DNA of 64,000 nucleotides from Catellicoccus marimammalium M35/04/3 (lineage in GTDB: Bacteria; Bacillota; Bacilli; Lactobacillales; Catellicoccaceae). The position numbers and the translations under genes are program-made. The stretch lies in assembly GCF_000313915.1 (NCBI RefSeq), contig NZ_AMYT01000008.1, forward strand, positions 1-64,000. The letters run 5' to 3'. Under the pieces are notes generated by a model. The model was not told the origin of the DNA, searched no databases, and was given only the letters and a program-made list of their open reading frames with translations. Shown piece by piece: positions 1 to 64,000 of this stretch (its first letter is position 1; each line of letters opens with the position of its first letter).

Positions 1-22
1 CTCGACATCAACCTCTTTTGTT

Positions 23-41
23 GACAATAGTTATCATAATC
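23..41. promoter_or_regulatory. candidate Fur-type operator
   Basis: The 19 bases match the classical Fur box (GATAATGATTATCATTATC) at 15 of 19 positions and form an imperfect palindrome. The site lies at the window edge, so the gene it would control is probably the one to the left, outside this window. This is a match by eye; other Fur-family regulators (PerR, Zur) use related sites. Confidence 0.4.
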
Positions 42-184
42 CGGTCTTCTTTTTTTGTTAATATTGAAATTTTTTTCAATACTGACGTTTTTTTCAGTTC
101 CATCTTTTTGGATAGCACTTATTTTTGAGTTTCTTTGTGAAAAAGAGTACGATAAATACGAACACAATGGAAAGGATGATCATT

Positions 185-736
185 ATGGATACATGGAAGG
201 AATTTCTTTCTTATCTTGTAGGAAACTTTGATAATCGTCAGCAGTGGGAAGAAAAAAAGAGCGAAGATTTTCCCTTTGCTAAACACAAAAACACACTTGT
301 TACAGATAAAATCCAACAACTTCCAGAAGAAAAAATGGCTTTTCTTTTAGAAGAAAACACTTATTTATTACAAGGAAAAAACAAAACTTCTGCTCACCTC
401 TTCCAATTTATGCCTATCAGCGAAAATAAAATTAAGATGTATTCTTATCGCTTACCTAAAGGAACAGATGGAAAAGTGATTAAAACAGTTGCTACTTTTC
501 CCACTATCAATTATTGTGAATTACAAAAAAGCTCACAATTTGAAGAAGCAATCTTTGAACGAACAGATGAAGGTCATTGGACTACACATAGTGTGAGTCA
601 AACAGGAAAAGATCGTTATTTTGTTTTAAATGAATGTTTTACACCAAATCAATTACAAGTAGATGAAAAAATCTATGCTCATGAAAAACTAATTTTTGGC
701 TTCTCAGAACCGATTCTTTACGATCGTCAAATCTAA
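185..736 (+). CDS. conserved protein, possibly CpeT/CpcT-like fold
   Basis: This 183-residue soluble protein has no signal peptide or membrane segment. The reading frame is open from a TTG at 125, but an AAGGA ribosome site eight bases before the ATG at 185 makes that the likelier start. The N-terminal GNFDNRQQ and the later FLLEENTYLLQG stretch recall the CpeT/CpcT family (bilin lyase fold: a GxFxNxxQ start followed by an EQxY-like strand), which also has members outside cyanobacteria. That similarity is faint and by eye; a bilin-related job is not implied. It is a single-gene unit closed by a terminator shared with the convergent neighbour. I do not recognise a specific function. Confidence 0.7.
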   Translation: MDTWKEFLSYLVGNFDNRQQWEEKKSEDFPFAKHKNTLVTDKIQQLPEEKMAFLLEENTYLLQGKNKTSAHLFQFMPISENKIKMYSYRLPKGTDGKVIKTVATFPTINYCELQKSSQFEEAIFERTDEGHWTTHSVSQTGKDRYFVLNECFTPNQLQVDEKIYAHEKLIFGFSEPILYDRQI

Positions 737-756
737 AAATGAATGAATAAAAAATA

Positions 757-784
757 AAAGGACGAGAAAACTTCCTCGTCCTTT
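757..784. terminator. bidirectional terminator
   Basis: A 10-bp perfect stem (AAAGGACGAG with CTCGTCCTTT) around an 8-base loop, with A-rich and T-rich flanks, lies between two convergent genes and can serve both. Confidence 0.8.
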
Positions 785-790
785 ATCATT

Positions 791-1027
791 CTACTCTTTA
801 TATTTTAAGCTGAAAAATAGTGATAGTAAAAATAAAACCAAAAAAGCTCCACCACAAAATAAGGTTAATAATCTTAAAGTGGAACTATGGAACCAAATTT
901 GAGCTGTACTTAAAAGGACAACTAAAATTGGAAAGAGCCATAAAGCAATTTTACCAATATGAGCGTAAATATATTTTTCTTTTTCACTAAGATGGCTAGA
1001 AAATAAATTCTTTATAAAATCAATCAT
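791..1027 (-). CDS. small membrane protein of unknown function
   Basis: This 78-residue protein starts with a short amphipathic segment (residues 1-25), followed by two hydrophobic helices at roughly residues 27-46 and 51-73, and ends in a short basic tail (KYKE). That pattern fits a small two-span inner-membrane protein. I recognise no family motif. It stands alone, convergent with the upstream gene and separated from glmS by about 250 bases. Size and hydrophobic pattern support a real gene, but nothing in the context suggests a role. Confidence 0.6.
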   Translation of the reverse strand: MIDFIKNLFSSHLSEKEKYIYAHIGKIALWLFPILVVLLSTAQIWFHSSTLRLLTLFCGGAFLVLFLLSLFFSLKYKE

Positions 1028-1230
1028 CGTTCTTTCTTACTTACCCTTCATTTTTATCCTACATTTATTGTAACACCGTTTTTTTCTAATATCTTTATCC
1101 TACTCTTATTATCACTAATACTTTTTGAATTTATGGATTATGCCAAAAACATTCCAAAGCGAGTTACTCTGTATTTTTATAAAATCTCTTTTCTTACTTT
1201 CCAATTGCTCTTTGATTATACAAAGCAAAA

Positions 1231-1268
1231 AAAAGAGTCTTCAAAAGAGAAGACTTTTAAAGACTCTT
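1231..1268 (-). terminator. glmS terminator
   Basis: On the minus strand AAGAGTCTTT pairs with the downstream AAGACTCTT and is followed by a run of eight or more T. An inner alternative stem (AGTCTTC with GAAGACT) competes with the outer one. Confidence 0.8.
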
Positions 1269-1274
1269 GATTCA

Positions 1275-3074
1275 TTATTCTACTGTTACTGATTTTGCTA
1301 AGTTACGAGGTTTATCTACATCGTATCCTTTTTGTAGGGTTGTGTAGTAAGCTAATAATTGGCATGGAACAACAGAAACTAATGCTGTCATTAATGGATG
1401 AATATTTTCTAACACAAAAGTTGTTTTTTCGTTAGCTAATTCTTCTGTCGCAATAGAAATTACTTCAGCTCCACGACTTTGAACTTCTTCAATATTTCCT
1501 CGTGTTTGGGCTACTGTCGTTGGATCTGTCATTAAAACGACTACTGGAACTCCTTCTTCAATTAAAGCGATTGGTCCATGTTTTAATTCCCCTGCTGCAA
1601 ATCCTTCCGCTTGAATATAAGAAATTTCTTTTAATTTCAAAGCCGCTTCTAAAGCAACATAATAATCGTTATAACGACCTAAGTAGAAAGTAGAAGAAGC
1701 TTGAGCTAAATAACGATCTGCTAATTCTGCTAATTCATCGCGTTGCGCCAATACACTCGCTTGAGCATTCGCTACGATAGATAATTCATGGAAGACATCT
1801 ACTTTTTTCGCTTCTTCTTTTCCTAAATAAGCCCCTAAATTTTGAGCTAAAATAGATAGGACAGCTACTTGAGCTGTATACGCTTTTGTTGAAGCCACTG
1901 CGATTTCTGGACCTGCATGTAATAATAAGGTTGCATTCGCTTCACGAGATAACGTAGATCCTTCTACGTTCGTTAAAGTTAACATTGGATATCCCTGTTC
2001 TTTTACTTTTACTAATACTTGACGGCTATCCGCAGTTTCTCCACTTTGACTAATAAAGATGAAGAATGGACGTTCTGATAATACAGGTTGATGATAACCA
2101 AATTCACTTGCAATATGTACTTCTACTGGAATTCCTGCCCAGTTTTCGATTAAGTTTTTACCAATCCAACCCGCATGAGCACTTGTTCCACAAGCTACAA
2201 TATAGATACGATCGCTTTGTGCTACTTGAGCTAATAAATCTTGAGAAATTGGTTTTTCTTGATATGCTTGAATAATTTTACGCATTACTGCTGGTTGTTC
2301 ATCAATTTCTTTTAACATGTAGTGTTCATAAGTTCCTTTATCAATGTCACTCATATCTACTTTTGCTTCAAAAGGAGTACGTTCTTGTACTTGCCCTTGG
2401 ACATCTTCAATCACTACATCCTCTTTTGTTAAAATTACCAATTCTTTATCCATAATTTCTAAGAATTGTTTTGTATAAGCAACCATAGCCATGGCATCAC
2501 TACATACTACATGAAAGTCTTCTCCAATGCCGACTAATAATGGACTTTTATTTTTCGCTACATATAATGTATTTTCATCTTGAACATCAATCAAAGCTAA
2601 CGCATATGAACCTTCTAATTCAGATAATACTTTTTTGAATGCTTCTTTTGTCGATAAACCTTCTTTGGCAAAATGACCTACTAATTGGACAATCACTTCT
2701 GTATCTGTATCACTATGGAAGTTCACATCACGTAAATATTTTTCTTTTAGCTCTTTATAATTTTCAATAACCCCATTATGCACTAAAGCATAACGTTGAT
2801 CTTCTGAACAATGTGGGTGTGCATTATCTTTTGTTGGTTTGCCGTGTGTTGCCCAACGAGTGTGACCAATTCCTAATGCTCCACTTACATTTTCTTTTTC
2901 TACTGCCGCACGTAAGTTTTTAATGCGACCTACTTCTTTTACTAATTGTTCTTTATTTCCATCTAAGACAAAGATTCCTGCTGAATCATAGCCTCGATAT
3001 TCTAATTTTTCTAATCCTTGTAATAACATTTCAGTGGCATTTTGATTTCCAACCACTCCGACGATTCCACACAT
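1275..3074 (-). CDS. glmS: glutamine--fructose-6-phosphate aminotransferase
   Basis: GlmS makes glucosamine-6-phosphate from fructose-6-phosphate and glutamine, the first committed step toward UDP-GlcNAc for the cell wall. The 599 residues match the family length. The chain begins MCGIVG, so Cys2 is the N-terminal nucleophile of the class II glutaminase domain (about residues 1-230). Two SIS sugar-isomerase domains follow (about 280-430 and 450-590), and it ends in the family tail KSVTVE. AGGAGG lies seven bases before the ATG. A strong promoter and two NagR-like sites lie upstream, suggesting control by amino-sugar availability. I see no glmS ribozyme in the leader. GlmM, the next enzyme of the pathway, is encoded at 21412-22773. 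Confidence 0.97.
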
Positions 3075-3117
3075 AATAGCCTCCTACAATTTCTAAACTT
3101 CAAATGATATAAATTAA

Positions 3118-3133
3118 ATTGGTATATTCCATT
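3118..3133. promoter_or_regulatory. NagR-like operator in glmS leader
   Basis: ATTGGTATATTCCATT matches an idealised GntR/HutC-type palindrome (ATTGGTATATACCAAT) at 14 of 16 positions. It lies about 25 bases downstream of the predicted glmS transcription start, a position suited to a roadblock repressor. NagR (YvoA) dre sites in Firmicutes have this form and are known to control glmS and nag genes in streptococci; assignment to NagR here is inference. Confidence 0.55.
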
Positions 3134-3165
3134 ACTATTTCTTTACCTCTTGATTTAACATCGTA

Positions 3166-3194
3166 AATATAGCACCTTAAAAGATTCATGTCAA
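3166..3194 (-). promoter_or_regulatory. glmS promoter
   Basis: On the minus strand TTGACA (3194-3189) is followed after exactly 17 bases by TATATT (3171-3166), a near-consensus sigma-A promoter. It is the strongest candidate in the 245-base gap and points at glmS. Confidence 0.75.
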
Positions 3195-3206
3195 ACTTTT
3201 ATTTAA

Positions 3207-3222
3207 ATTGGTATATATTGAA
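3207..3222. promoter_or_regulatory. second NagR-like operator upstream of glmS -35
   Basis: A second site sharing a 14-base identical core (TTAAATTGGTATAT, at 3203-3216 and 3114-3127) with the leader site lies just upstream of the glmS -35 element. Its right half is degenerate (12 of 16 to the ideal palindrome). The two sites bracket the promoter with centres 89 bases apart. Confidence 0.5.
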
Positions 3223-3252
3223 TTCTCATATTATAGAAAATAAAAAAAGGAT

Positions 3253-3281
3253 TTGAATTCCGATGCTCTTTTCGTTATAAT
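3253..3281 (+). promoter_or_regulatory. nupC promoter
   Basis: TTGAAT (3253-3258) and TATAAT (3276-3281) are separated by 17 bases, about 40 bases ahead of the nucleoside permease start. Confidence 0.7.
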
Positions 3282-3319
3282 ATACAACAATGAAAATTTA
3301 ATAGTAAAGGAATGGTGAG

Positions 3320-4498
3320 ATGCAATTTATCGGAATTATTGGTGTTGTCATTTTAATCGGAATTTTATTCTTACTAAGTGACAATCGTAAAAACATTCGT
3401 TGGAAGTATCCAATCATCTTATTGGTACTCGCTGCAGTGTGTGCTTTTATTTTCTTAAATACTCAATTTGGGATTGCAGCAGCGAATGGAGTTGCTAGCT
3501 TCTTTAATTACTTAACAACCGCAGCGATGAGTGGGGTAGAATTTGTATTTGGTAATTTAACAAACAAAGGTCAAATTACTTTCATCTTAAATACATTAAT
3601 GCCTATTTTATTCATCAGTGTATTAGTTGGTTTATTATTGAAGTTTGGAATTTTACAATTCATCAGCAAATGGTTAGGAAAAGCATTAGGAATTATTTCT
3701 GGAGAAGATGAGTTAATTTCTTTCAACTCAATCAATGCTTTTATGTTAAGTCAAAGTGGAGTATTCGTCTCTGCGAAGGAATTTATCGATAATTTGAACC
3801 CACGTCAAATTTACGCTATGGCGATTTGTGGGGTAAGTACCATTTCTAGTACAATTATCGGTGCCTACTTACAAATGTTAGAACCACGTTATGTTGTAAC
3901 AGCTACTGTAATGAACATCTTCATGGGATTATTTGTTATCAATATTGTCTTCCCTCGCGATGTCAACAATGAGGCAGAAGTAGATATGAGCTTTATTGAT
4001 AACAAACCAGCTGGAAATGTTCTACAAGTAATTGGAGATTACGCTACAACTGGTTTTAACACTGTTATCGCTATCGGTATCAGCTTAATGGCTTTCTTAG
4101 CATTAATTCAATTATTAAATATGATTTGTGATGGCGCTTTTGGCATCGATTTCCAACATATTTTAGGATACGTTTTCAGTCCATTAGCTTGGATTATGGG
4201 ATGTGGTAACGAATCATTAGAAGTTGGAAACTTAATTGCTACAAAATTAGTTTCTAACGAATTCGTTTCTATCTCTAGCATGGCCAACATGGATCTTTCA
4301 AACCACGCAAAAGCAATCGCTTCTGTATCTATGCTTTCATTTGCGAATTTATCTTCTATCGGTATCGTTGGAGGAGCAATTTCAGGAGTTAGCGAAAAAC
4401 AAAGCGATGTCTTCTACAAAAAAGGATTTAAAGTGTTACTTGTAGCCTTTATTTCTTCTTTAATTGCAGGTTCTATCGTAGGTATCTTTGTTGCCTAA
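3320..4498 (+). CDS. nupC: concentrative nucleoside transporter (CNT family)
   Basis: This 392-residue integral membrane protein takes up nucleosides with a cation gradient. It shows the CNT arrangement: an N-terminal hydrophobic pair, a gate-like region near residues 85-120, and core motifs such as the GCGNESLEVGN stretch near residue 290 and the C-terminal SFANLSSIGIVGGA segment typical of the family. Length equals the usual 390-420. It has its own promoter, is divergent from glmS, and is followed by a strong terminator, so it forms a single-gene unit. Substrate range within nucleosides cannot be read from sequence. Confidence 0.93.
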   Translation: MQFIGIIGVVILIGILFLLSDNRKNIRWKYPIILLVLAAVCAFIFLNTQFGIAAANGVASFFNYLTTAAMSGVEFVFGNLTNKGQITFILNTLMPILFISVLVGLLLKFGILQFISKWLGKALGIISGEDELISFNSINAFMLSQSGVFVSAKEFIDNLNPRQIYAMAICGVSTISSTIIGAYLQMLEPRYVVTATVMNIFMGLFVINIVFPRDVNNEAEVDMSFIDNKPAGNVLQVIGDYATTGFNTVIAIGISLMAFLALIQLLNMICDGAFGIDFQHILGYVFSPLAWIMGCGNESLEVGNLIATKLVSNEFVSISSMANMDLSNHAKAIASVSMLSFANLSSIGIVGGAISGVSEKQSDVFYKKGFKVLLVAFISSLIAGSIVGIFVA

Positions 4499-4508
4499 TC
4501 ATAAAGAC

Positions 4509-4539
4509 AAAAAGAGTCGAGAAATTCTCGACTCTTTTT
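4509..4539. terminator. bidirectional terminator after nupC
   Basis: A stem of at least nine pairs (GAGTCGAGA with TCTCGACTC), extended by A/T pairs, has a loop of three bases and a T run on each strand. It serves nupC and the convergent gene. Confidence 0.85.
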
Positions 4540-4896
4540 TTATTCTTCTACAGCGGTAGATACTTCTTCTTTTTCAGAAGAATCATCCTCGGTTATTTCT
4601 TTTTCTTCTTTTGAATTTAAAGAATCATCTTCTTTATCTTCTATCACATCTTTAGAGGTTGGTTGGATATTCACTTCTTTTTTAGTGACCACTTTTTCTT
4701 CTGGCAAAGGAACAGTAATCTCTTCTTCTTTTGGTGTAGAATCTGTAGGAGAAGTATTTACTTTGTCTACTTCTTTTTTGTCAGTTACTTCTTCTTTTGT
4801 TCCTTTTTTCTCTTCATGACGTAGTGCAAGTAACGCTCCACCAATCACTGTTAAACCACCTAAACAAATCCACAATCCTTTTTGACCTTTTGTCAT
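4540..4896 (-). CDS. membrane-anchored, charged low-complexity protein
   Basis: A 118-residue protein with one hydrophobic helix near residues 8-25 (LWICLGGLTVIGGALLAL) followed by a long Glu/Lys/Asp/Thr-rich tail without predicted fold. The N-terminus is short and basic, so the tail could lie on either side of the membrane; the RHEEKK stretch just after the helix favours a cytoplasmic tail by the positive-inside rule. There is no lipobox or LPXTG. It follows the DUF4767-like lipoprotein gene with a 68-base gap, and may be co-transcribed with it. I recognise no family. Confidence 0.6.
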   Translation of the reverse strand: MTKGQKGLWICLGGLTVIGGALLALRHEEKKGTKEEVTDKKEVDKVNTSPTDSTPKEEEITVPLPEEKVVTKKEVNIQPTSKDVIEDKEDDSLNSKEEKEITEDDSSEKEEVSTAVEE

Positions 4897-4964
4897 TTTG
4901 ATCGCCTCTTTTTCTTTTTTTCTTACACTTTTATTATAGCAAAAAAGAAAATTTTTCTCTGCTT

Positions 4965-5876
4965 TTAGGATTGTACTAATTTTGTAAATTCTTGTTGTAG
5001 AGGAATATTTTTTGTTGGATAAAAAAGAATATTTCCATTCTCTTCTTTTCCTTCATTTACAAGAACTATTGGCTCTCCTTGATGAATAGCAAAAAGATAA
5101 CGACGAATTTGATTATCTTTTCCTGGAGTCGAAGCATAGGCAGCGACGACATTATAGGCTCCTTCTTGAGTATTTCCATCTGCACTAGCTACAATAGGAG
5201 CAGTTTGTCCTTCTACTGCAAATCCTTTTCCATCTTGGAAAAAACTTGCGGTCATATAAATGGAATTACGATTAGGATTGACGTCTCCTTGAGTATAATT
5301 TTGGTCCATCTCTTGTTCCCATTCTTTCATATACTGACCCAGTTGTTGATTCTTTTGCGCATTCCAATAGACGTTACCTGAAGATTTTGTACTTTCTTCT
5401 TGTTGGATGGATGACTCCTGAGTATCTGCTACTTTTACTTCTTCTTTTACAGACTCGTTTTCTTCTTTCTTTTTATTTTGACATGCTTCTAATTTTTTCT
5501 CTGCTTTATCTTTTAATGGAGCATAGCCATTTTTTACTTTTGTAACATCTGTATATAACTTTTCAGCTGTAGAAAGATCTCCAGCCTCTTCTTGTGCCTT
5601 TGCCTTTTGGTAAGAACGAATCTGTAGACGATACCCTTTTACTTGTGCTGTATTTTTATACTTTGCTGCTTCGTCTAAATCATGCAACGCTGTGTTCCAA
5701 TTTTCTTGATCGATATTATCTTCTGCTCGGGCTAAGTCTTTTTGGTAATCTTCTTCGTTTAAAGAAGCACTGGAAGCAGAGGTGGAAGATGAAGAAGTGG
5801 TTGTTTCTTCTTTTACTCCACAAGCAGTAAGTAGTGATAATCCAATCATTAAACTGATTCCAATTTTTACTTTCAT
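4965..5876 (-). CDS. secreted lipoprotein with C-terminal DUF4767-like domain
   Basis: The likely start is the ATG at 5876, six bases after a GAGGG ribosome site; an in-frame ATG at 5888 lacks spacing. A signal peptide ends in the lipobox LLTAC, so the mature protein is lipid-anchored on the outer face of the membrane. After a Ser-rich linker comes a helical segment (about residues 45-140) with repeated Ala/Tyr/Lys spacing like TPR helices, then a charged linker, then a domain of about 135 residues that begins YWNAQKNQQLGQYMKEWEQ. I associate that W..K..L..YM..W pattern with DUF4767, common in Firmicute lipoproteins and of unknown function. The domain call is from memory and not searched. Confidence 0.75.
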   Translation of the reverse strand: MKVKIGISLMIGLSLLTACGVKEETTTSSSSTSASSASLNEEDYQKDLARAEDNIDQENWNTALHDLDEAAKYKNTAQVKGYRLQIRSYQKAKAQEEAGDLSTAEKLYTDVTKVKNGYAPLKDKAEKKLEACQNKKKEENESVKEEVKVADTQESSIQQEESTKSSGNVYWNAQKNQQLGQYMKEWEQEMDQNYTQGDVNPNRNSIYMTASFFQDGKGFAVEGQTAPIVASADGNTQEGAYNVVAAYASTPGKDNQIRRYLFAIHQGEPIVLVNEGKEENGNILFYPTKNIPLQQEFTKLVQS

Positions 5877-5902
5877 TTTTTCCCTCATACATTAAGTAAA
5901 AA

Positions 5903-5930
5903 AGAGAGACAAGGAACTCCTTATCTCTCT
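5903..5930 (-). terminator. pepT terminator
   Basis: A 13-bp stem with one G-U pair (AGAGAGAyAAGGA against TCCTTrTCTCTCT) is followed on the minus strand by a T-rich run, just downstream of pepT. Confidence 0.8.
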
Positions 5931-5948
5931 CCTTTATTTTGTTTGTTT

Positions 5949-7187
5949 TTATGCTTTTTCTTCGTTTAATTCTACTAATTTAATAATAGTATCTACTGCT
6001 TTTTTCATTGTGTCTACAGAGATAAATTCAAAACGACCATGCATGTTTTCTCCACCAGTAAAGATGTTAGGTGTAGGAATACCCATAAAGCTGATCTTAG
6101 AACCATCTGTTCCTCCACGAACTGGTTTCACATCTGGAGTAATGCCTACTTCGCGCATTGCTTCTTCTGCTAAGTCGATGATAGACATATCTTTTTCAAT
6201 CACTTCACCCATGTTGTAGTATTGATCGTTCAATGTAATTTGAACACGTTCCATGCCTAATACTTCATTCATACGTTTAGCGATAAATTGCATTGTTTGT
6301 TTACGATCTTCAAATTTATCATGATTATGATCACGAATAATGTAAGCTGCATTTGCTTCTTCTTCATTTCCGCTTAAATCATATAAGTGATAGAATCCTT
6401 CATAACCGTCTGTATTTTCTGGTGTTTCTAAGTTTGGTAAGTAGTTATCAAAGGCAATCGCTAATTTCAAAGCATTAACCATTGTATCTTTCGCTGTACC
6501 TGGGTGAACATTTTTACCAACAAATTTAATTTGTGCATCTGCGGCATTAAATGTTTCATATTCTAATTCACCTAATGGACCACCATCAATAGTGTAAGCA
6601 AAGTCCACATCAAAATCATTGACATCAAACTTATCAGCACCGATACCAATTTCTTCATCTGGACCAAAACCAACCATGATTTTACCATGTTTAATTTCTG
6701 GATGTTTAATGAAATATTCCATTGCTGTCATAATTTCAGCAATTCCTGATTTATCATCGGCACCTAATAAAGTAGATCCATCGGTAGTAATTAATGTATT
6801 TCCTTCATAATTGTGTAAGTTAGGGAAATCTTTAGGACTTAATACATATTTTCCTTCTTTATCAAGAGGAATATCTGATTTTCCATCGTAATTTTCAACG
6901 ATTTGTGGATTTACACCTTCAGCGTTGAAGTCAGCAGTATCCATATGAGATAAGAAACCGATACTACGAACTCCTTCTTTGTCTGTATTTGCTGGTAAAG
7001 TCGCAATTACATAACCATTATGTTCGTTGTAATGAACATCGCTCATCCCTAACTCTTTTAATTCTTCCATCATCATTTTTGCAAATTCTACTTGTGATGG
7101 AGTAGATGGAGTAGTTGTGCTAGTTGCATCTGAACGTGTATTAATTTTTACATATTTTAGGAAACGAGGTACTAAATTTTCGTACAT
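5949..7187 (-). CDS. pepT: peptidase T (tripeptide aminopeptidase)
   Basis: PepT is a cytoplasmic dizinc M20 peptidase that removes the N-terminal residue from tripeptides, finishing the breakdown of imported peptides. The 412 residues equal the family length. The metal-binding signatures are visible: FLSHMDTAD (His81, Asp83), LLGADDKSG with the bridging Asp, and GFGPDEEIG with the catalytic and metal-binding Glu pair. The C-terminal half carries [20 protein letters not shown], typical of PepT. An AGGAGG-like site precedes the ATG. It is transcribed after the Nif3-like gene with a 33-base gap, so may belong to the same transcript. Confidence 0.96.
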
Positions 7188-7220
7188 CTTTCTTCCTCCT
7201 TTAAATCCATAATATATATA

Positions 7221-8333
7221 TTAGTAAGCGACAAAAGGATTAGTATCCTCTTGACTGGCAAATATCTCTACTTCCCAGTGGTTCGCTTGCTTCCAACCTT
7301 CTAATAGCGTAACAAGACGCTCTTTACAATAATTTTCAATATAGTGACCCGCATCAATGACAGACATTCCTGTTTCTAACATATCATGTCCTGTATGATA
7401 ATAAACGTCACCAGTAATATAAACATCTGCTCCCTTACGTAAAGCATCTGAATAAAATTTTTGTCCACTTCCACCACAAATGGCCACTCTTTGTACCATT
7501 GGATTATCTTCTTTTGAAATTAATCGTACATGATCAACGTGGAACTTCTCTTTTATTTTATCAGCTAATTCCTTTAATGAGCAAGGTGCAGATAAATTCC
7601 CAATTCTACCAATTCCAAAGGTTTGTGTTGGAACAGTTGTTGGGAAACATTGATAACTTGGTGTTTCATAAGGATGGTGTTCTAACAGTGCCGCAATCAC
7701 TGAAGATAATGAAGCTTGATCCACTAAAACTTCAATTTTTTCTTCTGCGACTTCCTCTAATTGATTTTCACTACCAATAAAAGGATTAGCATCCATTGTC
7801 GGTTCGAAACGACCTAAACCGACCGTACTAAAACTACATTTTTCATAAGCACCAAGCGTCCCTGCTCCAGCTTCTGCTAAAGCAGAGCGAACCGTCTGAG
7901 CATATGCTGTAGGTACCATAGTTTGTAGAATATAATAAGGAAATTCATGGGTCTGTGTCAAAAATGTTGTCTCATGAACACCTAAAGCTTCACAGAACCA
8001 ATCGTTTAATCCGTCTTCTACAATGTCCATATTTGTATGTGCAGCATACACTGCGATATGATGTTCAATCAAATCTAAATACATATTCGTTTGTGGATCT
8101 GCATCCGTCAATCGTTCTGCTGGTCGAAATAGTGGTGGATGCTTAGCAATAATTAAATCCACTTCTTTCTCAATTGCCTCAGCAACAACATTGGGACGGA
8201 CATCTAAAGTAATCATTACTCGTTGAACTTCTTTATTCAATGTGCCAATATGTAGCCCATTTGGATCTCCTTTTTCTCCTAAAGAAAGTGGAAAATGTTG
8301 TTCAAAGCGAGCAATCAACTCTGTTCCTAACAT
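7221..8333 (-). CDS. Nif3-like dinuclear metal centre protein (YqfO type)
   Basis: A 370-residue member of the Nif3/YqfO family, a widely conserved toroidal hexamer with a two-metal centre; its reaction is unsettled, though GTP cyclohydrolase I type activity has been claimed for some members. Metal ligands can be seen in AKHPPLF near residue 64, AAHTNMD near residue 97, and the C-terminal HTGHDMLETG and DAGHYIE motifs. The length shows the extra middle PII-like domain typical of Firmicutes. The start overlaps the end of trmK by 7 bases, the same pairing as yqfN-yqfO in Bacillus, which implies translational coupling. Confidence 0.9.
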   Translation of the reverse strand: MLGTELIARFEQHFPLSLGEKGDPNGLHIGTLNKEVQRVMITLDVRPNVVAEAIEKEVDLIIAKHPPLFRPAERLTDADPQTNMYLDLIEHHIAVYAAHTNMDIVEDGLNDWFCEALGVHETTFLTQTHEFPYYILQTMVPTAYAQTVRSALAEAGAGTLGAYEKCSFSTVGLGRFEPTMDANPFIGSENQLEEVAEEKIEVLVDQASLSSVIAALLEHHPYETPSYQCFPTTVPTQTFGIGRIGNLSAPCSLKELADKIKEKFHVDHVRLISKEDNPMVQRVAICGGSGQKFYSDALRKGADVYITGDVYYHTGHDMLETGMSVIDAGHYIENYCKERLVTLLEGWKQANHWEVEIFASQEDTNPFVAY

Positions 8334-9028
8334 GACAGCACCTCTTTAAGTTCTTTTATCTTTTGGGCAATGTAATTTGCCTTCGCTGTTCCTTCAGGGA
8401 TTTTTTGATATACTCTTTGGTAATTTTCTAACTCTTTTTGTTGTTTTTCTTGAAATTCTACACTTTTCTCTGCTAATAAGAAAGGACCAAAACGTAATTC
8501 TAAATGTGAATACGTAGGAACTTCTTCTGTATATTGAGCAGTGATAATTTCGTAAGTTCCTTTTCTTTCTGTTAATAAAGACTCATTGGTGATTGTATAC
8601 CCATGTTGAGTTAACCAAAAGCGAACCAGATGTTCATCTGTATTTGGTTGCAATACTAATTCTTTTACAGGTAGTAATCCATCTTCCCAGCCTTTAGCTA
8701 AAATTGAAACAATGGTCTTTCCACCCATTCCACAAATCGTAATCGTATCGATATGATCATCTGTAGTTAAAGTTTCTACTCCGCTACCAAAACGCAATTC
8801 AATTTGCTTTGATAATCCAGCTTTGGCAACATTTGCTCGACCATTTTCTAAAGGGCCTTCCGCAATTTCACTACCAATAACGTAAGAAGCAATCTGATTT
8901 TCAATCAAATATACTGGTAAATAGGCATGATCCGTACCAATATCGGCCACTCGACTTCCTGGGGTTATTTCTTTTGCTACGCGCAATAAACGTTCTGAGT
9001 TTAACTCTTGTTTCAAATTCTTCACCAT
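8327..9028 (-). CDS. trmK: tRNA (adenine(22)-N1)-methyltransferase
   Basis: TrmK uses S-adenosylmethionine to methylate N1 of A22 in the D-loop region of some tRNAs. The 233-residue protein has the expected Rossmann-type SAM site (VADIGTDHAYLP near residue 28), the ITICGMGGKTI motif near residue 97, and a C-terminal helical coiled region rich in Glu/Lys/Gln (about residues 185-230) typical of YqfN/TrmK. It overlaps the Nif3-like gene, a neighbourhood conserved in Firmicutes. The gene lies 35 bases upstream of the rex stop on the same strand, so it is read after rex. Confidence 0.92.
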   Translation of the reverse strand: MVKNLKQELNSERLLRVAKEITPGSRVADIGTDHAYLPVYLIENQIASYVIGSEIAEGPLENGRANVAKAGLSKQIELRFGSGVETLTTDDHIDTITICGMGGKTIVSILAKGWEDGLLPVKELVLQPNTDEHLVRFWLTQHGYTITNESLLTERKGTYEIITAQYTEEVPTYSHLELRFGPFLLAEKSVEFQEKQQKELENYQRVYQKIPEGTAKANYIAQKIKELKEVLSC

Positions 9029-9063
9029 AACTTTCTAAAAATTTACCTTTAGTATATCATGTT

Positions 9064-9711
9064 TTATTCGTTGGCTTCATTTGCTTTTACAAAATAGATT
9101 AACGTTTGTAATTCGGTTGTTAAATCAATATTTTGTACTTGTACCCCTTTTGGTACTGATAAATGTTGTGGAGTAAAGTTTAAAATCCCTTTGACTCCTG
9201 CATCCACAAGAGCATCAGCTGCTTCTTGTGCTTGTTCTTCTGGAATCGTTAAAACGGCAATTTCAATATTTTGACGATGAATTTGTTGTTTTAAATCTTT
9301 CATATCATATACTGGAACGCCATCAATAATACGGCCTACTAAATCTTCACGAATATCAAAAGCACAGCTTACGCGAATATTTTTTGTATTTTGAAATTTA
9401 AAGTTTAAAATCGCACTTCCTAAATTCCCAATACCAACAACAGCGACATTCATCAGACGATCTTCATTTAAAATTTCAGAGAAAAAGCATAAAATGTGGT
9501 GAACATCATAACCATAACCACGTTTCCCTAATTCACCAAAATAAGAAAAATCACGACGAATGGTTGCGCTATCAACATGAACAGCAGCGCTTAAATCAGC
9601 GGACGAAAACTTTTGTACGCCTTCTTCTTCTAATGTGCGAACATAGCGATAATAAATCGGTAGGCGTTTTGCCGTTGCTTTGGGAATCATTAATTCTTTT
9701 TTTCTAGACAT
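9064..9711 (-). CDS. rex: redox-sensing transcriptional repressor Rex
   Basis: Rex binds NAD(H) and represses fermentation and respiration genes when the NADH/NAD ratio is low. The 215 residues comprise an N-terminal winged helix (about 1-80, with the SSADLSAAVHVDSATIRRDFSYFG recognition region; only part is conserved word for word) and a Rossmann NADH domain with VGIGNLGSAIL near residue 90. The frame is open for 30 more codons upstream, but AAAGGA ahead of the ATG at 9711 and alignment with known Rex N-termini place the start there. A Rex-like site lies within its own promoter. The divergent ABC-F gene next door matches Bacillus synteny (ydiF near ydiH). Confidence 0.95.
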   Translation of the reverse strand: MSRKKELMIPKATAKRLPIYYRYVRTLEEEGVQKFSSADLSAAVHVDSATIRRDFSYFGELGKRGYGYDVHHILCFFSEILNEDRLMNVAVVGIGNLGSAILNFKFQNTKNIRVSCAFDIREDLVGRIIDGVPVYDMKDLKQQIHRQNIEIAVLTIPEEQAQEAADALVDAGVKGILNFTPQHLSVPKGVQVQNIDLTTELQTLIYFVKANEANE

Positions 9712-9757
9712 ATTTTTATTCCTTTCTTCATACATTACACATACTTTTACCAATTCT

Positions 9758-9787
9758 ATTTTATCATAGCTTTGTGAAAAATGTCTA
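9758..9787 (-). promoter_or_regulatory. rex promoter
   Basis: On the minus strand TAGACA (9787-9782) and TAAAAT (9763-9758) are 18 bases apart, about 45 bases upstream of the rex start codon. The match is moderate. Confidence 0.45.
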
Positions 9788-9789
9788 AA
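9772..9789. promoter_or_regulatory. candidate Rex operator
   Basis: The left half TTGTGAA is a perfect Rex half-site; after four bases the right half GTCTAAA matches TTCACAA at four of seven positions. The site overlaps the -35 and spacer of the predicted rex promoter, consistent with autoregulation as described for other Rex proteins. The weak right half keeps this tentative. Confidence 0.4.
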
Positions 9790-9873
9790 ATATAGACGCA
9801 ATTTTGTCAGTAGTCACTTATAAAAATATCATGTAGAATAAAAATAGAAATGGAATGAGAAACGGAGAAAATT

Positions 9874-11790
9874 ATGATTATCTTACAATTACAAGACGTA
9901 GCGCGTCATTTTGGAGCAGACGTCTTATTTTCACATGTACAAATGGAAATTCAAGATAAAAGTAGAATTGCTCTTGTCGGTCGAAATGGAGCTGGAAAAT
10001 CTACTTTGTTAAAAATTATCGCAGGAGAAACTCGTCCTGATGAAGGAGAAGTAATTAAAAGAAAAGATTTAACGATTGGATATTTGGAACAAAATACAGG
10101 TTTACATAGTCAAAAAACCATTTATCAAGAAATGTTAGAACCTTTTTCTCCTTTAATTCAAAAGGAAAAAGAACTACGTCGATTAGAGAATGAAATGGCA
10201 GAAGTTAGCGGCGAAGAACTGACACGTTTGATGCAACAATACGACCAATTACAGCATCAATTTCAAGAAGAAAACGGCTATGCCTATGAATCAGAAATTC
10301 GTTCAGTTCTCCATGGATTCCAATTTTATGAATCTGATTTTGACACCCCAATTTCTGACCTTTCTGGAGGACAAAAAACACGTTTAGCCTTGGCAAAAAT
10401 GTTACTTACTTGCCCAGATTTATTAATTTTGGATGAACCAACGAACCACCTAGATATTGAAACTTTACGTTGGTTAGAAAATTATTTACAAGGTTATGTT
10501 GGTGCTCTACTTATTGTCAGCCACGACCGTTATTTCTTAGATAAAGTCGTTAATGAAGTCTATGAGTTAGAGTTTGGGCAATGTAAGCATTATGTTGGAA
10601 ACTACACACAATATACGATTGAAAAAGAAACGCAATTGCTTTCTCAACAAAAACAATATGAAAAGCAACAACAAGAAATTAAAAAAATGGAAACTTTCAT
10701 TCAAAAGAATATGGCTCGTGCTTCTACGACGAAACGAGCTCAAAGTCGTCAAAAACAATTGGAAAAAATGGATCGCATTGTAGCGCCAACCGCGAATACG
10801 GAATCTGTCCGTTTACATTTTCCAATTGATCAACCTTCTGGAAATGTAGTCTTACAAACAGAAGATTTAGCTATTGGCTATGAAACTCCTTTAGCAAAGA
10901 ACATTCAAATGGATATTCGTAAACAAGAAGCCATTGCCATTGTGGGACCTAACGGAATTGGTAAGTCTACGCTTTTAAAAACCATTATGAAACAAATTCC
11001 TTCACTAGCAGGAACAATTCATTTTGGTACTAATGTAGAAATTGGTTATTATGACCAAGAACAAGCTTCTTTACATCCTAAAAAAACTGTATTACAAGAA
11101 TTATGGGATGAACATCCGTTAACCAACGAAAAAGATATTCGTACGGTACTTGCCAGTGTTTTATTTAAAGGAGAAGATATTAAAAAGACTGTTGCTCAAC
11201 TCTCTGGTGGCGAAAAAGCTCGCCTATTGTTGGCAAAACTTGCAATGCAAAAAGAAAACTTCTTAATTCTAGATGAACCAACAAACCATTTAGATTTAGA
11301 TAGTAAAGAAGTATTAGAAGACGCTTTAATTCATTATGAAGGTACTCTTCTATTTGTGAGTCATGACCGTTATTTTATTAATCGTATCGCAACAAAAATC
11401 ATTGAATTAACTCCTGAAGGATCGATTTTGTATCACGGAGATTACGATTATTATGAAGAGAAAAAAGCAGAAGAAGAAGAAAAAAAATCTCTTTTAAAAG
11501 AAGAAGAACAAAAAGAAGAAATTATCTCTTCTACTAAAGCTCAATATTTATCTTCAAAAGAAGAACAAAAAGAACGTCGTAAATTACAACGAGCAGTTGA
11601 TGCTTTAGAAGAAAAAATGGAAGAATTAGAACAAAAAATCACACAAATCCAAGAAGAAATGTGTCTTCCTGAATATCAAAATGACTCCTATGCCTTAAAT
11701 CAAATGCATGAAACTGTAGCTCAACTCGAAGAAGAGTATGAGCAAGCCGCAGAAGAATGGGAAGAAAAAGCCCTTCTTTTGGAGGAATAA
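9874..11790 (+). CDS. ABC-F family ATPase (YdiF-like)
   Basis: The 638-residue protein has two ABC ATPase domains in one chain and no membrane segments, the hallmark of ABC-F factors that act at the ribosomal E site. Walker A motifs GRNGAGKS (near residue 37) and GPNGIGKS (near 357), signature motifs LSGGQKTRLALA and LSGGEKARLLLA, and Walker B segments LLILDEPTNHLDIET and FLILDEPTNHLDLDS are intact. A charged P-site-tip linker of about 80 residues separates the domains, and a C-terminal coiled coil (about 530-638) follows. Length and ends fit the Bacillus YdiF group rather than antibiotic-resistance members. It is divergent from rex and ends just before the ssrA promoter. Confidence 0.9.
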   Translation: MIILQLQDVARHFGADVLFSHVQMEIQDKSRIALVGRNGAGKSTLLKIIAGETRPDEGEVIKRKDLTIGYLEQNTGLHSQKTIYQEMLEPFSPLIQKEKELRRLENEMAEVSGEELTRLMQQYDQLQHQFQEENGYAYESEIRSVLHGFQFYESDFDTPISDLSGGQKTRLALAKMLLTCPDLLILDEPTNHLDIETLRWLENYLQGYVGALLIVSHDRYFLDKVVNEVYELEFGQCKHYVGNYTQYTIEKETQLLSQQKQYEKQQQEIKKMETFIQKNMARASTTKRAQSRQKQLEKMDRIVAPTANTESVRLHFPIDQPSGNVVLQTEDLAIGYETPLAKNIQMDIRKQEAIAIVGPNGIGKSTLLKTIMKQIPSLAGTIHFGTNVEIGYYDQEQASLHPKKTVLQELWDEHPLTNEKDIRTVLASVLFKGEDIKKTVAQLSGGEKARLLLAKLAMQKENFLILDEPTNHLDLDSKEVLEDALIHYEGTLLFVSHDRYFINRIATKIIELTPEGSILYHGDYDYYEEKKAEEEEKKSLLKEEEQKEEIISSTKAQYLSSKEEQKERRKLQRAVDALEEKMEELEQKITQIQEEMCLPEYQNDSYALNQMHETVAQLEEEYEQAAEEWEEKALLLEE

Positions 11791-11799
11791 ACAGAATCG

Positions 11800-11828
11800 T
11801 TGCATTTCAATAATGCCTCTTGTATAAT
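11800..11828 (+). promoter_or_regulatory. ssrA promoter
   Basis: TTGCAT (11800-11805) and a perfect TATAAT (11823-11828) are 17 bases apart, with the tmRNA 5' end 13 bases beyond. The short extra leader would be removed by RNase P. Confidence 0.85.
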
Positions 11829-11841
11829 AGAGGCATATTAA

Positions 11842-12200
11842 GGGGACGTTACGGATTCGACAGGTATAGTTCGAACTTGAGTAGCATTCCGTAGTGCATC
11901 TACGTTAAAAGGCACAGTTAAATATAACTGCAAAAGAAAACAATAACAACTTCGCATTAGCTGCCTAATAAGCAGTGGCGAAAGCTAAGAATTCTATCGC
12001 CCATGTGGAATTCTTGGTTTCAGAGAAAGTGGGATACGATTTATTTTGCCGTCTGAGAAATAAATAAGAGAATTCCAGACTAGCTTTTATTAGACGTGTT
12101 GTTTCGTTCCTAATAAAAGCGAATGAATATAAAGCAACTATGAGTGTAGAAGCTGAAGTGGCGATATATTTGGACGTGGGTTCGACTCCCACCGTCTCCA
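11842..12200 (+). ncRNA. ssrA: transfer-messenger RNA (tmRNA)
   Basis: tmRNA rescues stalled ribosomes and tags the incomplete protein for proteolysis. The 5' end GGGGACGTTACGGATTCGAC and the 3' end with GGTTCGACTCCCACCGTCTCC form the tRNA-Ala-like acceptor and T arm (seven pairs, one G-U). The resume frame runs from GCA at 11930 to TAA at 11966-11968 and encodes AKENNNNFALAA after the charged alanine, close to enterococcal tags as I recall them. The discriminator A is at 12200 and the next bases are TAA, so the CCA end is not encoded and must be added by a nucleotidyltransferase. Confidence 0.98.
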
Positions 12201-12210
12201 TAACAAAAAA

Positions 12211-12240
12211 GGATACGGAATTTTCCGTATCCTTTTTCTT
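12211..12240 (+). terminator. ssrA terminator
   Basis: A 9-bp stem (GGATACGGA with the facing TCCGTATCC) around a short T-rich loop is followed by TTTTTCTTTT. Confidence 0.85.
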
Positions 12241-12437
12241 TTCTCTATTTCATTCATCCCTAATTTATTGATTGATAATTAGTCATCACTATCCCAAATA
12301 AAAATGTATTCATATGTATAAATGGCAATTTATAATAATTACTTTTTTTCTCAATATGAATACTCTTTCTTTTAAGCTCATTATACATAAATGCCATACA
12401 ATTTTGTTTTCATTTTTTGCAAACACTTATGAATAAA
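12241..12437. other. intergenic stretch without visible gene
   Basis: About 200 AT-rich bases between the ssrA terminator and the next terminator contain no open frame with a ribosome site, no tRNA-like fold and no clear promoter. I see nothing functional here. Confidence 0.5.
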
Positions 12438-12470
12438 AAAACAATGGCAAGAATTATCTACCATTGTTTT
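12438..12470 (-). terminator. yfcE operon terminator
   Basis: On the minus strand AAAACAATGG pairs with CCATTGTTTT across a 13-base loop, followed by TTTTTTATTC, just after the phosphoesterase gene. Confidence 0.75.
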
Positions 12471-12480
12471 TCCGTATTAA

Positions 12481-13005
12481 TTACTTATTTTTCCTTGTAT
12501 AAGTAAGCGTTTGTTTTTCTTCTCCTGATGCGCTATACCAAGAAATTTTGTGTTGTTCTGGTGTAGTTTCTACTATAGCATAACTTGCTTTTGGTGGTAA
12601 ATTTCTTGGAAATTCTAAGCTTCCTGGATTGATAATCAAACGATCACTCTCCTCAGCATATTGAACAAAAGGCACATGAGTATGACCATAAACGACAATT
12701 TGTGCCCCTTTTTCTGCTGCTAATAAATCTAAAGATAATAAACCAAAATTAACTTGTGCCTGATGTCCATGACCCAAAAAGATTGTTTCTCCTTCTTTTT
12801 CAATTATTCTTTCTTTTGGTTTTTGTTCAGAAGGAAAATCACAGTTTCCTGCCACTGCCATTATTTTTTTAAAAATTGGATCTTGATCTTCTAATTCACT
12901 ATCTCCAGCATGTAAAATTAAATCTACTTCCTTTTCATGACGTTGAATTGCTTGTTCTAGTCGTTTCGTTTGACCATGTGTATCACTCATCAATAGTAGT
13001 TTCAT
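12481..13005 (-). CDS. YfcE/MJ0936-type metallophosphoesterase
   Basis: A 174-residue calcineurin-like phosphoesterase. The metal-binding motifs of the fold are present in order: MSDTHG (residues 7-12), LHAGDSE near residue 31, VAGNCDF near residue 51, FLGHGHQ near 77, and VYGHTHVPF near 104. This family hydrolyses phosphodiesters in vitro; the natural substrate is not known. It starts 23 bases inside the preceding rdgB gene and ends the murI-rdgB-yfcE set, an order also found in streptococci. A terminator follows immediately. Confidence 0.92.
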   Translation of the reverse strand: MKLLLMSDTHGQTKRLEQAIQRHEKEVDLILHAGDSELEDQDPIFKKIMAVAGNCDFPSEQKPKERIIEKEGETIFLGHGHQAQVNFGLLSLDLLAAEKGAQIVVYGHTHVPFVQYAEESDRLIINPGSLEFPRNLPPKASYAIVETTPEQHKISWYSASGEEKQTLTYTRKNK

Positions 13006-14053
13006 TCATCCAATCCTCCCATACTTTTTCTAAACGTTTTAAAGCTACTGCACGATGACTTAATTGATTTTTTTGTTCTGGAGATAATTGTGCCATCGTA
13101 CAATCTAATTCTGGTAAATAGAATAATGGATCATAGCCAAATCCATTTTCTCCTTCTGGGAAGGAATGAATTAACCCTTCCACTTCTCCTTCAACAATTA
13201 ATGGTTCTTTATGCGGAGCAACAAAAGCCAAGGTACAATGGAAATGAGCTGTTCTTTCCAAAGCAGGAACTCCTGCTAACTCACTCAATAATTTGGCATT
13301 ATTCGCTGCATCATCATGATCTTTAGCAAAACGAGCGGAATAAATCCCTGGTTTTCCATGAAGTGCATCGACACATAGACCAGAATCATCCGCTAATACA
13401 GGACGCTGTAATAAGTCCGCAATGGTTTGTGCTTTTTGTAGAGCGTTCTCTGTAAACGTAGAACCTGTTTCTGCGATATCACCAATTTCTGGAAAATCTA
13501 GTAATGTTTTTACTGTATATCCTTTTTCACCAAATAAATTCGTAAATTCTTTTGCTTTACCTTTATTTTTTGTAGCAATTACGATTTCTTTTTCTGTCAT
13601 CTTTCCTTTTTCCTTTCCAAAGTTCCATTGCGCTGCGATTTGATTATATTGTTGGCTCAATATAGCTAAGTTTTCATTCCATTCTGGCATGGTTTGGATT
13701 GTCTTCATTTGACACTCTGTTAAATCTCCATAATCATTAAAACCAACGCATAAGTCTTCATTTTCTATCACTAAGCTTGTAGATAAATCATGGTAGAAAG
13801 AACAAAGGAAATAGCATCCATTATAAATCGTAGATAGAGACACTTGACCATACGTTTCTACTTTGATGATTCCTGTCAATTCTTTTTTAGCTAAACGAAG
13901 AAGATAGTTTTGTATCGTTTCTGGAATATTTTGCCAAATCAATTGTGAATTAGGTTGATAAGAAAAAATCGCAAAGCCTTTTTCTTCTTCGACTTGAATT
14001 ACGGTTTCTTTTTCAAAAGAAGACCAGTTTAATTTTTTAATTTTTTGTTCCAT
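12983..14053 (-). CDS. rdgB: RdgB/HAM1 non-canonical purine NTP pyrophosphatase with extra N-terminal domain
   Basis: The C-terminal 195 residues are a complete HAM1/RdgB enzyme, which hydrolyses dITP, XTP and related nucleotides to keep them out of nucleic acids: IATKNKGKAKEF binds substrate, and LADDSGLCVDAL, GYDPLFY and SHRAVAL are catalytic or binding motifs. About 155 residues precede it, with no motif I know; streptococcal homologues carry a comparable extension. I place the start at 14053, five bases after AGAGG; an in-frame ATG at 14077 is possible. It overlaps murI by 17 bases and yfcE by 23, so all three are probably translationally coupled. Confidence 0.92.
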   Translation of the reverse strand: MEQKIKKLNWSSFEKETVIQVEEEKGFAIFSYQPNSQLIWQNIPETIQNYLLRLAKKELTGIIKVETYGQVSLSTIYNGCYFLCSFYHDLSTSLVIENEDLCVGFNDYGDLTECQMKTIQTMPEWNENLAILSQQYNQIAAQWNFGKEKGKMTEKEIVIATKNKGKAKEFTNLFGEKGYTVKTLLDFPEIGDIAETGSTFTENALQKAQTIADLLQRPVLADDSGLCVDALHGKPGIYSARFAKDHDDAANNAKLLSELAGVPALERTAHFHCTLAFVAPHKEPLIVEGEVEGLIHSFPEGENGFGYDPLFYLPELDCTMAQLSPEQKNQLSHRAVALKRLEKVWEDWMNETTIDE

Positions 14054-14852
14054 CATATCCTCTTTTCTTCCAATCAAAGATCTTAATTCTTGTTGTTTCC
14101 ATTGGTAGATGTGGCAACATTTGTTCTAAATGCTGCGTAAATGCTTCTTTTCCTGTTGTAATATAAAAAGTAAAAGTTGCCTTTTTGTCTTCTTTAGGGA
14201 CATAGTTTTTTGCTTGTCGAGCTACTTCTTCCGCTGGATTTACCCAATGGATAGAAGGTAAATATTTTTGAAAGTTCGCTTGCCAAATAGGAAAATGAGT
14301 ACATCCTAAAATCACTGTATCAATTTTTGAATCTTGTTGATATAATTTTGTCCAATGTTGGAAAATCGCTTGTTCTTTCTCTTTTTGAGCAACATGAGTT
14401 TTTTCAATTAACGTCACAAAATCAGGACAAGCTTCTTGAACGACTTGACAATCTGGCGCCAACTCTTTCAATTTTTGTAAATAAGCTTCACTTTGGACGG
14501 TTCCTCTTGTTGCTAAAACACCAATATGTCGATTATTACTTTTTTCTAATGCTAATTGACTTCCTGGCTGAATCATTCCTACGACTGGAATCGATAATTC
14601 TTCTTGTAAAATATGAAAACTTGCTACAGTTGCGGTATTACAAGCAATAACTAAAAGATCAATATTTTCTTCTTGATATAAAAACTGAGCGATATTTTCA
14701 ACATATTCATGAACTTGAGCTAATGGTTTTTCTCCATAAGGCATATGAATTTCATCCCCAAAGTAAACATATTCCTGAGCTCCTAAATTTTCAATCAATG
14801 TTTTTAAAACGGTTAATCCACCAATTCCGGAATCTAATACGCCAATACGCAT
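14037..14852 (-). CDS. murI: glutamate racemase
   Basis: MurI converts L-glutamate to D-glutamate for the peptidoglycan stem peptide. The 271-residue protein has the paired catalytic cysteines in ACNTATVA (Cys71) and LGCTHFPI (near residue 182), with the N-terminal GVLDSGIGGLTV and VYFGDEIHMPYG motifs that bind substrate. Length matches the family. Its start codon lies five bases after the EamA permease stop, and its end overlaps rdgB. D-glutamate supply, MltG and the Glm enzymes are all in this window, giving it a wall-synthesis theme. Confidence 0.97.
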   Translation of the reverse strand: MRIGVLDSGIGGLTVLKTLIENLGAQEYVYFGDEIHMPYGEKPLAQVHEYVENIAQFLYQEENIDLLVIACNTATVASFHILQEELSIPVVGMIQPGSQLALEKSNNRHIGVLATRGTVQSEAYLQKLKELAPDCQVVQEACPDFVTLIEKTHVAQKEKEQAIFQHWTKLYQQDSKIDTVILGCTHFPIWQANFQKYLPSIHWVNPAEEVARQAKNYVPKEDKKATFTFYITTGKEAFTQHLEQMLPHLPMETTRIKIFDWKKRGYDGTKN

Positions 14853-14856
14853 AATT

Positions 14857-15756
14857 TTATTGTTCTCCTTTCTTCTTTGGAATCGGTAGCGCTAAAATAA
14901 AGACTGTACTTAGAACAAGTAAAGCTCCAATTACTTGTGTGCCTGTAAAACTTGTACCTAAAAAGAGAACTGCTCCTAAAGTTGCTGAAGCTGGTTCAAA
15001 GGAAGCAAGAAGTCCAGCTGAAGTAGCAGAAATATATTTCAAACTTGTTGTAAAACAAATATAAGAAAGAACGGTTCCAAATAAGACAATAAAAATTAAT
15101 GCACTAATTGTCATTCCATTCATTTCTGGAGTATTTTCCCAAAATGGATGAATAATAGAAAATAACAAACCACCAAATAACATGCCCCATCCTAATAAAG
15201 TAAAGGAACTATATTTCTTTAATAATTGTACAGGTAACATCGTTTGCATCGCGCCACCAAAGGCTAATAATAATCCAAAAATTAAAGCTTTCTTTGTAAT
15301 CGCTAACGTTCCATGTTGAGTCACTAACAAATAAGTACCAATAATTGCTACGACTACCGCAATCCATTCGTTGCGATTGGGCCACTTATGATAAACAAAG
15401 ATAGTAAAAATGATAATCATAATTGTACCTAAGCTTTGCAAAATCGTTGCTGTTCCAGCATCACTGGCTTTAATGGTTAAAAAATACATATATTGAACCA
15501 AAGCTAATCCAACATAAGCATATAATAGTAATTGAATCGTATCTTTTTTATTTTTAAAGGGACCAAAAATGGCTTTTTTTTCTTTCCAAGCAGTAAATAA
15601 CAAAATTAAAATTCCAGCTAAGGTCATCTTCACACCCATCAGCCATTCGGTTGGGAGTGTAATTTCTTGGAATAAAAATTGGGAAATCGGTCCTTGAATC
15701 CCCCAACATAAAGCACCAATAATCGCTAATAGTACTCCTTTTTGTTTTTCTTTCAT
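14857..15756 (-). CDS. EamA/DMT-family transporter
   Basis: This 299-residue protein has ten hydrophobic helices arranged as two EamA repeats (about residues 8-140 and 150-290), the architecture of the drug/metabolite transporter superfamily. The N-terminal LLAIIGALCWGIQGPISQFLF is typical of the first EamA helix. Substrates in this family range from amino acids to purines and drugs and cannot be told from sequence. The stop is five bases upstream of murI, so it is probably the first gene of the murI-rdgB-yfcE transcript. Confidence 0.85.
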   Translation of the reverse strand: MKEKQKGVLLAIIGALCWGIQGPISQFLFQEITLPTEWLMGVKMTLAGILILLFTAWKEKKAIFGPFKNKKDTIQLLLYAYVGLALVQYMYFLTIKASDAGTATILQSLGTIMIIIFTIFVYHKWPNRNEWIAVVVAIIGTYLLVTQHGTLAITKKALIFGLLLAFGGAMQTMLPVQLLKKYSSFTLLGWGMLFGGLLFSIIHPFWENTPEMNGMTISALIFIVLFGTVLSYICFTTSLKYISATSAGLLASFEPASATLGAVLFLGTSFTGTQVIGALLVLSTVFILALPIPKKKGEQ

Positions 15757-15821
15757 ATCATTTCTCCTCTCTATTTATTTATTTTATCACGTTTCACAAA
15801 AAACGCTTTTATCCCAACAAA

Positions 15822-15849
15822 AAAAGTTGGAAGAAATCTTCCAACTTTT
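15822..15849 (-). terminator. terminator overlapping the PepSY gene stop codon
   Basis: A 13-bp stem (AAAAGTTGGAAGA with TCTTCCAACTTTT) has a two-base gap in the loop. It begins inside the stop codon of the minus-strand gene and is followed by T-rich sequence. Confidence 0.8.
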
Positions 15850-16519
15850 AGTCATCTATTTCATCTAATTCTTTTTCTACAGATATCACTTTGCCAGTCC
15901 CACTATCAATTTTAACTTCTGCTTCTTCTATTTTCCCATCTTCCATTCTTTTTAGATCAATGGTATAAATAGGAGGCTCACCTATTTGCTCTAATTCCAA
16001 TTGCCAAGAAGTAGGGATTCCCCCTACTTTCTTTTTCGCAAAAGAAATTGCTTTTTTAGGGTTAAGACGAATAGAAGAAAAATTCATAGTTCTGTTATCA
16101 TATTCTTCCTCTTGTTCTGTATATAATAACTTTTTAGTTTGAGCATTAAAAATTCCTTCCCATTCTGCTGCTCTTTTTTGAAGCTTAATTTGGTAAACGG
16201 GTTGATTCCCTTCGTATTCAACCTTAACTTCCAACAATTCTCCTTTTTCTTGTTCCTTTATCTTTTTAATAAAATCTAAATCAGTATATGGCTCGATACT
16301 TCTAACTTCATTTTTAAGAATAGACGTTTCATCTATACTTTGCGAATCATCCCTAATTTCGCTATTAGAGGACAAAGAAGAATCATTCAGCGCTTTTTTT
16401 GATTGACGAATAGCTGAAAGGTTCTTATTTAATTCTCTACTTTCATATAAAATAACTCCTAAGATCCCTGCACAAATGAATAGAGAAATAATAGTAATCC
16501 ATAACGTTTTTAATTTCAT
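15848..16519 (-). CDS. membrane-anchored PepSY-domain protein
   Basis: A 223-residue protein with one N-terminal helix (about residues 6-25) and no lipobox, so it is anchored with its body outside. After a Ser-rich linker come two PepSY-like units: about residues 80-140 (ending in a GIFNAQTKKLLYTEQEE strand) and about 150-218 (ending VKIDSGTGKVISVEKE). PepSY domains are thought to modulate extracytoplasmic proteases or bind wall components. It lies 28 bases downstream of dut on the same strand and may be read with it. The closing DxxTGKVxxV motif of each unit is the main evidence. Confidence 0.75.
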   Translation of the reverse strand: MKLKTLWITIISLFICAGILGVILYESRELNKNLSAIRQSKKALNDSSLSSNSEIRDDSQSIDETSILKNEVRSIEPYTDLDFIKKIKEQEKGELLEVKVEYEGNQPVYQIKLQKRAAEWEGIFNAQTKKLLYTEQEEEYDNRTMNFSSIRLNPKKAISFAKKKVGGIPTSWQLELEQIGEPPIYTIDLKRMEDGKIEEAEVKIDSGTGKVISVEKELDEIDD

Positions 16520-16547
16520 TTTTTCCCTTTATACATACATACTATAA

Positions 16548-16970
16548 TTATTTTCCAGAAGAACCAAAGCCATTAGTTCCTCGTGTTGTTTCTGTAGAAA
16601 AATCTTCACATTCAACAACAGAGAAAGGATAAATCTTTTCAATGATTAATTGAGCAATACGATCTCCTTTGTGAATCGTATACTCTTCTCCTAAATTATG
16701 AACAATGACTAATAATTCTCCTCGATAATCAGAATCAATCGTTCCTTGTAATACCATTAATCCTGTTTTGGTGGTTAATCCACTTCTCCCTCGGATTTCA
16801 CCACCAAATCCTTGAGGAAACATACAAGCAATCCCAGTACGAATGCAAGTTCTTTCTCCAGTTCTTAACGTTCTATCTTCTACTGAATATAGATCAAACC
16901 CACTATCTGTAATGTGATTTTTTTGTGGTAAAACAGCCTCTGGAACGAGTTTTTTGACTTTTAATTCCAT
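16548..16970 (-). CDS. dut: dUTP diphosphatase
   Basis: Dut hydrolyses dUTP to dUMP and pyrophosphate, keeping uracil out of DNA and feeding thymidylate synthesis. The 140-residue chain is the trimeric type. Motif 1 is SGFDLYS, motif 2 IRGRSGLT, motif 3 the GTIDSDYRGELLV stretch, motif 4 near KGDRIAQLI, and motif 5 the C-terminal RGTNGFGSSG lid. All are intact. It begins ten bases after the lysozyme gene stop on the same strand, an unusual pairing that looks like chance adjacency. Confidence 0.96.
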   Translation of the reverse strand: MELKVKKLVPEAVLPQKNHITDSGFDLYSVEDRTLRTGERTCIRTGIACMFPQGFGGEIRGRSGLTTKTGLMVLQGTIDSDYRGELLVIVHNLGEEYTIHKGDRIAQLIIEKIYPFSVVECEDFSTETTRGTNGFGSSGK

Positions 16971-16979
16971 AACTTTCTC

Positions 16980-18893
16980 CTAACGACAAGCATTGGCATT
17001 AATATATCCACGCCATTGATTATTTTCATCGTATAATGAATAATATGTAGAACCATTAATATGATGATATAGTCCTTTTGCTAAATAAGTTTTATTATAA
17101 AGATTTTTACTTTTATCTTTCACATCTTTGAATTGCTTAAGCTCGCGCCAAACATTATAACTATCTTTTACCACAGTTACATCTTTACCATATGGTATAT
17201 AAACTCCTTTAGGTTCTTCAGCTTCATTTATTGCTCTAGAATCTACATATCCACACCATTGATTATCGTCATTATAAAGTGAATAATAAACAGAACCATT
17301 AATATGTTTATACCAACCTTTTACTAAATAAGTTTTTTGATAAGCATTTTCAATTGGTTGTTTGATTGTTTTGAATTCCTCTAATTCACGCCAAATATTA
17401 TAATTTTTCTTCATTACCGTAGCATATACCTTTGTATCATGCCATACTCCCTTAGGCATATCTGCCCATGATAAAGCATCAGTATTAATATATCCATGCC
17501 AATTACCATCTGAATCATATAATGAAGCATAATAACTTCCATTGTAATGGGCATAAACCCCACGTACTTTATAAGTTTGATTAACTAAATTAGAACTATT
17601 ATCCATAATCGTATTAAAATTATCAATATTACGCCAAATATTGTAATTTTCTTTAATGATAGAAGCATACGGTTTAGTTCCAGTAATCATTTCTCCTCGT
17701 GGATTCTCTTTTTCTATCACATCATTTTTACGAACATATCCATGCCATTGATCTTCTTGATCATATAAAGAATAATAACGGATGCCATCAACATCATAAT
17801 ACCCTTTGATTTTCCATGTATGATTACTTAATTGTTCTGTTGTACCCACTTTTGTTAATGGTGCTAATTTATTATAGCGAGGAGCATCATTTTTCAAAAT
17901 TGTTGCATAAGCTTTATAGTGATGAAATTCTGGTTTTTCTTCTGGTTTTGCCTCTGGCTTAACTTCTGGTTTAGTTGTAGATTTTCCTGTGAAACGACCC
18001 GTATAATCAATATTTCCATCGATATAACCTGTATAATCATTTCCTGATGGTAAACGCATTGTTGAAGTGAATTGCCATGCCTCTACAGATCCTTTAAACC
18101 ATAAATTATTCGCAGATGGAGAATATGGATAAGCCGCCATCCAAATACTATCTGCTCCTAATACGTTGCGGTCTAATACCCCTGTATCAAACCAATTTTG
18201 ATAGCCATAGTGTAAAACACTTTGAATTCCATGGGTACGAATTAAACGTAAGGCAAAATAAACAGAATTTTGTGTTGTATATCCATTATTACATCCTGCA
18301 TCTTCAATATCGTTAACCATTAACGTATTATTACCTAATCCTAATTGGCGAGCATATTGAACAAAGTAATCTGCTTCTGCTTCTGCTTGAGCCTTATTTT
18401 TAAAACGAGAAAAATGATAGACAGACACTTTCATTCCCGCTTTTTTAGCCATAGAGATTTGTTGTCCAGCATAAGGGTTACGATAAGACGTTCCCTCTGT
18501 TAATTTTACAACTACTCCTTTAACGCCACGAGCCTTTAGTGTATTGTAATCTCGTTGAGTCATTGCGCCTTGGTAAGAAGATACATCAATAAAATCTTGG
18601 CGAGGACGTGATTTATCCCCAACCGTGAAGACATCACACCCTTGTCGCCCTTTAGGAATAAAACTTCCCATTGTATGGTTTCCAGCTTTTTCTGGCTTAG
18701 CATCGCGAACCGCCTTTGTTTCTGGCTTCATCGTTAATAACTTACCATTATAAAAAACTGTCTCTCCTTTTTTTGAAGTAGATGTTGTTTCTGTTGTCAC
18801 TTCTTTTGTTGTATCTTTTTCTTTTGCTTGAGCTACCATTGGTACACCCAATAAAAACGTACTAATCAATAATGTTGAATAATATTTTTTCAT
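16980..18893 (-). CDS. secreted GH25 lysozyme with four C-terminal GW-like repeats
   Basis: A 637-residue peptidoglycan hydrolase. A signal peptide (about 1-24, ending VAQA) is followed by a Thr-rich stretch and a GH25 muramidase domain at about 98-300; FIDVSSYQ (Asp103) and MVNDIED (Asp195, Glu197) carry the expected acidic active-site residues. A Pro/Glu/Lys linker (308-323) leads to four tandem repeats of about 78 residues (from residue 327), each with YxxIxKxxxNxWR early and YYSLYDxxxxWxGY late, resembling SH3-like GW modules that bind wall teichoic or lipoteichoic acids. There is no LPXTG. It could act in cell separation or as a secreted antagonist of other bacteria. The repeat family name is inference. 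Confidence 0.9.
   Translation of the reverse strand: MKKYYSTLLISTFLLGVPMVAQAKEKDTTKEVTTETTSTSKKGETVFYNGKLLTMKPETKAVRDAKPEKAGNHTMGSFIPKGRQGCDVFTVGDKSRPRQDFIDVSSYQGAMTQRDYNTLKARGVKGVVVKLTEGTSYRNPYAGQQISMAKKAGMKVSVYHFSRFKNKAQAEAEADYFVQYARQLGLGNNTLMVNDIEDAGCNNGYTTQNSVYFALRLIRTHGIQSVLHYGYQNWFDTGVLDRNVLGADSIWMAAYPYSPSANNLWFKGSVEAWQFTSTMRLPSGNDYTGYIDGNIDYTGRFTGKSTTKPEVKPEAKPEEKPEFHHYKAYATILKNDAPRYNKLAPLTKVGTTEQLSNHTWKIKGYYDVDGIRYYSLYDQEDQWHGYVRKNDVIEKENPRGEMITGTKPYASIIKENYNIWRNIDNFNTIMDNSSNLVNQTYKVRGVYAHYNGSYYASLYDSDGNWHGYINTDALSWADMPKGVWHDTKVYATVMKKNYNIWRELEEFKTIKQPIENAYQKTYLVKGWYKHINGSVYYSLYNDDNQWCGYVDSRAINEAEEPKGVYIPYGKDVTVVKDSYNVWRELKQFKDVKDKSKNLYNKTYLAKGLYHHINGSTYYSLYDENNQWRGYINANACR
16983..17915 (-). 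repeat. four tandem GW-like wall-binding repeats
   Basis: The 3' third of the lysozyme gene encodes four copies of a unit of about 78 codons, starting near residues 327, 405, 485 and 565. Copies two to four are most alike (NYNIWR or SYNVWR followed by a HINGSxYYSLYD-type core), suggesting recent duplication; the first is more diverged. Confidence 0.8.
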
Positions 18894-19035
18894 AATTACC
18901 TCTCTTACTCTTTAATCCTATAAACATTTCTCATACGTTTATTATAGTATAATTGCTCTGTCAAAGATTACTAATTATTAGAAAAATCACGGCAAAAAAT
19001 GAAAAAAAAAGAGAGAACACTTCTCTCTTCTTTGT

Positions 19036-19109
19036 AAGGCGGATGAAGGGAATCGAACCCTCGAATGCCGGAGCCACAATCCGGAGCGTTAACCACTTCG
19101 CCACATCCG
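19036..19109 (-). tRNA. tRNA-His (GTG)
   Basis: The minus strand folds as a full cloverleaf with anticodon GTG in the loop TTGTGGC. The extra 5' G (G-1) pairs with C73, the identity mark of tRNA-His. CCA is not encoded. Confidence 0.93.
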
Positions 19110-19127
19110 CCATATTTATATTTGGGT

Positions 19128-19200
19128 AATGCTCCCTGCCAGAATTGAACTGGCGTTACCGGGTTACGAATCCGATGTTCTACCACTAAACTAAGGGAGC
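19128..19200 (-). tRNA. tRNA-Thr (CGT) with an imperfect anticodon stem
   Basis: The minus strand gives a seven-pair acceptor (GCTCCCT with AGGGAGC), discriminator A73, a D arm, and a T arm (GCCAG with CTGGC). The anticodon loop reads TTCGTAA, giving anticodon CGT. The anticodon stem is TCGGA against CCCGG: it has an A31-C39 mismatch next to the loop and a T27-G43 wobble. The variable loop has four bases. CCA is not encoded. Confidence 0.75.
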
Positions 19201-19260
19201 ATTTCTGTTATTTATTATAGCATACTCTTGAAATTGTGCAAGAATTTTTTGGTAAAAAAA

Positions 19261-19286
19261 TTCAGTAAGGAAAATTCCCTACTGAA
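19261..19286 (-). terminator. terminator after the NlpC/P60 pseudogene
   Basis: A 12-bp stem with one G-U pair (TTCAGTArGGAA against TTCCyTACTGAA) is followed on the minus strand by a T-rich tract. Confidence 0.7.
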
Positions 19287-19292
19287 CTATTT

Positions 19293-19802
19293 TTATAAAA
19301 ATGGTCTTTTTACTCCAGCGATAACATTTCGCTGAGCATTACGAATTGGTCAAACCACAACTTTTGGTGGCCAACTTTCGATTACTTTATCATTTCCTAG
19401 ATAAATTGCTACATGCCAAATCGTTTGTGTCCCTGGCTGATAATAGAAAATTAAGTCTCCTCGTTGGCGTTCTTGATAAGAAACTCGTTTTAATTTTGGG
19501 GAAGCCCATAAATTTCTAGAATTATATTCGTTTCCTGGGAATGCATGATGAATAGAACTGATTGGTGCAGGATCAATGCCTCCTGCATATAGTGCTTGCA
19601 TCACTAACCTTGAGCAATCTACACCATATTTTGGACTAGATGAAGCTCCTTACAAATATTTATTTCCTAAATATTTATAGGCTTGTTGAATCATTGCTTC
19701 AATATGTTTTTGACGATTATCCCAAGCATGAGCTTGTAATGGAGCTACATAGGCATCAATTTCTTTCCAACTTTTTGCTGAATAACCTAGTTTCGTCCAC
19801 AT
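19293..19802 (-). pseudogene. broken NlpC/P60 cysteine peptidase gene
   Basis: Reading 170 codons in one frame from the ATG at 19802 gives an NlpC/P60-like protein interrupted twice. Codon 51 is TAA (19652-19650), in a place where homologues have KYxxGG leading to the catalytic CS; codon 151 is TGA (19352-19350), a single change from CGA. The text between is intact: GVDCS with the catalytic Cys, then GDLIFYY and the WHVAIYLGNDKVIES His region. The Gly normally after Cys-Ser is Arg here (DCSRLV), a further sign of decay. An in-frame TAA lies just before the ATG, and no signal peptide is left. No frameshift is needed. Either a recent pseudogene or, less likely, readthrough. Confidence 0.85.
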
Positions 19803-19822
19803 TTTTTCTTTTTAACTCTCCT

Positions 19823-20260
19823 TTATTTTAAAGGAATACAAAATTCACATAAATTTGATGCTATTTTTGGAAAAGTATATCGTTCAATGATTGGCTTTGA
19901 ATCATCTAATACTAAATCAGCAGTTAAGGTTTGGATATTTTCCCAAAACTCTGATATCGCTTTTTCATCATGTTCAACTTCAAATACAGCATATTGACCA
20001 TTATCAATATTACGAATCGGTAAATTATAATCAATATTTTCATCTGAGATGATCATACCTACATCATAACGCTGATTTTCTTTTGAAACATATAGAGGAT
20101 TATCTAATGCTATACCAAGTATAATTGTTCTTTCATCCAATAATTCCTGATGTTCCAAATGTAATTTGAATTTTTCCATCAAGGATTTATTTTCTAAACC
20201 ATATTCACCAATTCTGCGCATGTATGCTATTTTAATATCTTTAAATTCTTCAATTTTCAA
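19823..20260 (-). CDS. GyrI-like effector-binding domain protein
   Basis: A stand-alone 145-residue protein with the GyrI/SbmC-like small-molecule binding fold: the early RRIGEYG motif (residues 15-21) and the later GQYAVFEVEHDEKAISEFW stretch near residue 88 are typical. Such proteins bind hydrophobic ligands or, as in SbmC, protect gyrase; others are the sensor half of AraC- or MerR-type regulators. No DNA-binding domain is attached. The start is a TTG at 20260, seven bases after a strong AGGAGG. It ends 20 bases before the NlpC/P60 pseudogene. Function is not predictable beyond ligand binding. Confidence 0.75.
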   Translation of the reverse strand: MKIEEFKDIKIAYMRRIGEYGLENKSLMEKFKLHLEHQELLDERTIILGIALDNPLYVSKENQRYDVGMIISDENIDYNLPIRNIDNGQYAVFEVEHDEKAISEFWENIQTLTADLVLDDSKPIIERYTFPKIASNLCEFCIPLK

Positions 20261-20410
20261 GTTATTTCCTCCTACTTCAAGTAAGTATCAAGCTTGATAA
20301 ATTAACAATAAATTGATTTAAAATGAATTTCAATAAATTTTTTAAAATATAACCCTCATTAATATTAATCCAATCTATTTTCTCCAAAATACTAATATAT
20401 AATAAAAAAA

Positions 20411-20434
20411 TCTTCGCAATAACTTTTGCGAAGA
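20411..20434 (-). terminator. terminator after the CBS-domain gene
   Basis: A 9-bp stem TCTTCGCAA with TTGCGAAGA around a six-base loop, followed by T-rich sequence on the minus strand. Confidence 0.75.
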
Positions 20435-20442
20435 CTTTTCGT

Positions 20443-20934
20443 TTATTTTTTCTCAATTCGATATTCTTTTTCTAATTCATGAGCTAAAAAATTGATTCGT
20501 TTTAAAATTTCTTTTCTCGTCACAATCCCTAAAAACACATTCTTTTCATCGACTACCGGTAGGAAGTTAAAATGAACCATTTCTCGTAATAATTGGGCAT
20601 CGTCATATCCTTGCACCAAAACATTATTTTTTCGATCCATCACATCTTCTACTTTTAGTGTTTTCATTTTTTCTCCAGAGATTTCATCCCAATCTAGTAA
20701 ATCTCCCATAATGGTTGATAAACCGATCGTTCCAGCAAATTTTCCGTCATCATCAATTACTGGGATTCGATTATATCCCAAACTAGATAACACTAATGCA
20801 GCATGCATTACAGAATGTTCTGGCATAACGTGAGCTACATTTTCAGCTGGAATTAAAAGCTCTTCTGGAAATAAATAGTGAGTCACTACAGGTCCAATCA
20901 TTGACGGTCTGCTCTCTTTCTTTTTATTTTTCAA
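20443..20934 (-). CDS. cbpB: CBS-domain protein, CbpB/DarB type
   Basis: A 163-residue cytoplasmic protein built of two CBS motifs (about residues 30-85 and 95-150), matching in length and form the Listeria CbpB / Bacillus DarB (YkuL) family. Those proteins bind c-di-AMP and, when free of it, activate the (p)ppGpp synthetase Rel. RIPVIDDDGKFAGTIG and LPVVDEKNVFLGIVTRKEIL are the diagnostic CBS strands. The c-di-AMP synthase CdaA is encoded 3 kb away, which supports the assignment though it is not proof. It is followed by its own terminator. Confidence 0.75.
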   Translation of the reverse strand: MKNKKKESRPSMIGPVVTHYLFPEELLIPAENVAHVMPEHSVMHAALVLSSLGYNRIPVIDDDGKFAGTIGLSTIMGDLLDWDEISGEKMKTLKVEDVMDRKNNVLVQGYDDAQLLREMVHFNFLPVVDEKNVFLGIVTRKEILKRINFLAHELEKEYRIEKK

Positions 20935-20979
20935 CAGTTCTAATATACTACAAAAAGAAATTTTTTGCTTTTGTTTTTT

Positions 20980-21360
20980 CTAAGATTCAATTAATTTTAT
21001 TATTTTTTTAGGAATCTCTACAAAAGATTGAGCGTTCATTTCTTTTTTCACCTGACGAAATTCTTTTTCTGGCGTTGCTTGCGTTTTTTTATAAAAAGCA
21101 TGTAAAAGGTAATAATCTTGTTGCTCCACTTGGAAAAATAAACGATAATTCCCTAGGCGCATTTTATAAAGATTATTATACCCTGTCCTTTGTTTTGGTG
21201 TTTTTTTTACTAACGGTCTTTCTAAAGGTAGAGTCTTCTCTTGCATTTGCGATAAAGTGTGTAGCATTTTTTGATAGGTACTTTTTTCTTGATGAGCTAC
21301 TTCTTCTAACCACTCAATGATGGGTAGATTCCCTTTGCGATCTTGATAACAATAAATCAT
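20980..21360 (-). CDS. RelE/HigB-like toxin-fold protein without obvious antitoxin
   Basis: A 126-residue basic protein of the RelE/ParE superfamily, closest to the phage Gp49/HigB branch: IIEWLEEVAHQEK at the start, and the YKMRLGNYRLFFQ and YYLLHAFYKKTQATPEKE segments typical of that fold. Members act as ribosome-dependent mRNases when paired with an antitoxin. The start at 21360 follows a GAGAGGG ribosome site; an ATG 18 bases earlier lacks one. No helix-turn-helix antitoxin gene lies on either side: upstream is glmM behind a terminator, downstream the CBS gene. It could be an orphan toxin, a tamed relative, or paired at a distance. Confidence 0.65.
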   Translation of the reverse strand: MIYCYQDRKGNLPIIEWLEEVAHQEKSTYQKMLHTLSQMQEKTLPLERPLVKKTPKQRTGYNNLYKMRLGNYRLFFQVEQQDYYLLHAFYKKTQATPEKEFRQVKKEMNAQSFVEIPKKIIKLIES

Positions 21361-21384
21361 TGGTCTTCCCTCTCTCATAAAAAG

Positions 21385-21411
21385 AAAAAATGTAGCTAAG
21401 CTACATTTTTT
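21385..21411 (-). terminator. terminator after glmM
   Basis: A 12-bp stem (AAAAAATGTAGC with GCTACATTTTTT) around TAA, ending in a T run on the minus strand, separates glmM from the RelE-like gene. Confidence 0.85.
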
Positions 21412-22773
21412 CTAATCTTCTAATCCGATTTGTTCACGAACAACTTCGGCAATTTTTTCTACATAATAATGAACTTTATCTTTTGTTGGTGCTTCTGCCA
21501 TTACACGTAATAATGGTTCTGTTCCTGAAGGACGAACTAAAATACGCCCATCACCATTCATTTCTTCTTCTGCTTCGGCAATTACTGCTGCAATTTCTGG
21601 ATTTTCTAAGGCATGATACTTATCTGTGACACGAATATTCACTAATTCTTGTGGATATTCTTCTACTTCACTAGCTAATTCAGATAATTTCTTACCTGTC
21701 TGTTTCATTACGTTCATTAATTGAATTCCAGTTAACAATCCGTCTCCTGTTGTATTGTAGTCTAAGAAGATAATATGACCTGATTGTTCTCCACCAAAAT
21801 TATAATGATGATTACGCATTTCTTCTACTACGTAACGATCTCCTACTTGAGTCGCAACAGATTTCATTCCTGCATTTTCTAGTGCTTTATAGAATCCAAG
21901 ATTACTCATTACTGTAGAAACAATCGTACTTTCATGAAGGCGATTATTTTCATTCATGTATTTACCACAAATGTACATAATTTTATCACCATCGACTAAG
22001 TTTCCTAACTCATCTACAGCAATACAGCGGTCTCCATCTCCATCAAAAGCTAAACCTAAATCGGCACCTTCTTCTACGACCATTTTTGCTAAAGCTTCTG
22101 GATGAGTAGAACCTACACCATCATTGATGTTTAATCCATCAGGTTGCATTCCCATTGTATAAAAATCTGTTTCTAAATCAGCAAATAAACGATTCACAAT
22201 CGTTGAAGTTGCTCCGTTTGCTGCGTCTAAACAAACAGTTAATCCAGACAAATCTTCATTAATCGTTTGTGTTAAGAATTGTGCATATTTCAATAATCCT
22301 TCTGGGAACTCATCAACCGTTCCTAAACCTTCTGCTGATGGACGTGGTAATTCATCCACTTCGGCATCTAATAAAGCTTCAATTTCTGCTTCTTGTTCAT
22401 CTAATAATTTGTATCCGTCTGGACCAAAGAATTTAATTCCATTGTCACAAGCTGGATTATGTGATGCTGAAATCATTACACCAGCATCTGCATTTTGTGT
22501 ACGTGTTAAATACGCTACAGCAGGTGTTGAGACAACTCCTAATTGAAAAACTTCAATCCCTACAGATAATAATCCAGAAATTAGGGCTTGTTCTAACATT
22601 TGTCCAGAAATACGTGTATCTCTTGCCACTAAAACTAAAGGACGACGACTAGGATCTACGTGATGTTGTGTTAACACAAATCCTCCACAACGTCCTAATT
22701 TAAAGGCTAATTCTGGTGTTAACTCTTGGTTAGCTACACCACGAACACCATCTGTACCAAAATATTTTCCCAT
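21412..22773 (-). CDS. glmM: phosphoglucosamine mutase
   Basis: GlmM converts glucosamine-6-phosphate (the GlmS product) to glucosamine-1-phosphate for UDP-GlcNAc synthesis. The 453 residues include the phospho-serine loop [12 protein letters not shown] (near residue 100), the metal-binding DGDGDRC (near 240), the sugar-binding GGEQSGH (near 327), and the C-terminal phosphate-binding [12 protein letters not shown] (near 408). All are intact. It is the third gene of cdaA-cdaR-glmM; in other Firmicutes GlmM binds and restrains CdaA, tying wall precursors to c-di-AMP. Confidence 0.97.
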
Positions 22774-22791
22774 TATCTAAACCTCTCTTAA

Positions 22792-23757
22792 TTACGTATT
22801 CCGTTTCAACTGCGGAATAATAGTTACCGCAACGGAATGAGTGTCGCTTTCTACTCCTTCTGGTAGAGAAAGACTTACTTTTCTTGTTAGTGTTTTATCC
22901 ACATTGTCTATATTAACATAAACATTCACGTTATGAATAGACTTCAAGACATTCATTTTTCCTTGTAAAGTAATCTCTTGGGTATCACATAAGAATTGAT
23001 AATTTTCAATTCCTTTCGCAGGCGTCCCACTTTGTAGTAAATTCAAAGGTACCTTTTTATGTGGACGATCTACCTTGACAGACACAATCGCATGTTTTGG
23101 ATTACAATCCACTTTTACTTCCTGACCATTGAAATCATAAGCTTTAATGACTCCTTGTTCTTGGAAATCATTTTTAATTCCACTTTGATCAGGCAACATA
23201 ACCATTACTTTTTGGATTTTATTCATATCTTGAGTCGAAGTACTAATTTTTACCGTTTTAGGTTGAATCGAAATATTTTGAATTTCCATTCCTTTTTCTA
23301 ACCATTTTTCATTGACATTGGTTTGTAATGAAAAATTACGTTGTTCTTTATTTGCAATAGTCACTGTAATTTTCTTTGTACCAAGACTAGCTTTTAGTGC
23401 TGAATTCAAATTTTTCACCGTTAAAGGAACGACATAAGTTCCTGGAGTATAATTTTGTAAATCAGCTACAACAGAAAAATGTCTTGTTTGTCGATTCGTT
23501 TCTGCATCTAAAGCTACTCGATTTTTTGAAGATAGACGAACAGATACATCAGAAACTTCCGCATTTACAAAATATTTATCCTTATCATATTCTAGTTCAA
23601 TCGGCACATTAGAAATCGTTTCTGTATAGACATCAGTTCCTTTTGATTCTTGGAAAGTTACTTCTTGATTCGAATGATTGGCATTGAAGAAAAGAAGTAA
23701 GGCAAAAAAGAGAGAAATAAATAAATAAAACCATTTACTTTGACTAAATTTACCCAC
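22792..23757 (-). CDS. cdaR: CdaA regulatory protein CdaR (YbbR domains)
   Basis: CdaR is a membrane-anchored protein that modulates the cyclase CdaA. A GTG start at 23757 is preferred: it lies seven bases after GGGGGA and overlaps the cdaA stop by 8 bases; the frame extends further upstream inside cdaA without a better site. The resulting 321 residues have one N-terminal helix (WFYLFISLFFALLLFF) and then tandem YbbR repeats outside the membrane, with recurring PIELEYD-like and VPLTVKNLN-like strands. Three to four YbbR units fit the length. It is read between cdaA and glmM, the conserved order in Firmicutes. Confidence 0.92.
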   Translation of the reverse strand: MGKFSQSKWFYLFISLFFALLLFFNANHSNQEVTFQESKGTDVYTETISNVPIELEYDKDKYFVNAEVSDVSVRLSSKNRVALDAETNRQTRHFSVVADLQNYTPGTYVVPLTVKNLNSALKASLGTKKITVTIANKEQRNFSLQTNVNEKWLEKGMEIQNISIQPKTVKISTSTQDMNKIQKVMVMLPDQSGIKNDFQEQGVIKAYDFNGQEVKVDCNPKHAIVSVKVDRPHKKVPLNLLQSGTPAKGIENYQFLCDTQEITLQGKMNVLKSIHNVNVYVNIDNVDKTLTRKVSLSLPEGVESDTHSVAVTIIPQLKRNT

Positions 23758-24613
23758 GTTTGCGTCCCCCTTTATTGCGTAATTGTTCCCAAATGGAAGG
23801 ATTTGCTTCTTCTTCAACAATTAATTCTTGGCGTAAAATTTTCAAATACATTTCTTGAGATAAGTCGTTATACATTTCTCCATTAAGAGTAATACTTACA
23901 TTCCCTGTCTCTTCTGAAACAACAATCGTTACCGCATCGCTAACTTCACTAATTCCTACCGCAGCACGATGTCGAGTTCCATATTCTTTAGGAATGGTTG
24001 TTCTTTCTGATAAAGGTAAATAAGCACAAGCAACAGCAATATGATCTTCACGAATAATTACTGCTCCATCATGAAGAGGAGTATTCGGAATAAAAATATT
24101 AATTAATAGCTCGCCAGAAATATCCGCATCAATGGGAATCCCTGTTTCAATATATTCTTCTAAATCTACTTTTCTTTGAATCGTAATCAATGCCCCAATA
24201 CGACGTTTAGACATATATTGGATTGCTTTATCATACGCTAAGATAATCGCATCTTCTTTATTTTTCCACCCTGCCTGGGTTTTCTTTTTAAATAATTTAA
24301 AACGTCCTAGATGTTCCAGTCCTTTACGAATTTCTGGTTGGAAAATAACAATTGCTGCAATCACCCCGTACGTGATAAATTGGTCCATTAACCAAGAAAT
24401 CGTATTTAATCCAATCCATCCACTAACCATTCGAATGACTAAGATCAAAGCAACTCCTTTAACAACTTGAATCGCTTTTGTTCCTTTGAGTAACATAATG
24501 GTTTTATAAACGATGAACCAAACTAACAAAATATCTAAGATATTAATCCAAAAATGAGTGTTAAACACTTGAGCTTTCAAAAGCTCAAGTATTTGTACAA
24601 TTTGTTGTTCCAT
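23750..24613 (-). CDS. cdaA: diadenylate cyclase CdaA
   Basis: CdaA makes the second messenger c-di-AMP from two ATP. Three membrane helices (about residues 15-35, 42-60 and 65-85) precede the DAC domain, with the catalytic LHDGAVII (DGA, near residue 180) and GTRHRAAVG (RHR, near 213) motifs intact. I place the start at 24613, giving 287 residues as in other CdaA proteins; the frame is open to an ATG at 24673, but that adds 20 basic residues not usual for the family. Neither start has a strong ribosome site. It leads the cdaA-cdaR-glmM operon. Confidence 0.95.
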   Translation of the reverse strand: MEQQIVQILELLKAQVFNTHFWINILDILLVWFIVYKTIMLLKGTKAIQVVKGVALILVIRMVSGWIGLNTISWLMDQFITYGVIAAIVIFQPEIRKGLEHLGRFKLFKKKTQAGWKNKEDAIILAYDKAIQYMSKRRIGALITIQRKVDLEEYIETGIPIDADISGELLINIFIPNTPLHDGAVIIREDHIAVACAYLPLSERTTIPKEYGTRHRAAVGISEVSDAVTIVVSEETGNVSITLNGEMYNDLSQEMYLKILRQELIVEEEANPSIWEQLRNKGGRKRG

Positions 24614-24750
24614 ATTTTTACGACTACCTTTTATTCCTATTGATTTTCTAAAGGTAGCTTTTCCTTTCTTCATCGTCTGTCTGTTTTTATCATTTCTTTT
24701 TCTTACGACTCATAAATCATCCGACAAAAATAACTCTTCAGAATACAACT

Positions 24751-27700
24751 CTATTCTTCCTTCAATAGTTTTTTACGTAGTTTTTCTTCTGAACCAGCTA
24801 AACTTGCATAATAGAAGAATCGATGAATCGCTTGTTGCGCTGTCTTTTCATATAATTGTTCTGCTACTTCTGGATTTACTGATTTCAAAGCCACAAAGCG
24901 TTGTTGTAACATCAAGTAATCTTTTAACGTATCAAATTTTGGACGTTTATAATCTAATGTCAATGGTTGTTTTCCTTTTTCTTTTGCCCAAGGTTGATAG
25001 CGATATAAAGACCAATATCCAGAAGAAACTGCTAAATCTGCTTGTTCTTTGGCACTATGCATACCTCCCTTTAATCCATGAGCAATACATGGAACAAAGG
25101 CAATAATTAAGGAAGGACCATTATAATTTTCTGCTTCTTCAATGGCTTTTAGTGTTTGTACAGGATGTGAATTTAAAGAAATTTGAGCAACATAAACATT
25201 TTCATAAGTCATAGCCATAGCTCCCAAATCTTTCTTTCCTGCATATTTTCCTTGAGCAGAGAACTTCGCAATGGCTGCTGCTGGAGTTGCTTTTGAAGTT
25301 TGTCCTCCAGTATTAGAATAAACTTCGTTGTCCAATACTAGCATGTTGACATCGGCACCACTGGCAAGCACGTGGTCAATTCCACCAAAGCCAATATCAT
25401 AGGCCCAACCATCTCCACCAACAAGCCAATACGTTGGTTTTACAAAATCTTCTTTTTGTGTATATAAATGAGCTAATCGTTCATTTTCATCTTTTTCTTG
25501 TTCTAATTGAGCAATTAATTTTGTAGCTCGTTGTTTTGTTCCTTCACTGTCTAAATAGTGATCTTTCCAATCTTGTAAAAGAGCTCGTAAGGTTTCTGAA
25601 CCTAAGTTGTCTTGAATAATTTCTTCCACTTCTTTTGCTAGTTCATCGCGACGAAGTTTACTTGCACTATACATTCCATATCCAAATTCAGCATTATCTT
25701 CTAGTAATGAATTACTCCATGTTGCCCCCGTACCATCTTCTTTTGTGGTATATGGAGTCGTTGGTGCACTTGCTCCCCAAATAGAAGAACATCCAGTAGC
25801 GTTTGCGATACGTAAACGATCTCCATAAAGTTGAGTCAATAACTTAACATAAGAAGTTTCTCCACACCCAGAACAAGCACCGGAAAATTCCACTAACGGT
25901 TTTTGTAACTGGCTACGAGCAACGGTCATTTTGTCATAATCAAAAGTTTTTTGTTTTAACGTCATTGCAAAAGCCCAGTTCATTGCTTGCTCCCTTTGTT
26001 CTTCATAAGGACGCATTTCTAAAGCTTTTCCTTTGGCAGGACAAGCTTCAACACACAATCCACAACCTGTACAATCTTCTAAAGAAACTTGGATACGATA
26101 ATATAATCCATCTTCTCCCTTCATAACAGAGCTTACAAATCCTTCAGGTGCTTCTTCTTTTTCTTCTTCATCCATAACAAATGGACGAATCGCTGCGTGT
26201 GGGCAAATAAACGCACACTCATTACATTGAATACAACGATCTTTATTCCAAACTGGAATTTCTAGAGCAATTCCTCGTTTTTCATAGGCAGCAGTACCTA
26301 ATGGCAAGGCTCCTCCATCCATTTCATTTCGTTGTAAATCTTCAACACTCAATTGGTCTCCTTTTTGTGCCAACATTGGTGTTACAATTTCATCCACAAA
26401 TTGAGAACCGGTAGATTCTTTTTTCTCCGTAATTTCTAGTGCTAACCATTCTTCTTTTGGATAATGCACTTCTTTTGCAGCTCCAGCTGCTGCCGCAATG
26501 GCTTGTTGGTTTTGTTCTACTACTCCTTTGGCTTTTCTAGCATACATTTTTTCCATTGCATCATTTAACAAGGCAATATATTTTTCTTGTGGGAAAATTT
26601 GTAAACAATCAAAGAAAGAAGTAATCATAATTGTATTAATTTTGCGTTCTAATCCAACTTCTTTCGCTAGTGCAAAAGCATTGATGATATATAGATGAGC
26701 ATTTTTTTCTGCTAACGCTTTTTTCATTCGTTTTGGCAAATGCTTCATCACTTGTTCTTCATTCCAATAGGTATTTAATAGGAAGATTCCGTTTTCTTTC
26801 AAGTCATCAACCATATCATATAGACGCAAATAAGAAGCATTATGACAAGCTACTAAATCTGCTTGATGAACTAAATAGTTTGAAGAAATCGGATGATCTG
26901 AAATTCGCGCATGGGAAACAGTCAATCCACCTGATTTTTTTGAATCATAAGCAAAAAATCCTTGGACAAAAGAATCGGTCTCATTTCCAATCATTTTTAA
27001 TGCTGATTTCACTGCTCCAACCGTACCATCGGAACCAAAGCCCCAGAATTTTGCTTGATAAGCTTCTGGACTGGTTAAATCAATTTCTTCTAAGATAGGT
27101 AATGAAAGATGAGTGACATCATCTTCAATACCGATAGTAAAGCGTTTTTTCGCTTCTTTTCCCTTCTCTAATTCATGAAAGACTGCTAAAATTTGTCCTG
27201 GTGTTGTTTCTTTTGAAGCCAATCCATAACGACCACCAATAATTAATGGACGAATTTCTGATTCATATAAAGCACTTTGAACATCTAATAATAAAGGTTC
27301 TCCTTGGCTTCCAGGTTCTTTGGTTCGATCTAAAACTGCAATGCCTTTTACTGTTTTTGGTAAGGCTTCAATTAAAGATTGTGCAGGGAATGGGCGATAA
27401 AGACGAATGGTAATCATTCCTACTTTTTCCCCTTTATCTAATAAATCATCCACTGTCTGACGAATCGTTTGTTCTACAGAACCTAAAGCAATGACTACTT
27501 TGATTGCATCTTCTGCACCATAATATTCCACAGGAGCATAAGAAGTACCACAACGACGATTAACTTCTTCATATAATGCTTTCAATTCATCTTCTACTTT
27601 TAGATAAGTCGTATTTGCTAATTCTTTTTGTTGGAAGTGAATATCACTATTTTGTGCACTTCCTTGAATTACTGGACGTTCATTACTTAATCGACGATCA

Positions 27701-28308
27701 TAAAAACGTTGATAATCTTCCCAAGGGAACATCTCTTCTAATTCTTTTTCTTCCCAAGTTTGAATTTTTTGTAATTCATGACTGGTTTGGAAACCATCAA
27801 AGAAGTGAATCACTGGCAATTGAGCTTTCAATGCTAAATAGTGAGCAACAGGAGATAAGTCCATGACTTCTTGCACCGTATTACTACATAACATAATCGC
27901 TCCTGCTTGGCGCACTGCCATTACGTCACTATGGTCCCCAAAAATACTTAACGCACTTGTGGCAACCGTACGACTAGCTACTTGGAAAACTCCAGGTAAA
28001 TTTTCTCCTACCATTTTATAAAGGTTTGGAATCATCAGTAATAAGCCTTGCGACGAAGTATAGGTCACAGCTAAACTTCCTGCTTGTAATGCTCCATGCA
28101 TTGCGGCTGCCGCCCCAGCTTCTGACTGCATTTCTGTTACGAGTAATGGATGGCCAAAAATATTTTTTTTCTGTTGTGCAGACCATTGATCACTCCATTC
28201 TGCCATTGGTGAGCTTGGTGTGATGGGATAAATCATGGCTACATCACTTAGTTGGTAAGAAACAGATGCTGCTGCTTCATTTCCATCCATGACTTTAAAT
28301 TTTCGCAT
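24751..28308 (-). CDS. nifJ: pyruvate:ferredoxin (flavodoxin) oxidoreductase
   Basis: This 1185-residue single-chain PFOR oxidises pyruvate to acetyl-CoA and CO2 and passes electrons to ferredoxin or flavodoxin. Domains appear in order: the pyrimidine-binding pyruvate domain (YPITPSSPMAEWSD near residue 28), the middle domains, a two-cluster ferredoxin-like insert (CIQCNECAFICP near 693 and CTGCGLCVEACP near 749), a further cluster-binding CSGCGET, and the TPP site GDGWAYDIGFGG near 966. GGAGG lies seven bases before the ATG at 28308; an in-frame ATG at 28350 is ignored. PFOR is uncommon in lactic acid bacteria, which mostly use pyruvate dehydrogenase or formate lyase, so the redox partner is of interest. 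A TATAAT lies at 28344-28339. Confidence 0.96.
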   Translation of the reverse strand: MRKFKVMDGNEAAASVSYQLSDVAMIYPITPSSPMAEWSDQWSAQQKKNIFGHPLLVTEMQSEAGAAAAMHGALQAGSLAVTYTSSQGLLLMIPNLYKMVGENLPGVFQVASRTVATSALSIFGDHSDVMAVRQAGAIMLCSNTVQEVMDLSPVAHYLALKAQLPVIHFFDGFQTSHELQKIQTWEEKELEEMFPWEDYQRFYDRRLSNERPVIQGSAQNSDIHFQQKELANTTYLKVEDELKALYEEVNRRCGTSYAPVEYYGAEDAIKVVIALGSVEQTIRQTVDDLLDKGEKVGMITIRLYRPFPAQSLIEALPKTVKGIAVLDRTKEPGSQGEPLLLDVQSALYESEIRPLIIGGRYGLASKETTPGQILAVFHELEKGKEAKKRFTIGIEDDVTHLSLPILEEIDLTSPEAYQAKFWGFGSDGTVGAVKSALKMIGNETDSFVQGFFAYDSKKSGGLTVSHARISDHPISSNYLVHQADLVACHNASYLRLYDMVDDLKENGIFLLNTYWNEEQVMKHLPKRMKKALAEKNAHLYIINAFALAKEVGLERKINTIMITSFFDCLQIFPQEKYIALLNDAMEKMYARKAKGVVEQNQQAIAAAAGAAKEVHYPKEEWLALEITEKKESTGSQFVDEIVTPMLAQKGDQLSVEDLQRNEMDGGALPLGTAAYEKRGIALEIPVWNKDRCIQCNECAFICPHAAIRPFVMDEEEKEEAPEGFVSSVMKGEDGLYYRIQVSLEDCTGCGLCVEACPAKGKALEMRPYEEQREQAMNWAFAMTLKQKTFDYDKMTVARSQLQKPLVEFSGACSGCGETSYVKLLTQLYGDRLRIANATGCSSIWGASAPTTPYTTKEDGTGATWSNSLLEDNAEFGYGMYSASKLRRDELAKEVEEIIQDNLGSETLRALLQDWKDHYLDSEGTKQRATKLIAQLEQEKDENERLAHLYTQKEDFVKPTYWLVGGDGWAYDIGFGGIDHVLASGADVNMLVLDNEVYSNTGGQTSKATPAAAIAKFSAQGKYAGKKDLGAMAMTYENVYVAQISLNSHPVQTLKAIEEAENYNGPSLIIAFVPCIAHGLKGGMHSAKEQADLAVSSGYWSLYRYQPWAKEKGKQPLTLDYKRPKFDTLKDYLMLQQRFVALKSVNPEVAEQLYEKTAQQAIHRFFYYASLAGSEEKLRKKLLKEE

Positions 28309-28359
28309 GTTATCGCCTCCGTATATATTTCTTCCTTTATTATAGTACATTTGTCCAGT

Positions 28360-28458
28360 GATACGAAAAAAAGAAAAATTTTCTTTTCCTTATTTTTTCT
28401 CACATTTTCTTCTTTTTTTCTCATTTATGTAAAAAAGAGCATAAAGATACGAAAAAAA
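28360..28458. repeat. 13-base direct repeat between nifJ and the MFS gene
   Basis: GATACGAAAAAAA occurs exactly at 28360-28372 and again at 28446-28458 in the 250-base divergent gap. The spacing is 86 bases. It may be a regulator site for either gene, or chance in A-rich sequence. Otherwise the gap holds only the nifJ promoter region. Confidence 0.35.
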
Positions 28459-28559
28459 TTGGAAAGCCTTTGTATTCGTTATCAATTCACAAAGAGTGAT
28501 AAAATAAAGACGGACAAAGATGAATATGAAAACGAAAGAGAAAGGAATATTAAGCAATT

Positions 28560-29798
28560 ATGACTTTTAAAAATTTTAAACATCATCATTTCATAATTAT
28601 TTTTTGTTGTATGTTGCTGCAAATGTTTCCCTTTGGAATGGCGCAAGAAATTTCGCCACTATTTATCCACTACTTACATCGAGACTTTGCTTTTAACATT
28701 GCAAGCATTGGATTAATTTTTACTTTTGGTTCCATTGCTTCATCGATTGCTTCTCCAGTAGTAGGGAAATTATTTGATAAGCTACCAACACCAAGATTAA
28801 TGTTTGCAGGGATTTGTATTACCTCTTTAGGGTTATATATCAATGCCTTTTCTACTCATTTATGGCAATTTTATTTAGCTAATGCCATTATGCAAGTCGG
28901 AGTCATTTTATTCTCTGCTCTTGGGATTCCATATTTAATCGGAAAATGGTTTGATAAAGATGAAAAACCATTAGCGTTAGGAATTGCTTTTGCCGGTGGA
29001 TCTATTGGGAACTTCTTTTGGCAACCTATCATTTCTAACTTATTAGCAGCTTGGCCCTTACATCGTGTTTACTTTGTTTGTGCTAGCATCGCTTTATTTA
29101 CCGGAATTGGAATTGTTTTATTATTACGCATTAAGAAATCAGAAAAAGTAAAATCTATGATGCAACACGAATCCCTTCCTTTATGTGGGATTGGATTTGA
29201 CCGCACAAAACACTTACCTGCTTTCTGGATTTTAGCTAGTTCAATGATTTTTCTTGGCTTAAACGTAGCCGCTCAATCGAGTCAATATGCCAATTTCTTT
29301 GAATATTGCAAATTCACACCAAAAACGATTGGTTTAATCGGCTCTGCTTTTGCCATTGCTGCTTTATTAGGAAATATTTTTGGTGGAGCTTTAATCTCTA
29401 AATGTGGATTATTAAACGGAGGACGAGTTGCTTTCTTCTTACAATTCTTCTCTGCAGCTTCTATGTTGACCTTAAACTTTATGCCAAAAGCAGGTTTTGG
29501 TTTCTTATGGGCTATTCTTTATGGATTATCTGGATATATCTATATGTCTGCACCTGCTGTTATGGTACAAACTCTATTTGGTATGCGTCAATCCAGTCAA
29601 ATTCTTGCTTGGGTAAATATCTTCTTTGCAGTTGGATTTGCTTCAGGTAATGTACTATTTGGTCTTTTTGTTGATAAATTAGGCTTCAAGATGGCTTGGA
29701 TTTTCATTTTAATCTTTATCATCATTTGCTATAGTTTGATGTTAACGATGATTCGAAAAATTGGTGCTCATCATTATGCCGATAGAAAACCGAAATAA
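28560..29798 (+). CDS. MFS transporter
   Basis: A 412-residue permease with 12 hydrophobic helices in two six-helix halves. The loop 2-3 motif appears as VVGKLFDKLPTPRLM near residue 62, and GNVLFGLFVDKLGFKMAW near 360 in the second half corresponds to its repeat. The general form recalls the oxalate/formate-antiporter-like (OFA) subgroup of small organic acid carriers, but that is inference. It is divergent from nifJ, so a carrier for an organic acid in pyruvate metabolism would make sense without being shown. No terminator is obvious before ahpC. Confidence 0.85.
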   Translation: MTFKNFKHHHFIIIFCCMLLQMFPFGMAQEISPLFIHYLHRDFAFNIASIGLIFTFGSIASSIASPVVGKLFDKLPTPRLMFAGICITSLGLYINAFSTHLWQFYLANAIMQVGVILFSALGIPYLIGKWFDKDEKPLALGIAFAGGSIGNFFWQPIISNLLAAWPLHRVYFVCASIALFTGIGIVLLLRIKKSEKVKSMMQHESLPLCGIGFDRTKHLPAFWILASSMIFLGLNVAAQSSQYANFFEYCKFTPKTIGLIGSAFAIAALLGNIFGGALISKCGLLNGGRVAFFLQFFSAASMLTLNFMPKAGFGFLWAILYGLSGYIYMSAPAVMVQTLFGMRQSSQILAWVNIFFAVGFASGNVLFGLFVDKLGFKMAWIFILIFIIICYSLMLTMIRKIGAHHYADRKPK

Positions 29799-29844
29799 TT
29801 TTTTATATTTTGAGCAAATTAATAGCCAGACTTAAAAATATAAT

Positions 29845-29859
29845 ATATAAGTATTATAT
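29845..29859. promoter_or_regulatory. PerR-type box upstream of ahpC
   Basis: ATATAAGTATTATAT matches the PerR consensus TTATAATnATTATAA at 11 of 14 defined positions and lies just downstream of a TATAAT (29839-29844) that is the likely -10. PerR is the peroxide-sensing Fur-family repressor that controls ahpCF in many Firmicutes. Confidence 0.55.
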
Positions 29860-29914
29860 AGAAGAATTCAGAAGTCATTCTGATTTCAGCTAATTTTTTG
29901 AAGAGGTGATAACT

Positions 29915-30487
29915 ATGTCATTAGTAGGAAAAACTGTAGAAGAATTTGAATTATCAGCATACAAAAAAGGAGCTGACGATTTTGTAAAAGTAACTGCGGA
30001 AGATATGAAAGGTCATTGGAGCGTATTAATGTTCTACCCTGCAGACTTTACTTTCGTTTGCCCAACAGAATTAGAAGACTTACAAGATCAATATGCAGAC
30101 TTAAAAGCAATTGGTGTTGAAGTATATTCATGTTCAGCAGATACTCACTTCGTACATAAAGCTTGGGCCGATGCTCCAGATAGTGGTATCGATAAATTAG
30201 AATACACTATGATTGGTGACCCAGCTCATAAATTAATTTCTATGTTCGATGTTTTAGATGAAGAATCAGGTTTAGCTCAACGTGGTACTTTCATTATTGA
30301 CCCTGAAGGTAAAATTCAAGCAATGGAAGTAAACGCAGATTCAATTGGACGTGATGCTTCTCAATTAGTAACTAAAATCAAAGCTGCTCAATATGTAGCT
30401 GCTCACCCAGGTGAAGCTTGCCCTGCAAAATGGAAAGAAAATGCAGCAACATTAACACCAGGTATTGATTTAGTTGGTAAATTATAA
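29915..30487 (+). CDS. ahpC: alkyl hydroperoxide reductase subunit C (peroxiredoxin)
   Basis: AhpC reduces hydrogen peroxide, organic peroxides and peroxynitrite. The 190-residue typical 2-Cys peroxiredoxin has the peroxidatic Cys in [14 protein letters not shown] (near residue 49) and the resolving Cys in [10 protein letters not shown] (near 168), with a full C-terminal tail. GAGGTG six bases before the ATG at 29915 selects that start over an in-frame ATG at 29906. It is followed by ahpF after 22 bases, and the pair has a PerR-like box upstream. Confidence 0.97.
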
Positions 30488-30509
30488 TTTTTAAACTCGA
30501 GGTTTTTTT

Positions 30510-32048
30510 ATGTTAGATGAACAATTAAAGCAACAAACGCTTGAATTTCTAAAATTGTTAGAGTCTCCCGTCCAATTCACATTAAGTGTGGGTGAAGATG
30601 AAAACAGCAAAAAAGTAGAACAATTTGTTAAAGAAATTTGTTCTTTAGATGAAAAAAACCTCTCTTATACGTATGAAAAGCTGGAGTTTACTCCAGCTTT
30701 CCGTATCGATAAGAAAGGTGAGCAACCAAGTGGTGTCACATTTGCGGGTGTACCATTAGGGCATGAATATAATTCATTTATTTTAGCTCTATTACAGGTC
30801 GCAGGTCGTGCTCCAAAAATTGAAGACAGTCAAAAGAAACAAATTCAAGCCTTAAAAGGCCCTCTTCATTTTGTCACTTACGTTAGTTTAACTTGCCATA
30901 ACTGTCCAGATGTGGTGCAGTCTCTAAATATTTTAGCAATTTTAAATCCAGAGATTACCCATACCATGGTAGATGGTGGCATGTACAAAGAAGAAGTCGA
31001 AGCTAAAGATATTATGGCTGTTCCTGCGACTTTCTTAGATGGTGAATTGTGGTCTAGTGGTAAAATCTCTTTAGATGAAATTTTACAAAAACTAGGATCA
31101 GATGATACAGAAAAATTCGCACCGTTTACAAAAGAAGTTTACGATATGGCCATTATCGGTGCAGGTCCTGCTGGGGCAAGTGCGGCGATTTATGCGAGTC
31201 GTAAAGGAATTAAAACAGCGATTATTTCTGACCAAATGGGTGGCCAAGTTAATGAAACTTTAGGAATCGAAAATGTCATCGGTACCCCTTACATCGAAGG
31301 ACCACAGTTGGCACAACGCTTAAAATCTCATATGGATGAGTATGATATCGATTACATCCAAGGACAAAAAGTAGCTTCTATCGAAAAAGATACACCGTTT
31401 AAAATCACTTTACGTAATGGTGTTATTATTCAAGCCAAAACGATCGTTTTAGCTACAGGTGCTCGTTGGCGTGACTTAAATGTTCCAGGTGAACAAGAGT
31501 TCCGTACAAAAGGAGTTGCCTATTGTCCACACTGTGATGCCCCTCTATTCGCTGGTAAAAAAGTAGCCGTAGCTGGTGGTGGTAACTCAGGAATTGAAGC
31601 AGCGATTGACCTAGCAAATATTGCCAGTCATGTTACTGTTTTTGAATTTATGGATCGTTTAAAAGCAGACCAAGTATTACAAAAACGAGCAAAAGAGTTA
31701 CCAAATATTGATATCTTGACTAACGTCGCTTTGAAAGAAATTAAAGGAAAAGAAAAAGTAGAACAAGTAGCCTATGAAGATCGTTTAACTGGAGAAGTTA
31801 AAGATATGGATTTAGACGGTATCTTTATCCAAATCGGTCTTGTACCAAATACTGATTTCTTAGGAGATACCGTAGCTCGTACCCCACGTGGTGAAATTAT
31901 TATTGACGAAGTGGGTCGCACCAATGTTCCAGGTATCTTCGCTGCTGGAGATTGTACTACTCAAACGTATAAACAAATCATTATCTCCATGGGTAGCGGT
32001 GCTACTGCAGCGTTAAGTGCTTTTGACTATTTAATTCGCGAACAATAA
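30510..32048 (+). CDS. ahpF: alkyl hydroperoxide reductase subunit F
   Basis: AhpF is the NADH-dependent flavoprotein that recycles AhpC. The 512 residues comprise an N-terminal pair of thioredoxin-like folds with TCHNCPD (near residue 129) and a thioredoxin-reductase-like part. The latter has the FAD motif GAGPAGASAA near 218, the redox CPHCDAP near 343 (usually CPHCDGP), the NADH motif GGGNSGIEAA near 360, and the closing GIFAAGDCTT near 480. It follows ahpC directly and ends in a terminator. Confidence 0.97.
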   Translation: MLDEQLKQQTLEFLKLLESPVQFTLSVGEDENSKKVEQFVKEICSLDEKNLSYTYEKLEFTPAFRIDKKGEQPSGVTFAGVPLGHEYNSFILALLQVAGRAPKIEDSQKKQIQALKGPLHFVTYVSLTCHNCPDVVQSLNILAILNPEITHTMVDGGMYKEEVEAKDIMAVPATFLDGELWSSGKISLDEILQKLGSDDTEKFAPFTKEVYDMAIIGAGPAGASAAIYASRKGIKTAIISDQMGGQVNETLGIENVIGTPYIEGPQLAQRLKSHMDEYDIDYIQGQKVASIEKDTPFKITLRNGVIIQAKTIVLATGARWRDLNVPGEQEFRTKGVAYCPHCDAPLFAGKKVAVAGGGNSGIEAAIDLANIASHVTVFEFMDRLKADQVLQKRAKELPNIDILTNVALKEIKGKEKVEQVAYEDRLTGEVKDMDLDGIFIQIGLVPNTDFLGDTVARTPRGEIIIDEVGRTNVPGIFAAGDCTTQTYKQIIISMGSGATAALSAFDYLIREQ

Positions 32049-32052
32049 TTTC

Positions 32053-32082
32053 AAAGCCGTTCTTTGTAACGGCTTTTTTCTA
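32053..32082 (+). terminator. ahpCF terminator
   Basis: AAAGCCGTT pairs with AACGGCTTT around a six-base loop and is followed by TTTTTC. Confidence 0.85.
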
Positions 32083-32112
32083 TCTATTGATTAAAAAAAA
32101 GGAGTAATCATT

Positions 32113-33090
32113 ATGTTGAAATTAACAATGTTAGGTTCTGGTGGGAGCATTCCGCTTCCTGATCGTTATTTATCTTCTGGTTTGATTGAATATAAAGGTC
32201 GTAAGATTTTAGTCGATGCCGGAGAAGGAACTCAAGTTTCTATGCGTTCTATTAATAGCGGTTTTAAAGATTTAGATGTGATTTGTATTACCCACTTGCA
32301 TGGAGATCATGTCATTGGATTACAAGGAATGCTAGGAACCACTAGTAACTCTGGTAGAACAAAACCTATCACCATTATCGGTCCTACTGGATTAAAAGAT
32401 GTCTTAGCTGGTTTCCGTCTAATCTCCCCTTATCTAAATTATGAGGTAAATGTCATTGAAGATCCGACAGAACCTGTGGTCATCAATAACGATGACATTC
32501 ATGGAGATTTAATCATTGAAACTTTACCCGTGGAACATACTCGACCTTGCTTAGGTTATCGCTTTAATATTTCTCGTCAACCAAAATTTGATGTCGAAAA
32601 AGCCAAAGCAAACCACGTTCCACAAGCTGCTTGGAAATCATTACAACAAGGACAAGAAGTAATGCTAGATGGCGTTACTTATACGAAAGATATGGTGTTA
32701 GGAGAAGAACGAAAAGGATTGTCCATTAGTTATATTACTGATACTTTACCAATCGATACCATTCCTAACTTTGTTCAAGATAGTGATTTATTCGTTTGCT
32801 GTGCGAACTATGGAGATTCTGCTGATAAGAAAAAAGCAGATAAAAATAAACACATGACTTTCCATGATGCTGCCACATTAGCTAAAGAAGGAAACGTTCA
32901 TCGTTTATTATTAACTCACTTCTCACAAGCAATGCGCCATCCAGAAGAATATGTAGAAAATGCTCGAGAAGTCTTCCCTCATACTTGGATTAACCAAGAT
33001 CACTTACAAGTAGAATTAAACTTCGATCAAGAGCCAGTATTAGATCTTTCTTTAGTAAAAGAACCTTATCTTTGCAACCAAGAAGGATAA
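32113..33090 (+). CDS. RNase Z-like metallo-beta-lactamase-fold hydrolase
   Basis: This 325-residue protein has the metallo-beta-lactamase fold with the tRNase Z motif THLHGDHV (His61, His63, Asp65, His66) and the later VEHTRPCLGYR, which matches the PxKAHxxP..GYR-type region of RNase Z only in part, then ITDTL and LLLTHFSQ with a further metal ligand. RNase Z trims the 3' trailer of tRNA precursors lacking CCA, and the tRNAs in this window do lack encoded CCA. The N-terminus (LGSGGSIPLPDRYLSS) departs from the canonical LGTSAGxPTxxRN, so another MBL nuclease is possible. Confidence 0.75.
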   Translation: MLKLTMLGSGGSIPLPDRYLSSGLIEYKGRKILVDAGEGTQVSMRSINSGFKDLDVICITHLHGDHVIGLQGMLGTTSNSGRTKPITIIGPTGLKDVLAGFRLISPYLNYEVNVIEDPTEPVVINNDDIHGDLIIETLPVEHTRPCLGYRFNISRQPKFDVEKAKANHVPQAAWKSLQQGQEVMLDGVTYTKDMVLGEERKGLSISYITDTLPIDTIPNFVQDSDLFVCCANYGDSADKKKADKNKHMTFHDAATLAKEGNVHRLLLTHFSQAMRHPEEYVENAREVFPHTWINQDHLQVELNFDQEPVLDLSLVKEPYLCNQEG

Positions 33091-33095
33091 TAAAA

Positions 33096-33127
33096 AAGCT
33101 AGATGTAGAGATTTTTACATCTAGCTT
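33096..33127. terminator. bidirectional terminator
   Basis: AAGCTAGATGTA pairs with TACATCTAGCTT over 12 bases around an eight-base loop, with A and T runs at both ends, between two convergent genes. Confidence 0.85.
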
Positions 33128-33131
33128 CTTT

Positions 33132-33458
33132 TTATTTTTCTCGAATTTGAACAGCAGTTCCTGAGCAAGTAACCATTAACATATTATTTTCATCACCAAG
33201 TACTTGGTATTGAATATCCACCGCAATTACGGCATCAGCATCTAATTCTGCTGCTCTTTTTTTCATTTCCGCAAGTGCATTTTCTCTAGCTTGAATTAAA
33301 TCTTTTTCATAACCACGAGCACGTCCTCCAAGCACATTACGCACCCCTGCACCAAAGTCTCGTAAAAAGTTTGCTCCAGAAATTACTTCTCCAAAGACGA
33401 TATCTTCATAATTTACAATTTCATAACCTTCCAAAGTAGAAGAAGTAGTAATGATCAT
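33132..33458 (-). CDS. YbjQ/UPF0145 family protein
   Basis: A 108-residue cytoplasmic protein of the YbjQ (heavy-metal-binding, UPF0145) family, a homopentamer-forming fold of uncertain role. Typical features are the start [15 protein letters not shown], the [19 protein letters not shown] region (only part conserved word for word), and the [15 protein letters not shown] strand. Length equals the family. It stands alone upstream of gapN on the same strand, after a gap of 75 bases, and may be read with it. Confidence 0.9.
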
Positions 33459-33533
33459 CGTATATTCTTCCTTTCTTTTCCTTGTATTCCTTCTTTGTTT
33501 TTATTGTAATACAAGTAAAATCAGGGTTCAAAA

Positions 33534-34955
33534 TTAACGTTCAAAAACAAAAGATTTCATTCGCATCATCGCATCAATGGAATATTTAATGCCTTGCACG
33601 CCAAGCCCAGAATTTTTAATTCCTAAAAATGGGAAGTGGTCCGCTCCACGTTGAGTACGATGGTTCATGTGTACTGTCCCTACTTTCAATGCTTTTCCAA
33701 TCTCCATCGCTAAAGGATAGTTATTTGTAAAGATTGCACTTTGTAATCCATACTCCGAAGCATTAGCCAGACGAATCATTTCTTCTACATCTTTTACTCG
33801 TAAAATAGGTAATACAGGTCCAAAAGGTTCTTCCCAAGCTAAATCCATATCTACAGTTACTTGATCTAATAACATTGGCCAAATTAAATTTCTTTCTCGT
33901 TGATACTTTGTTTTCGCTACTGCTCCTTTTAATAATGCATCTTCAATTAAAAATTCAATATGATCTGCCACAAAACGGTCAATTAAAGGCGTAATATCTG
34001 CATTCTCTTCTGGTAAGCCAACAGATAAGGTTTCCATCTCTTTTTGTATTGCTGCTACTAAAGCATCCGCATTTTTTTCTGTCACAAATACACGTTTAAT
34101 CGCTGTACAACGTTGTCCTGAATATTGGAACGCTCCAGCGACAATTTCTTTAGCCGCATTTTCTAAATCTGCATCTTCTAATACTAAAGCTGCATCTTTC
34201 CCACCTAATTCCATAATGCATGGTTTCATTCCTGCAAGCTCTGCAATATGCGTTCCAATTTCAGTTGATCCTGTAAAGTTAATCGCATCAACTTCTGGAT
34301 GCGTTACTAAAGCATCCCCAATAACTGAACCTCTACCAGTAACTGTATTTAATACTCCAGCAGGAACTCCTGCTTCATGAAAAATACGAGCTAATTGTAG
34401 GCCAGAAATCGCTCCTTGAGTAGGTGTTTTAAACACTACTGTATTCCCGCCAATTAATGCTGGAGCAATTTTAGAGGCAGCTAAGTTCACTGGATAGTTG
34501 AAGGGCGCAATTGCCAAGACAACTCCCATTGCTTCTTTATGCACAAAAGCAATTTTATTTTGATCTTTTTTAGAGAAACTTCCTCCTTCTAAAATTTGTC
34601 CTTCCATACGGCATCCTTCTTCTGCCGTATAAGCAATCAAATCTGCAGTACGTTCCACTTCTTGAATAGAAGCTGCTCTACTTTTCGCAATTTCTTTGGA
34701 TAATAATGTACCAATTTCCACGGCTTCTTTTTTCAATAATTGAGCTGCTTGATGTAAAATTTGTGCTCGTTCAACAACGGCTAATGCCTGCCATTCTTTT
34801 TGTGCTTGACGTGCACTTTGCATCACTTCTTCAATTTCTTTTTCTTCCATTGCTGGTACTGTACCTAATTCTTTTCCTGTCGCAGGTTCTTTTATTGTAA
34901 TCGTTTGAGAAGTTCCTTTCCATTCTCCATTGACTAAGTTTAAATATGATTTCAT
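33534..34955 (-). CDS. gapN: NADP-dependent non-phosphorylating glyceraldehyde-3-phosphate dehydrogenase
   Basis: GapN oxidises glyceraldehyde-3-phosphate directly to 3-phosphoglycerate with NADP, giving NADPH at the cost of one ATP. The 473 residues parallel streptococcal GapN from end to end: NGEW..., PATGKELGTVPAM, IAPFNYPVNLA, the GxTxxG-type INFTGSTEIG, ELGGKDAALVLEDADLE with the general base Glu, and YSGQRCTA with the catalytic Cys. It ends with the DHFPFLGIKNSG and GIKYSIDAM segments typical of GapN rather than other aldehyde dehydrogenases. In lactic acid bacteria it commonly stands in for NADPH formation. Confidence 0.93.
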   Translation of the reverse strand: MKSYLNLVNGEWKGTSQTITIKEPATGKELGTVPAMEEKEIEEVMQSARQAQKEWQALAVVERAQILHQAAQLLKKEAVEIGTLLSKEIAKSRAASIQEVERTADLIAYTAEEGCRMEGQILEGGSFSKKDQNKIAFVHKEAMGVVLAIAPFNYPVNLAASKIAPALIGGNTVVFKTPTQGAISGLQLARIFHEAGVPAGVLNTVTGRGSVIGDALVTHPEVDAINFTGSTEIGTHIAELAGMKPCIMELGGKDAALVLEDADLENAAKEIVAGAFQYSGQRCTAIKRVFVTEKNADALVAAIQKEMETLSVGLPEENADITPLIDRFVADHIEFLIEDALLKGAVAKTKYQRERNLIWPMLLDQVTVDMDLAWEEPFGPVLPILRVKDVEEMIRLANASEYGLQSAIFTNNYPLAMEIGKALKVGTVHMNHRTQRGADHFPFLGIKNSGLGVQGIKYSIDAMMRMKSFVFER

Positions 34956-35150
34956 TGGTTTTCCTCATTTCCTTGGTAATGACTATATTTTAATATAATC
35001 AAAGGATTCATTTCACTTTTTTCTTATCATATATAAAGATTTATTTAATATTATAAAGTTTTTATCAAGATTTTATCTTTTTTTGTCGATTTTTTCCCAA
35101 ATTTTTTCCTCAACTTTCTTAAAAAAAACTTTATTGAGAAAAAATAACTA

Positions 35151-35156
35151 TTGACA
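35151..35156 (+). promoter_or_regulatory. -35 element candidate for the arsC-like gene
   Basis: A perfect TTGACA lies about 50 bases before the start. The -10 is poor (TTTGAT or TGATAA at 17 to 19 bases). The rest of the 250-base gap between gapN and this gene is AT-rich, with an imperfect inverted repeat (TTTTTTCCTCAA at 35102, TTGAGAAAAAA at 35134). Confidence 0.4.
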
Positions 35157-35206
35157 AGATTCCTTTCTTCCTTTTTGATAAAAATAAATCAAAGGAGGAG
35201 ATCTAC

Positions 35207-35611
35207 TTGCCAGAAAAACCAAAGATTGCTTTTATCTGTACACATAATTCTTGTCGAAGCCAAATTGCAGAAGCTTTAGCTAAAAAACATTTATCCACAG
35301 AATATGAAATTTATTCTGCAGGAACAGAAATCAAAAACCATATTAATCCAGATGCTATCCGCTTGATGAAAACTCATTATGGCATTGATATGGAAAAAGA
35401 ACAAAAACCAAAAACAATAGAAGTCTTACCGTCATCCATAGACTATGTAATTACAATGGGATGTGGAGTTCATTGTCCTTTTCTTCCAGCTAAAAAAAGA
35501 GAAGATTGGAGATTAGAAGATCCAACAGGGAAATCAGACGCAGAATTTTTAGCGATTATACAAGAAATTGAACATAAAATTTTGGCGTTAAATAAAGAAA
35601 AAAAGGCATAG
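35207..35611 (+). CDS. arsenate reductase-like, low-molecular-weight phosphatase fold
   Basis: A 134-residue protein of the low-molecular-weight tyrosine phosphatase fold, as in thioredoxin-coupled arsenate reductase ArsC. The P-loop is CTHNSCRS (Cys11, Arg17), the general acid lies in LEDPTG, and two more cysteines occur at 86 and 90 (MGCGVHCPFLPAKKREDW), matching the Cys82/Cys89 redox relay of ArsC in kind though more closely spaced. The start is TTG at 35207 after a strong AAAGGAGGAG. No arsR or arsB gene is adjacent, so housekeeping arsenate detoxification or a phosphatase role is possible. Confidence 0.85.
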   Translation: MPEKPKIAFICTHNSCRSQIAEALAKKHLSTEYEIYSAGTEIKNHINPDAIRLMKTHYGIDMEKEQKPKTIEVLPSSIDYVITMGCGVHCPFLPAKKREDWRLEDPTGKSDAEFLAIIQEIEHKILALNKEKKA

Positions 35612-35628
35612 GAAGTTCCTATGCCTTT
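35602..35628. terminator. terminator between arsC-like gene and tRNA-Thr
   Basis: A 13-bp stem (AAAGGCATAGGAA with TTCCTATGCCTTT) overlaps the end of the arsC-like gene. The T run is strong on the minus strand (for the tRNA) and weak on the plus strand. Confidence 0.75.
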
Positions 35629-35649
35629 AACATTTATGAATATGAAGAA

Positions 35650-35722
35650 AGCCATCTATCGGGCTTGAACCGACGACCCCCACCTTACCATGGTGGTGCT
35701 CTACCGACTGAGCTAAGATGGC
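35650..35722 (-). tRNA. tRNA-Thr (GGT)
   Basis: The minus strand folds into a perfect cloverleaf: acceptor GCCATCT with AGATGGC, anticodon stem CCACC with GGTGG, loop ATGGTAA with anticodon GGT, and T arm with GTTCAAG. CCA is not encoded. Confidence 0.94.
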
Positions 35723-35770
35723 AACGTACTTTTTTATTATATACTAATCTTTTCTAATAGACAACGTTAT

Positions 35771-36136
35771 TTAAGAATAAAATTGAGTAATTTCTTGGAA
35801 TTGTACTTTCCCAATTAATTCTCGGAAACGATGTGTCCCAATCCATTCATATTGACTTGGTAATGGCGGTAATTGATCTAAAGCTAGCTGGAATACATAT
35901 AGAGGTAAGTGTTGAATTTCTTCATAACGCACATCTACTAAATCCGCTAATTCTAATTGATCCATAGGTAATTTCATTTCTTTTAGTGCTTCTACAATTA
36001 CGCCAAGATTCGTCTTTTCTGGAACTGCTTCTCGAGTAATAAAATAATACTGTTCTTCTTTTTTTTCAACTAAAAAACGTACTTCATCGCGACAAAGAAG
36101 AATTACTGTTCCTGCTACAATCTTTTTCATTTCCAT
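35771..36136 (-). CDS. small protein resembling a degenerate Nudix fold
   Basis: A 121-residue protein whose strand pattern (AGTVILLCRDEVRFLVEKK, then YYFITR, later YVFQLAL and YEWIGTHRFREL) looks like a Nudix domain, but the catalytic Nudix box (GxxxxxExxxxxxxREUxEExGU) is missing: the segment in that place reads TNLGVIVEALKEMKLPMDQLEL. It may therefore be a non-catalytic binding protein. It lies five bases after the S1-domain gene on the same strand and is probably co-transcribed with it and the cyclophilin gene unless the terminator at 36538 stops them. Confidence 0.65.
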   Translation of the reverse strand: MEMKKIVAGTVILLCRDEVRFLVEKKEEQYYFITREAVPEKTNLGVIVEALKEMKLPMDQLELADLVDVRYEEIQHLPLYVFQLALDQLPPLPSQYEWIGTHRFRELIGKVQFQEITQFYS

Positions 36137-36141
36137 CCCTC

Positions 36142-36513
36142 TTAATCTTCCTTTTTTAAATCCTTCATGGATTCATCTACCCATTTTGGCAATTGCTTTT
36201 GAATACTTTGAAAACCAATTTTCTTATGTTTATTTGTAAAGTAATGTTTACGCAAGTAGCGACGAGGAACTTGTTTTAGCATTGCTCGTGAAGAAAGACT
36301 CATCTTATGTGTATACTCATCAATATCAATAATTTTTGCTTCAATTTGATCACCAACCGAAAATAATTGATTTAAATGACGAATATATTCTGGTTTAATT
36401 TCTGAAATGTGAATTAGACCTTGCACTCCTTCTTCAATTTGTACAAATACGCCATAGGGTTGAATTCCAGTTACTGTTCCTGTAACAGTCATACCGATAT
36501 GATACTCTGTCAT
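36142..36513 (-). CDS. S1 RNA-binding domain protein (CvfD/YugI type)
   Basis: A 123-residue protein with one S1 domain at about residues 5-75 (GMTVTGTVTGIQPYGVFVQI, then GLIHISEI, and the closing KIIDIDEYTHKMSLS) and a basic C-terminal tail. It fits the single-S1 family of general stress protein 13 (YugI) in Bacillus and CvfD in pneumococcus, which act as ribosome-associated post-transcriptional regulators. Adjacent to a cyclophilin gene upstream and the Nudix-like gene downstream. Confidence 0.88.
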   Translation of the reverse strand: MTEYHIGMTVTGTVTGIQPYGVFVQIEEGVQGLIHISEIKPEYIRHLNQLFSVGDQIEAKIIDIDEYTHKMSLSSRAMLKQVPRRYLRKHYFTNKHKKIGFQSIQKQLPKWVDESMKDLKKED

Positions 36514-36537
36514 GAATCTCTTCCCTTCTTAAATAAA

Positions 36538-36555
36538 AGCCCCATTACTGGGGCT
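36538..36555 (-). terminator. terminator after the cyclophilin gene
   Basis: A 6-bp GC-rich stem (AGCCCC with GGGGCT), extended by A-T pairs, is followed on the minus strand by TTTTATTT. It may be partial, letting some transcription reach the S1 gene. Confidence 0.65.
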
Positions 36556-36561
36556 CGTGTA

Positions 36562-37140
36562 TTATTCTTTTACATCTACAGCATCAATTGTAACATCATA
36601 TAATGGACGATCATTCATATCACAAGATACACCTGCAATTTCATCTACTACATTCATTCCTTCAATCACTTGACCAAAAACTGTATGACGTTGATCTAAC
36701 CAAGGAGTTCCTCCATTTTCTAAGTACGCTGTACGCACTTCTTCTGGATAAGCATCTAACATTGGTTTTAAATGATTTGGAATTTGATGTGCTTGTACGA
36801 TAAAGAATTGGCTACCATTTGTATTAGGACCTGCATTAGCCATAGATAAGGCACCACGGAAATTGAATAATTCTTTAGAGAATTCATCTTCAAAAGGTCC
36901 GCCATAAATGCTTTCACCACCACAACCTGTTCCTGTTGGGTCGCCCCCTTGAATCATAAATTCATTGATAACACGATGGAAAATCGTTCCTGTGTAGTAA
37001 CCTTTTTTCGCTAATTCAACAAAATTTTCTACTGTTTTTGGTGCTTGTTCTGAATATAATTCCATTGTAATATCCCCACGATTAGTATGGAAAGTTACTT
37101 TTGGATTATTTTCATGTAATTCTTTTTGTAATAAAGTCAT
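36562..37140 (-). CDS. peptidyl-prolyl cis-trans isomerase, cyclophilin type
   Basis: A 192-residue cytoplasmic cyclophilin that speeds proline isomerisation in folding. The motifs [19 protein letters not shown] (near residue 55, with the catalytic Arg), NGSQFFIV (near 110) and the [17 protein letters not shown] closing helix are clear. There is no signal peptide. Length and the extra loop around residues 120-145 fit the PpiB-like branch in Gram-positive bacteria. The stop of mapZ lies 9 bases upstream of its start. Confidence 0.95.
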
Positions 37141-37149
37141 AATTCTCTC

Positions 37150-39489
37150 CTATCCGTTCCCGTTTCCTTTAAACCATCCTGTTTTACAGTTAATTGTCAC
37201 TAGATAAACATGGATATTACTATTTGGATAGCCACTTAATGTACGAGAACGATTGTTTGTTCCATATAAATTATAATATCCTTCGCCATTTCTGACAAAA
37301 GCTTTCTCTAATGAATAACCATCGGGCGTAATGTATCCACGTTCAATACAAGTATTAATCACTTGTTCTTTTACCCCTTTGGCCCAAGCATAAGGACCTG
37401 TTTTATCTGAAGCCTCATCAGCCTTTTTCTTTGTTTCTTTTTCTGCTTTTTCCGCTTCTTTTTTAGCTTCCTCTGCTTTTTTCTTCTCTTCTGCTTCTTT
37501 TTTACGTTCACCAAGAACTTCTTTTACTTGTTTTAATTTCTTTTGTAATGATTTTTTCAAAGAAGTATTTTGTACTTTATCTACCAATTTTTCAGCATCT
37601 GTGCAATCTTCAGAAGTCACTTTATCTTTTACTTCTTTTCCTTCATATAAGTTAGAAACAGCATCTTTTGCTTCTTTTTGAGCTTCTGCCTGTCCTTTGG
37701 CATCTAAAATACATTCATTCACTGCTTTTTCAAAAGGAGTACTTGGATTTTTCACTGGGACAAATTCCACTTTTACGTTGTCTTTTAATCCCACTTTTTC
37801 GATTTTATCTCCTTTTAAAATTGGTGAAACAAAAAGATCATTAATTTTATTTGTTAGTTCCGTATTCTTTTGTAACTCTTGTAATTGTTTTGTTAGGTCG
37901 GAAGCTTTTTCTGGATCTTTTTTCTCTAAATCAGCGATTTCATCTTTTACATTGGCAATGGTTTTTGCACTCATATTTTTTGCCACAAAACCATCTTTTG
38001 CTTTATCACCCACATAATAATCATCGATTTGACGTTCAATTTTACGATAAGCTTGTTGTACTTCGGTGTGTTCTTTTTGTAAATGATAATAATATCCTCC
38101 ACCTGCAATCGCTAAAAGAACGATTACGAGTAGAACCCATGGCCAGTAACGTTTTTTCTTCGGTGTTCCTGGTTTCTTTTCTTCAGGCTCTTTTGGCGAT
38201 ACACTTGCTTCTAATAATTTCTGCTGTTTTTGTAGATTTTCTTCTTCTTCTTTCGTTAAACTAGGACCAGTAGGTGTACTTGTATCTTTTGAATCTTTTT
38301 TCTCTTCTTTATTTGGAGCAACAGAGGCCATGAAGACAGGAGTATTTTGAGTTGTATTTTCCTCTTCTTTCTCCTCTGCTTCTTCATTTTTAGCCTTTTC
38401 TTTTTGCGCTAACTCCTGTGCTTCTCGTTGTTCTATGATGTGTAAAATTTCATCTAGTTCTTGCAACGGACGAGTATAAGAATCTGTTTCCTCCTCTGTT
38501 TTTTCTACTTCTTTTCCTTCATGATTTACTGTTGAATTTTCTAAATCAGAAGGAGTTTCAGTAGATATAGATACTACAGACTCTGCTTTTGGTTCTTCTA
38601 CTTCTTTTTCTTCTTTTGTACTTTGCTCTTTTTGTTTTGGTGCTGTTACCGCACAAGTAAAGATAGGTGTAACTTCTTTCTTTTCTTCTTTTGGATTTGT
38701 TACTTCTTTTGATTCTACTACTGATGGTTCTTCATTATTTTCTTCTTTTGCATCTGCAGCTTCTACAGAATCATGTTCCTTGTCATCTTTTACTTTTTCG
38801 TCTTTAAATAAAGAACCATTACGCACTTTTTCTAATAAAGAAGGACCTTTTTTATTCTCTGTTGGAATCGTTTCTTTTTCTTCTAAAGGAGAGACAGACG
38901 GCTCTTCTTTTGCCTCTTCTTCTTTAGCGAAGAAATCTCCTTTTTTCGTTGGTTTTCGTTTTGCTACTTCTGATTCCATTGTTTTTGGTACTTGTAATGG
39001 AGTAGTTTCTTCCATTGAAGTACTTTCTTTTGGTAGAGGTGGAAGTTGTTTTCCACGTTCTTCTTGTTCCTCTTTCACATCATAAGTTTCTTCTGATTTT
39101 TTCAACACTTCTAATTTTTCTGAAGGAGAAGTTGGTTCTTCTTTACTAAACGCATGTAACGAACTTTGTTTTGTTGTTCTTTCTTTTGGAATTTCTTCTA
39201 ATTTTTGTTTAGAAATCGCTTCTCCTACTGTTTGTTGGAATTCTTTTTCTTTATCAAATTCTGGTTCAAAGTCTTCTTGATCCATATTTTGCTTATGGAA
39301 AATCTCTGTATGATGAACTTTTGAGGCTTGTTCTTTTGAAAAATCATAAAAAGATTGTTTTTTATTTTCTTTTACTGTGTCTTTTTCTCGGATGACACCT
39401 TTTGTTGCTGTGGAATGAAGATCACAACGTGGACAAAAATCTCCTTCCACCACGGACCCACAACGGGGACAATGTTTTACTTCTTTCAT
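37150..39489 (-). CDS. mapZ: MapZ-like division-site protein with N-terminal zinc ribbon
   Basis: This 779-residue protein has a zinc ribbon at its start (Cys7, Cys10, Cys19, Cys22: HCPRCG and FCPRCD), about 420 residues of Glu/Lys/Thr-rich low-complexity sequence, one membrane helix at about 448-470 (WPWVLLVIVLLAIAGG), and an outer part of about 310 residues. The outer part closely recalls streptococcal MapZ: a helical domain with INDLFVSPILKG, a Lys/Glu-rich linker, and a C-terminal domain with VINTCIERGYI, GEGYYNLYG and TINCKTGWFKGNG. MapZ binds wall at midcell outside and FtsZ inside, and is a StkP target. The ATG at 39489 follows GGATGAGG; a TTG 27 bases earlier is possible. The zinc ribbon is not in streptococcal MapZ as I know it. 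Confidence 0.85.
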   Translation of the reverse strand: MKEVKHCPRCGSVVEGDFCPRCDLHSTATKGVIREKDTVKENKKQSFYDFSKEQASKVHHTEIFHKQNMDQEDFEPEFDKEKEFQQTVGEAISKQKLEEIPKERTTKQSSLHAFSKEEPTSPSEKLEVLKKSEETYDVKEEQEERGKQLPPLPKESTSMEETTPLQVPKTMESEVAKRKPTKKGDFFAKEEEAKEEPSVSPLEEKETIPTENKKGPSLLEKVRNGSLFKDEKVKDDKEHDSVEAADAKEENNEEPSVVESKEVTNPKEEKKEVTPIFTCAVTAPKQKEQSTKEEKEVEEPKAESVVSISTETPSDLENSTVNHEGKEVEKTEEETDSYTRPLQELDEILHIIEQREAQELAQKEKAKNEEAEEKEEENTTQNTPVFMASVAPNKEEKKDSKDTSTPTGPSLTKEEEENLQKQQKLLEASVSPKEPEEKKPGTPKKKRYWPWVLLVIVLLAIAGGGYYYHLQKEHTEVQQAYRKIERQIDDYYVGDKAKDGFVAKNMSAKTIANVKDEIADLEKKDPEKASDLTKQLQELQKNTELTNKINDLFVSPILKGDKIEKVGLKDNVKVEFVPVKNPSTPFEKAVNECILDAKGQAEAQKEAKDAVSNLYEGKEVKDKVTSEDCTDAEKLVDKVQNTSLKKSLQKKLKQVKEVLGERKKEAEEKKKAEEAKKEAEKAEKETKKKADEASDKTGPYAWAKGVKEQVINTCIERGYITPDGYSLEKAFVRNGEGYYNLYGTNNRSRTLSGYPNSNIHVYLVTINCKTGWFKGNGNG

Positions 39490-39735
39490 TTTCCTCATCC
39501 TATTTGTATTATTCAATATAATATTATAACAGATAACCGATTAGAACCCATCTTTTTTTCTCTCTAATTTTATATTTTTTTATTGCTTTTTTTCTTTTCT
39601 CTTTTTTCTTTTTTAAACGATAATCCTCCGTCATCATTTTAAGTTATTTTTTGGTTAACAAAAATATCCTAAGCTTTTTATAAAAAGAATGTCTTTTCTC
39701 TACTTATTTTGTTTCTTTCTATTATAATAAGGAAC
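39490..39735. other. intergenic region between mapZ and mvaS
   Basis: About 245 T-rich bases upstream of two divergent genes. A TATAAT at 39724-39729 is the likely -10 of mvaS, with only a weak -35 (TACTTA, 39701-39706). No ORF with a ribosome site and no recognisable RNA is seen in the rest. Confidence 0.5.
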
Positions 39736-39841
39736 GGAGAGGAAATCGCTGTCATCGATTTCTCTTATAGTACGGCCTCAATGATAAAGAGACCAACGAG
39801 AAAGAAAGGAGATTACTAGTTTTTCTAGTAAATATATCGTT
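39736..39841 (+). promoter_or_regulatory. structured mvaS leader with a hairpin between Shine-Dalgarno and start codon
   Basis: The expected leader contains a first stem-loop (GAGgAAATCG with CGATTTCTC, 39739-39764), a weaker one (GGcCTC with GAGaCC, 39774-39795), then AAAGGAG at 39805-39811, and a perfect seven-pair hairpin TTACTAG/CTAGTAA with a T5 loop (39813-39831). The mvaS ATG is at 39842, 30 bases beyond the ribosome site; folding out the hairpin leaves 11 bases. A 12-codon frame without its own ribosome site (39781-39819) ends in the hairpin. Confidence 0.6.
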
Positions 39842-41011
39842 ATGAATATCGGAATTGATAAAATAAATTTCTTCACACCTAATGCTTACGTGGATCTTGT
39901 AGATGTTGCGAATGCTCGTGGTATCGATCCAAATAAATTTACTATTGGAATTGGCCAAAATGAAATGGCACAACAACCAAGAACACAAGATGCCTATACA
40001 ATGGCAGCGAATGCTGCTTATCCATTAATGGATGAAATTGAAAAAGAAAAGATTGACCTAATTATTTTTGGGACAGAATCTGCCTCTGATGCTTCTAAAT
40101 CAGGTGCGGTTATTTTACAAAACTTATTAGGGATTCAAAAATATTGTCGTTGTTACGAAATTAAACAAGCTTGCTATGGAGCTACTGCTGGTTTAATGAC
40201 GGCAATTTCTCATATTCATCAACATCCAGAAAGTCGTGTGTTGGTCGTTGGTAGTGATATTGCTCGTTATGGTTTAGCTACTGGCGGAGAAGTAACACAA
40301 GGTGCAGGTGCTATTGCTATGATTATTAGTGCTAACCCTTCCATCATGACTTTTGATGAAAAAACGGTTGCTTACTCTGAAGATATTTATGACTTCTGGC
40401 GTCCAAACTACTCTAGCACTGCTTTTGTTGATGGAAAATTCTCAAATGAAGCTTATATCCGCTTCTTTAACGAAACCTTCCATGGATATTGTGAAAAATA
40501 TGGTACTTCTTTAGATGATTTTGGTGCTTTGTTATTCCACATGCCTTATACAAAAATGGGATTAAAAGCATTGCGTTCTGTCTTAGAAGAAGGATCAGAA
40601 GAAACTCAAGAACGTCTAACAAACCATTATGAAAAAGCAGCGATGTATACTCGTCGTATCGGAAACTTATATACCGGTTCTTTATACTTAAGCTTAATTT
40701 CTTTATTAGCCAATGATGAAAACATCTCAACCGAAGATACGATTGGTCTATTTAGTTATGGTTCTGGTGCGGTAGGTGAATTCTTCACTGCTAAATTAGT
40801 TCCAGGATATGAAAAACATATTCATAAAGAAGATTACGAAGCGTTATTAAATCGTCGTGTTCGCTTCACAGTAGAACAATATGAAGATTTATTCAATCAA
40901 ACTTGGTTAGAAGAAGATGGATGTGAAACTTACCAATGTGACTTTGATGACGCTCCATTCCAATTAGAAAAAATTTGTGATCATCGTCGTTACTACAAAG
41001 GAGGAAAATAA
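39842..41011 (+). CDS. mvaS: hydroxymethylglutaryl-CoA synthase
   Basis: MvaS condenses acetyl-CoA with acetoacetyl-CoA to HMG-CoA, the entry to the mevalonate route to isoprenoids. The 389 residues match enterococcal and staphylococcal enzymes. The catalytic Cys111 is in KQACYGATAG, with the general acid Glu region near residue 79 (FGTESASDAS), and the His in LLFHMPYTKMG near residue 233. No other ATG, GTG or TTG lies in frame upstream, although the ribosome site is 30 bases away behind a hairpin. It is first in the set mvaS-thiolase-HMG-CoA reductase. Confidence 0.97.
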   Translation: MNIGIDKINFFTPNAYVDLVDVANARGIDPNKFTIGIGQNEMAQQPRTQDAYTMAANAAYPLMDEIEKEKIDLIIFGTESASDASKSGAVILQNLLGIQKYCRCYEIKQACYGATAGLMTAISHIHQHPESRVLVVGSDIARYGLATGGEVTQGAGAIAMIISANPSIMTFDEKTVAYSEDIYDFWRPNYSSTAFVDGKFSNEAYIRFFNETFHGYCEKYGTSLDDFGALLFHMPYTKMGLKALRSVLEEGSEETQERLTNHYEKAAMYTRRIGNLYTGSLYLSLISLLANDENISTEDTIGLFSYGSGAVGEFFTAKLVPGYEKHIHKEDYEALLNRRVRFTVEQYEDLFNQTWLEEDGCETYQCDFDDAPFQLEKICDHRRYYKGGK

Positions 41012-41012
41012 G

Positions 41013-42143
41013 ATGAAAATTGCGATTGTCGGAATGAATCGTACTCCTTTTGCTAAATTCAATGGGGGCTTTAAAGACTTAGCCCCTAATGAAATTGCAG
41101 CAGCAGCAGTAAAAGGACTATTGGATAAAGAACCAAAATTAAAAGATTTATGCGATAAAGTAATTTTAGGTGAAGTCTTTGGTGCTGGAGTAGGACAAAA
41201 CCCTGCTCGCTTTGCCGCAATAAAAGCAGGATTATCCGAAAAAGTAACGGCAATGACCGTTAATCAAGTGTGTGGTTCTGGCTTACTTTCTTTAGATCTA
41301 GCAGCTCAAATGCTAGAAACTGGCCGTGCTCAATGTATTATCGCTGGTGGCGTGGATAGTTTTACAAAAACCCCTCTATTAAAAGACCGCTTTACTGAAG
41401 AAATTACAGATAGTTTTGATGATGGGTTAGCGGATGACTTTTCTCATGAGAAAATGGGAGTTACTGCAGAAAATGTAGCTCGTGCTTTCCATATTACTCG
41501 TGAAGAACAAGATGCCTTTGCTTATCAGTCTCAACAAAAAGCAAAAGCAGCTCAAGACGCAGGAAAATTTGCGCAAGTCATCACTCCTGTTGCAGGGATT
41601 GAAGCAGATGAATGCCTGCGCCCTACAACTTCTTTAGAAAAATTAGCTACCTTAAAGACTGTTTTTGCAGAAGATGGTACAGTTACCGCAGGAAATAGTT
41701 CTGCTTTAAGTGATGGAGCAGCAGTAGTTGCGTTAATGACAGAAGAAAAAGCAAAAGCAGAAGGATTACCTATTTTGGCAACGATTCAAAACTTTGTCGA
41801 AGTAGGAATGGATCCAGAATATATGGGTGTTGCTCCTATTTTGGCGATTCAAATGTTATGTCAAAAAGAACATCGCACCATCGATGATTATGATTACATC
41901 GAATTAAATGAAGCTTTTGCGAGTCAATCCGTCGCTTGTCAAAAAGAATTAAACATTCCAAAAGAAAAATTAAATATTTGGGGTGGCGCAATTGCTCTTG
42001 GTCATCCTCTAGGTGCTAGTGGAACTCGCTTAGTCATGCAAATGGTTCAACAGCTAGAAGAAAATGATAAACATTTAGGGCTAGTTTCTCTATGTATTGG
42101 TGGCGGAATGGGTATGGCCCTTGAGGTTGTGAGAGACAAATGA
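41013..42143 (+). CDS. acetyl-CoA acetyltransferase (thiolase)
   Basis: The enzyme joins two acetyl-CoA to acetoacetyl-CoA, the substrate of MvaS. The 376-residue protein has the acyl-carrying Cys87 in NQVCGSGLLS, the NEAFASQ motif, the GGAIALGHPLGASG His region, and the second Cys in LCIGGGMG. The ATG at 41013 follows AAAGGAGG that overlaps the mvaS end. The stop overlaps the next start in an ATGA. In Enterococcus this domain is the N-terminal half of the fused MvaE; here it is a free protein. Confidence 0.95.
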   Translation: MKIAIVGMNRTPFAKFNGGFKDLAPNEIAAAAVKGLLDKEPKLKDLCDKVILGEVFGAGVGQNPARFAAIKAGLSEKVTAMTVNQVCGSGLLSLDLAAQMLETGRAQCIIAGGVDSFTKTPLLKDRFTEEITDSFDDGLADDFSHEKMGVTAENVARAFHITREEQDAFAYQSQQKAKAAQDAGKFAQVITPVAGIEADECLRPTTSLEKLATLKTVFAEDGTVTAGNSSALSDGAAVVALMTEEKAKAEGLPILATIQNFVEVGMDPEYMGVAPILAIQMLCQKEHRTIDDYDYIELNEAFASQSVACQKELNIPKEKLNIWGGAIALGHPLGASGTRLVMQMVQQLEENDKHLGLVSLCIGGGMGMALEVVRDK

Positions 42144-43411
42144 ATGAATTAGACACGCACAAATTTTATGAATGTTCTATTGAAGAACGAAAAGAACGTT
42201 TATTAGAAGCAGGATATACTAACAATACATTAAACATTTTGATGTCTCAATATTTACTGAGCCCTGAAATTGGAGATCATTTAGTGGAAAATTATATTGG
42301 TAATTTTGATATTCCTATGGGTCTTGGTTTAAATTTTGTCATCAATAAAAAAGATTATGTTATTCCTATGGCTACAGAAGAGCCTTCAGTTATTGCTGCC
42401 GCAAGTAATGCTGCGAAAATGGCTAAAAAAGGCGGCGGTTTTCATACAAAAATGGAACACAAATATGCTACAGGTGAAGTTGTATTAACCAATATTCCTG
42501 ATTTAGCTACCGCCATCCAAACATTAGAATCCCACCGAGAAGAAATCATTGAAGAAACCAATCAATATCACCCTTCTATTGTCGAGCGTGGAGGTGGGGT
42601 AAAAAATATTCAAGTCTTAACTAAAAATTCTTCTAGTCATGAATTTTTAACAGTTCTCTTCTTTATCGATACAAAAGAAGCCATGGGAGCTAATATTGTA
42701 AATACGATGATGGAAGGAATTGCTCCGACACTGGAAAAATGGACCGGTGGTGAAAAATTACTTGCCATTTTAAGTAATTTACCAACCGAAGCAGTAGCGA
42801 GTGCTTCTACTTGTATTCCCTACTCTGCTCTTGGAAAAACAGAAGAAGAAGGAAAAGAATTAGCTGAACGTATTGTGCTGGCAACAGAATATGCCAACAC
42901 TGATCCTTATCGAGCTGTGACTCATAATAAAGGAATTATGAATGGTGTGCATGCTGTGGCTTTAGCTACAGGAAATGATACTCGTGCTGTGGAATCTGCT
43001 GTGCATGCTTATGCCGTTCGCTCAGGACATTATCAAACATTATCCTATTGGCATCTATCTGATGAGGGATTATGTGGAGAAATCTCACTTCCTCTAGCAT
43101 TAGGTACAGTAGGTGGAGCAATTCGTGTTTTACCAAAAGCAAAAGCGAATTTATCGTTACTTAACCATCCATCCAGTCGAAAATTAGCTCAAATTATGGC
43201 AGCTGTAGGACTAGCACAAAACTTAGCCGCCTTAAAAGCTTTGGTTAGCGAAGGAATTCAACGAGGACATATGAGTCTTCACGCCAATAGTTTAGCAATC
43301 CATGCAGGAGCGATTGGCTCTGAAATTGAAAAAGTGGCGACTTATCTTAAAGAAAATCAATGTCTAAATTCAACAGCAGCGAAAGAATATTTAAATAAAA
43401 TACGTAAATAA
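42140..43411 (+). CDS. mvaA: hydroxymethylglutaryl-CoA reductase, class II
   Basis: This enzyme reduces HMG-CoA to mevalonate. The 423-residue protein has the class II motifs ENYIGNFDIPMGLG, ATEEPSVIAAAS with the catalytic Glu (residues 80-81), the nucleotide-binding LGTVGG near residue 320, and the C-terminal SLHANSLAIHAGAIG with the catalytic His. No membrane segment is present. It overlaps the thiolase gene by four bases (ATGA), so translation is coupled. Together with the thiolase (376 + 423 = 799) it adds up to about the length of enterococcal MvaE, which is one chain. Confidence 0.96.
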   Translation: MNELDTHKFYECSIEERKERLLEAGYTNNTLNILMSQYLLSPEIGDHLVENYIGNFDIPMGLGLNFVINKKDYVIPMATEEPSVIAAASNAAKMAKKGGGFHTKMEHKYATGEVVLTNIPDLATAIQTLESHREEIIEETNQYHPSIVERGGGVKNIQVLTKNSSSHEFLTVLFFIDTKEAMGANIVNTMMEGIAPTLEKWTGGEKLLAILSNLPTEAVASASTCIPYSALGKTEEEGKELAERIVLATEYANTDPYRAVTHNKGIMNGVHAVALATGNDTRAVESAVHAYAVRSGHYQTLSYWHLSDEGLCGEISLPLALGTVGGAIRVLPKAKANLSLLNHPSSRKLAQIMAAVGLAQNLAALKALVSEGIQRGHMSLHANSLAIHAGAIGSEIEKVATYLKENQCLNSTAAKEYLNKIRK

Positions 43412-43412
43412 A

Positions 43413-43462
43413 AAAACATCCACATCTAAGGATCAAATGATTCTTATGATTGTGGATGTTTT
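43413..43462. terminator. bidirectional terminator after the mevalonate genes
   Basis: AAAACATCCACA pairs with TGTGGATGTTTT, with an inner short stem in the 26-base loop, and A/T runs on both sides. It separates convergent genes. Confidence 0.85.
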
Positions 43463-44365
43463 TTATTTTTTACGAGGAACATATACTTCTAAATGTTGAG
43501 GTAAAACCGAAATATCTAACGGTAATGGATCATCGCGATCGCCATCAACATTCGCTGAAAATGGGCTTATTTCTTCATTTTCTAGCGCAATATGTAAATG
43601 TTCAAACTCACGGTAATAGATTTTTTCATTATTGATTAAATCACCACTTAACACGGTTGGCGCCACCATTAACGTATCAAATAAATTATCGGCAAGTAAA
43701 GCAATAAAATGTAATTTTCCATCATCAACTTCTGCTGGGTCAATCATATGTTTAAAGCCACCAATGGAACTTGTTAGCCCAATCATAATTAAACTTGTGG
43801 TTAGGTTTATCTCTTCTCCGTCCATGTTTAATAAAAATTCATGTTGTTCATTTTCTTTCAGTGCTTTTACGCCTGCTAAACTATACGCTAATTTTCCCAA
43901 TTTTGTTTTTTGTTCTGATTTTACGTTGTTTAATTCTTCTGGAATGTCTCCTAAAGCAACAACATTCATAAAATAATGATCATTAATTTTTCCAATATCT
44001 AATGGTTTCAAAACTGCATCTTCAATATCCATAATAGCTTGTCTTGGATGCAAAGAAATTCCTAAGGCACGAGCCAAATCATTTACTGTACCTAATGGGA
44101 AAAAACCAAACTTTGGTCGATACGGCTGTTCCGCTAATCCACTAATTCCTTCATTAACGGTGCCATCTCCTCCCATGACAAAAAAAGCATCATAGTAATT
44201 CTCACAAGCTTCTCTTGCAAAACGAGTTGCATCATAAGGACCGGTTGTTTCACGTAATTCTACTGTCCCAAATTTTGCTCGTAAGGTAGCCAGTGCTAAA
44301 TGTTTGTAATAAGAGGCTCTTTCTCCACCTGAAGAAGGATTAATGACTAACATTGCTTTGGTCAT
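43463..44365 (-). CDS. diacylglycerol kinase family lipid kinase
   Basis: A 300-residue cytoplasmic lipid kinase of the DagK/YegS fold. It shows LVINPSSGGERA at the start, the ATP-binding GGDGTVNEG near residue 67, and FPLGTVNDLARAL near 90. DgkB-type members phosphorylate diacylglycerol from lipoteichoic acid synthesis to return it to phospholipid; which lipid is used here is not shown. The frame stays open for 111 codons upstream, but GGGAGG eight bases before the ATG at 44365 fixes the start, and the upstream stretch is antisense to the bile salt hydrolase. Confidence 0.88.
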   Translation of the reverse strand: MTKAMLVINPSSGGERASYYKHLALATLRAKFGTVELRETTGPYDATRFAREACENYYDAFFVMGGDGTVNEGISGLAEQPYRPKFGFFPLGTVNDLARALGISLHPRQAIMDIEDAVLKPLDIGKINDHYFMNVVALGDIPEELNNVKSEQKTKLGKLAYSLAGVKALKENEQHEFLLNMDGEEINLTTSLIMIGLTSSIGGFKHMIDPAEVDDGKLHFIALLADNLFDTLMVAPTVLSGDLINNEKIYYREFEHLHIALENEEISPFSANVDGDRDDPLPLDISVLPQHLEVYVPRKK

Positions 44366-44490
44366 GCTCTGTTCCTCCCAAGTTTTCATTTCATTATATA
44401 ATCTATCACAATCGTTCGGCTTTTTCCATATTTTGCCGATGAAAGTTCCATCTTTTTTTAAGTTTATTTTATAATCACACAGAAAGAAAA

Positions 44491-44517
44491 AAGAGCTAGA
44501 GAAAATCCCTAGCTCTT
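44491..44517 (-). terminator. bile salt hydrolase gene terminator
   Basis: A 9-bp stem AAGAGCTAG with CTAGCTCTT around a nine-base loop, followed by TTTTTTC on the minus strand. Confidence 0.85.
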
Positions 44518-44531
44518 CTTCTACTCGTTGC

Positions 44532-45494
44532 TTATTTTTCGAAAGTAACGATTTCTGTACCTTTACGGTTTTCATCTGTAATAGAAGCATGTTTGATTTC
44601 AGCTTCGTTCCAAATGTGGTAGTAATAAGTTTGAGTTGCTTGTGAGTAGCAAGAAGTGTAGATTGTAAATTCGATTGCACCATGTTCGTTGATAACACTT
44701 CCGTAAGGCATAGCTACGTCCATTAATGTGTTGAACATACGAGCAACGTTTGCTTCTTCTCCTTCTTGAGTTGGGTAGTTAGCATTTAAGAATGCTGTTT
44801 TCACGAAGCGTGATTGAGTTGAACTATCCCCTGGTAATCCTAATTGACCTGTACCAATACCTTGGAATTGTAATTCTTGACGGTTCCAAGTTGTGTTTGA
44901 ACGGTCATTTGCACTTAAACCAATGTAGTTGTTTAAGTTTTGGATGTGCCATGGGAATTCTGGATTGTTTGTTAATACGTCTACATTGTTTTCGTAAACC
45001 ATTAAACCTTTTTCTTTTGTTTGTTCCACAACGATTGTTTCATTTGCGTCTGAAATGATCCAGTGTAATGGAGATAAAGGCATACCTGGTGCAAAGTCTG
45101 TACCGATTAAGTATGTATCTTTTAATGCTTCACGTAATTCAGCAACAGATTCAAATTCATCTAATGCCCATACCATGAATTCATATGGAGTTACATTATA
45201 TTTTTTAGTTTGGTCACCTTCTGGAGCGAAGTAAGCGTTGCGTGGGAAGTTTAATCCTGCAATACCCATTCCGCGTGCGCTACAAGCTTCGAAGAATAAT
45301 GGGTATCCACCTGCGTTTACACCCATACCAATAATCGCTGTTGATAATTTTTTAGCTGGCATATGACGATATTGCATTTCATATCCTTCAGGAGCTAAAA
45401 TTGGTTGTTCTCCGTAGTTATTTTCATCAAGGTCTAAATTACGACCAAAATATAGATTATTTGCTGTATCAGTAAATCTTAAACCTGTACACAT
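44532..45494 (-). CDS. bsh: choloylglycine (bile salt) hydrolase
   Basis: This 320-residue Ntn hydrolase cleaves the amide bond of glyco- and tauro-conjugated bile acids (or, in relatives, penicillin V). The chain begins MCTG, so Cys2 is the nucleophile after Met removal. Active-site partners seen are Arg18 and Asp21 in FGRNLDLD, the Asn in TNNPEFPWH (near 175), and the Arg in SSTQSRFVKTAF (near 228). The pattern is closer to bile salt hydrolases than to penicillin acylases, but the split is not sharp. A good GAAGGA site lies six bases before the ATG, and a promoter with a dyad lies upstream. Bile tolerance suggests an animal gut. Confidence 0.88.
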   Translation of the reverse strand: MCTGLRFTDTANNLYFGRNLDLDENNYGEQPILAPEGYEMQYRHMPAKKLSTAIIGMGVNAGGYPLFFEACSARGMGIAGLNFPRNAYFAPEGDQTKKYNVTPYEFMVWALDEFESVAELREALKDTYLIGTDFAPGMPLSPLHWIISDANETIVVEQTKEKGLMVYENNVDVLTNNPEFPWHIQNLNNYIGLSANDRSNTTWNRQELQFQGIGTGQLGLPGDSSTQSRFVKTAFLNANYPTQEGEEANVARMFNTLMDVAMPYGSVINEHGAIEFTIYTSCYSQATQTYYYHIWNEAEIKHASITDENRKGTEIVTFEK

Positions 45495-45542
45495 AAAAAA
45501 TCCTTCTTTCTATTCCTCTTTTAACCACTTCGGTCAATTTTT

Positions 45543-45572
45543 ATTTTAATATGAATAATTCACAAAAGGCAA
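45543..45572 (-). promoter_or_regulatory. bile salt hydrolase gene promoter with internal dyad
   Basis: On the minus strand TTGCCT (45572-45567) and TAAAAT (45548-45543) are 18 bases apart. The spacer holds the perfect dyad TGAATTATTCA (45552-45562) inside TTGTGAATTATTCATAT, which looks somewhat like a Rex site with a short centre. Confidence 0.5.
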
Positions 45573-45641
45573 GCAACTCACCTTTGTTTCTTCCATATTT
45601 TTTCTTCTCAATTCACTATTCCGATATGAAAAATATGAGAA

Positions 45642-46706
45642 TTATTGTTTTTTCATTGCTTTTGAACGTAATTGTCCACAAGCTGCATCAATATCTGTTC
45701 CGTGTTCTTGACGAATGACACAGTTAATTCCATTTTTCTTCAAAATGTCGTAAAATGCTAAAATATCATCTAATTCACTACGTTGATAATCCACATGTTC
45801 GTTCACTGGATTATAAGGAATTAAGTTTACATAGCATAATTTCTTGTGATCTTTTAATAGCTCTACTAACTCTTTTGCATGTTCTTTTTGGTCATTCACA
45901 TTATGAATCATAATATATTCAAAAGTTACACGGCGGTTTGTTTCATCCATATAATCAAATAAAGCATCCATCACATCTTCTAATTTGAACGCACGGTTAA
46001 TCTTCATAATCTTAGTACGGATTTCGTCATTTGGCGCATGTAAAGAAAGAGCTAGGTTTACTTGTAATCCTTCTTTTGTAAATTGACGAATTTTTGGTAC
46101 GATTCCACAAGTAGAAACGGTAATGTGACGAGCACCAATAGCTAATCCTTTATCATCATTCACTACGCGTAAAAATGTCATTACATTATCGTAGTTATCA
46201 AAAGGTTCACCAATTCCCATGACTACAATATGGCTGACACGTTCATCATTGCCTTGTGCATCTAGATAACGTTGTACTTGCATCACTTGAGAAACAATTT
46301 CTCCAGCGGTTAAGTCACGTTGTTTTTTACGTAACCCACTCGCACAGAAAGAACATCCCATGTTACAACCAACTTGTGTAGTTACACAAACAGATAGACC
46401 ATATTTATGACGCATTAATACGGTTTCAATTAATTGATGGTCACTTAATTCAAATAAATATTTGATTGTTCCATCGCTTGATTTTTGGATAATACTTTCT
46501 TTTAACGGATTGATTACAAAGTTTTCTTCTAACATCGCAATGACAGGTGCTTTTAAGTTTGTCATTTCCGCAAAAGAGTTCACACGTTTACGATATAACC
46601 AATCCCAAACTTGTGTTGCTCTAAATTTCTTTTCTCCATGTTCAATAAACCATGCTTCCATTTCTGGGCGTGTTAATCCATAGATTGATGGTTTCAAATC
46701 ATCCAC
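45642..46706 (-). CDS. rlmN: 23S rRNA (adenine(2503)-C2)-methyltransferase
   Basis: RlmN is a radical-SAM enzyme that methylates A2503 of 23S rRNA and A37 of some tRNAs. The 354-residue protein has the cluster motif [11 protein letters not shown] (near residue 113), the [12 protein letters not shown] region, and the C-terminal Cys in [18 protein letters not shown]. An open start at GTG 46706 sits too close to AGGAG; a TTG nine bases downstream (46697) has eight-base spacing and may be the true start. The gene lies two bases after the stop of the upstream gene, so the two are coupled. Confidence 0.95.
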
Positions 46707-46708
46707 TC

Positions 46709-47050
46709 CTATTCTTTGACTAGCTCTGCTCCAGCTAGATAATTTTTATTTTTATTTACATATTTACGGCAGTTTGCCTCAAAAATTGATTTTTTCAAAA
46801 TGGGATCTACATAAAAGATAATTTTTTCTTCTCCTTTTTCAGCAAAAGCAACACGATAGTCTTTCTTCTTCACGTGTACACGTAATTCTTGAATTGGGTA
46901 TGGTTCTTTTGCTAGTAAACGAACGGGTTTAATACGATAATAATCATTTTCGATAAATGATGGAATTCGTTTTAATAATTCACTCGCTAGTGCTTTTTTG
47001 TCTTCTCCATCAAACATTGTTGCTACATCCTTTGTCCATAATACTTGCAT
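46709..47050 (-). CDS. small protein, possibly RelE/ParE-like fold
   Basis: A 113-residue basic, soluble protein. The middle ([20 protein letters not shown] followed by [12 protein letters not shown]) has the strand pattern of RelE/HigB-type toxins: a conserved ELR..., a YRV/I strand and a final hydrophobic strand. The C-terminal NKNKNY tail is not typical. No antitoxin gene is adjacent; the gene is instead coupled to rlmN. The ATG at 47050 is six bases after GAGG; an ATG two codons earlier is too close. The family call is weak. Confidence 0.55.
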
Positions 47051-47127
47051 GGTCATCCTCTTTTCTATTATCTTTAGTTCAGACCTAGTATACTATGAAT
47101 AGAAACAAGGTTCGAAAGGAGAAGCTT

Positions 47128-47400
47128 ATGAAATTAATTTCTTATCAACAAGTCCCTTCCTTTTTACAAAAACAAAGTAAAAATAAAATGCAATGTGAAA
47201 TGATTGTCGCTAGCTTTAAAAGAGACCGTAAAATTCAAATTCATAAAGACAATGAGACCTATACCCTACTTACAGATGGATACGAGCATGAAGCTTATCC
47301 CGAATTAAGTGAAAAAGAAATGTATAAACTATTGAAGAAAAAAATGAAATTGGAGTTCCCTCGTAGTCATAAATTATACGTGGATATCCACGACGCATAA
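47128..47400 (+). CDS. conserved small protein of unknown function
   Basis: A 90-residue, strongly basic soluble protein (many Lys, with motifs EMIVASFKRDRKIQIHKDNE and PRSHKLYVDIH). AAAGGAG six bases before the ATG at 47128 is a strong start; an in-frame ATG at 47095 has none. It is divergent from the preceding gene and its end overlaps the convergent lipoyl-like gene by 27 bases. I do not recognise a family. Confidence 0.6.
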   Translation: MKLISYQQVPSFLQKQSKNKMQCEMIVASFKRDRKIQIHKDNETYTLLTDGYEHEAYPELSEKEMYKLLKKKMKLEFPRSHKLYVDIHDA

Positions 47401-47628
47401 TTGTGGAGCTTGCGCTAAACGCACAATAGTTGCAGCACAAGGAGCAGGTAAATCAATAACGGTTTTATCTGCTTCCATTTCTGCAATGACTTCCCCTTCC
47501 TCTACTTTTGCCCCTTCTTCAACAAAGAAAGAGAAAAATGGTTCTGAGCCATATTTTTCTTGCGCTTCTTTTGTTAATTGAAAATACGTTGTGCCCTCTA
47601 CTGTGGCTACTTCTACTAAATTAGTCAA
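47374..47628 (-). CDS. short lipoyl/biotinyl-like domain protein
   Basis: An 84-residue protein whose second half looks like a lipoyl domain: FFSFFVEEGAKVEEGEVIAE, then MEADKTVIDLPAPCAATIV, where the Lys of ADK sits at the lipoylation position. It is too short for a complete GcvH (about 125 residues) and lacks the C-terminal part; the first half has little similarity. It overlaps the ArsC/Spx-like gene by eight bases. In Bacillus gcvH lies next to the ArsC-family gene yusI, so it may descend from that pair. No other glycine-cleavage or lipoate gene is present here. Confidence 0.65.
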   Translation of the reverse strand: MTNLVEVATVEGTTYFQLTKEAQEKYGSEPFFSFFVEEGAKVEEGEVIAEMEADKTVIDLPAPCAATIVRLAQAPQLCVVDIHV

Positions 47629-47980
47629 GGTTCAACATCTCCTTATATTGATCTTCTTTAAAACCAAATGCGACACCATTTTCAGTAACTAAAATTGGAC
47701 GACGTAATAACATGCCATCTTGGGATAAAACTTCTGCACATTCTTCTAAACTCATCTCATCTAGTTTTTCTTTTAAACCAGAAGCACGGTATTTTTGTCC
47801 GCTAGTATTGAAATAACGACGGATTGGGTAATCTTTACGTTCTAACCACGCAAGGATGGTTGCTTTATCTGGTGTATTTGTAATCATATCAATTGCTTCA
47901 TAAGAAACATTATGTTCATCTAAAAATTTTTTTGCCTTACGACAAGTTGAGCACTTTGGATACCAATAAAATGTATTCAT
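47621..47980 (-). CDS. ArsC/Spx-family thioredoxin-fold protein (YusI-like)
   Basis: A 119-residue member of the ArsC/Spx family, with the CxxC motif YPKCSTCRKAKKFL near residue 10, the DMITNTPDKATILAW helix, and the C-terminal LLRRPILV segment that carries the cis-Pro. CxxC and the lack of Spx-specific RNA polymerase contacts favour the YusI/arsenate-reductase-like branch. The start at 47980 has GGAGGG eight bases upstream. It overlaps the lipoyl-like gene, recalling Bacillus yusI-gcvH. Confidence 0.8.
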   Translation of the reverse strand: MNTFYWYPKCSTCRKAKKFLDEHNVSYEAIDMITNTPDKATILAWLERKDYPIRRYFNTSGQKYRASGLKEKLDEMSLEECAEVLSQDGMLLRRPILVTENGVAFGFKEDQYKEMLNLD

Positions 47981-48015
47981 ATTCTTTCCCTCCATTTTTC
48001 CATTATACCAAAAAA

Positions 48016-48037
48016 GAAGGTGAGAAAACTCACCTTC
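48016..48037 (-). terminator. pilus operon terminator
   Basis: A 9-bp stem GAAGGTGAG with CTCACCTTC around AAAA, with TTTTTTGG following on the minus strand, at the end of the sortase/pilus operon. Confidence 0.85.
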
Positions 48038-48051
48038 CTAAATTATTTTAA

Positions 48052-49821
48052 TTATTTTGTAGCTTTTTTACGACCAAATAATACGTAAGTTGCTAAAGCC
48101 ATTAAAGCTAAACCGATTGCTGCTAACATGAAGATACCACGTCCCCCTGTTTTTGGTAATAATCCGCCAGCTTTGTTGACTACAGTTGTTGAAACAGTAC
48201 CTTTAGTAGCATCTGCAGAAAATTCATGACCTGTTTCTGTTCCAGTAACAGTTAAGTCTTCTAAAATTCCCTCGATATTAGTATAATCACCTGGTTGAAT
48301 TTCTTTGTATTTTGGAGAAATTGTAAATTTAATTGGTTTTTCTAATAAGTTATATCCTGCTGGAGCTTTAGTTTCTTTTAATTGATATGAACCAGCATCT
48401 AACCCTTTAACAAAGATTTTACCATCTTTTGATGATACTACTTTTGAAACAGCATCATCATCTTTAGAAACAACATATGAACCATCTTTTTCTTGTTTAA
48501 CTTTGATTTCTGTTCCATCATTTGTAGTTAATTGGAATTCAGCACCTGCTAATGCTTTTTGGTTATCATCTACTTTTGTTAAATCTAAGCCAAATGTGAA
48601 AGCATGAGTTGTACTATCCCAAGTATGGTTTACATTTTCTGGTTTGTATGGGTTATTTGAGTATAATACATTGGCTGTATTGGCATTTCCTTCTTTACCT
48701 AACACAGCATTGGCATTTAATTTTGCTTTATAAGTAATTACAATTGGTTTACCTGTATTTTTCTTGAAAACTTCATCATTTAAAACGCCATCTGCATCAG
48801 ATAAAACATCTTTATCATTTGATGGTGTTGTATTTGTACATCCATCCTTATCTTTAGTACAGTCATCTGATTTTCCATTTGTAGAATTAATACCAAATAC
48901 TAAACGGAATTTATTATCTCCTGTTTTTACATAGTCAAAATCTTTATATTCTTTACCATCAATTTTAATATCAATACTATTTGGATCTAACGTTAATCCT
49001 TTACTCATTGTATCGCAAACTTCAAAGACATAACGTCCACCATGTTTACCATCTTTGTCGGCTTCAAATCCAGACATATCAGGAACTTTTGATACTAAGC
49101 GGAATGGTACATCATCACCGATTGCAAAATCCATTGCTTTCTTATCATTTTTTGGATCATCAGTTCCGTTCATTGTTTTTAATAGTGATGGAACATCAGC
49201 TTTTAAATCTACTTTCGCATTTGTATCATGTCCATCGACTGTAACTAAGATATTGTATGATAATGAAACAGTATTTTCATCTGCTACTTGGATTACACTG
49301 TAGTAACCATCTGGTAAATTAGAAATTGTATAAGTATTTCTTTCTGCATTTTTTGTACCTAATGGTTCAATACTATGATCATTTGCATAGTCAAATACAT
49401 GTTCTTGGAATTTTTTCAATCCTGCAGGATCTTTTTGTAAATTAGCCAAATATTTAGCAGCTTCTTCATCGGAACATTTTGTTTCTTCATTACCTTTAAC
49501 TTCTTTGTTAAAGAATTTTTGCCATTTTGGAATAATTACGTATGCTTCTTCACGTGTATCATTTTCACCTTTAACGTAGTGAGCATCCATTAAACGATAA
49601 GCATTAAATGTTTCTTTATCCAATGGAATACCATTGTGAGATGTAATGGTAATGCTATCATGACCTGTTGTCGCTTTTAAGCTTTCTTGTAAAGCGCTAT
49701 CTTGTTTTGATTCTGCTGCTGTTGCAGTTGCAACATTTGTAGTAGCTAATACTGTAGGTGCTACTAAACCTAATAACATTGCTGAAGCCACTGAGGCTTT
49801 CATCATTTTGTTGTTTTTCAT
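48052..49821 (-). CDS. LPXTG surface protein, presumed major pilin
   Basis: A 589-residue secreted protein with a signal peptide (about 1-35), isopeptide-type pilin domains, and an LPKTG sorting signal (from residue 555) plus helix and RKK tail. A domain with a FIDI-like D2 pattern (VRFEV-like strands; MSKGLTLDPNSIDIKIDG) and a C-terminal SpaA-type domain with the E-box YQLKETKAPAGYNLLEKP can be seen; the latter forms Lys-Asn isopeptide bonds in relatives. The usual YPKN pilin motif is not visible; a Lys in KVDLKADVPSL may fill the role. Five Cys occur (KCSDEE, EVCDTM, DDCTKDKDGC and a nearby one), which is unusual. It overlaps the adhesin gene by four bases (ATGA) and is the last gene of the operon. 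Confidence 0.85.
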   Translation of the reverse strand: MKNNKMMKASVASAMLLGLVAPTVLATTNVATATAAESKQDSALQESLKATTGHDSITITSHNGIPLDKETFNAYRLMDAHYVKGENDTREEAYVIIPKWQKFFNKEVKGNEETKCSDEEAAKYLANLQKDPAGLKKFQEHVFDYANDHSIEPLGTKNAERNTYTISNLPDGYYSVIQVADENTVSLSYNILVTVDGHDTNAKVDLKADVPSLLKTMNGTDDPKNDKKAMDFAIGDDVPFRLVSKVPDMSGFEADKDGKHGGRYVFEVCDTMSKGLTLDPNSIDIKIDGKEYKDFDYVKTGDNKFRLVFGINSTNGKSDDCTKDKDGCTNTTPSNDKDVLSDADGVLNDEVFKKNTGKPIVITYKAKLNANAVLGKEGNANTANVLYSNNPYKPENVNHTWDSTTHAFTFGLDLTKVDDNQKALAGAEFQLTTNDGTEIKVKQEKDGSYVVSKDDDAVSKVVSSKDGKIFVKGLDAGSYQLKETKAPAGYNLLEKPIKFTISPKYKEIQPGDYTNIEGILEDLTVTGTETGHEFSADATKGTVSTTVVNKAGGLLPKTGGRGIFMLAAIGLALMALATYVLFGRKKATK

Positions 49822-52757
49822 TGTGTATGAGTTCCTTTCTTCTTATAAATATATAAAATCATAGTGCCTAAAATTAGGGTACAGGCAACCAGAATAAGCC
49901 ATGTTTTATATCCGTCCCCACCAGTATTTGGTAATAATGGACCGACAGCTTCAGATTTTTTCTTTTTATTGGTAATTATAAAGCTGTTTTTTGTATGAGA
50001 AATAATCTCTTTGTAGTTACTCTTAAATTCTATACCTTTATTAGAGACAAAGATTTCAAAAGGTTTATGATTTTCTCGGTAACCATCAGGAGCCTTCGTT
50101 TCGCGAAGAACATATGTTCCATTTGCTATATCTTTAAATAGAATTTTACCTTCTTTATTTGTAACTCCACGATATACTTTATTCGTTTTAGAATTTACTA
50201 ATTCAAAATGTGCGCCCTGTAAATGATTATTACGATTATTCTCATCCACTTTTTCTAATAGTAGATCTTTTTCACCATGGATTTCACCATCCATAAAGAT
50301 ATTCTTTACTGTAGCATTTGCCTCTTCCCAATTCTTAGAATCATTTGGAGTTCGATAACAAATTTGAGAATGGTTATCAAAGGTTAATTGATTTGGATTA
50401 GTAATTAACGTTTGATATGTCACCGTAAAGTTTCCTGTTTGCGGCATCCAACGTCCCCAAGCGTCAATAATCCAAGGGGAAATTGTAACATTAAATTCTG
50501 TATTAGAAACTTTTTGAATATATCCATAACCACTGTTATTAAACTCTTCCATTGAAAAAGTTCTACCATTCAGTGGGCCACCTCTGAAATAGATATACAT
50601 AGTTGACCAATCAACAATATGACCTTGTTGTACTTGATCTCGAATATAAACATTATCTAGTAATTCTTCTTGATTTAAATTACCGTTTAACCACCATTGA
50701 ACATGACTTGGGTTTTCTAATGACATATCTCCAGACTTATAATAAAATGGATTTTCATCAGATCCCGAGTTAGTCACACCATTAATTGTTAAATATGTTT
50801 TATGATTTCCTGATGTGATAGGGATTTTTGCGTCATTTGGAGTGAAATTTCTTGCTTTTGCCGGAAAAGTAAAATTTCCCCAAATATTATGCAATAGATT
50901 CACATTTTTAAAAACTACTCGAGCTTCGTGATCATAAATGTACAAGTCTGCCATCTCAATTCCATTTTGTACTAGTGGTTGTGGATTTTTTTTAGGTTTA
51001 TATGCAGTAAGAGAAGCTACATCTGGGCCTAAATCTCCCAATCGAACAGTAAAACTATCACCATCATGAATTGTATTAGCATATTTTTCACTAAAACGGA
51101 CCATAATATTTACATCTTCTCCATCATTACATGTAGAAGGAGATACACTAATACTATCAACTATATTTTTATTACTTAAATCTTCTAACGGTTTCGCTTG
51201 AACTTGATCTGCTGGTAAACCTAAAGCAATAATACGTAATTTTGTATTACCACCTGTCATATAAAGTTCATGTTCTTCTGCGGTAAAGTTATGAGCAGTA
51301 ACAGGTACACGGAATTCTACATGCATTGGACGATAAGTCTTTCTATGATGTTCATAACGAACACGGACAAGATGTTTTTCAATCGTCACTGTTCCAACTC
51401 TGTCTCCCTCATCACTTGTTAACACAAAGCTTTGTGGTTCGCCTTCAAGATAAGCTACATTTGATCCTAGATCTGTCAAGGTGAAAACATCTTCCATTCC
51501 TGGTTTGATTTCACCTGCATAACGTTCTCTTAAATTCACAGTGAAATGGAATTTTTTATTGTTTGGGACAATCGCTGCATTTGCAGAAATCGAATAATTT
51601 AATCCACTGCTACGCTCTTGCGCTGCTCGACGGATACGCTGGCTTTTTTGTAGAAGTTCTTCTACTGTACGAATTTTGATTTCCTCTTGTTCCGTAGCCC
51701 CTTCTTTCACTTCTTGATGAGAAAGAATAATTGCATCTTGGATATCGGTAGTCGTTGTTGATGTTGCATCATCTGCAGAATCACTGGTTAAAGAAACACT
51801 TCTCGTCTTTTCACGTGTAGAAGAAGGTTCAGAATCAGGAGCTGAACTTTGTTTGTGCTCTTCTTTTGTTTCTTTTGTTGTATCTACAGCTGCTGTATCA
51901 ATCTCATCCATCGCGACTGACTTTTTCTGTAATGGAATCGCACGCTTCATCCATTGCACTACTTTTTCATTTTGGTTGGCGTTGACACGAAAAACGATTG
52001 GCAAACGATAAACCGTTGGATCATATACTTTTCCTTTTAAGATTTTCAAAGTAATCCGTTCTTTTTCGATTTTTGCCTCAAACCAGTTTTTCTTGTCTTC
52101 GTCTTTAAAAGAAATCTCACGTTTTTTCGCTTCCATCCATTTTGGTAGCTTAAACACATATTGATTTCCTTCTTTTAATTCAGTAGTCACTGGCCATTTT
52201 AAATCTAAAACAACTTGATTCTCTTTTTTTCGTTCAAGTGGCTGATAGTGAATATCTTGAATCAATAAGTTTTCATCTTCTAATGGCTCAGTGGCAGGTA
52301 AGATCTTGGTAACTTCTTTACCGATTTTTACCTTATTAATTTCTTCTTCATCATTATAATAATGAGCTTTTACTTCTAAGGTACAATCAGTTTCAATTTT
52401 TTGTTGGGCAGTATCTTGTTTCCACTGCACCATCATTTTGTCCTTTTTAAAACGAATTTCTCCAACTTCTTTTTTCTTTTGTTTAATAACATACTTGGAT
52501 TTTGTTGGAATTAAAGAATGTTCGATATCTTTTGGAATCGAATAAGTTCGTTCTAACGGACTTTCTTTCGGCTTTTCGATTTTAAAAGAAAGATCCATTT
52601 TTTCTTGCGAATGAATGGCATCTTTAGAAAACTTCACATCAGAAATTTTCGTTTGTTCTTTTTTATCTCGTGTCAAAGCGTTTACCGTCTCAACACCAGA
52701 CAATACATTTGGGGTACACACGATAAAAGTGAGTAACCACGGAACGACTCGTTTCAT
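49818..52757 (-). CDS. large LPXTG adhesin, presumed pilus tip or ancillary pilin
   Basis: A 979-residue cell-wall-anchored protein: signal peptide (about 1-28), an N-terminal region of about 270 residues, a Ser/Thr/Glu linker (about 300-370), two tandem beta-rich domains of about 130 residues (about 385-690) that share ERYAGEI/EKYANTI and TDLGSNVAYL/GDLGPDVASL, a collagen-binding-like domain (about 700-870; the MYIYFRGG and TGNFTVTYQT strands), a SpaA/CnaB-like repeat with YVLRETKAPDGYRENHKP, and LPNTG at 942 with helix and basic tail. The host ligand is not predictable. AAGGAGG precedes its ATG. Two of the gene's neighbours are sortases that would anchor or polymerise it. Confidence 0.85.
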   Translation of the reverse strand: MKRVVPWLLTFIVCTPNVLSGVETVNALTRDKKEQTKISDVKFSKDAIHSQEKMDLSFKIEKPKESPLERTYSIPKDIEHSLIPTKSKYVIKQKKKEVGEIRFKKDKMMVQWKQDTAQQKIETDCTLEVKAHYYNDEEEINKVKIGKEVTKILPATEPLEDENLLIQDIHYQPLERKKENQVVLDLKWPVTTELKEGNQYVFKLPKWMEAKKREISFKDEDKKNWFEAKIEKERITLKILKGKVYDPTVYRLPIVFRVNANQNEKVVQWMKRAIPLQKKSVAMDEIDTAAVDTTKETKEEHKQSSAPDSEPSSTREKTRSVSLTSDSADDATSTTTTDIQDAIILSHQEVKEGATEQEEIKIRTVEELLQKSQRIRRAAQERSSGLNYSISANAAIVPNNKKFHFTVNLRERYAGEIKPGMEDVFTLTDLGSNVAYLEGEPQSFVLTSDEGDRVGTVTIEKHLVRVRYEHHRKTYRPMHVEFRVPVTAHNFTAEEHELYMTGGNTKLRIIALGLPADQVQAKPLEDLSNKNIVDSISVSPSTCNDGEDVNIMVRFSEKYANTIHDGDSFTVRLGDLGPDVASLTAYKPKKNPQPLVQNGIEMADLYIYDHEARVVFKNVNLLHNIWGNFTFPAKARNFTPNDAKIPITSGNHKTYLTINGVTNSGSDENPFYYKSGDMSLENPSHVQWWLNGNLNQEELLDNVYIRDQVQQGHIVDWSTMYIYFRGGPLNGRTFSMEEFNNSGYGYIQKVSNTEFNVTISPWIIDAWGRWMPQTGNFTVTYQTLITNPNQLTFDNHSQICYRTPNDSKNWEEANATVKNIFMDGEIHGEKDLLLEKVDENNRNNHLQGAHFELVNSKTNKVYRGVTNKEGKILFKDIANGTYVLRETKAPDGYRENHKPFEIFVSNKGIEFKSNYKEIISHTKNSFIITNKKKKSEAVGPLLPNTGGDGYKTWLILVACTLILGTMILYIYKKKGTHTQ

Positions 52758-52784
52758 AGTCTCACCTCCTTTGTAGGGTAATAG

Positions 52785-53219
52785 TTAAATCAGCTTCTTG
52801 CCTAGGATTTCTTCTTGTGGAATTAAACGGTAATACGTTTTTCCATGATAGGAATATTGAAGGACGCATTGATTTTTGGGTACTTTGTTTTGTCCTTCTA
52901 ATAATAAGAGAACTTTCTTCTCTTTTACTTTCTCTTTTGGCATGGCAATGATGGTTGCTAAGATTCCTTCTTTATCATCGTTTAGAATCGCTACCTCATC
53001 ATCTTTATCATAGTGTTTAGCTTGATACAAAATATGGAAAAAATGATTTTCTTTACTTTGTACTACACTAATGATATTGCGCTGAAAAACATAAAAACTA
53101 GCAAACAAGATAACAATCGTCAATACAACAATCAGGACAGTTCCTAAAGAACGTTTCTTTTTGTTCTTTATCGGAGTTTCTTCTGGCCTTGCTTCGATTT
53201 CCGCTTTACTATCGGTCAT
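52785..53219 (-). CDS. unknown single-span membrane protein in the pilus operon
   Basis: A 144-residue protein with a 25-residue Lys/Glu-rich cytoplasmic head, one helix at about 26-46 (LGTVLIVVLTIVILFASFYVF), and an outer domain of about 95 residues with alternating strands (DEVAILND, ILATIIAMP, KVLLLLEG, YYRLIPQE). No LPXTG, lipobox, Cys or known motif is seen. It overlaps the class A-type sortase by 11 bases and has AGGAGG before its ATG, so its expression is tied to pilus assembly. A pilus assembly accessory is a fair guess, not a call. Confidence 0.7.
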   Translation of the reverse strand: MTDSKAEIEARPEETPIKNKKKRSLGTVLIVVLTIVILFASFYVFQRNIISVVQSKENHFFHILYQAKHYDKDDEVAILNDDKEGILATIIAMPKEKVKEKKVLLLLEGQNKVPKNQCVLQYSYHGKTYYRLIPQEEILGKKLI

Positions 53220-53931
53220 TTCTACCTCCTAAGAAATAATCCTTCACGTTTCCTGGGGTTTTTGCCCATGAGTAAGTTTTTACTAAAGGGCCAGTGACCA
53301 CAAGACGCGTTTTTCCTGACATACTACAAGTAACAAGAGTAATTTTATTTTTCTTTCCTTCTTCAATGACAGAAATTTGTGTGGGTGCCACATATTCTTT
53401 GTCATCGACTTCATAGACATACACATTACGCTTATCACTTAAATAAACTTTGTCTCCAATATTAATGTGTCGTAAAGGTGAGAATAAAATACGATCATCA
53501 TTAAAATTATGAGATGCTAATGAATAGTTATGAACTCCCATTTTTTCTTCTGGTCGCATTTCTCCTGCTCCGATAGATAAATAGTATTGACTGATTCCTT
53601 TGACTATGGGTAAATGAATATTCACACTTGGAATCACAATATCACCAACAACAGGCACCTTATCTTTTTCGACCATATCTTTTGCTTGTGATTGTAATAA
53701 AGATAGTGACGTCAAATAAGAAACACCTTCATAATCATACTCACTAGACTTCTTTTGATTTTCTGCTAATTCCTCTGCCGAATAATTACTTAACAAATGT
53801 TCTTTTGTTAATCGCTCAGAAAGGAATGGCATAATCAACCCATTTAAAAATAGAAAGATTCCTACCAATAAGATAGGAATCATTAATATCTTTAGACTTG
53901 TTTCAGTCCAATTATCTCTCTTTCGTTTCAT
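53209..53931 (-). CDS. class A-type sortase
   Basis: A 240-residue transpeptidase with one N-terminal helix (about 15-35) and an outer catalytic domain. Its triad is intact: His141 in NYSLASHNF, Cys202 in TLVTCS and Arg209 in GKTRLVVTG. The N-terminal anchor, the lack of a C-terminal helix and the GAGEMRPEEKMG lead-in before the His fit class A (SrtA), which attaches LPXTG proteins to peptidoglycan. It overlaps the class C sortase by 20 bases. It may be the pilus-specific anchoring enzyme or a second SrtA; the housekeeping srtA is not in the window. Confidence 0.88.
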   Translation of the reverse strand: MKRKRDNWTETSLKILMIPILLVGIFLFLNGLIMPFLSERLTKEHLLSNYSAEELAENQKKSSEYDYEGVSYLTSLSLLQSQAKDMVEKDKVPVVGDIVIPSVNIHLPIVKGISQYYLSIGAGEMRPEEKMGVHNYSLASHNFNDDRILFSPLRHINIGDKVYLSDKRNVYVYEVDDKEYVAPTQISVIEEGKKNKITLVTCSMSGKTRLVVTGPLVKTYSWAKTPGNVKDYFLGGRNDR

Positions 53932-54784
53932 CCTCTATACTCTCTTGTCTTTCTTTCTCATTGATTTTCTTTTGACGTTTTTTGCGCAAAACAAAATACA
54001 ATATGAGAAGTGCAATTACAATAGTAGCAAATGCCAACCAGACAATGATTGGTGGAATACGACGGATATTATTTGGGGTACTCAAATCTTCATTAATGCG
54101 AACCCCTCGGACAAGAAGACGGTGACTATTTACACCATATGGGGTACAGGTAATCAATGTCACATAGTCTTTTCCGGGATAGATTCCTAGGGTATGTACT
54201 TTTTCAGGCTTTTCTACTTTTATATCATCGACTTGATAATATAAAACTTTATTTAACACACGAATGGAAAATAAATTTCCTTTTCGTAGTTTCACTAACG
54301 GTGTAAATAAAGTACCACCAGAAGGTAACCCTGTATGTCCAGTTAGTACGGCATGGGTATTTTTACCGCCAGTCGGTAATGAGGTTCCTTCTAAATGCCC
54401 AACTCCTACTTCTAAGATTCGATCTTCCGTTCCATGATAGATAGGTAAATGAACGTTAATAGAAGGGATATCGATAATTCCCATTACATTTGAATCACCA
54501 ACGAGTAATTGCTTTTTGTAATGGTCAAAGTTTCCTTTGCTTGCGTAATAATCTAATCCCTTTTTGTATAATTTTTGATTATATAATTGAGCATTTTTCC
54601 ATACTTTATTTATTTCTTCACGAGATGCTTTTTCCACATCTCCTTGATAGGTTTGAATGGCTTGACTTTGATTGTGTTCATTCCACCATTGACTCCAAAT
54701 CGGATAGAATAACACTGCACCACCTACCAAATAAAGCAAAAGTGCAATAATAATGAGAGGTTTCTTTGAGTTTTTCTTACTCAT
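53912..54784 (-). CDS. class C (pilin-polymerising) sortase
   Basis: A 290-residue enzyme with an N-terminal helix (about 9-30), an outer domain and a C-terminal helix (about 245-267), the class C topology. Catalytic residues are intact: His150 in LTGHTGLP, Cys213 in TLITCTPYG and Arg222 in NSHRLLV. The DPF/DPW lid motif that usually plugs the active site of class C sortases is not visible; the corresponding stretch (about 72-95) reads KLYKKGLDYYASKGNFDHYK. A perfect AAAGGAGG precedes the ATG, and it is the first gene of the pilus operon. A TTGTAC/GTACAA dyad lies just upstream. Confidence 0.9.
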   Translation of the reverse strand: MSKKNSKKPLIIIALLLYLVGGAVLFYPIWSQWWNEHNQSQAIQTYQGDVEKASREEINKVWKNAQLYNQKLYKKGLDYYASKGNFDHYKKQLLVGDSNVMGIIDIPSINVHLPIYHGTEDRILEVGVGHLEGTSLPTGGKNTHAVLTGHTGLPSGGTLFTPLVKLRKGNLFSIRVLNKVLYYQVDDIKVEKPEKVHTLGIYPGKDYVTLITCTPYGVNSHRLLVRGVRINEDLSTPNNIRRIPPIIVWLAFATIVIALLILYFVLRKKRQKKINEKERQESIEDETKER

Positions 54785-54798
54785 AGTGCCTCCTTTTT

Positions 54799-54816
54799 TG
54801 TACTTCTGTGTACAAT
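54799..54816. promoter_or_regulatory. dyad upstream of the sortase C gene
   Basis: TTGTAC and GTACAA are inverted around six bases, directly ahead of the sortase ribosome site. A second TTGTACAA palindrome lies at 54914-54923 within TTTGTACAAA. Their shared core suggests one regulator, but they could also be part of RNA structure. No convincing promoter could be chosen for the operon. Confidence 0.4.
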
Positions 54817-54880
54817 CTTACTCTCTAAAGATTAAACAAAACTAAAAAAAAACGCTTTTTTATCAAATTATTTGCAAAAA

Positions 54881-54915
54881 AAGAGCAACTGTGTATAGCA
54901 CACTTTGTTGCTCTT
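54881..54915 (-). terminator. TDT permease gene terminator
   Basis: AAGAGCAAC pairs with GTTGCTCTT around an inner GTGT/ACAC stem, with TTTTTTT on the minus strand. It separates the permease gene from the pilus operon. Confidence 0.8.
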
Positions 54916-54937
54916 TGTACAAACTTTATTTTTTATT

Positions 54938-55915
54938 TTATTCTTCAATTGCGTCATTCGCATCAGTATGTGGAGTTTTCTTTGTTACATTCGCTTTAAT
55001 AATGAAATGAATATATTTGATTAAGACATAAACTACAATCACACTAGCAATAACTGTTTCTACTACGGCTAAATAATGCATCCATGTAAATGCATGACCG
55101 GCTTGTAGATAATATTGATAAGCTTTTGTTAAAGCGACCGCACAAATTACCAATGGGAAAGTAAACGCAGCATAACTTGGATAGAATGCTCCTTTTAACA
55201 TTGCTGGTAAACGGAAGATAACAAATAGATATAATAGTTGAGAAATAATCGTTAATAACGTTACCAAAACAATATGTGGATGTGGGAACGCAGATAAATA
55301 TCCTGCTAAACACAATGATCCTGGTGCAGCTAAAATCGTTACTAATGGCATGGTATGTTCTTCAAATTTACGGTGAATAAAGACACGGTAAATAATGACT
55401 GGTAATAAAATGAAATAGAACAATAAAGCTAACCAGAATAATACTCGTCCTACTTCTGGATAGAAGTTTGCACAAGTTACAGGCACAATTCCTAATCCAC
55501 AGTACACAACAAACCAACTTGGATAAACATGTTCCATTGTGACATCAGAAGCGATTAAGAAATAATACGTAAAGTAAATAACTAATAAAAATTGAATGAC
55601 AATCGCAAATAGCCACAAGTAATTAACAATCGGTTGATCAGGAAACCAACGAACTAAATACGTACATAACACCATGAATCCCATCGAAAACGTTGGAGAT
55701 GTGGAAGCAATAATTGGGTTTTTTAAGTCATGACGTGTATGTTCAAAGACAAAGATAATTTTTGCTAAAATTAAACACATCAAAATGACACCAATCGTTC
55801 CAAAAATACTAGTTAAAATCGGTAAATGATAGGCAGTGTATAAATTACCAATGGATAAAATGGCTAAAACCAATCCGCACATCGGAATTGGAATAGATTT
55901 GAAAAATGTTCTCAT
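54938..55915 (-). CDS. TDT/SLAC1-family membrane transporter
   Basis: A 325-residue protein with ten hydrophobic helices and a short acidic tail, matching the tellurite-resistance/dicarboxylate transporter (TehA/SLAC1) fold: the N-terminal IPIPMCGLVLAILSIGN with helix-breaking Pro/Gly is characteristic. The family transports C4-dicarboxylates, anions or sulfite. Substrate is unknown here. It has its own promoter and terminator, so it is independent of the pilus operon. Confidence 0.82.
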   Translation of the reverse strand: MRTFFKSIPIPMCGLVLAILSIGNLYTAYHLPILTSIFGTIGVILMCLILAKIIFVFEHTRHDLKNPIIASTSPTFSMGFMVLCTYLVRWFPDQPIVNYLWLFAIVIQFLLVIYFTYYFLIASDVTMEHVYPSWFVVYCGLGIVPVTCANFYPEVGRVLFWLALLFYFILLPVIIYRVFIHRKFEEHTMPLVTILAAPGSLCLAGYLSAFPHPHIVLVTLLTIISQLLYLFVIFRLPAMLKGAFYPSYAAFTFPLVICAVALTKAYQYYLQAGHAFTWMHYLAVVETVIASVIVVYVLIKYIHFIIKANVTKKTPHTDANDAIEE

Positions 55916-55948
55916 AAAATAATTCCTTTCTTTTTTTCTGTCTTTCCC

Positions 55949-55976
55949 ATTGTAGCAATATTTTTTTGATTTTCAA
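55949..55976 (-). promoter_or_regulatory. TDT permease gene promoter
   Basis: On the minus strand TTGAAA (55976-55971) and TACAAT (55954-55949) are 16 bases apart, about 35 bases upstream of the start codon. Confidence 0.55.
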
Positions 55977-56135
55977 AATGTCATTTTCCCTTATTTTCGC
56001 CTTTTTTAAAGTGATAAAATAAACAATTTATTCCTTTTTCTTCTCAATATGTGATTTTTTCACATCTTATCCTTGAGTTTTTCCCATTGTAAGTTTGTGT
56101 ATTTTTTTACAAACTTGTGAATTATGAGCACAAAA
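55977..56135. other. intergenic AT-rich stretch with two small hairpins
   Basis: Between the permease promoter and the CorA gene terminator lie an ATGTGA/TCACAT hairpin (near 56050) and an 8-bp AAGTTTGT/ACAAACTT hairpin (56091-56116) with a 10-base loop. No open frame with a ribosome site is seen. Confidence 0.4.
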
Positions 56136-56164
56136 AAAGATTAGAAAAAATTTTTCTAATCTTT
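56136..56164 (-). terminator. corA-like gene terminator
   Basis: AAAGATTAGAAAAA pairs with TTTTTCTAATCTTT, followed by T-rich sequence on the minus strand. Confidence 0.8.
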
Positions 56165-57109
56165 CTAGAAATAATCTTTGTGTTTGAAATAGCGAATAAA
56201 TAAAAGGGAAATCAGTACCGCAATAACAGTCACTACAATCCAACTCCAATGCTTCCAATCGGCCAATGGCAAATGCACGTTCATTCCATAGAAACTAAAG
56301 ACAATCGTTGGAATGGATAAAATTAAAGAATACACGGTTAAGAATTTCATCACTTCGTTCATGTTGTTGGAAATCAAATTGGCATAGGTATCTGTTGATT
56401 CATTAATAATGCGGTTCGAAATCTCCGCCATTTCAATCCCTTGTTGAGTTTCAATCATTAAGTCTTCTAATAGTTCATTATCTTCTTCATAGGTAACTAG
56501 GTAATAACCACGACGAATTTTTTCTAAAACTAGACTATTCGTTTTCAAAGACATAATGAAATAAATCAATGAGCGTTCAATTCTCATCAGTTGCATTAAA
56601 TCTTCATTTCGTGGTTTCATACCAATATTTTTTTCAATATCTTTACGACGTTTGTTCAAAATACGCAAATAGCTTAGATATTTTTTCGCTGCTTCATAAA
56701 GAAATTGAAGTAAAAATTGAATCGGCAAAGCCGGGTTTAATGTTTTACGTAATTGAGCTTCTTGATACTGATCTAAGATTTGGAAATCGGTTGAGACGGT
56801 CACAATACAATGTGGAAAAATCAAAAAACTCATCGGAATGGTACTATAAATCGAATCTTCACTATCTTCATTGAAATACGGAATATCGTAAATCACGAGT
56901 GTGACATTCGTATCATTATCTTTTTCAATACGAGCAGATTCGTCTCGGTCGAGTACATAATTCATAAAGTCTTCGGGTACTTGTAACTCGTTTAATAAAT
57001 AGTCGATATCTTCTTGATTGGGACTACTCACATTGACCCATGAATGGTTACAAAAATGGGAAACTTCTTGTAAATTCCCTTGTTCATCATTGACATAAAA
57101 TTCAATCAC
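56165..57109 (-). CDS. CorA-family divalent cation (Mg2+) channel
   Basis: A 314-residue protein with a long cytoplasmic N-terminal domain and two C-terminal helices. The signature GMN follows the first helix (SFYGMNVHLP, near residue 280), the selectivity loop of CorA channels; the second helix ends in a basic tail KHKDYF. The cytoplasmic domain has long helices with many charged residues (about 120-240), as in the stalk of CorA. Mg2+ is the usual ion, though Co2+ and Zn2+ carriers share the fold. It precedes ttcA on neither side as an operon: a gap of 46 bases and the same strand leave co-transcription with ttcA possible. Confidence 0.92.
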   Translation of the reverse strand: MIEFYVNDEQGNLQEVSHFCNHSWVNVSSPNQEDIDYLLNELQVPEDFMNYVLDRDESARIEKDNDTNVTLVIYDIPYFNEDSEDSIYSTIPMSFLIFPHCIVTVSTDFQILDQYQEAQLRKTLNPALPIQFLLQFLYEAAKKYLSYLRILNKRRKDIEKNIGMKPRNEDLMQLMRIERSLIYFIMSLKTNSLVLEKIRRGYYLVTYEEDNELLEDLMIETQQGIEMAEISNRIINESTDTYANLISNNMNEVMKFLTVYSLILSIPTIVFSFYGMNVHLPLADWKHWSWIVVTVIAVLISLLFIRYFKHKDYF

Positions 57110-57155
57110 TGGGGGTCCCTCTTTTCTCTTCTATTCTAGCTTTATTGTAGTCATC

Positions 57156-57926
57156 CTATTCTTGAGGGTCAAGCGGATGCCAAAACTCAGCTTTGTCCTC
57201 ACTTTCCATCATCTTGACGAATTTTTCACGCACATCAGGATAAGTTTTTGCTAAATGAGTCACTAAATGCTTAATTTCTTCTCGTTTTGTTTTCTTATCT
57301 ACAGGACAAGGATTAAAGATGACCGGTACATTTTTTTCACGTTCTACAAAATGAATAATATTTTGCTCATGGACATATAATAATGGACGAATGACGGTAG
57401 TTTCTGTTTTTGTTAAATAAGTAACTGGTTTAAAGCTCGCCATTTCGCCATGGAATAAAAAGTTCATAAAGTAGGTTTCAATCGCATCATCTAAATGGTG
57501 TCCTAACGCTACTTTATTATATCCACGTTCTTGACAAGTAGAATACAACACACCTCGACGCAAATTTGCACATAAGGAGCATGGATTCTTCTCTTGACGA
57601 ACATCAAAAACAATTTCTGCAATATCGGTTGGAATGACTTCTAATTCATAACCTAAATCTGCACAAAATTCTTTCAATGGCGTTAAATCCATCAAACGAT
57701 TTGTATCTAACGCTACTGGATGTAATTCAAAATCTTGGAATCCTAAACGGTTTTGTTCCTTCATAGTATGCAATAAGTAAAATAAAGTAGAACTATCTTT
57801 CCCACCGCTCATACCGATAGCGACTTTATCTCCAGGTTCAATCATTTTGTATTTTAAAATCGCATCACGGACAGGATTAAACAAACGTTGATTATCTTTC
57901 TTTTCAAAACGAACAATTCTTTCCAC
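57156..57926 (-). CDS. ttcA: tRNA 2-thiocytidine biosynthesis protein TtcA-like
   Basis: A 256-residue PP-loop ATPase: AIGMSGGKDSSTL near residue 37 binds ATP, CSLCANLRRG near 117 and the later NPCPVDKKTKRE near 207 give the three cysteines expected for a [4Fe-4S] cluster. TtcA uses the cluster to thiolate C32 of tRNA. Length and the GHHLDDAIETYFMN motif fit this family; related N-type ATPases include TtuA and TilS, the latter being longer. The gene is upstream of corA on the same strand. Confidence 0.9.
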   Translation of the reverse strand: MERIVRFEKKDNQRLFNPVRDAILKYKMIEPGDKVAIGMSGGKDSSTLFYLLHTMKEQNRLGFQDFELHPVALDTNRLMDLTPLKEFCADLGYELEVIPTDIAEIVFDVRQEKNPCSLCANLRRGVLYSTCQERGYNKVALGHHLDDAIETYFMNFLFHGEMASFKPVTYLTKTETTVIRPLLYVHEQNIIHFVEREKNVPVIFNPCPVDKKTKREEIKHLVTHLAKTYPDVREKFVKMMESEDKAEFWHPLDPQE

Positions 57927-57995
57927 AATTTTCCCTCATTTTCTGTTTTCTCTTGGTATTTTTTTATTATAGCACATCCAACTCAAAAGTGGCTC

Positions 57996-58709
57996 TTAGT
58001 TTCGCATTTCTTCGTATAATTCTTCGATTTCTTCTTTGGTCAGTGGACGATATTCTCCTTCTTCTAATTGCTCATCTAAAACAATAGGTCCGACTTGTGT
58101 TCGTTTCAATGCTGTCACCTTGACTCCTTGAGCTAAAAACATCTTTTTAATTTGATGTCGTTTCCCTTCTGTTAGATAAACTTTAGCTTCACTTTCTTTT
58201 TCGCCACTTTTTTCAATCCATAATTGAGCCGAGCGACAACGTGTTCCATCTAAAAAAGTAATGCCGTCTAAAAAAGCTTGTTCATCTTTTTTGGTCAATG
58301 GGCCATTGACGGTTACTTCATACCATTTTCCCACTTTCGTTTTCGCTTGGGTACAATGATAACCGAGTCTTCCGTTATTCGTAACGATAATTAATCCTGT
58401 CGTATCTTTATCTAAGCGCCCAATGGAAAATCCTTCTTTTATTTTAGGTAAGTAATCAAAAATCGTTGGATCTTTGGCATCGGTATTCGCCGTGACGACC
58501 CCTTTTGGTTTATGTAACATATAGTAATCATGTTGTGGAATTCCAATTTCTTTTCCTTCTACTGTCAAGGTGTCAATTCGTCCTTCGATATCATAATTTC
58601 CTTCTGTAACCACTTTTCCATTCACGATGACATCTTCATTTTTAAGCCATTGCTTCATTTGTTTCCGACTTGCTTGTAATTTTTGCTCTAATACTTTATC
58701 AACTCTCAT
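57996..58709 (-). CDS. rsuA: 16S rRNA pseudouridine synthase, RsuA type
   Basis: A 237-residue enzyme with an N-terminal S4 RNA-binding domain (about residues 1-60) and the RluB/RsuA catalytic domain: GRLDKDTTGLIIVTNNG near residue 100 contains the catalytic Asp, YEVTVNG near 147, and the closing EGKRHQIKKMF motif near 187 binds RNA. RsuA makes pseudouridine 516 in 16S rRNA, although the size is also compatible with RluE/RluF-like enzymes. The gene is separate from greA by a terminator. Confidence 0.88.
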   Translation of the reverse strand: MRVDKVLEQKLQASRKQMKQWLKNEDVIVNGKVVTEGNYDIEGRIDTLTVEGKEIGIPQHDYYMLHKPKGVVTANTDAKDPTIFDYLPKIKEGFSIGRLDKDTTGLIIVTNNGRLGYHCTQAKTKVGKWYEVTVNGPLTKKDEQAFLDGITFLDGTRCRSAQLWIEKSGEKESEAKVYLTEGKRHQIKKMFLAQGVKVTALKRTQVGPIVLDEQLEEGEYRPLTKEEIEELYEEMRN

Positions 58710-58723
58710 TTTTCCTCACAAAA

Positions 58724-58746
58724 AAAAGTTGGCTAGGCCAACTTTT
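58724..58746 (-). terminator. greA terminator
   Basis: AAAAGTTGGC pairs with GCCAACTTTT around TAG, with a T run on the minus strand. Confidence 0.85.
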
Positions 58747-58753
58747 CTGTTTA

Positions 58754-59230
58754 TTAATTTTCTACTTTAATAATTTCTACTTTCATTTCGCCACCTGGAG
58801 TTGCAATTACCACTTCTTCTCCTAAGTGAGCACCTAATAATGCTTGAGCGATTGGTGAATCATTAGAAATTTTACCAGCAAATGGATCTGCTTCCGCAGA
58901 ACCTACGATAGTATAAGTTTCTTCTTCTCCATCTGGTAATTCTTTAAATGTAACTGTTTTACCTAAAGAAACTTCGTCACTATCTACGCCTTCACTATCA
59001 ATAATTTGAGCAAAACGAATCATATTTTCTAAAGTTGTAATACGACCTTCGACAAAAGCTTGTTCATCTTTTGCAGATTCATATTCAGAGTTTTCTGATA
59101 AGTCCCCGTAGCTACGTGCAATTTTAATACGTTCTACGATTTCAGGACGTTTTTTCATAATTAATTCTTCTAATTCGTTTTCTAATTTTTGTTTTCCTTC
59201 TAAAGTCATTGGAAATACTTTTTCTGCCAT
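58754..59230 (-). CDS. greA: transcription elongation factor GreA
   Basis: GreA rescues backtracked RNA polymerase by stimulating transcript cleavage. The 158 residues consist of an N-terminal coiled coil (about 10-78, with [20 protein letters not shown]; the acidic tip pair lies at the D-E of this region) and a C-terminal FKBP-like domain (about 85-158). AAAGGAG before the ATG at 59230 fixes the start over an ATG 15 codons upstream. It follows mltG on the same strand, a pairing also seen in streptococci and enterococci. Confidence 0.96.
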
Positions 59231-59258
59231 GTTTTTCTCTCCTTTAATAAACAATACA

Positions 59259-59279
59259 AAGTGTGGCAAAGCCACACTT
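59259..59279 (-). terminator. hairpin between mltG and greA, possible attenuator
   Basis: A perfect 9-bp stem (AAGTGTGGC with GCCACACTT) around a three-base loop lies just after mltG. The following T run is broken (TTTGTATTG), so it may be only a partial terminator, letting some transcription reach greA. Confidence 0.6.
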
Positions 59280-59285
59280 CATATT

Positions 59286-60425
59286 TTACTTATTATTATA
59301 CCCTTCAATATATTGAGAGCATAGTTTTTCGTGTTCTTCAAATGTTTTTGCGAAGTAAACTTTTCCAGTCTTAATATCAGCGATGAAATACAAGTAATCA
59401 CTCTTTTCAGGATATACAACCGCATCAATCGCTGCTTTACTTGGATTATTGAATGGTCCTGGTCCAAAGCCTGGATTGATATATAAGTTGTATGGAGATT
59501 GTGTTCTTACATCATCTACAGATAAATGAACTTTATGTTCACCCATTGCATACGTTACAGAAATATCTGATTGTAAAGGCATTCCTTTTGCAATACGATT
59601 GAAGAAAACACCAGCAATCTTACGACGATCTTCTTCGGTTACTCCTTCTTTTTCAACTAAAGAAGCAAGAGTTAAGACGTGCTGAACCGTTAAGTTTTGT
59701 TGCTTAATTGGTTCATAGAATTCTTTCATCACCGTATTCATATTGCCTAAAATTTCTTCGACAAATTCTTCTAAAGATTCTTTCTTATACAAGTTATAAG
59801 TTGCTGGATACAAATATCCTTCAAAGTAATAACGTACTTGATCAATCGTTGATTCTTCACTTTGTAATAATTCCGGATATTTTTGTTCCATCTTATTATA
59901 GAAGTCACGGTTACGCATTAAGTTTAAAAATTCTTCTTTTGAGAAATCTGTTTTCTTCTCAATTAAATCACCGATTTGATCTACGGTATATCCTTCTGGA
60001 ATCGTTATCGTAGCAATTGGAATTCCACGAGGGTCAGTAGATCCGCCTTTTTCTAAAGTTGAAACTACTTTTTTCACATCCATGCTTGGAGATAATGCAT
60101 AATAGCCAGCTTGGAAACCTTTTTTCGCATGTGATTTTGCATAGTAAGAGAAGACAAATCCAGATTTAACAATCCCTTTATCTTCTAAGATGCTACCGAT
60201 TTGTTTGGTTGATGAACCCACTGGAATCTCGATTTGATAATCTTTAGTGTCTTTAGGGTTCATTGCTTCTAACCCTGAATTCCAGTAATTATAAAAAGCA
60301 AATCCTAACGCTAAGACACCAATTACTAACGCAATCGCTACAATCATAATGATTCGTTTTTTTGGTTCTTGCGTATCTCGTCTTCTAGACGGTTTTGGAC
60401 TTGGTTTTTTTATTTCTTCTGTCAT
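59286..60425 (-). CDS. mltG: endolytic murein transglycosylase MltG
   Basis: MltG cleaves nascent glycan strands and is thought to release or terminate them. The 379-residue protein has a basic N-terminal cytoplasmic tail, one helix (about 25-47, IIMIVAIALVIGVLALGFAF), a LysM-like domain (about 60-130) and a YceG catalytic domain with the Glu in LVEKEGVTEEDRRKIAGVF near residue 250. The C-terminal FGPGPFNNPSKAAIDAVVYP motif is diagnostic. Its stop is 56 bases before the greA start. Length fits the family in Lactobacillales. Confidence 0.95.
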   Translation of the reverse strand: MTEEIKKPSPKPSRRRDTQEPKKRIIMIVAIALVIGVLALGFAFYNYWNSGLEAMNPKDTKDYQIEIPVGSSTKQIGSILEDKGIVKSGFVFSYYAKSHAKKGFQAGYYALSPSMDVKKVVSTLEKGGSTDPRGIPIATITIPEGYTVDQIGDLIEKKTDFSKEEFLNLMRNRDFYNKMEQKYPELLQSEESTIDQVRYYFEGYLYPATYNLYKKESLEEFVEEILGNMNTVMKEFYEPIKQQNLTVQHVLTLASLVEKEGVTEEDRRKIAGVFFNRIAKGMPLQSDISVTYAMGEHKVHLSVDDVRTQSPYNLYINPGFGPGPFNNPSKAAIDAVVYPEKSDYLYFIADIKTGKVYFAKTFEEHEKLCSQYIEGYNNK

Positions 60426-60550
60426 AAATAAACCTCACCTTATCCTCATTCATTCCTTCTTCTGCTTATAGCACTTTCTTATTATAGCAATACTTATAAT
60501 TAGTTTCAATTATTGCATGAATCTGTTTTCATTGCAATGAAAAAATAAAA

Positions 60551-60578
60551 AAAGAAAGCTTGAAATCAAGCTTTCTTT
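60551..60578 (-). terminator. pgi terminator
   Basis: AAAGAAAGCTTGA pairs with TCAAGCTTTCTTT around two or three bases, followed by T-rich sequence on the minus strand. Confidence 0.85.
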
Positions 60579-60587
60579 CATGGAAAA

Positions 60588-61940
60588 CTATTTATTAAAT
60601 TTATCTAAACGTTCATTTAATTCTTTAGTTTGTTCTTCAAATCCAGGTTTTCCTAATAAAGCGAACATGTTGCTCTTATATTTTTCTACTCCTGGTTGGT
60701 TGAATGGGTTAATTGCGTTTAAGTAACCTGAAATACCAGCAGCTAATTCAAAGAAGTACATCATTTCACCTAATGTACGTTCGCTCATGTCTGCTAAGTT
60801 TAAAACAAAGTTTGGTACATCTCCGTCGATGTGAGCTAATAATACACCTTCAAAGGCTTTGTCGTTTACATCGTTCATGTCACGACCTTGTAAGTAAGCT
60901 AAGCCATCTAAGTTTTCTTCCATTTCTGGAATCATCATTGATTCACGAGGTTGTTCTACGTGTAACACAGTCTCAAAGATGTTACGACGTCCTTCTTGGA
61001 TGAATTGACCTAATGAGTGTAAATCAGTAGAGAAGTTAGCACTTGATGGGTAAATTCCTTTTTGATCTTTACCTTCTGTTTCACCAAATAATTGCTTCCA
61101 CCATTCGCAGAAGTATTGTAAGCTTGGTTCGTAGTTTACTAATAATTCTGTATCTTTACCTTTACGGTATAAGATGTTACGTAATGCAGCGTATTGGTAA
61201 GCTTCGTTTTCTTCTAATTTATCGCTCATGTAAGCTGCACGAGCATCTGCAGCTCCAGCCATTAATTCATCAATGTTTGCTCCTGAAGCAGCTATTGGTA
61301 ATAAACCTACTGCAGTAAATACTGAGTAGCGTCCACCAACGTTATCAGGAATTACAAATGTTTCCCATCCTTCAGCGTCTGCTTCTACTTTTACTGCTCC
61401 ACGTTCACGGTCTGTTGTAGCGTAAATACGTTTGTTTGCTTCTTCTTTACCATATTTTTTCACTAATAATTCTTTGAACACACGGAACGCAATTGCTGGT
61501 TCTGTTGTTGTTCCTGATTTAGAAATTACGTTTACAGAGAAGTCTTTATCTCCAATAATGTCTAATAAATCTTTTAAGTAAGTAGCACTGATGCTGTTTC
61601 CTGCAAAGAAGATTTGTGGTGTATCACTATCTTTTAAGTTGTAGAATGTGTGGTTTAAGAAATCAATCGCAGCACGAGCTCCTAAGTAAGAACCACCAAT
61701 TCCGATAACGATTAAGATATCAGAATCTTTTTTAATTTTTTCAGCTGCTTTTTTAATGCGGTCAAATTCTTCTTTATCGTAGTCCACTGGTAGATCTACC
61801 CAACCTAAAAAGTCAGATCCTGGACCTTTTTTCTCACGTAATAATTCATGTGCACATGACACTTGTGGTTGCATAAATGCTAATTCTTCATCGCTAATAA
61901 AGTTTGCAGATGTTGAATAATCGAATTTAATTTTTGACAT
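60588..61940 (-). CDS. pgi: glucose-6-phosphate isomerase
   Basis: Pgi interconverts glucose-6-phosphate and fructose-6-phosphate, the glycolytic entry and source of the GlmS substrate. The 450 residues fit the short bacterial type. The phosphate-binding [12 protein letters not shown] (near residue 140), the [11 protein letters not shown] segment (near 200), the catalytic Glu in GxxEQ-like [11 protein letters not shown] (near 288), and the C-terminal Lys region [13 protein letters not shown] are present. It has its own promoter and terminator. A TTAGC/GCTAA hairpin lies in the short leader. Confidence 0.96.
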
Positions 61941-61991
61941 TCCTTATTCCTCCTTGAATCGATTAGCTTTTGCTAACTCATTCTACTAAAT

Positions 61992-62020
61992 AGAATAAAA
62001 TTTTCTCATTCATTTTGCAA
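61992..62020 (-). promoter_or_regulatory. pgi promoter
   Basis: On the minus strand TTGCAA (62020-62015) and TATTCT (61997-61992) are separated by 17 bases, about 50 bases ahead of the start codon. Confidence 0.6.
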
Positions 62021-62069
62021 GCATTTCCAAAACTTTTCATAGGAAGTTTAGTTCTTTTTTTCCATTTGT

Positions 62070-62075
62070 TATAAT
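62070..62075 (+). promoter_or_regulatory. -10 element of the YhiN-type gene
   Basis: A perfect TATAAT lies 25 bases before the start codon, with a poor -35 (TTTAGT) 17 bases upstream. The spacing to the AAAGGAG ribosome site is short. Confidence 0.5.
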
Positions 62076-62099
62076 GAAAAGAAAAAAGGAGCCAAAGTC

Positions 62100-63362
62100 A
62101 TGATTTATGATGTAATTATTATTGGTGCTGGTGCTGCTGGATTATTTGCCAGTGTAGCTGCCAGTCAAGAAGGTGCTTCTGTCCTTGTCTTAGAGAAGAA
62201 TAAAAAAGCAGGCAAGAAATTACGCTTAACTGGTGGTGGACGTTGTAACGTCACTTCTACCCTATCCATCGATGAAATTATTGAAAACATCCCTGGAAAT
62301 GGGAAGTTTCTTTACAGTACATTTTCACAATTTAACAATCAAGATCTATTAACGTTCTTTCCAGAACATCATGTTCCTTTAAAAGAAGAAGACCATGGAC
62401 GAGTTTTCCCAACTACAGATAAAGCAAGAACGATTGTAGAATGTCTAGAAAATACCGCTAAAGAGCAAGGAGCAGAATTTAAATTTCAAACCGAGGTCCA
62501 AAGTATTCGAGAAGAAAATGGCCTTTGGTATGTTAAAACGGAACAAGAATCTTTTTGTGCCTATACTTTAATTATTGCCACTGGAGGTTGTACTTATCGT
62601 CAAACGGGTTCCACAGGGGATGGTTATCGATTTGCTAAAGGTCAAGGTCATACTGTAACTCCGTTATATCCAACCGAAGCACCATTAATTAGTGAAGAAG
62701 CGTTCATTAAAGATCGTACCCTTCAAGGAATTTCTTTACGAGAAGTTGCGCTTACGGTTTGGAATGAACAAGGAAAAAAAGTCATCACACATCAACATGA
62801 CTTATTATTCACGCACTTTGGTTTGTCTGGACCTGCAGCATTGCGTTGTAGTATGTTTATCAATCAACTATTACGCACACAAAAAGAAGTTATAGTCACC
62901 GTAAACTTCCATCCAGAAAAATCAGAAACCGATTGGCAAAAATATTTCCAAACAAAACAAAAAGAAGCAGGAAAAAAATCAGTCAAAAATGCTTGGAATG
63001 ATCAATTTCAAGAACGAGTTTTACTCTTTTTATGTGAACAAAGTGGGATTGATCCACAGCAGCCGGTGCAACAAATTACGCCAGCGCAATACGAAACATT
63101 CTATCAAAAGATGACTGCCCTTCCTCTTTCTATTGTTCGTACCTATCCTTTAGAAAAGGCGTTTGTTACCGGAGGTGGAGTTTCTTTAAAAGAAATCACA
63201 CCTAAAACGCTAGAAAGCAAGAAAAAACAAAATCTATTTTTTGCTGGAGAAGTATTAGATATTAATGCCTATACGGGTGGTTTTAACTTAACTGCTGCCT
63301 TTTGTATGGGCTATGTTGCCGGTAAACAAGCAGCTACGTTGGCGAGCTATTACCATTATTAA
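62100..63362 (+). CDS. HI0933/YhiN-family FAD-dependent oxidoreductase
   Basis: A 420-residue flavoprotein with an N-terminal dinucleotide fold (IIGAGAAGLFASVAA) and the family motifs AGKKLRLTGGGRCNVTS (near residue 36), FFPEHHVPLKEEDHGRVFPTTD near 90 and the C-terminal FFAGEVLDINAYTGGFNLTAAFCMG. YhiN-like proteins are NAD(P)/FAD-dependent but of unestablished role. AAAGGAG precedes the ATG. It is divergent from pgi and about 70 bases upstream of an SDR gene with its own promoter. Confidence 0.9.
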   Translation: MIYDVIIIGAGAAGLFASVAASQEGASVLVLEKNKKAGKKLRLTGGGRCNVTSTLSIDEIIENIPGNGKFLYSTFSQFNNQDLLTFFPEHHVPLKEEDHGRVFPTTDKARTIVECLENTAKEQGAEFKFQTEVQSIREENGLWYVKTEQESFCAYTLIIATGGCTYRQTGSTGDGYRFAKGQGHTVTPLYPTEAPLISEEAFIKDRTLQGISLREVALTVWNEQGKKVITHQHDLLFTHFGLSGPAALRCSMFINQLLRTQKEVIVTVNFHPEKSETDWQKYFQTKQKEAGKKSVKNAWNDQFQERVLLFLCEQSGIDPQQPVQQITPAQYETFYQKMTALPLSIVRTYPLEKAFVTGGGVSLKEITPKTLESKKKQNLFFAGEVLDINAYTGGFNLTAAFCMGYVAGKQAATLASYYHY

Positions 63363-63378
63363 AAACTAGTCATTTCTT

Positions 63379-63411
63379 TTGCATCTTTTTTCACAGAGGA
63401 GTATAGTACTC
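63379..63411 (+). promoter_or_regulatory. SDR gene promoter with a dyad over the -10
   Basis: TTGCAT (63379-63384) and TATAGT (63402-63407) are 17 bases apart. A palindrome GAGTA-TAG-TACTC (63399-63411) covers the -10, suggesting a repressor site. Confidence 0.55.
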
Positions 63412-63435
63412 TACGAAATAAAGGAGATGACAAAA

Positions 63436-64000
63436 ATGGATATCATTCCAAATCGTTTTAAAGACAAAGTAATGATTATTACTGGAGCAGCAGGCGGGAT
63501 CGGAAAAGCTTGTGCCATTCGTGCTGCCAAAGAAGGGGCAAAACTAGTTCTTGGAGATCAAAAAGAAGAAATGAGCCAAGAAACTCTAGAAGAAATTCAA
63601 AAAATCACACCAGATGTGGACTTTTTAGTTGGTGACTTATGTGAAGAAAAAAATTGTCAAGCTTTAGTTCAAACTGCGATTGAAAAATATGGTCGTATCG
63701 ATATTTTAGTGAACAATGCTGGGATTACTGGAATTCCTGCTCCTGTTCATGAAATGAGCGAAGAAATGTTCCGTCATGTACTGGATAGTAACATTATGAT
63801 TGCTTTTTATTGTTCAAAAGCAACTCTTCCTTATATGATGGAACAACACAATGGGTCTATCATTAACGTTTCTTCTGTTGCAGGATTAACGGGATTCCCT
63901 GGACATAGCGCTTATGTTACTTCTAAACATGGGTTAAATGGATTAACTCGTAACATGGCTCTAGATTATGCTTCTTATGGTATTCGTGTAAATGCGGTAA
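63436..64000 (+). CDS. short-chain dehydrogenase/reductase, cut off by the window
   Basis: The gene starts at ATG 63436, eight or nine bases after AAAGGAG, and runs off the right edge after 188 codons, so its C-terminus is missing. It is a classical SDR: the NAD(P)-binding TGAAGGIGKA near residue 18, the NNAG motif near 94, the catalytic Ser in INVSSVAG near 144, and YVTSK with Tyr and Lys near 157. Asp (LGDQKEE near 41) after the second strand suggests NAD preference. Substrate is not predictable. Confidence 0.92.
   Translation, partial: MDIIPNRFKDKVMIITGAAGGIGKACAIRAAKEGAKLVLGDQKEEMSQETLEEIQKITPDVDFLVGDLCEEKNCQALVQTAIEKYGRIDILVNNAGITGIPAPVHEMSEEMFRHVLDSNIMIAFYCSKATLPYMMEQHNGSIINVSSVAGLTGFPGHSAYVTSKHGLNGLTRNMALDYASYGIRVNAV

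Follow-up and report, generated by a model that had tools for sequence, protein, structure and literature searches.

The mvaS gene of Catellicoccus marimammalium, a Lactobacillales species of the gull gut with a reduced genome (PMC3569323), is preceded by a strong Shine-Dalgarno (SD) sequence that lies 30 nt ahead of the start codon; a hairpin in the spacer shortens this distance to 11 nt when folded. The same layout, with the foot of the hairpin at a fixed 10 nt before the start codon, recurs at about 10–14 genes, mvaS included, or ~1% of the genes of this organism. We propose, with a probability of roughly 0.7, that mvaS carries a constitutive bridged or ‘split’ ribosome binding site (RBS) as one member of this class, and that the hairpin is not a sensor. 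Here we describe the mvaS leader within a window of 64,000 nucleotides (the whole stretch of DNA that was analysed) and place it in the context of the genome, which comprises 23 contigs and 1,284,694 bases.

Read base by base on the forward strand, the region immediately before mvaS (39805–39844) has the order AAAGGAG-A-TTACTAG-TTTTT-CTAGTAA-ATATATCGTT-ATG. The SD sequence AAAGGAG occupies 39805–39811, and no start codon is found at normal spacing from it. A single nucleotide separates it from the bridging hairpin (39813–39831), identified by direct reading and by folding, in which the arms TTACTAG (39813–39819) and CTAGTAA (39825–39831) form a 7-bp stem around the loop TTTTT (39820–39824; UUUUU in the RNA). 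The linker ATATATCGTT (39832–39841) spans the 10 nt from the hairpin to the ATG at 39842, a distance common to the class, and the folded path thus amounts to 1 + 10 = 11 nt. The gene itself (39842–41011, forward strand) encodes a hydroxymethylglutaryl-CoA synthase of 389 amino acids (TIGR01835) that aligns from residue 1 with the solved HMG-CoA synthases 1xpk and 1x9e; the start codon is correct because Met1 pairs with Met1 of both structures, and the interval between the in-frame stop TAA (39785–39787) and the ATG holds no in-frame ATG, GTG or TTG. An initial annotation had placed AAAGGAG 30 bases from the only possible ATG and had noted a perfect seven-pair hairpin that cuts the spacing to 11 bases, and both readings are borne out. 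Two hallmarks of a split RBS are present at mvaS: a strong SD separated from the start by more than about 20 nt, with none at normal spacing, and a hairpin lying wholly between SD and start that makes the spacing usable (from 30 nt to 1 + 10).

Further upstream, a probable −10 box TATAAT (39723–39728, forward strand) would place the start of mvaS transcription near 39735; the extent of the leader can only be inferred, because the −35 region is poor (about three matches of six) and a consensus scan listed no promoter before mvaS. The leader also contains the two additional features that the initial annotation had pointed out. A second hairpin (39742–39762, forward strand) is formed by GAAATCG (39742–39748) and CGATTTC (39756–39762) around the loop CTGTCAT, and 2.2% of shuffles give a stem like it. 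The 12-codon frame MIKRPTRKKGDY (39782–39820, forward strand) has its stop within the stem of the bridging hairpin. A leader-peptide attenuator would have a translatable leader frame with an SD, together with competing structures; here the frame is present, without an SD of its own. Frames of at least 10 codons occur in 13.5% of shuffled leaders, and this one is probably due to chance. Divergent from mvaS, on the minus strand (37150–39516), lies a gene for a Glu/Lys-rich protein of 788 residues that has a zinc-ribbon-like motif at its N terminus and for which a membrane stretch is predicted. Downstream of mvaS (41013–43411), acetyl-CoA acetyltransferase and HMG-CoA reductase are encoded by separate genes that overlap at ATGA. 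In enterococci the two enzymes are fused as mvaE.

Taken singly, the mvaS hairpin is only suggestive and its statistical evidence marginal. Among dinucleotide shuffles of the spacer, 1.6% contain a stem of 7 bp or more, and the folding energy of the whole leader is ordinary (z of 0.07 in one run and about −0.5 in another). What makes the case strong is that the layout recurs, with constant geometry, throughout the genome. Several of the genes that lack a near SD proved to have it, and a scan covering 1.25 Mb (some 98% of the total sequence) brought out the order strong SD, 0–5 nt, hairpin, exactly 10 nt and start codon at a set of genes. Alongside mvaS, which shows the exact 10-nt distance from stem foot to start, the class includes ackA (acetate kinase, TIGR00016), hslV (NF003964), atpD with a 5-bp stem (TIGR01039), gyrB with a bulged stem and a GTG start (TIGR01059), argR, the phosphomevalonate kinase gene pmk (TIGR01220) and the genes encoding an M32 carboxypeptidase, a DUF956 protein and a 301-amino acid protein without a family name. 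The genes for YlbF, a CPBP-type protease and PncB also fit, but each has an alternative in-frame start upstream. Near-class arrangements, in which the stem foot is closer to the start, are found at deoD and a deoxynucleoside kinase gene (9 nt), addA (8 nt; TIGR02785) and radA (7 nt; TIGR00416). The member genes are unrelated and their stems share no common sequence; the stems are AT-rich and some are modest, with predicted energies of −3 to −7 kcal/mol. What they have in common is the position of the 3′ stem foot, constant at −11, while the distance between SD and stem is variable.

Individual loci have features of their own. The ackA hairpin (L232:1511–1545) contains an ATG from which a frame of 11 codons runs to a TGA stop that overlaps the start codon ATG of ackA. 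At ylbF, whose start is uncertain because of an in-frame ATG upstream, the hairpin is followed by seven T residues (L124:8488–8520), so that an intrinsic-terminator-like element stands between SD and start. At hrcA (C20:142208; locus L129, about 2209), a CIRCE-like inverted repeat (TTAGCACTC...) is located between AAAGG and the likely start; this hairpin is probably a DNA operator, the sole such case in the scan.

The significance of the 10-nt distance was assessed on 574 spacers from 395 genes without a near SD, by counting stems of at least 7 bp (and, separately, of at least 6 bp) that begin no more than 5 nt from the SD, according to the number of nucleotides b between the end of the stem and the start codon, and by comparing the counts with 300 dinucleotide shuffles. 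At b = 10, the 7-bp threshold gave nine stems where 0.38 were expected, with a shuffle maximum of three and a Poisson P of about 3e-10, a value to be read with the caveat that b = 10 was spotted in the data prior to testing, although correction for about 20 distances alters it little. For stems of at least 6 bp the corresponding figures were 12 against 0.96, a shuffle maximum of six and a P of about 5e-10. No other value of b showed a comparable excess among the 574 spacers. When the two of the nine 7-bp cases that precede uncertain starts are left out, seven remain against 0.38. When an SD was not required, 9 of the 21 hairpins at b = 10 had one just 5′ of the stem, the highest share among all values of b.

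By sequence comparison, the hairpin at mvaS is private to this lineage. It is absent from 44 related mvaS genes, all from outside the family, most of which have an SD 6–13 nt from the start; in a small remainder no near SD is recognised, and these genes do not show a comparable layout of strong SD plus hairpin. A search of viral contigs yielded no relative. Nearly all of the orthologues compared, 25 of atpD and 22 of hslV, carry an SD about 5–10 nt from the homologous start, which indicates that a hairpin was inserted between the ancestral SD and the start codon of these genes. The ordinary spacers of the relatives point to an origin of the class hairpins within this lineage. Applied to 1.2 Mb of four other Lactobacillales, the class rule returned a single match at b = 10 (Fisher P 0.003), which lies 19 codons within a longer frame and is probably an internal start. 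A covariance model was built from ten class members as a length-normalised set with trimmed loops and a normalised SD-to-stem gap; at E ≤ 0.6 it gave nine matches in Catellicoccus and none or one in each of 39 relatives, a comparison biased towards Catellicoccus since the model was trained on that genome. Six of the nine are class members, two (C7:36002 and C15:274326) fall outside the class and one (C3:2008) was not assigned. Under stricter filters, a search of 198 genomes of the order and 41 of the phylum returned three matches in Catellicoccus and at most two in any other genome; most matches outside Catellicoccus resemble SDs accompanied by weak stems.

The arrangement suggests the following route to initiation. 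The 30S subunit would pair with AAAGGAG, the spacer hairpin would remain folded beside the SD helix and be accommodated directly outside the mRNA exit, the paired SD lying farther out, and the 10-nt linker would reach from the stem foot to the start codon held in the P site. At mvaS the hairpin would have to fold because an open spacer of 30 nt is too long. Free AAAGGAG sequences in this genome most often lie 8 nt from the ATG, whereas the single-stranded path from SD to start around the class hairpins measures 10–13 nt, a difference that fits the need to cross the width of the helix as well. We infer that the hairpins fold in the cell, that the ribosome accommodates them and that translation needs the fold; against this, the stems are AT-rich and some of them modest, and ribosomes might unfold them. 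The fixed distance argues for selection acting on initiation, since a process operating at the level of DNA would be blind to the position of the start codon.

The rival that fares best, while still unlikely, is that the hairpins are tolerated insertions, palindromes that are neutral or mildly harmful in a reduced genome, that lower the efficiency of translation and that have been kept only in tolerable geometries. Their confinement to a reduced-genome lineage, their presence at unrelated genes and the ordinary SDs of the relatives would all be expected on this account; the exact 10-nt distance and the strong SDs, however, imply selection on initiation geometry. It differs from the split RBS mainly in history and not in mechanism. 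Loss of the ribosomal protein bS21, considered as a cause of hairpin tolerance, was ruled out as bS21 is present. Somewhat less plausible still is a second standard initiation signal, in which the ribosome or a structure-specific factor would be adapted to a stem foot at −11 and a gene set that includes two mevalonate genes would come under joint control.

The initial annotation had suggested that opening of the hairpin would turn translation off and that the leader could therefore respond to a protein, a ligand or temperature at the first step of isoprenoid synthesis. The mechanical half of this idea, that the hairpin must fold, is retained, given the recurrence at a fixed distance and the precedent of T4 genes 25 and 38; the regulatory half is not. 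Opening of the hairpin would indeed part the SD from the ATG, and two mevalonate genes (mvaS and that for phosphomevalonate kinase) belong to the class. Yet the genes and stems of the class are unrelated, the SD is situated outside the stem, the mvaS stem is predicted to be 81–89% paired from 20 to 50 °C, and the mvaS region matched no family in Rfam. A regulatory switch that governs mvaS by opening and closing is hence improbable, and sensing at the entry to the isoprenoid pathway is further disfavoured by the 44 mvaS relatives without the hairpin. The reading of the leader and the pairing prediction also speak against an RNA thermometer, whose SD or AUG would sit in a helix that opens at physiological temperatures, and no match was found to a riboswitch or other leader described in Rfam.

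The palindrome TTACTAG-N5-CTAGTAA is very unlikely to be the binding site of a repressor on the DNA. It is perfect, and the hrcA hairpin of the same genome resembles the CIRCE operator, but there is no second exact copy in the genome, two near copies that were inspected fall within genes, and the class members lack a common sequence while keeping an equal distance to the start. Palindromic operators recur as a sequence before co-regulated genes, and the mvaS palindrome does not. The view that the palindrome arose by chance because the spacer is AT-rich, and that the frame before it is likewise fortuitous, agrees with the single-gene probability of about 1.6% and a fold z of about −0.5, but is scarcely credible against the genome-wide excess at one geometry.

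The split RBS that we favour for mvaS has its closest parallels in phage T4 (Nivinskas 1999; Malys and Nivinskas 2009; reviewed in PMC3014915). Genes 25 and 38 of T4 have a structured spacer that brings the SD closer to the AUG, from 27 to 11 nt and from 22 to 5 nt, respectively, and destabilisation of the structure reduces initiation (PMC3014915). As we read them, the two sites are GAGG-c-CTCAAAG-AGTT-CTTTGAG-8 nt-ATG (gene 25) and AAGGAG-ag-GGGC-TTCG-GCCC-8 nt-ATG (gene 38). They share with Catellicoccus the distant SD, the intervening hairpin, the shortened spacing and the restriction to a lineage; they differ in that T4 employs the device in one or two phage genes, whereas in Catellicoccus it is found at about 10–14 bacterial housekeeping genes with the foot fixed at 10 nt. 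In the E. coli thrS leader, threonyl-tRNA synthetase binds the domains, which act as operator arms. This mRNA, too, has a split RBS, whose hairpin is accommodated by the ribosome without unfolding (PMC3936740). A hairpin held folded by the ribosome is what we propose for Catellicoccus as well; thrS, however, is a single long leader, whereas the Catellicoccus hairpins are minimal and without a common sequence. RNA thermometers resemble mvaS in having a hairpin in the translation initiation region; the mvaS SD, by contrast, is not part of the stem, whose folding should assist initiation instead of blocking it and which is not predicted to melt between 20 and 50 °C.

The only well-documented cases of initiation across a folded hairpin come from phage T4 and a small number of special mRNAs, and a partial literature search found no earlier report of a genome-wide bacterial class of hairpin-bridged RBSs; what is new here is the fixed 10-nt geometry that recurs over a bacterial chromosome. 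Start-site prediction generally presumes a linear spacer of about 5–12 nt between SD and start, and gene finders would mis-call or under-score starts that are bridged by a hairpin. With ~1% of its genes bearing a folded spacer, Catellicoccus would offer a natural series of unrelated hairpins for studying how the ribosome holds a structured spacer, and would make a curiosity of phage T4 into a class of bacterial initiation.
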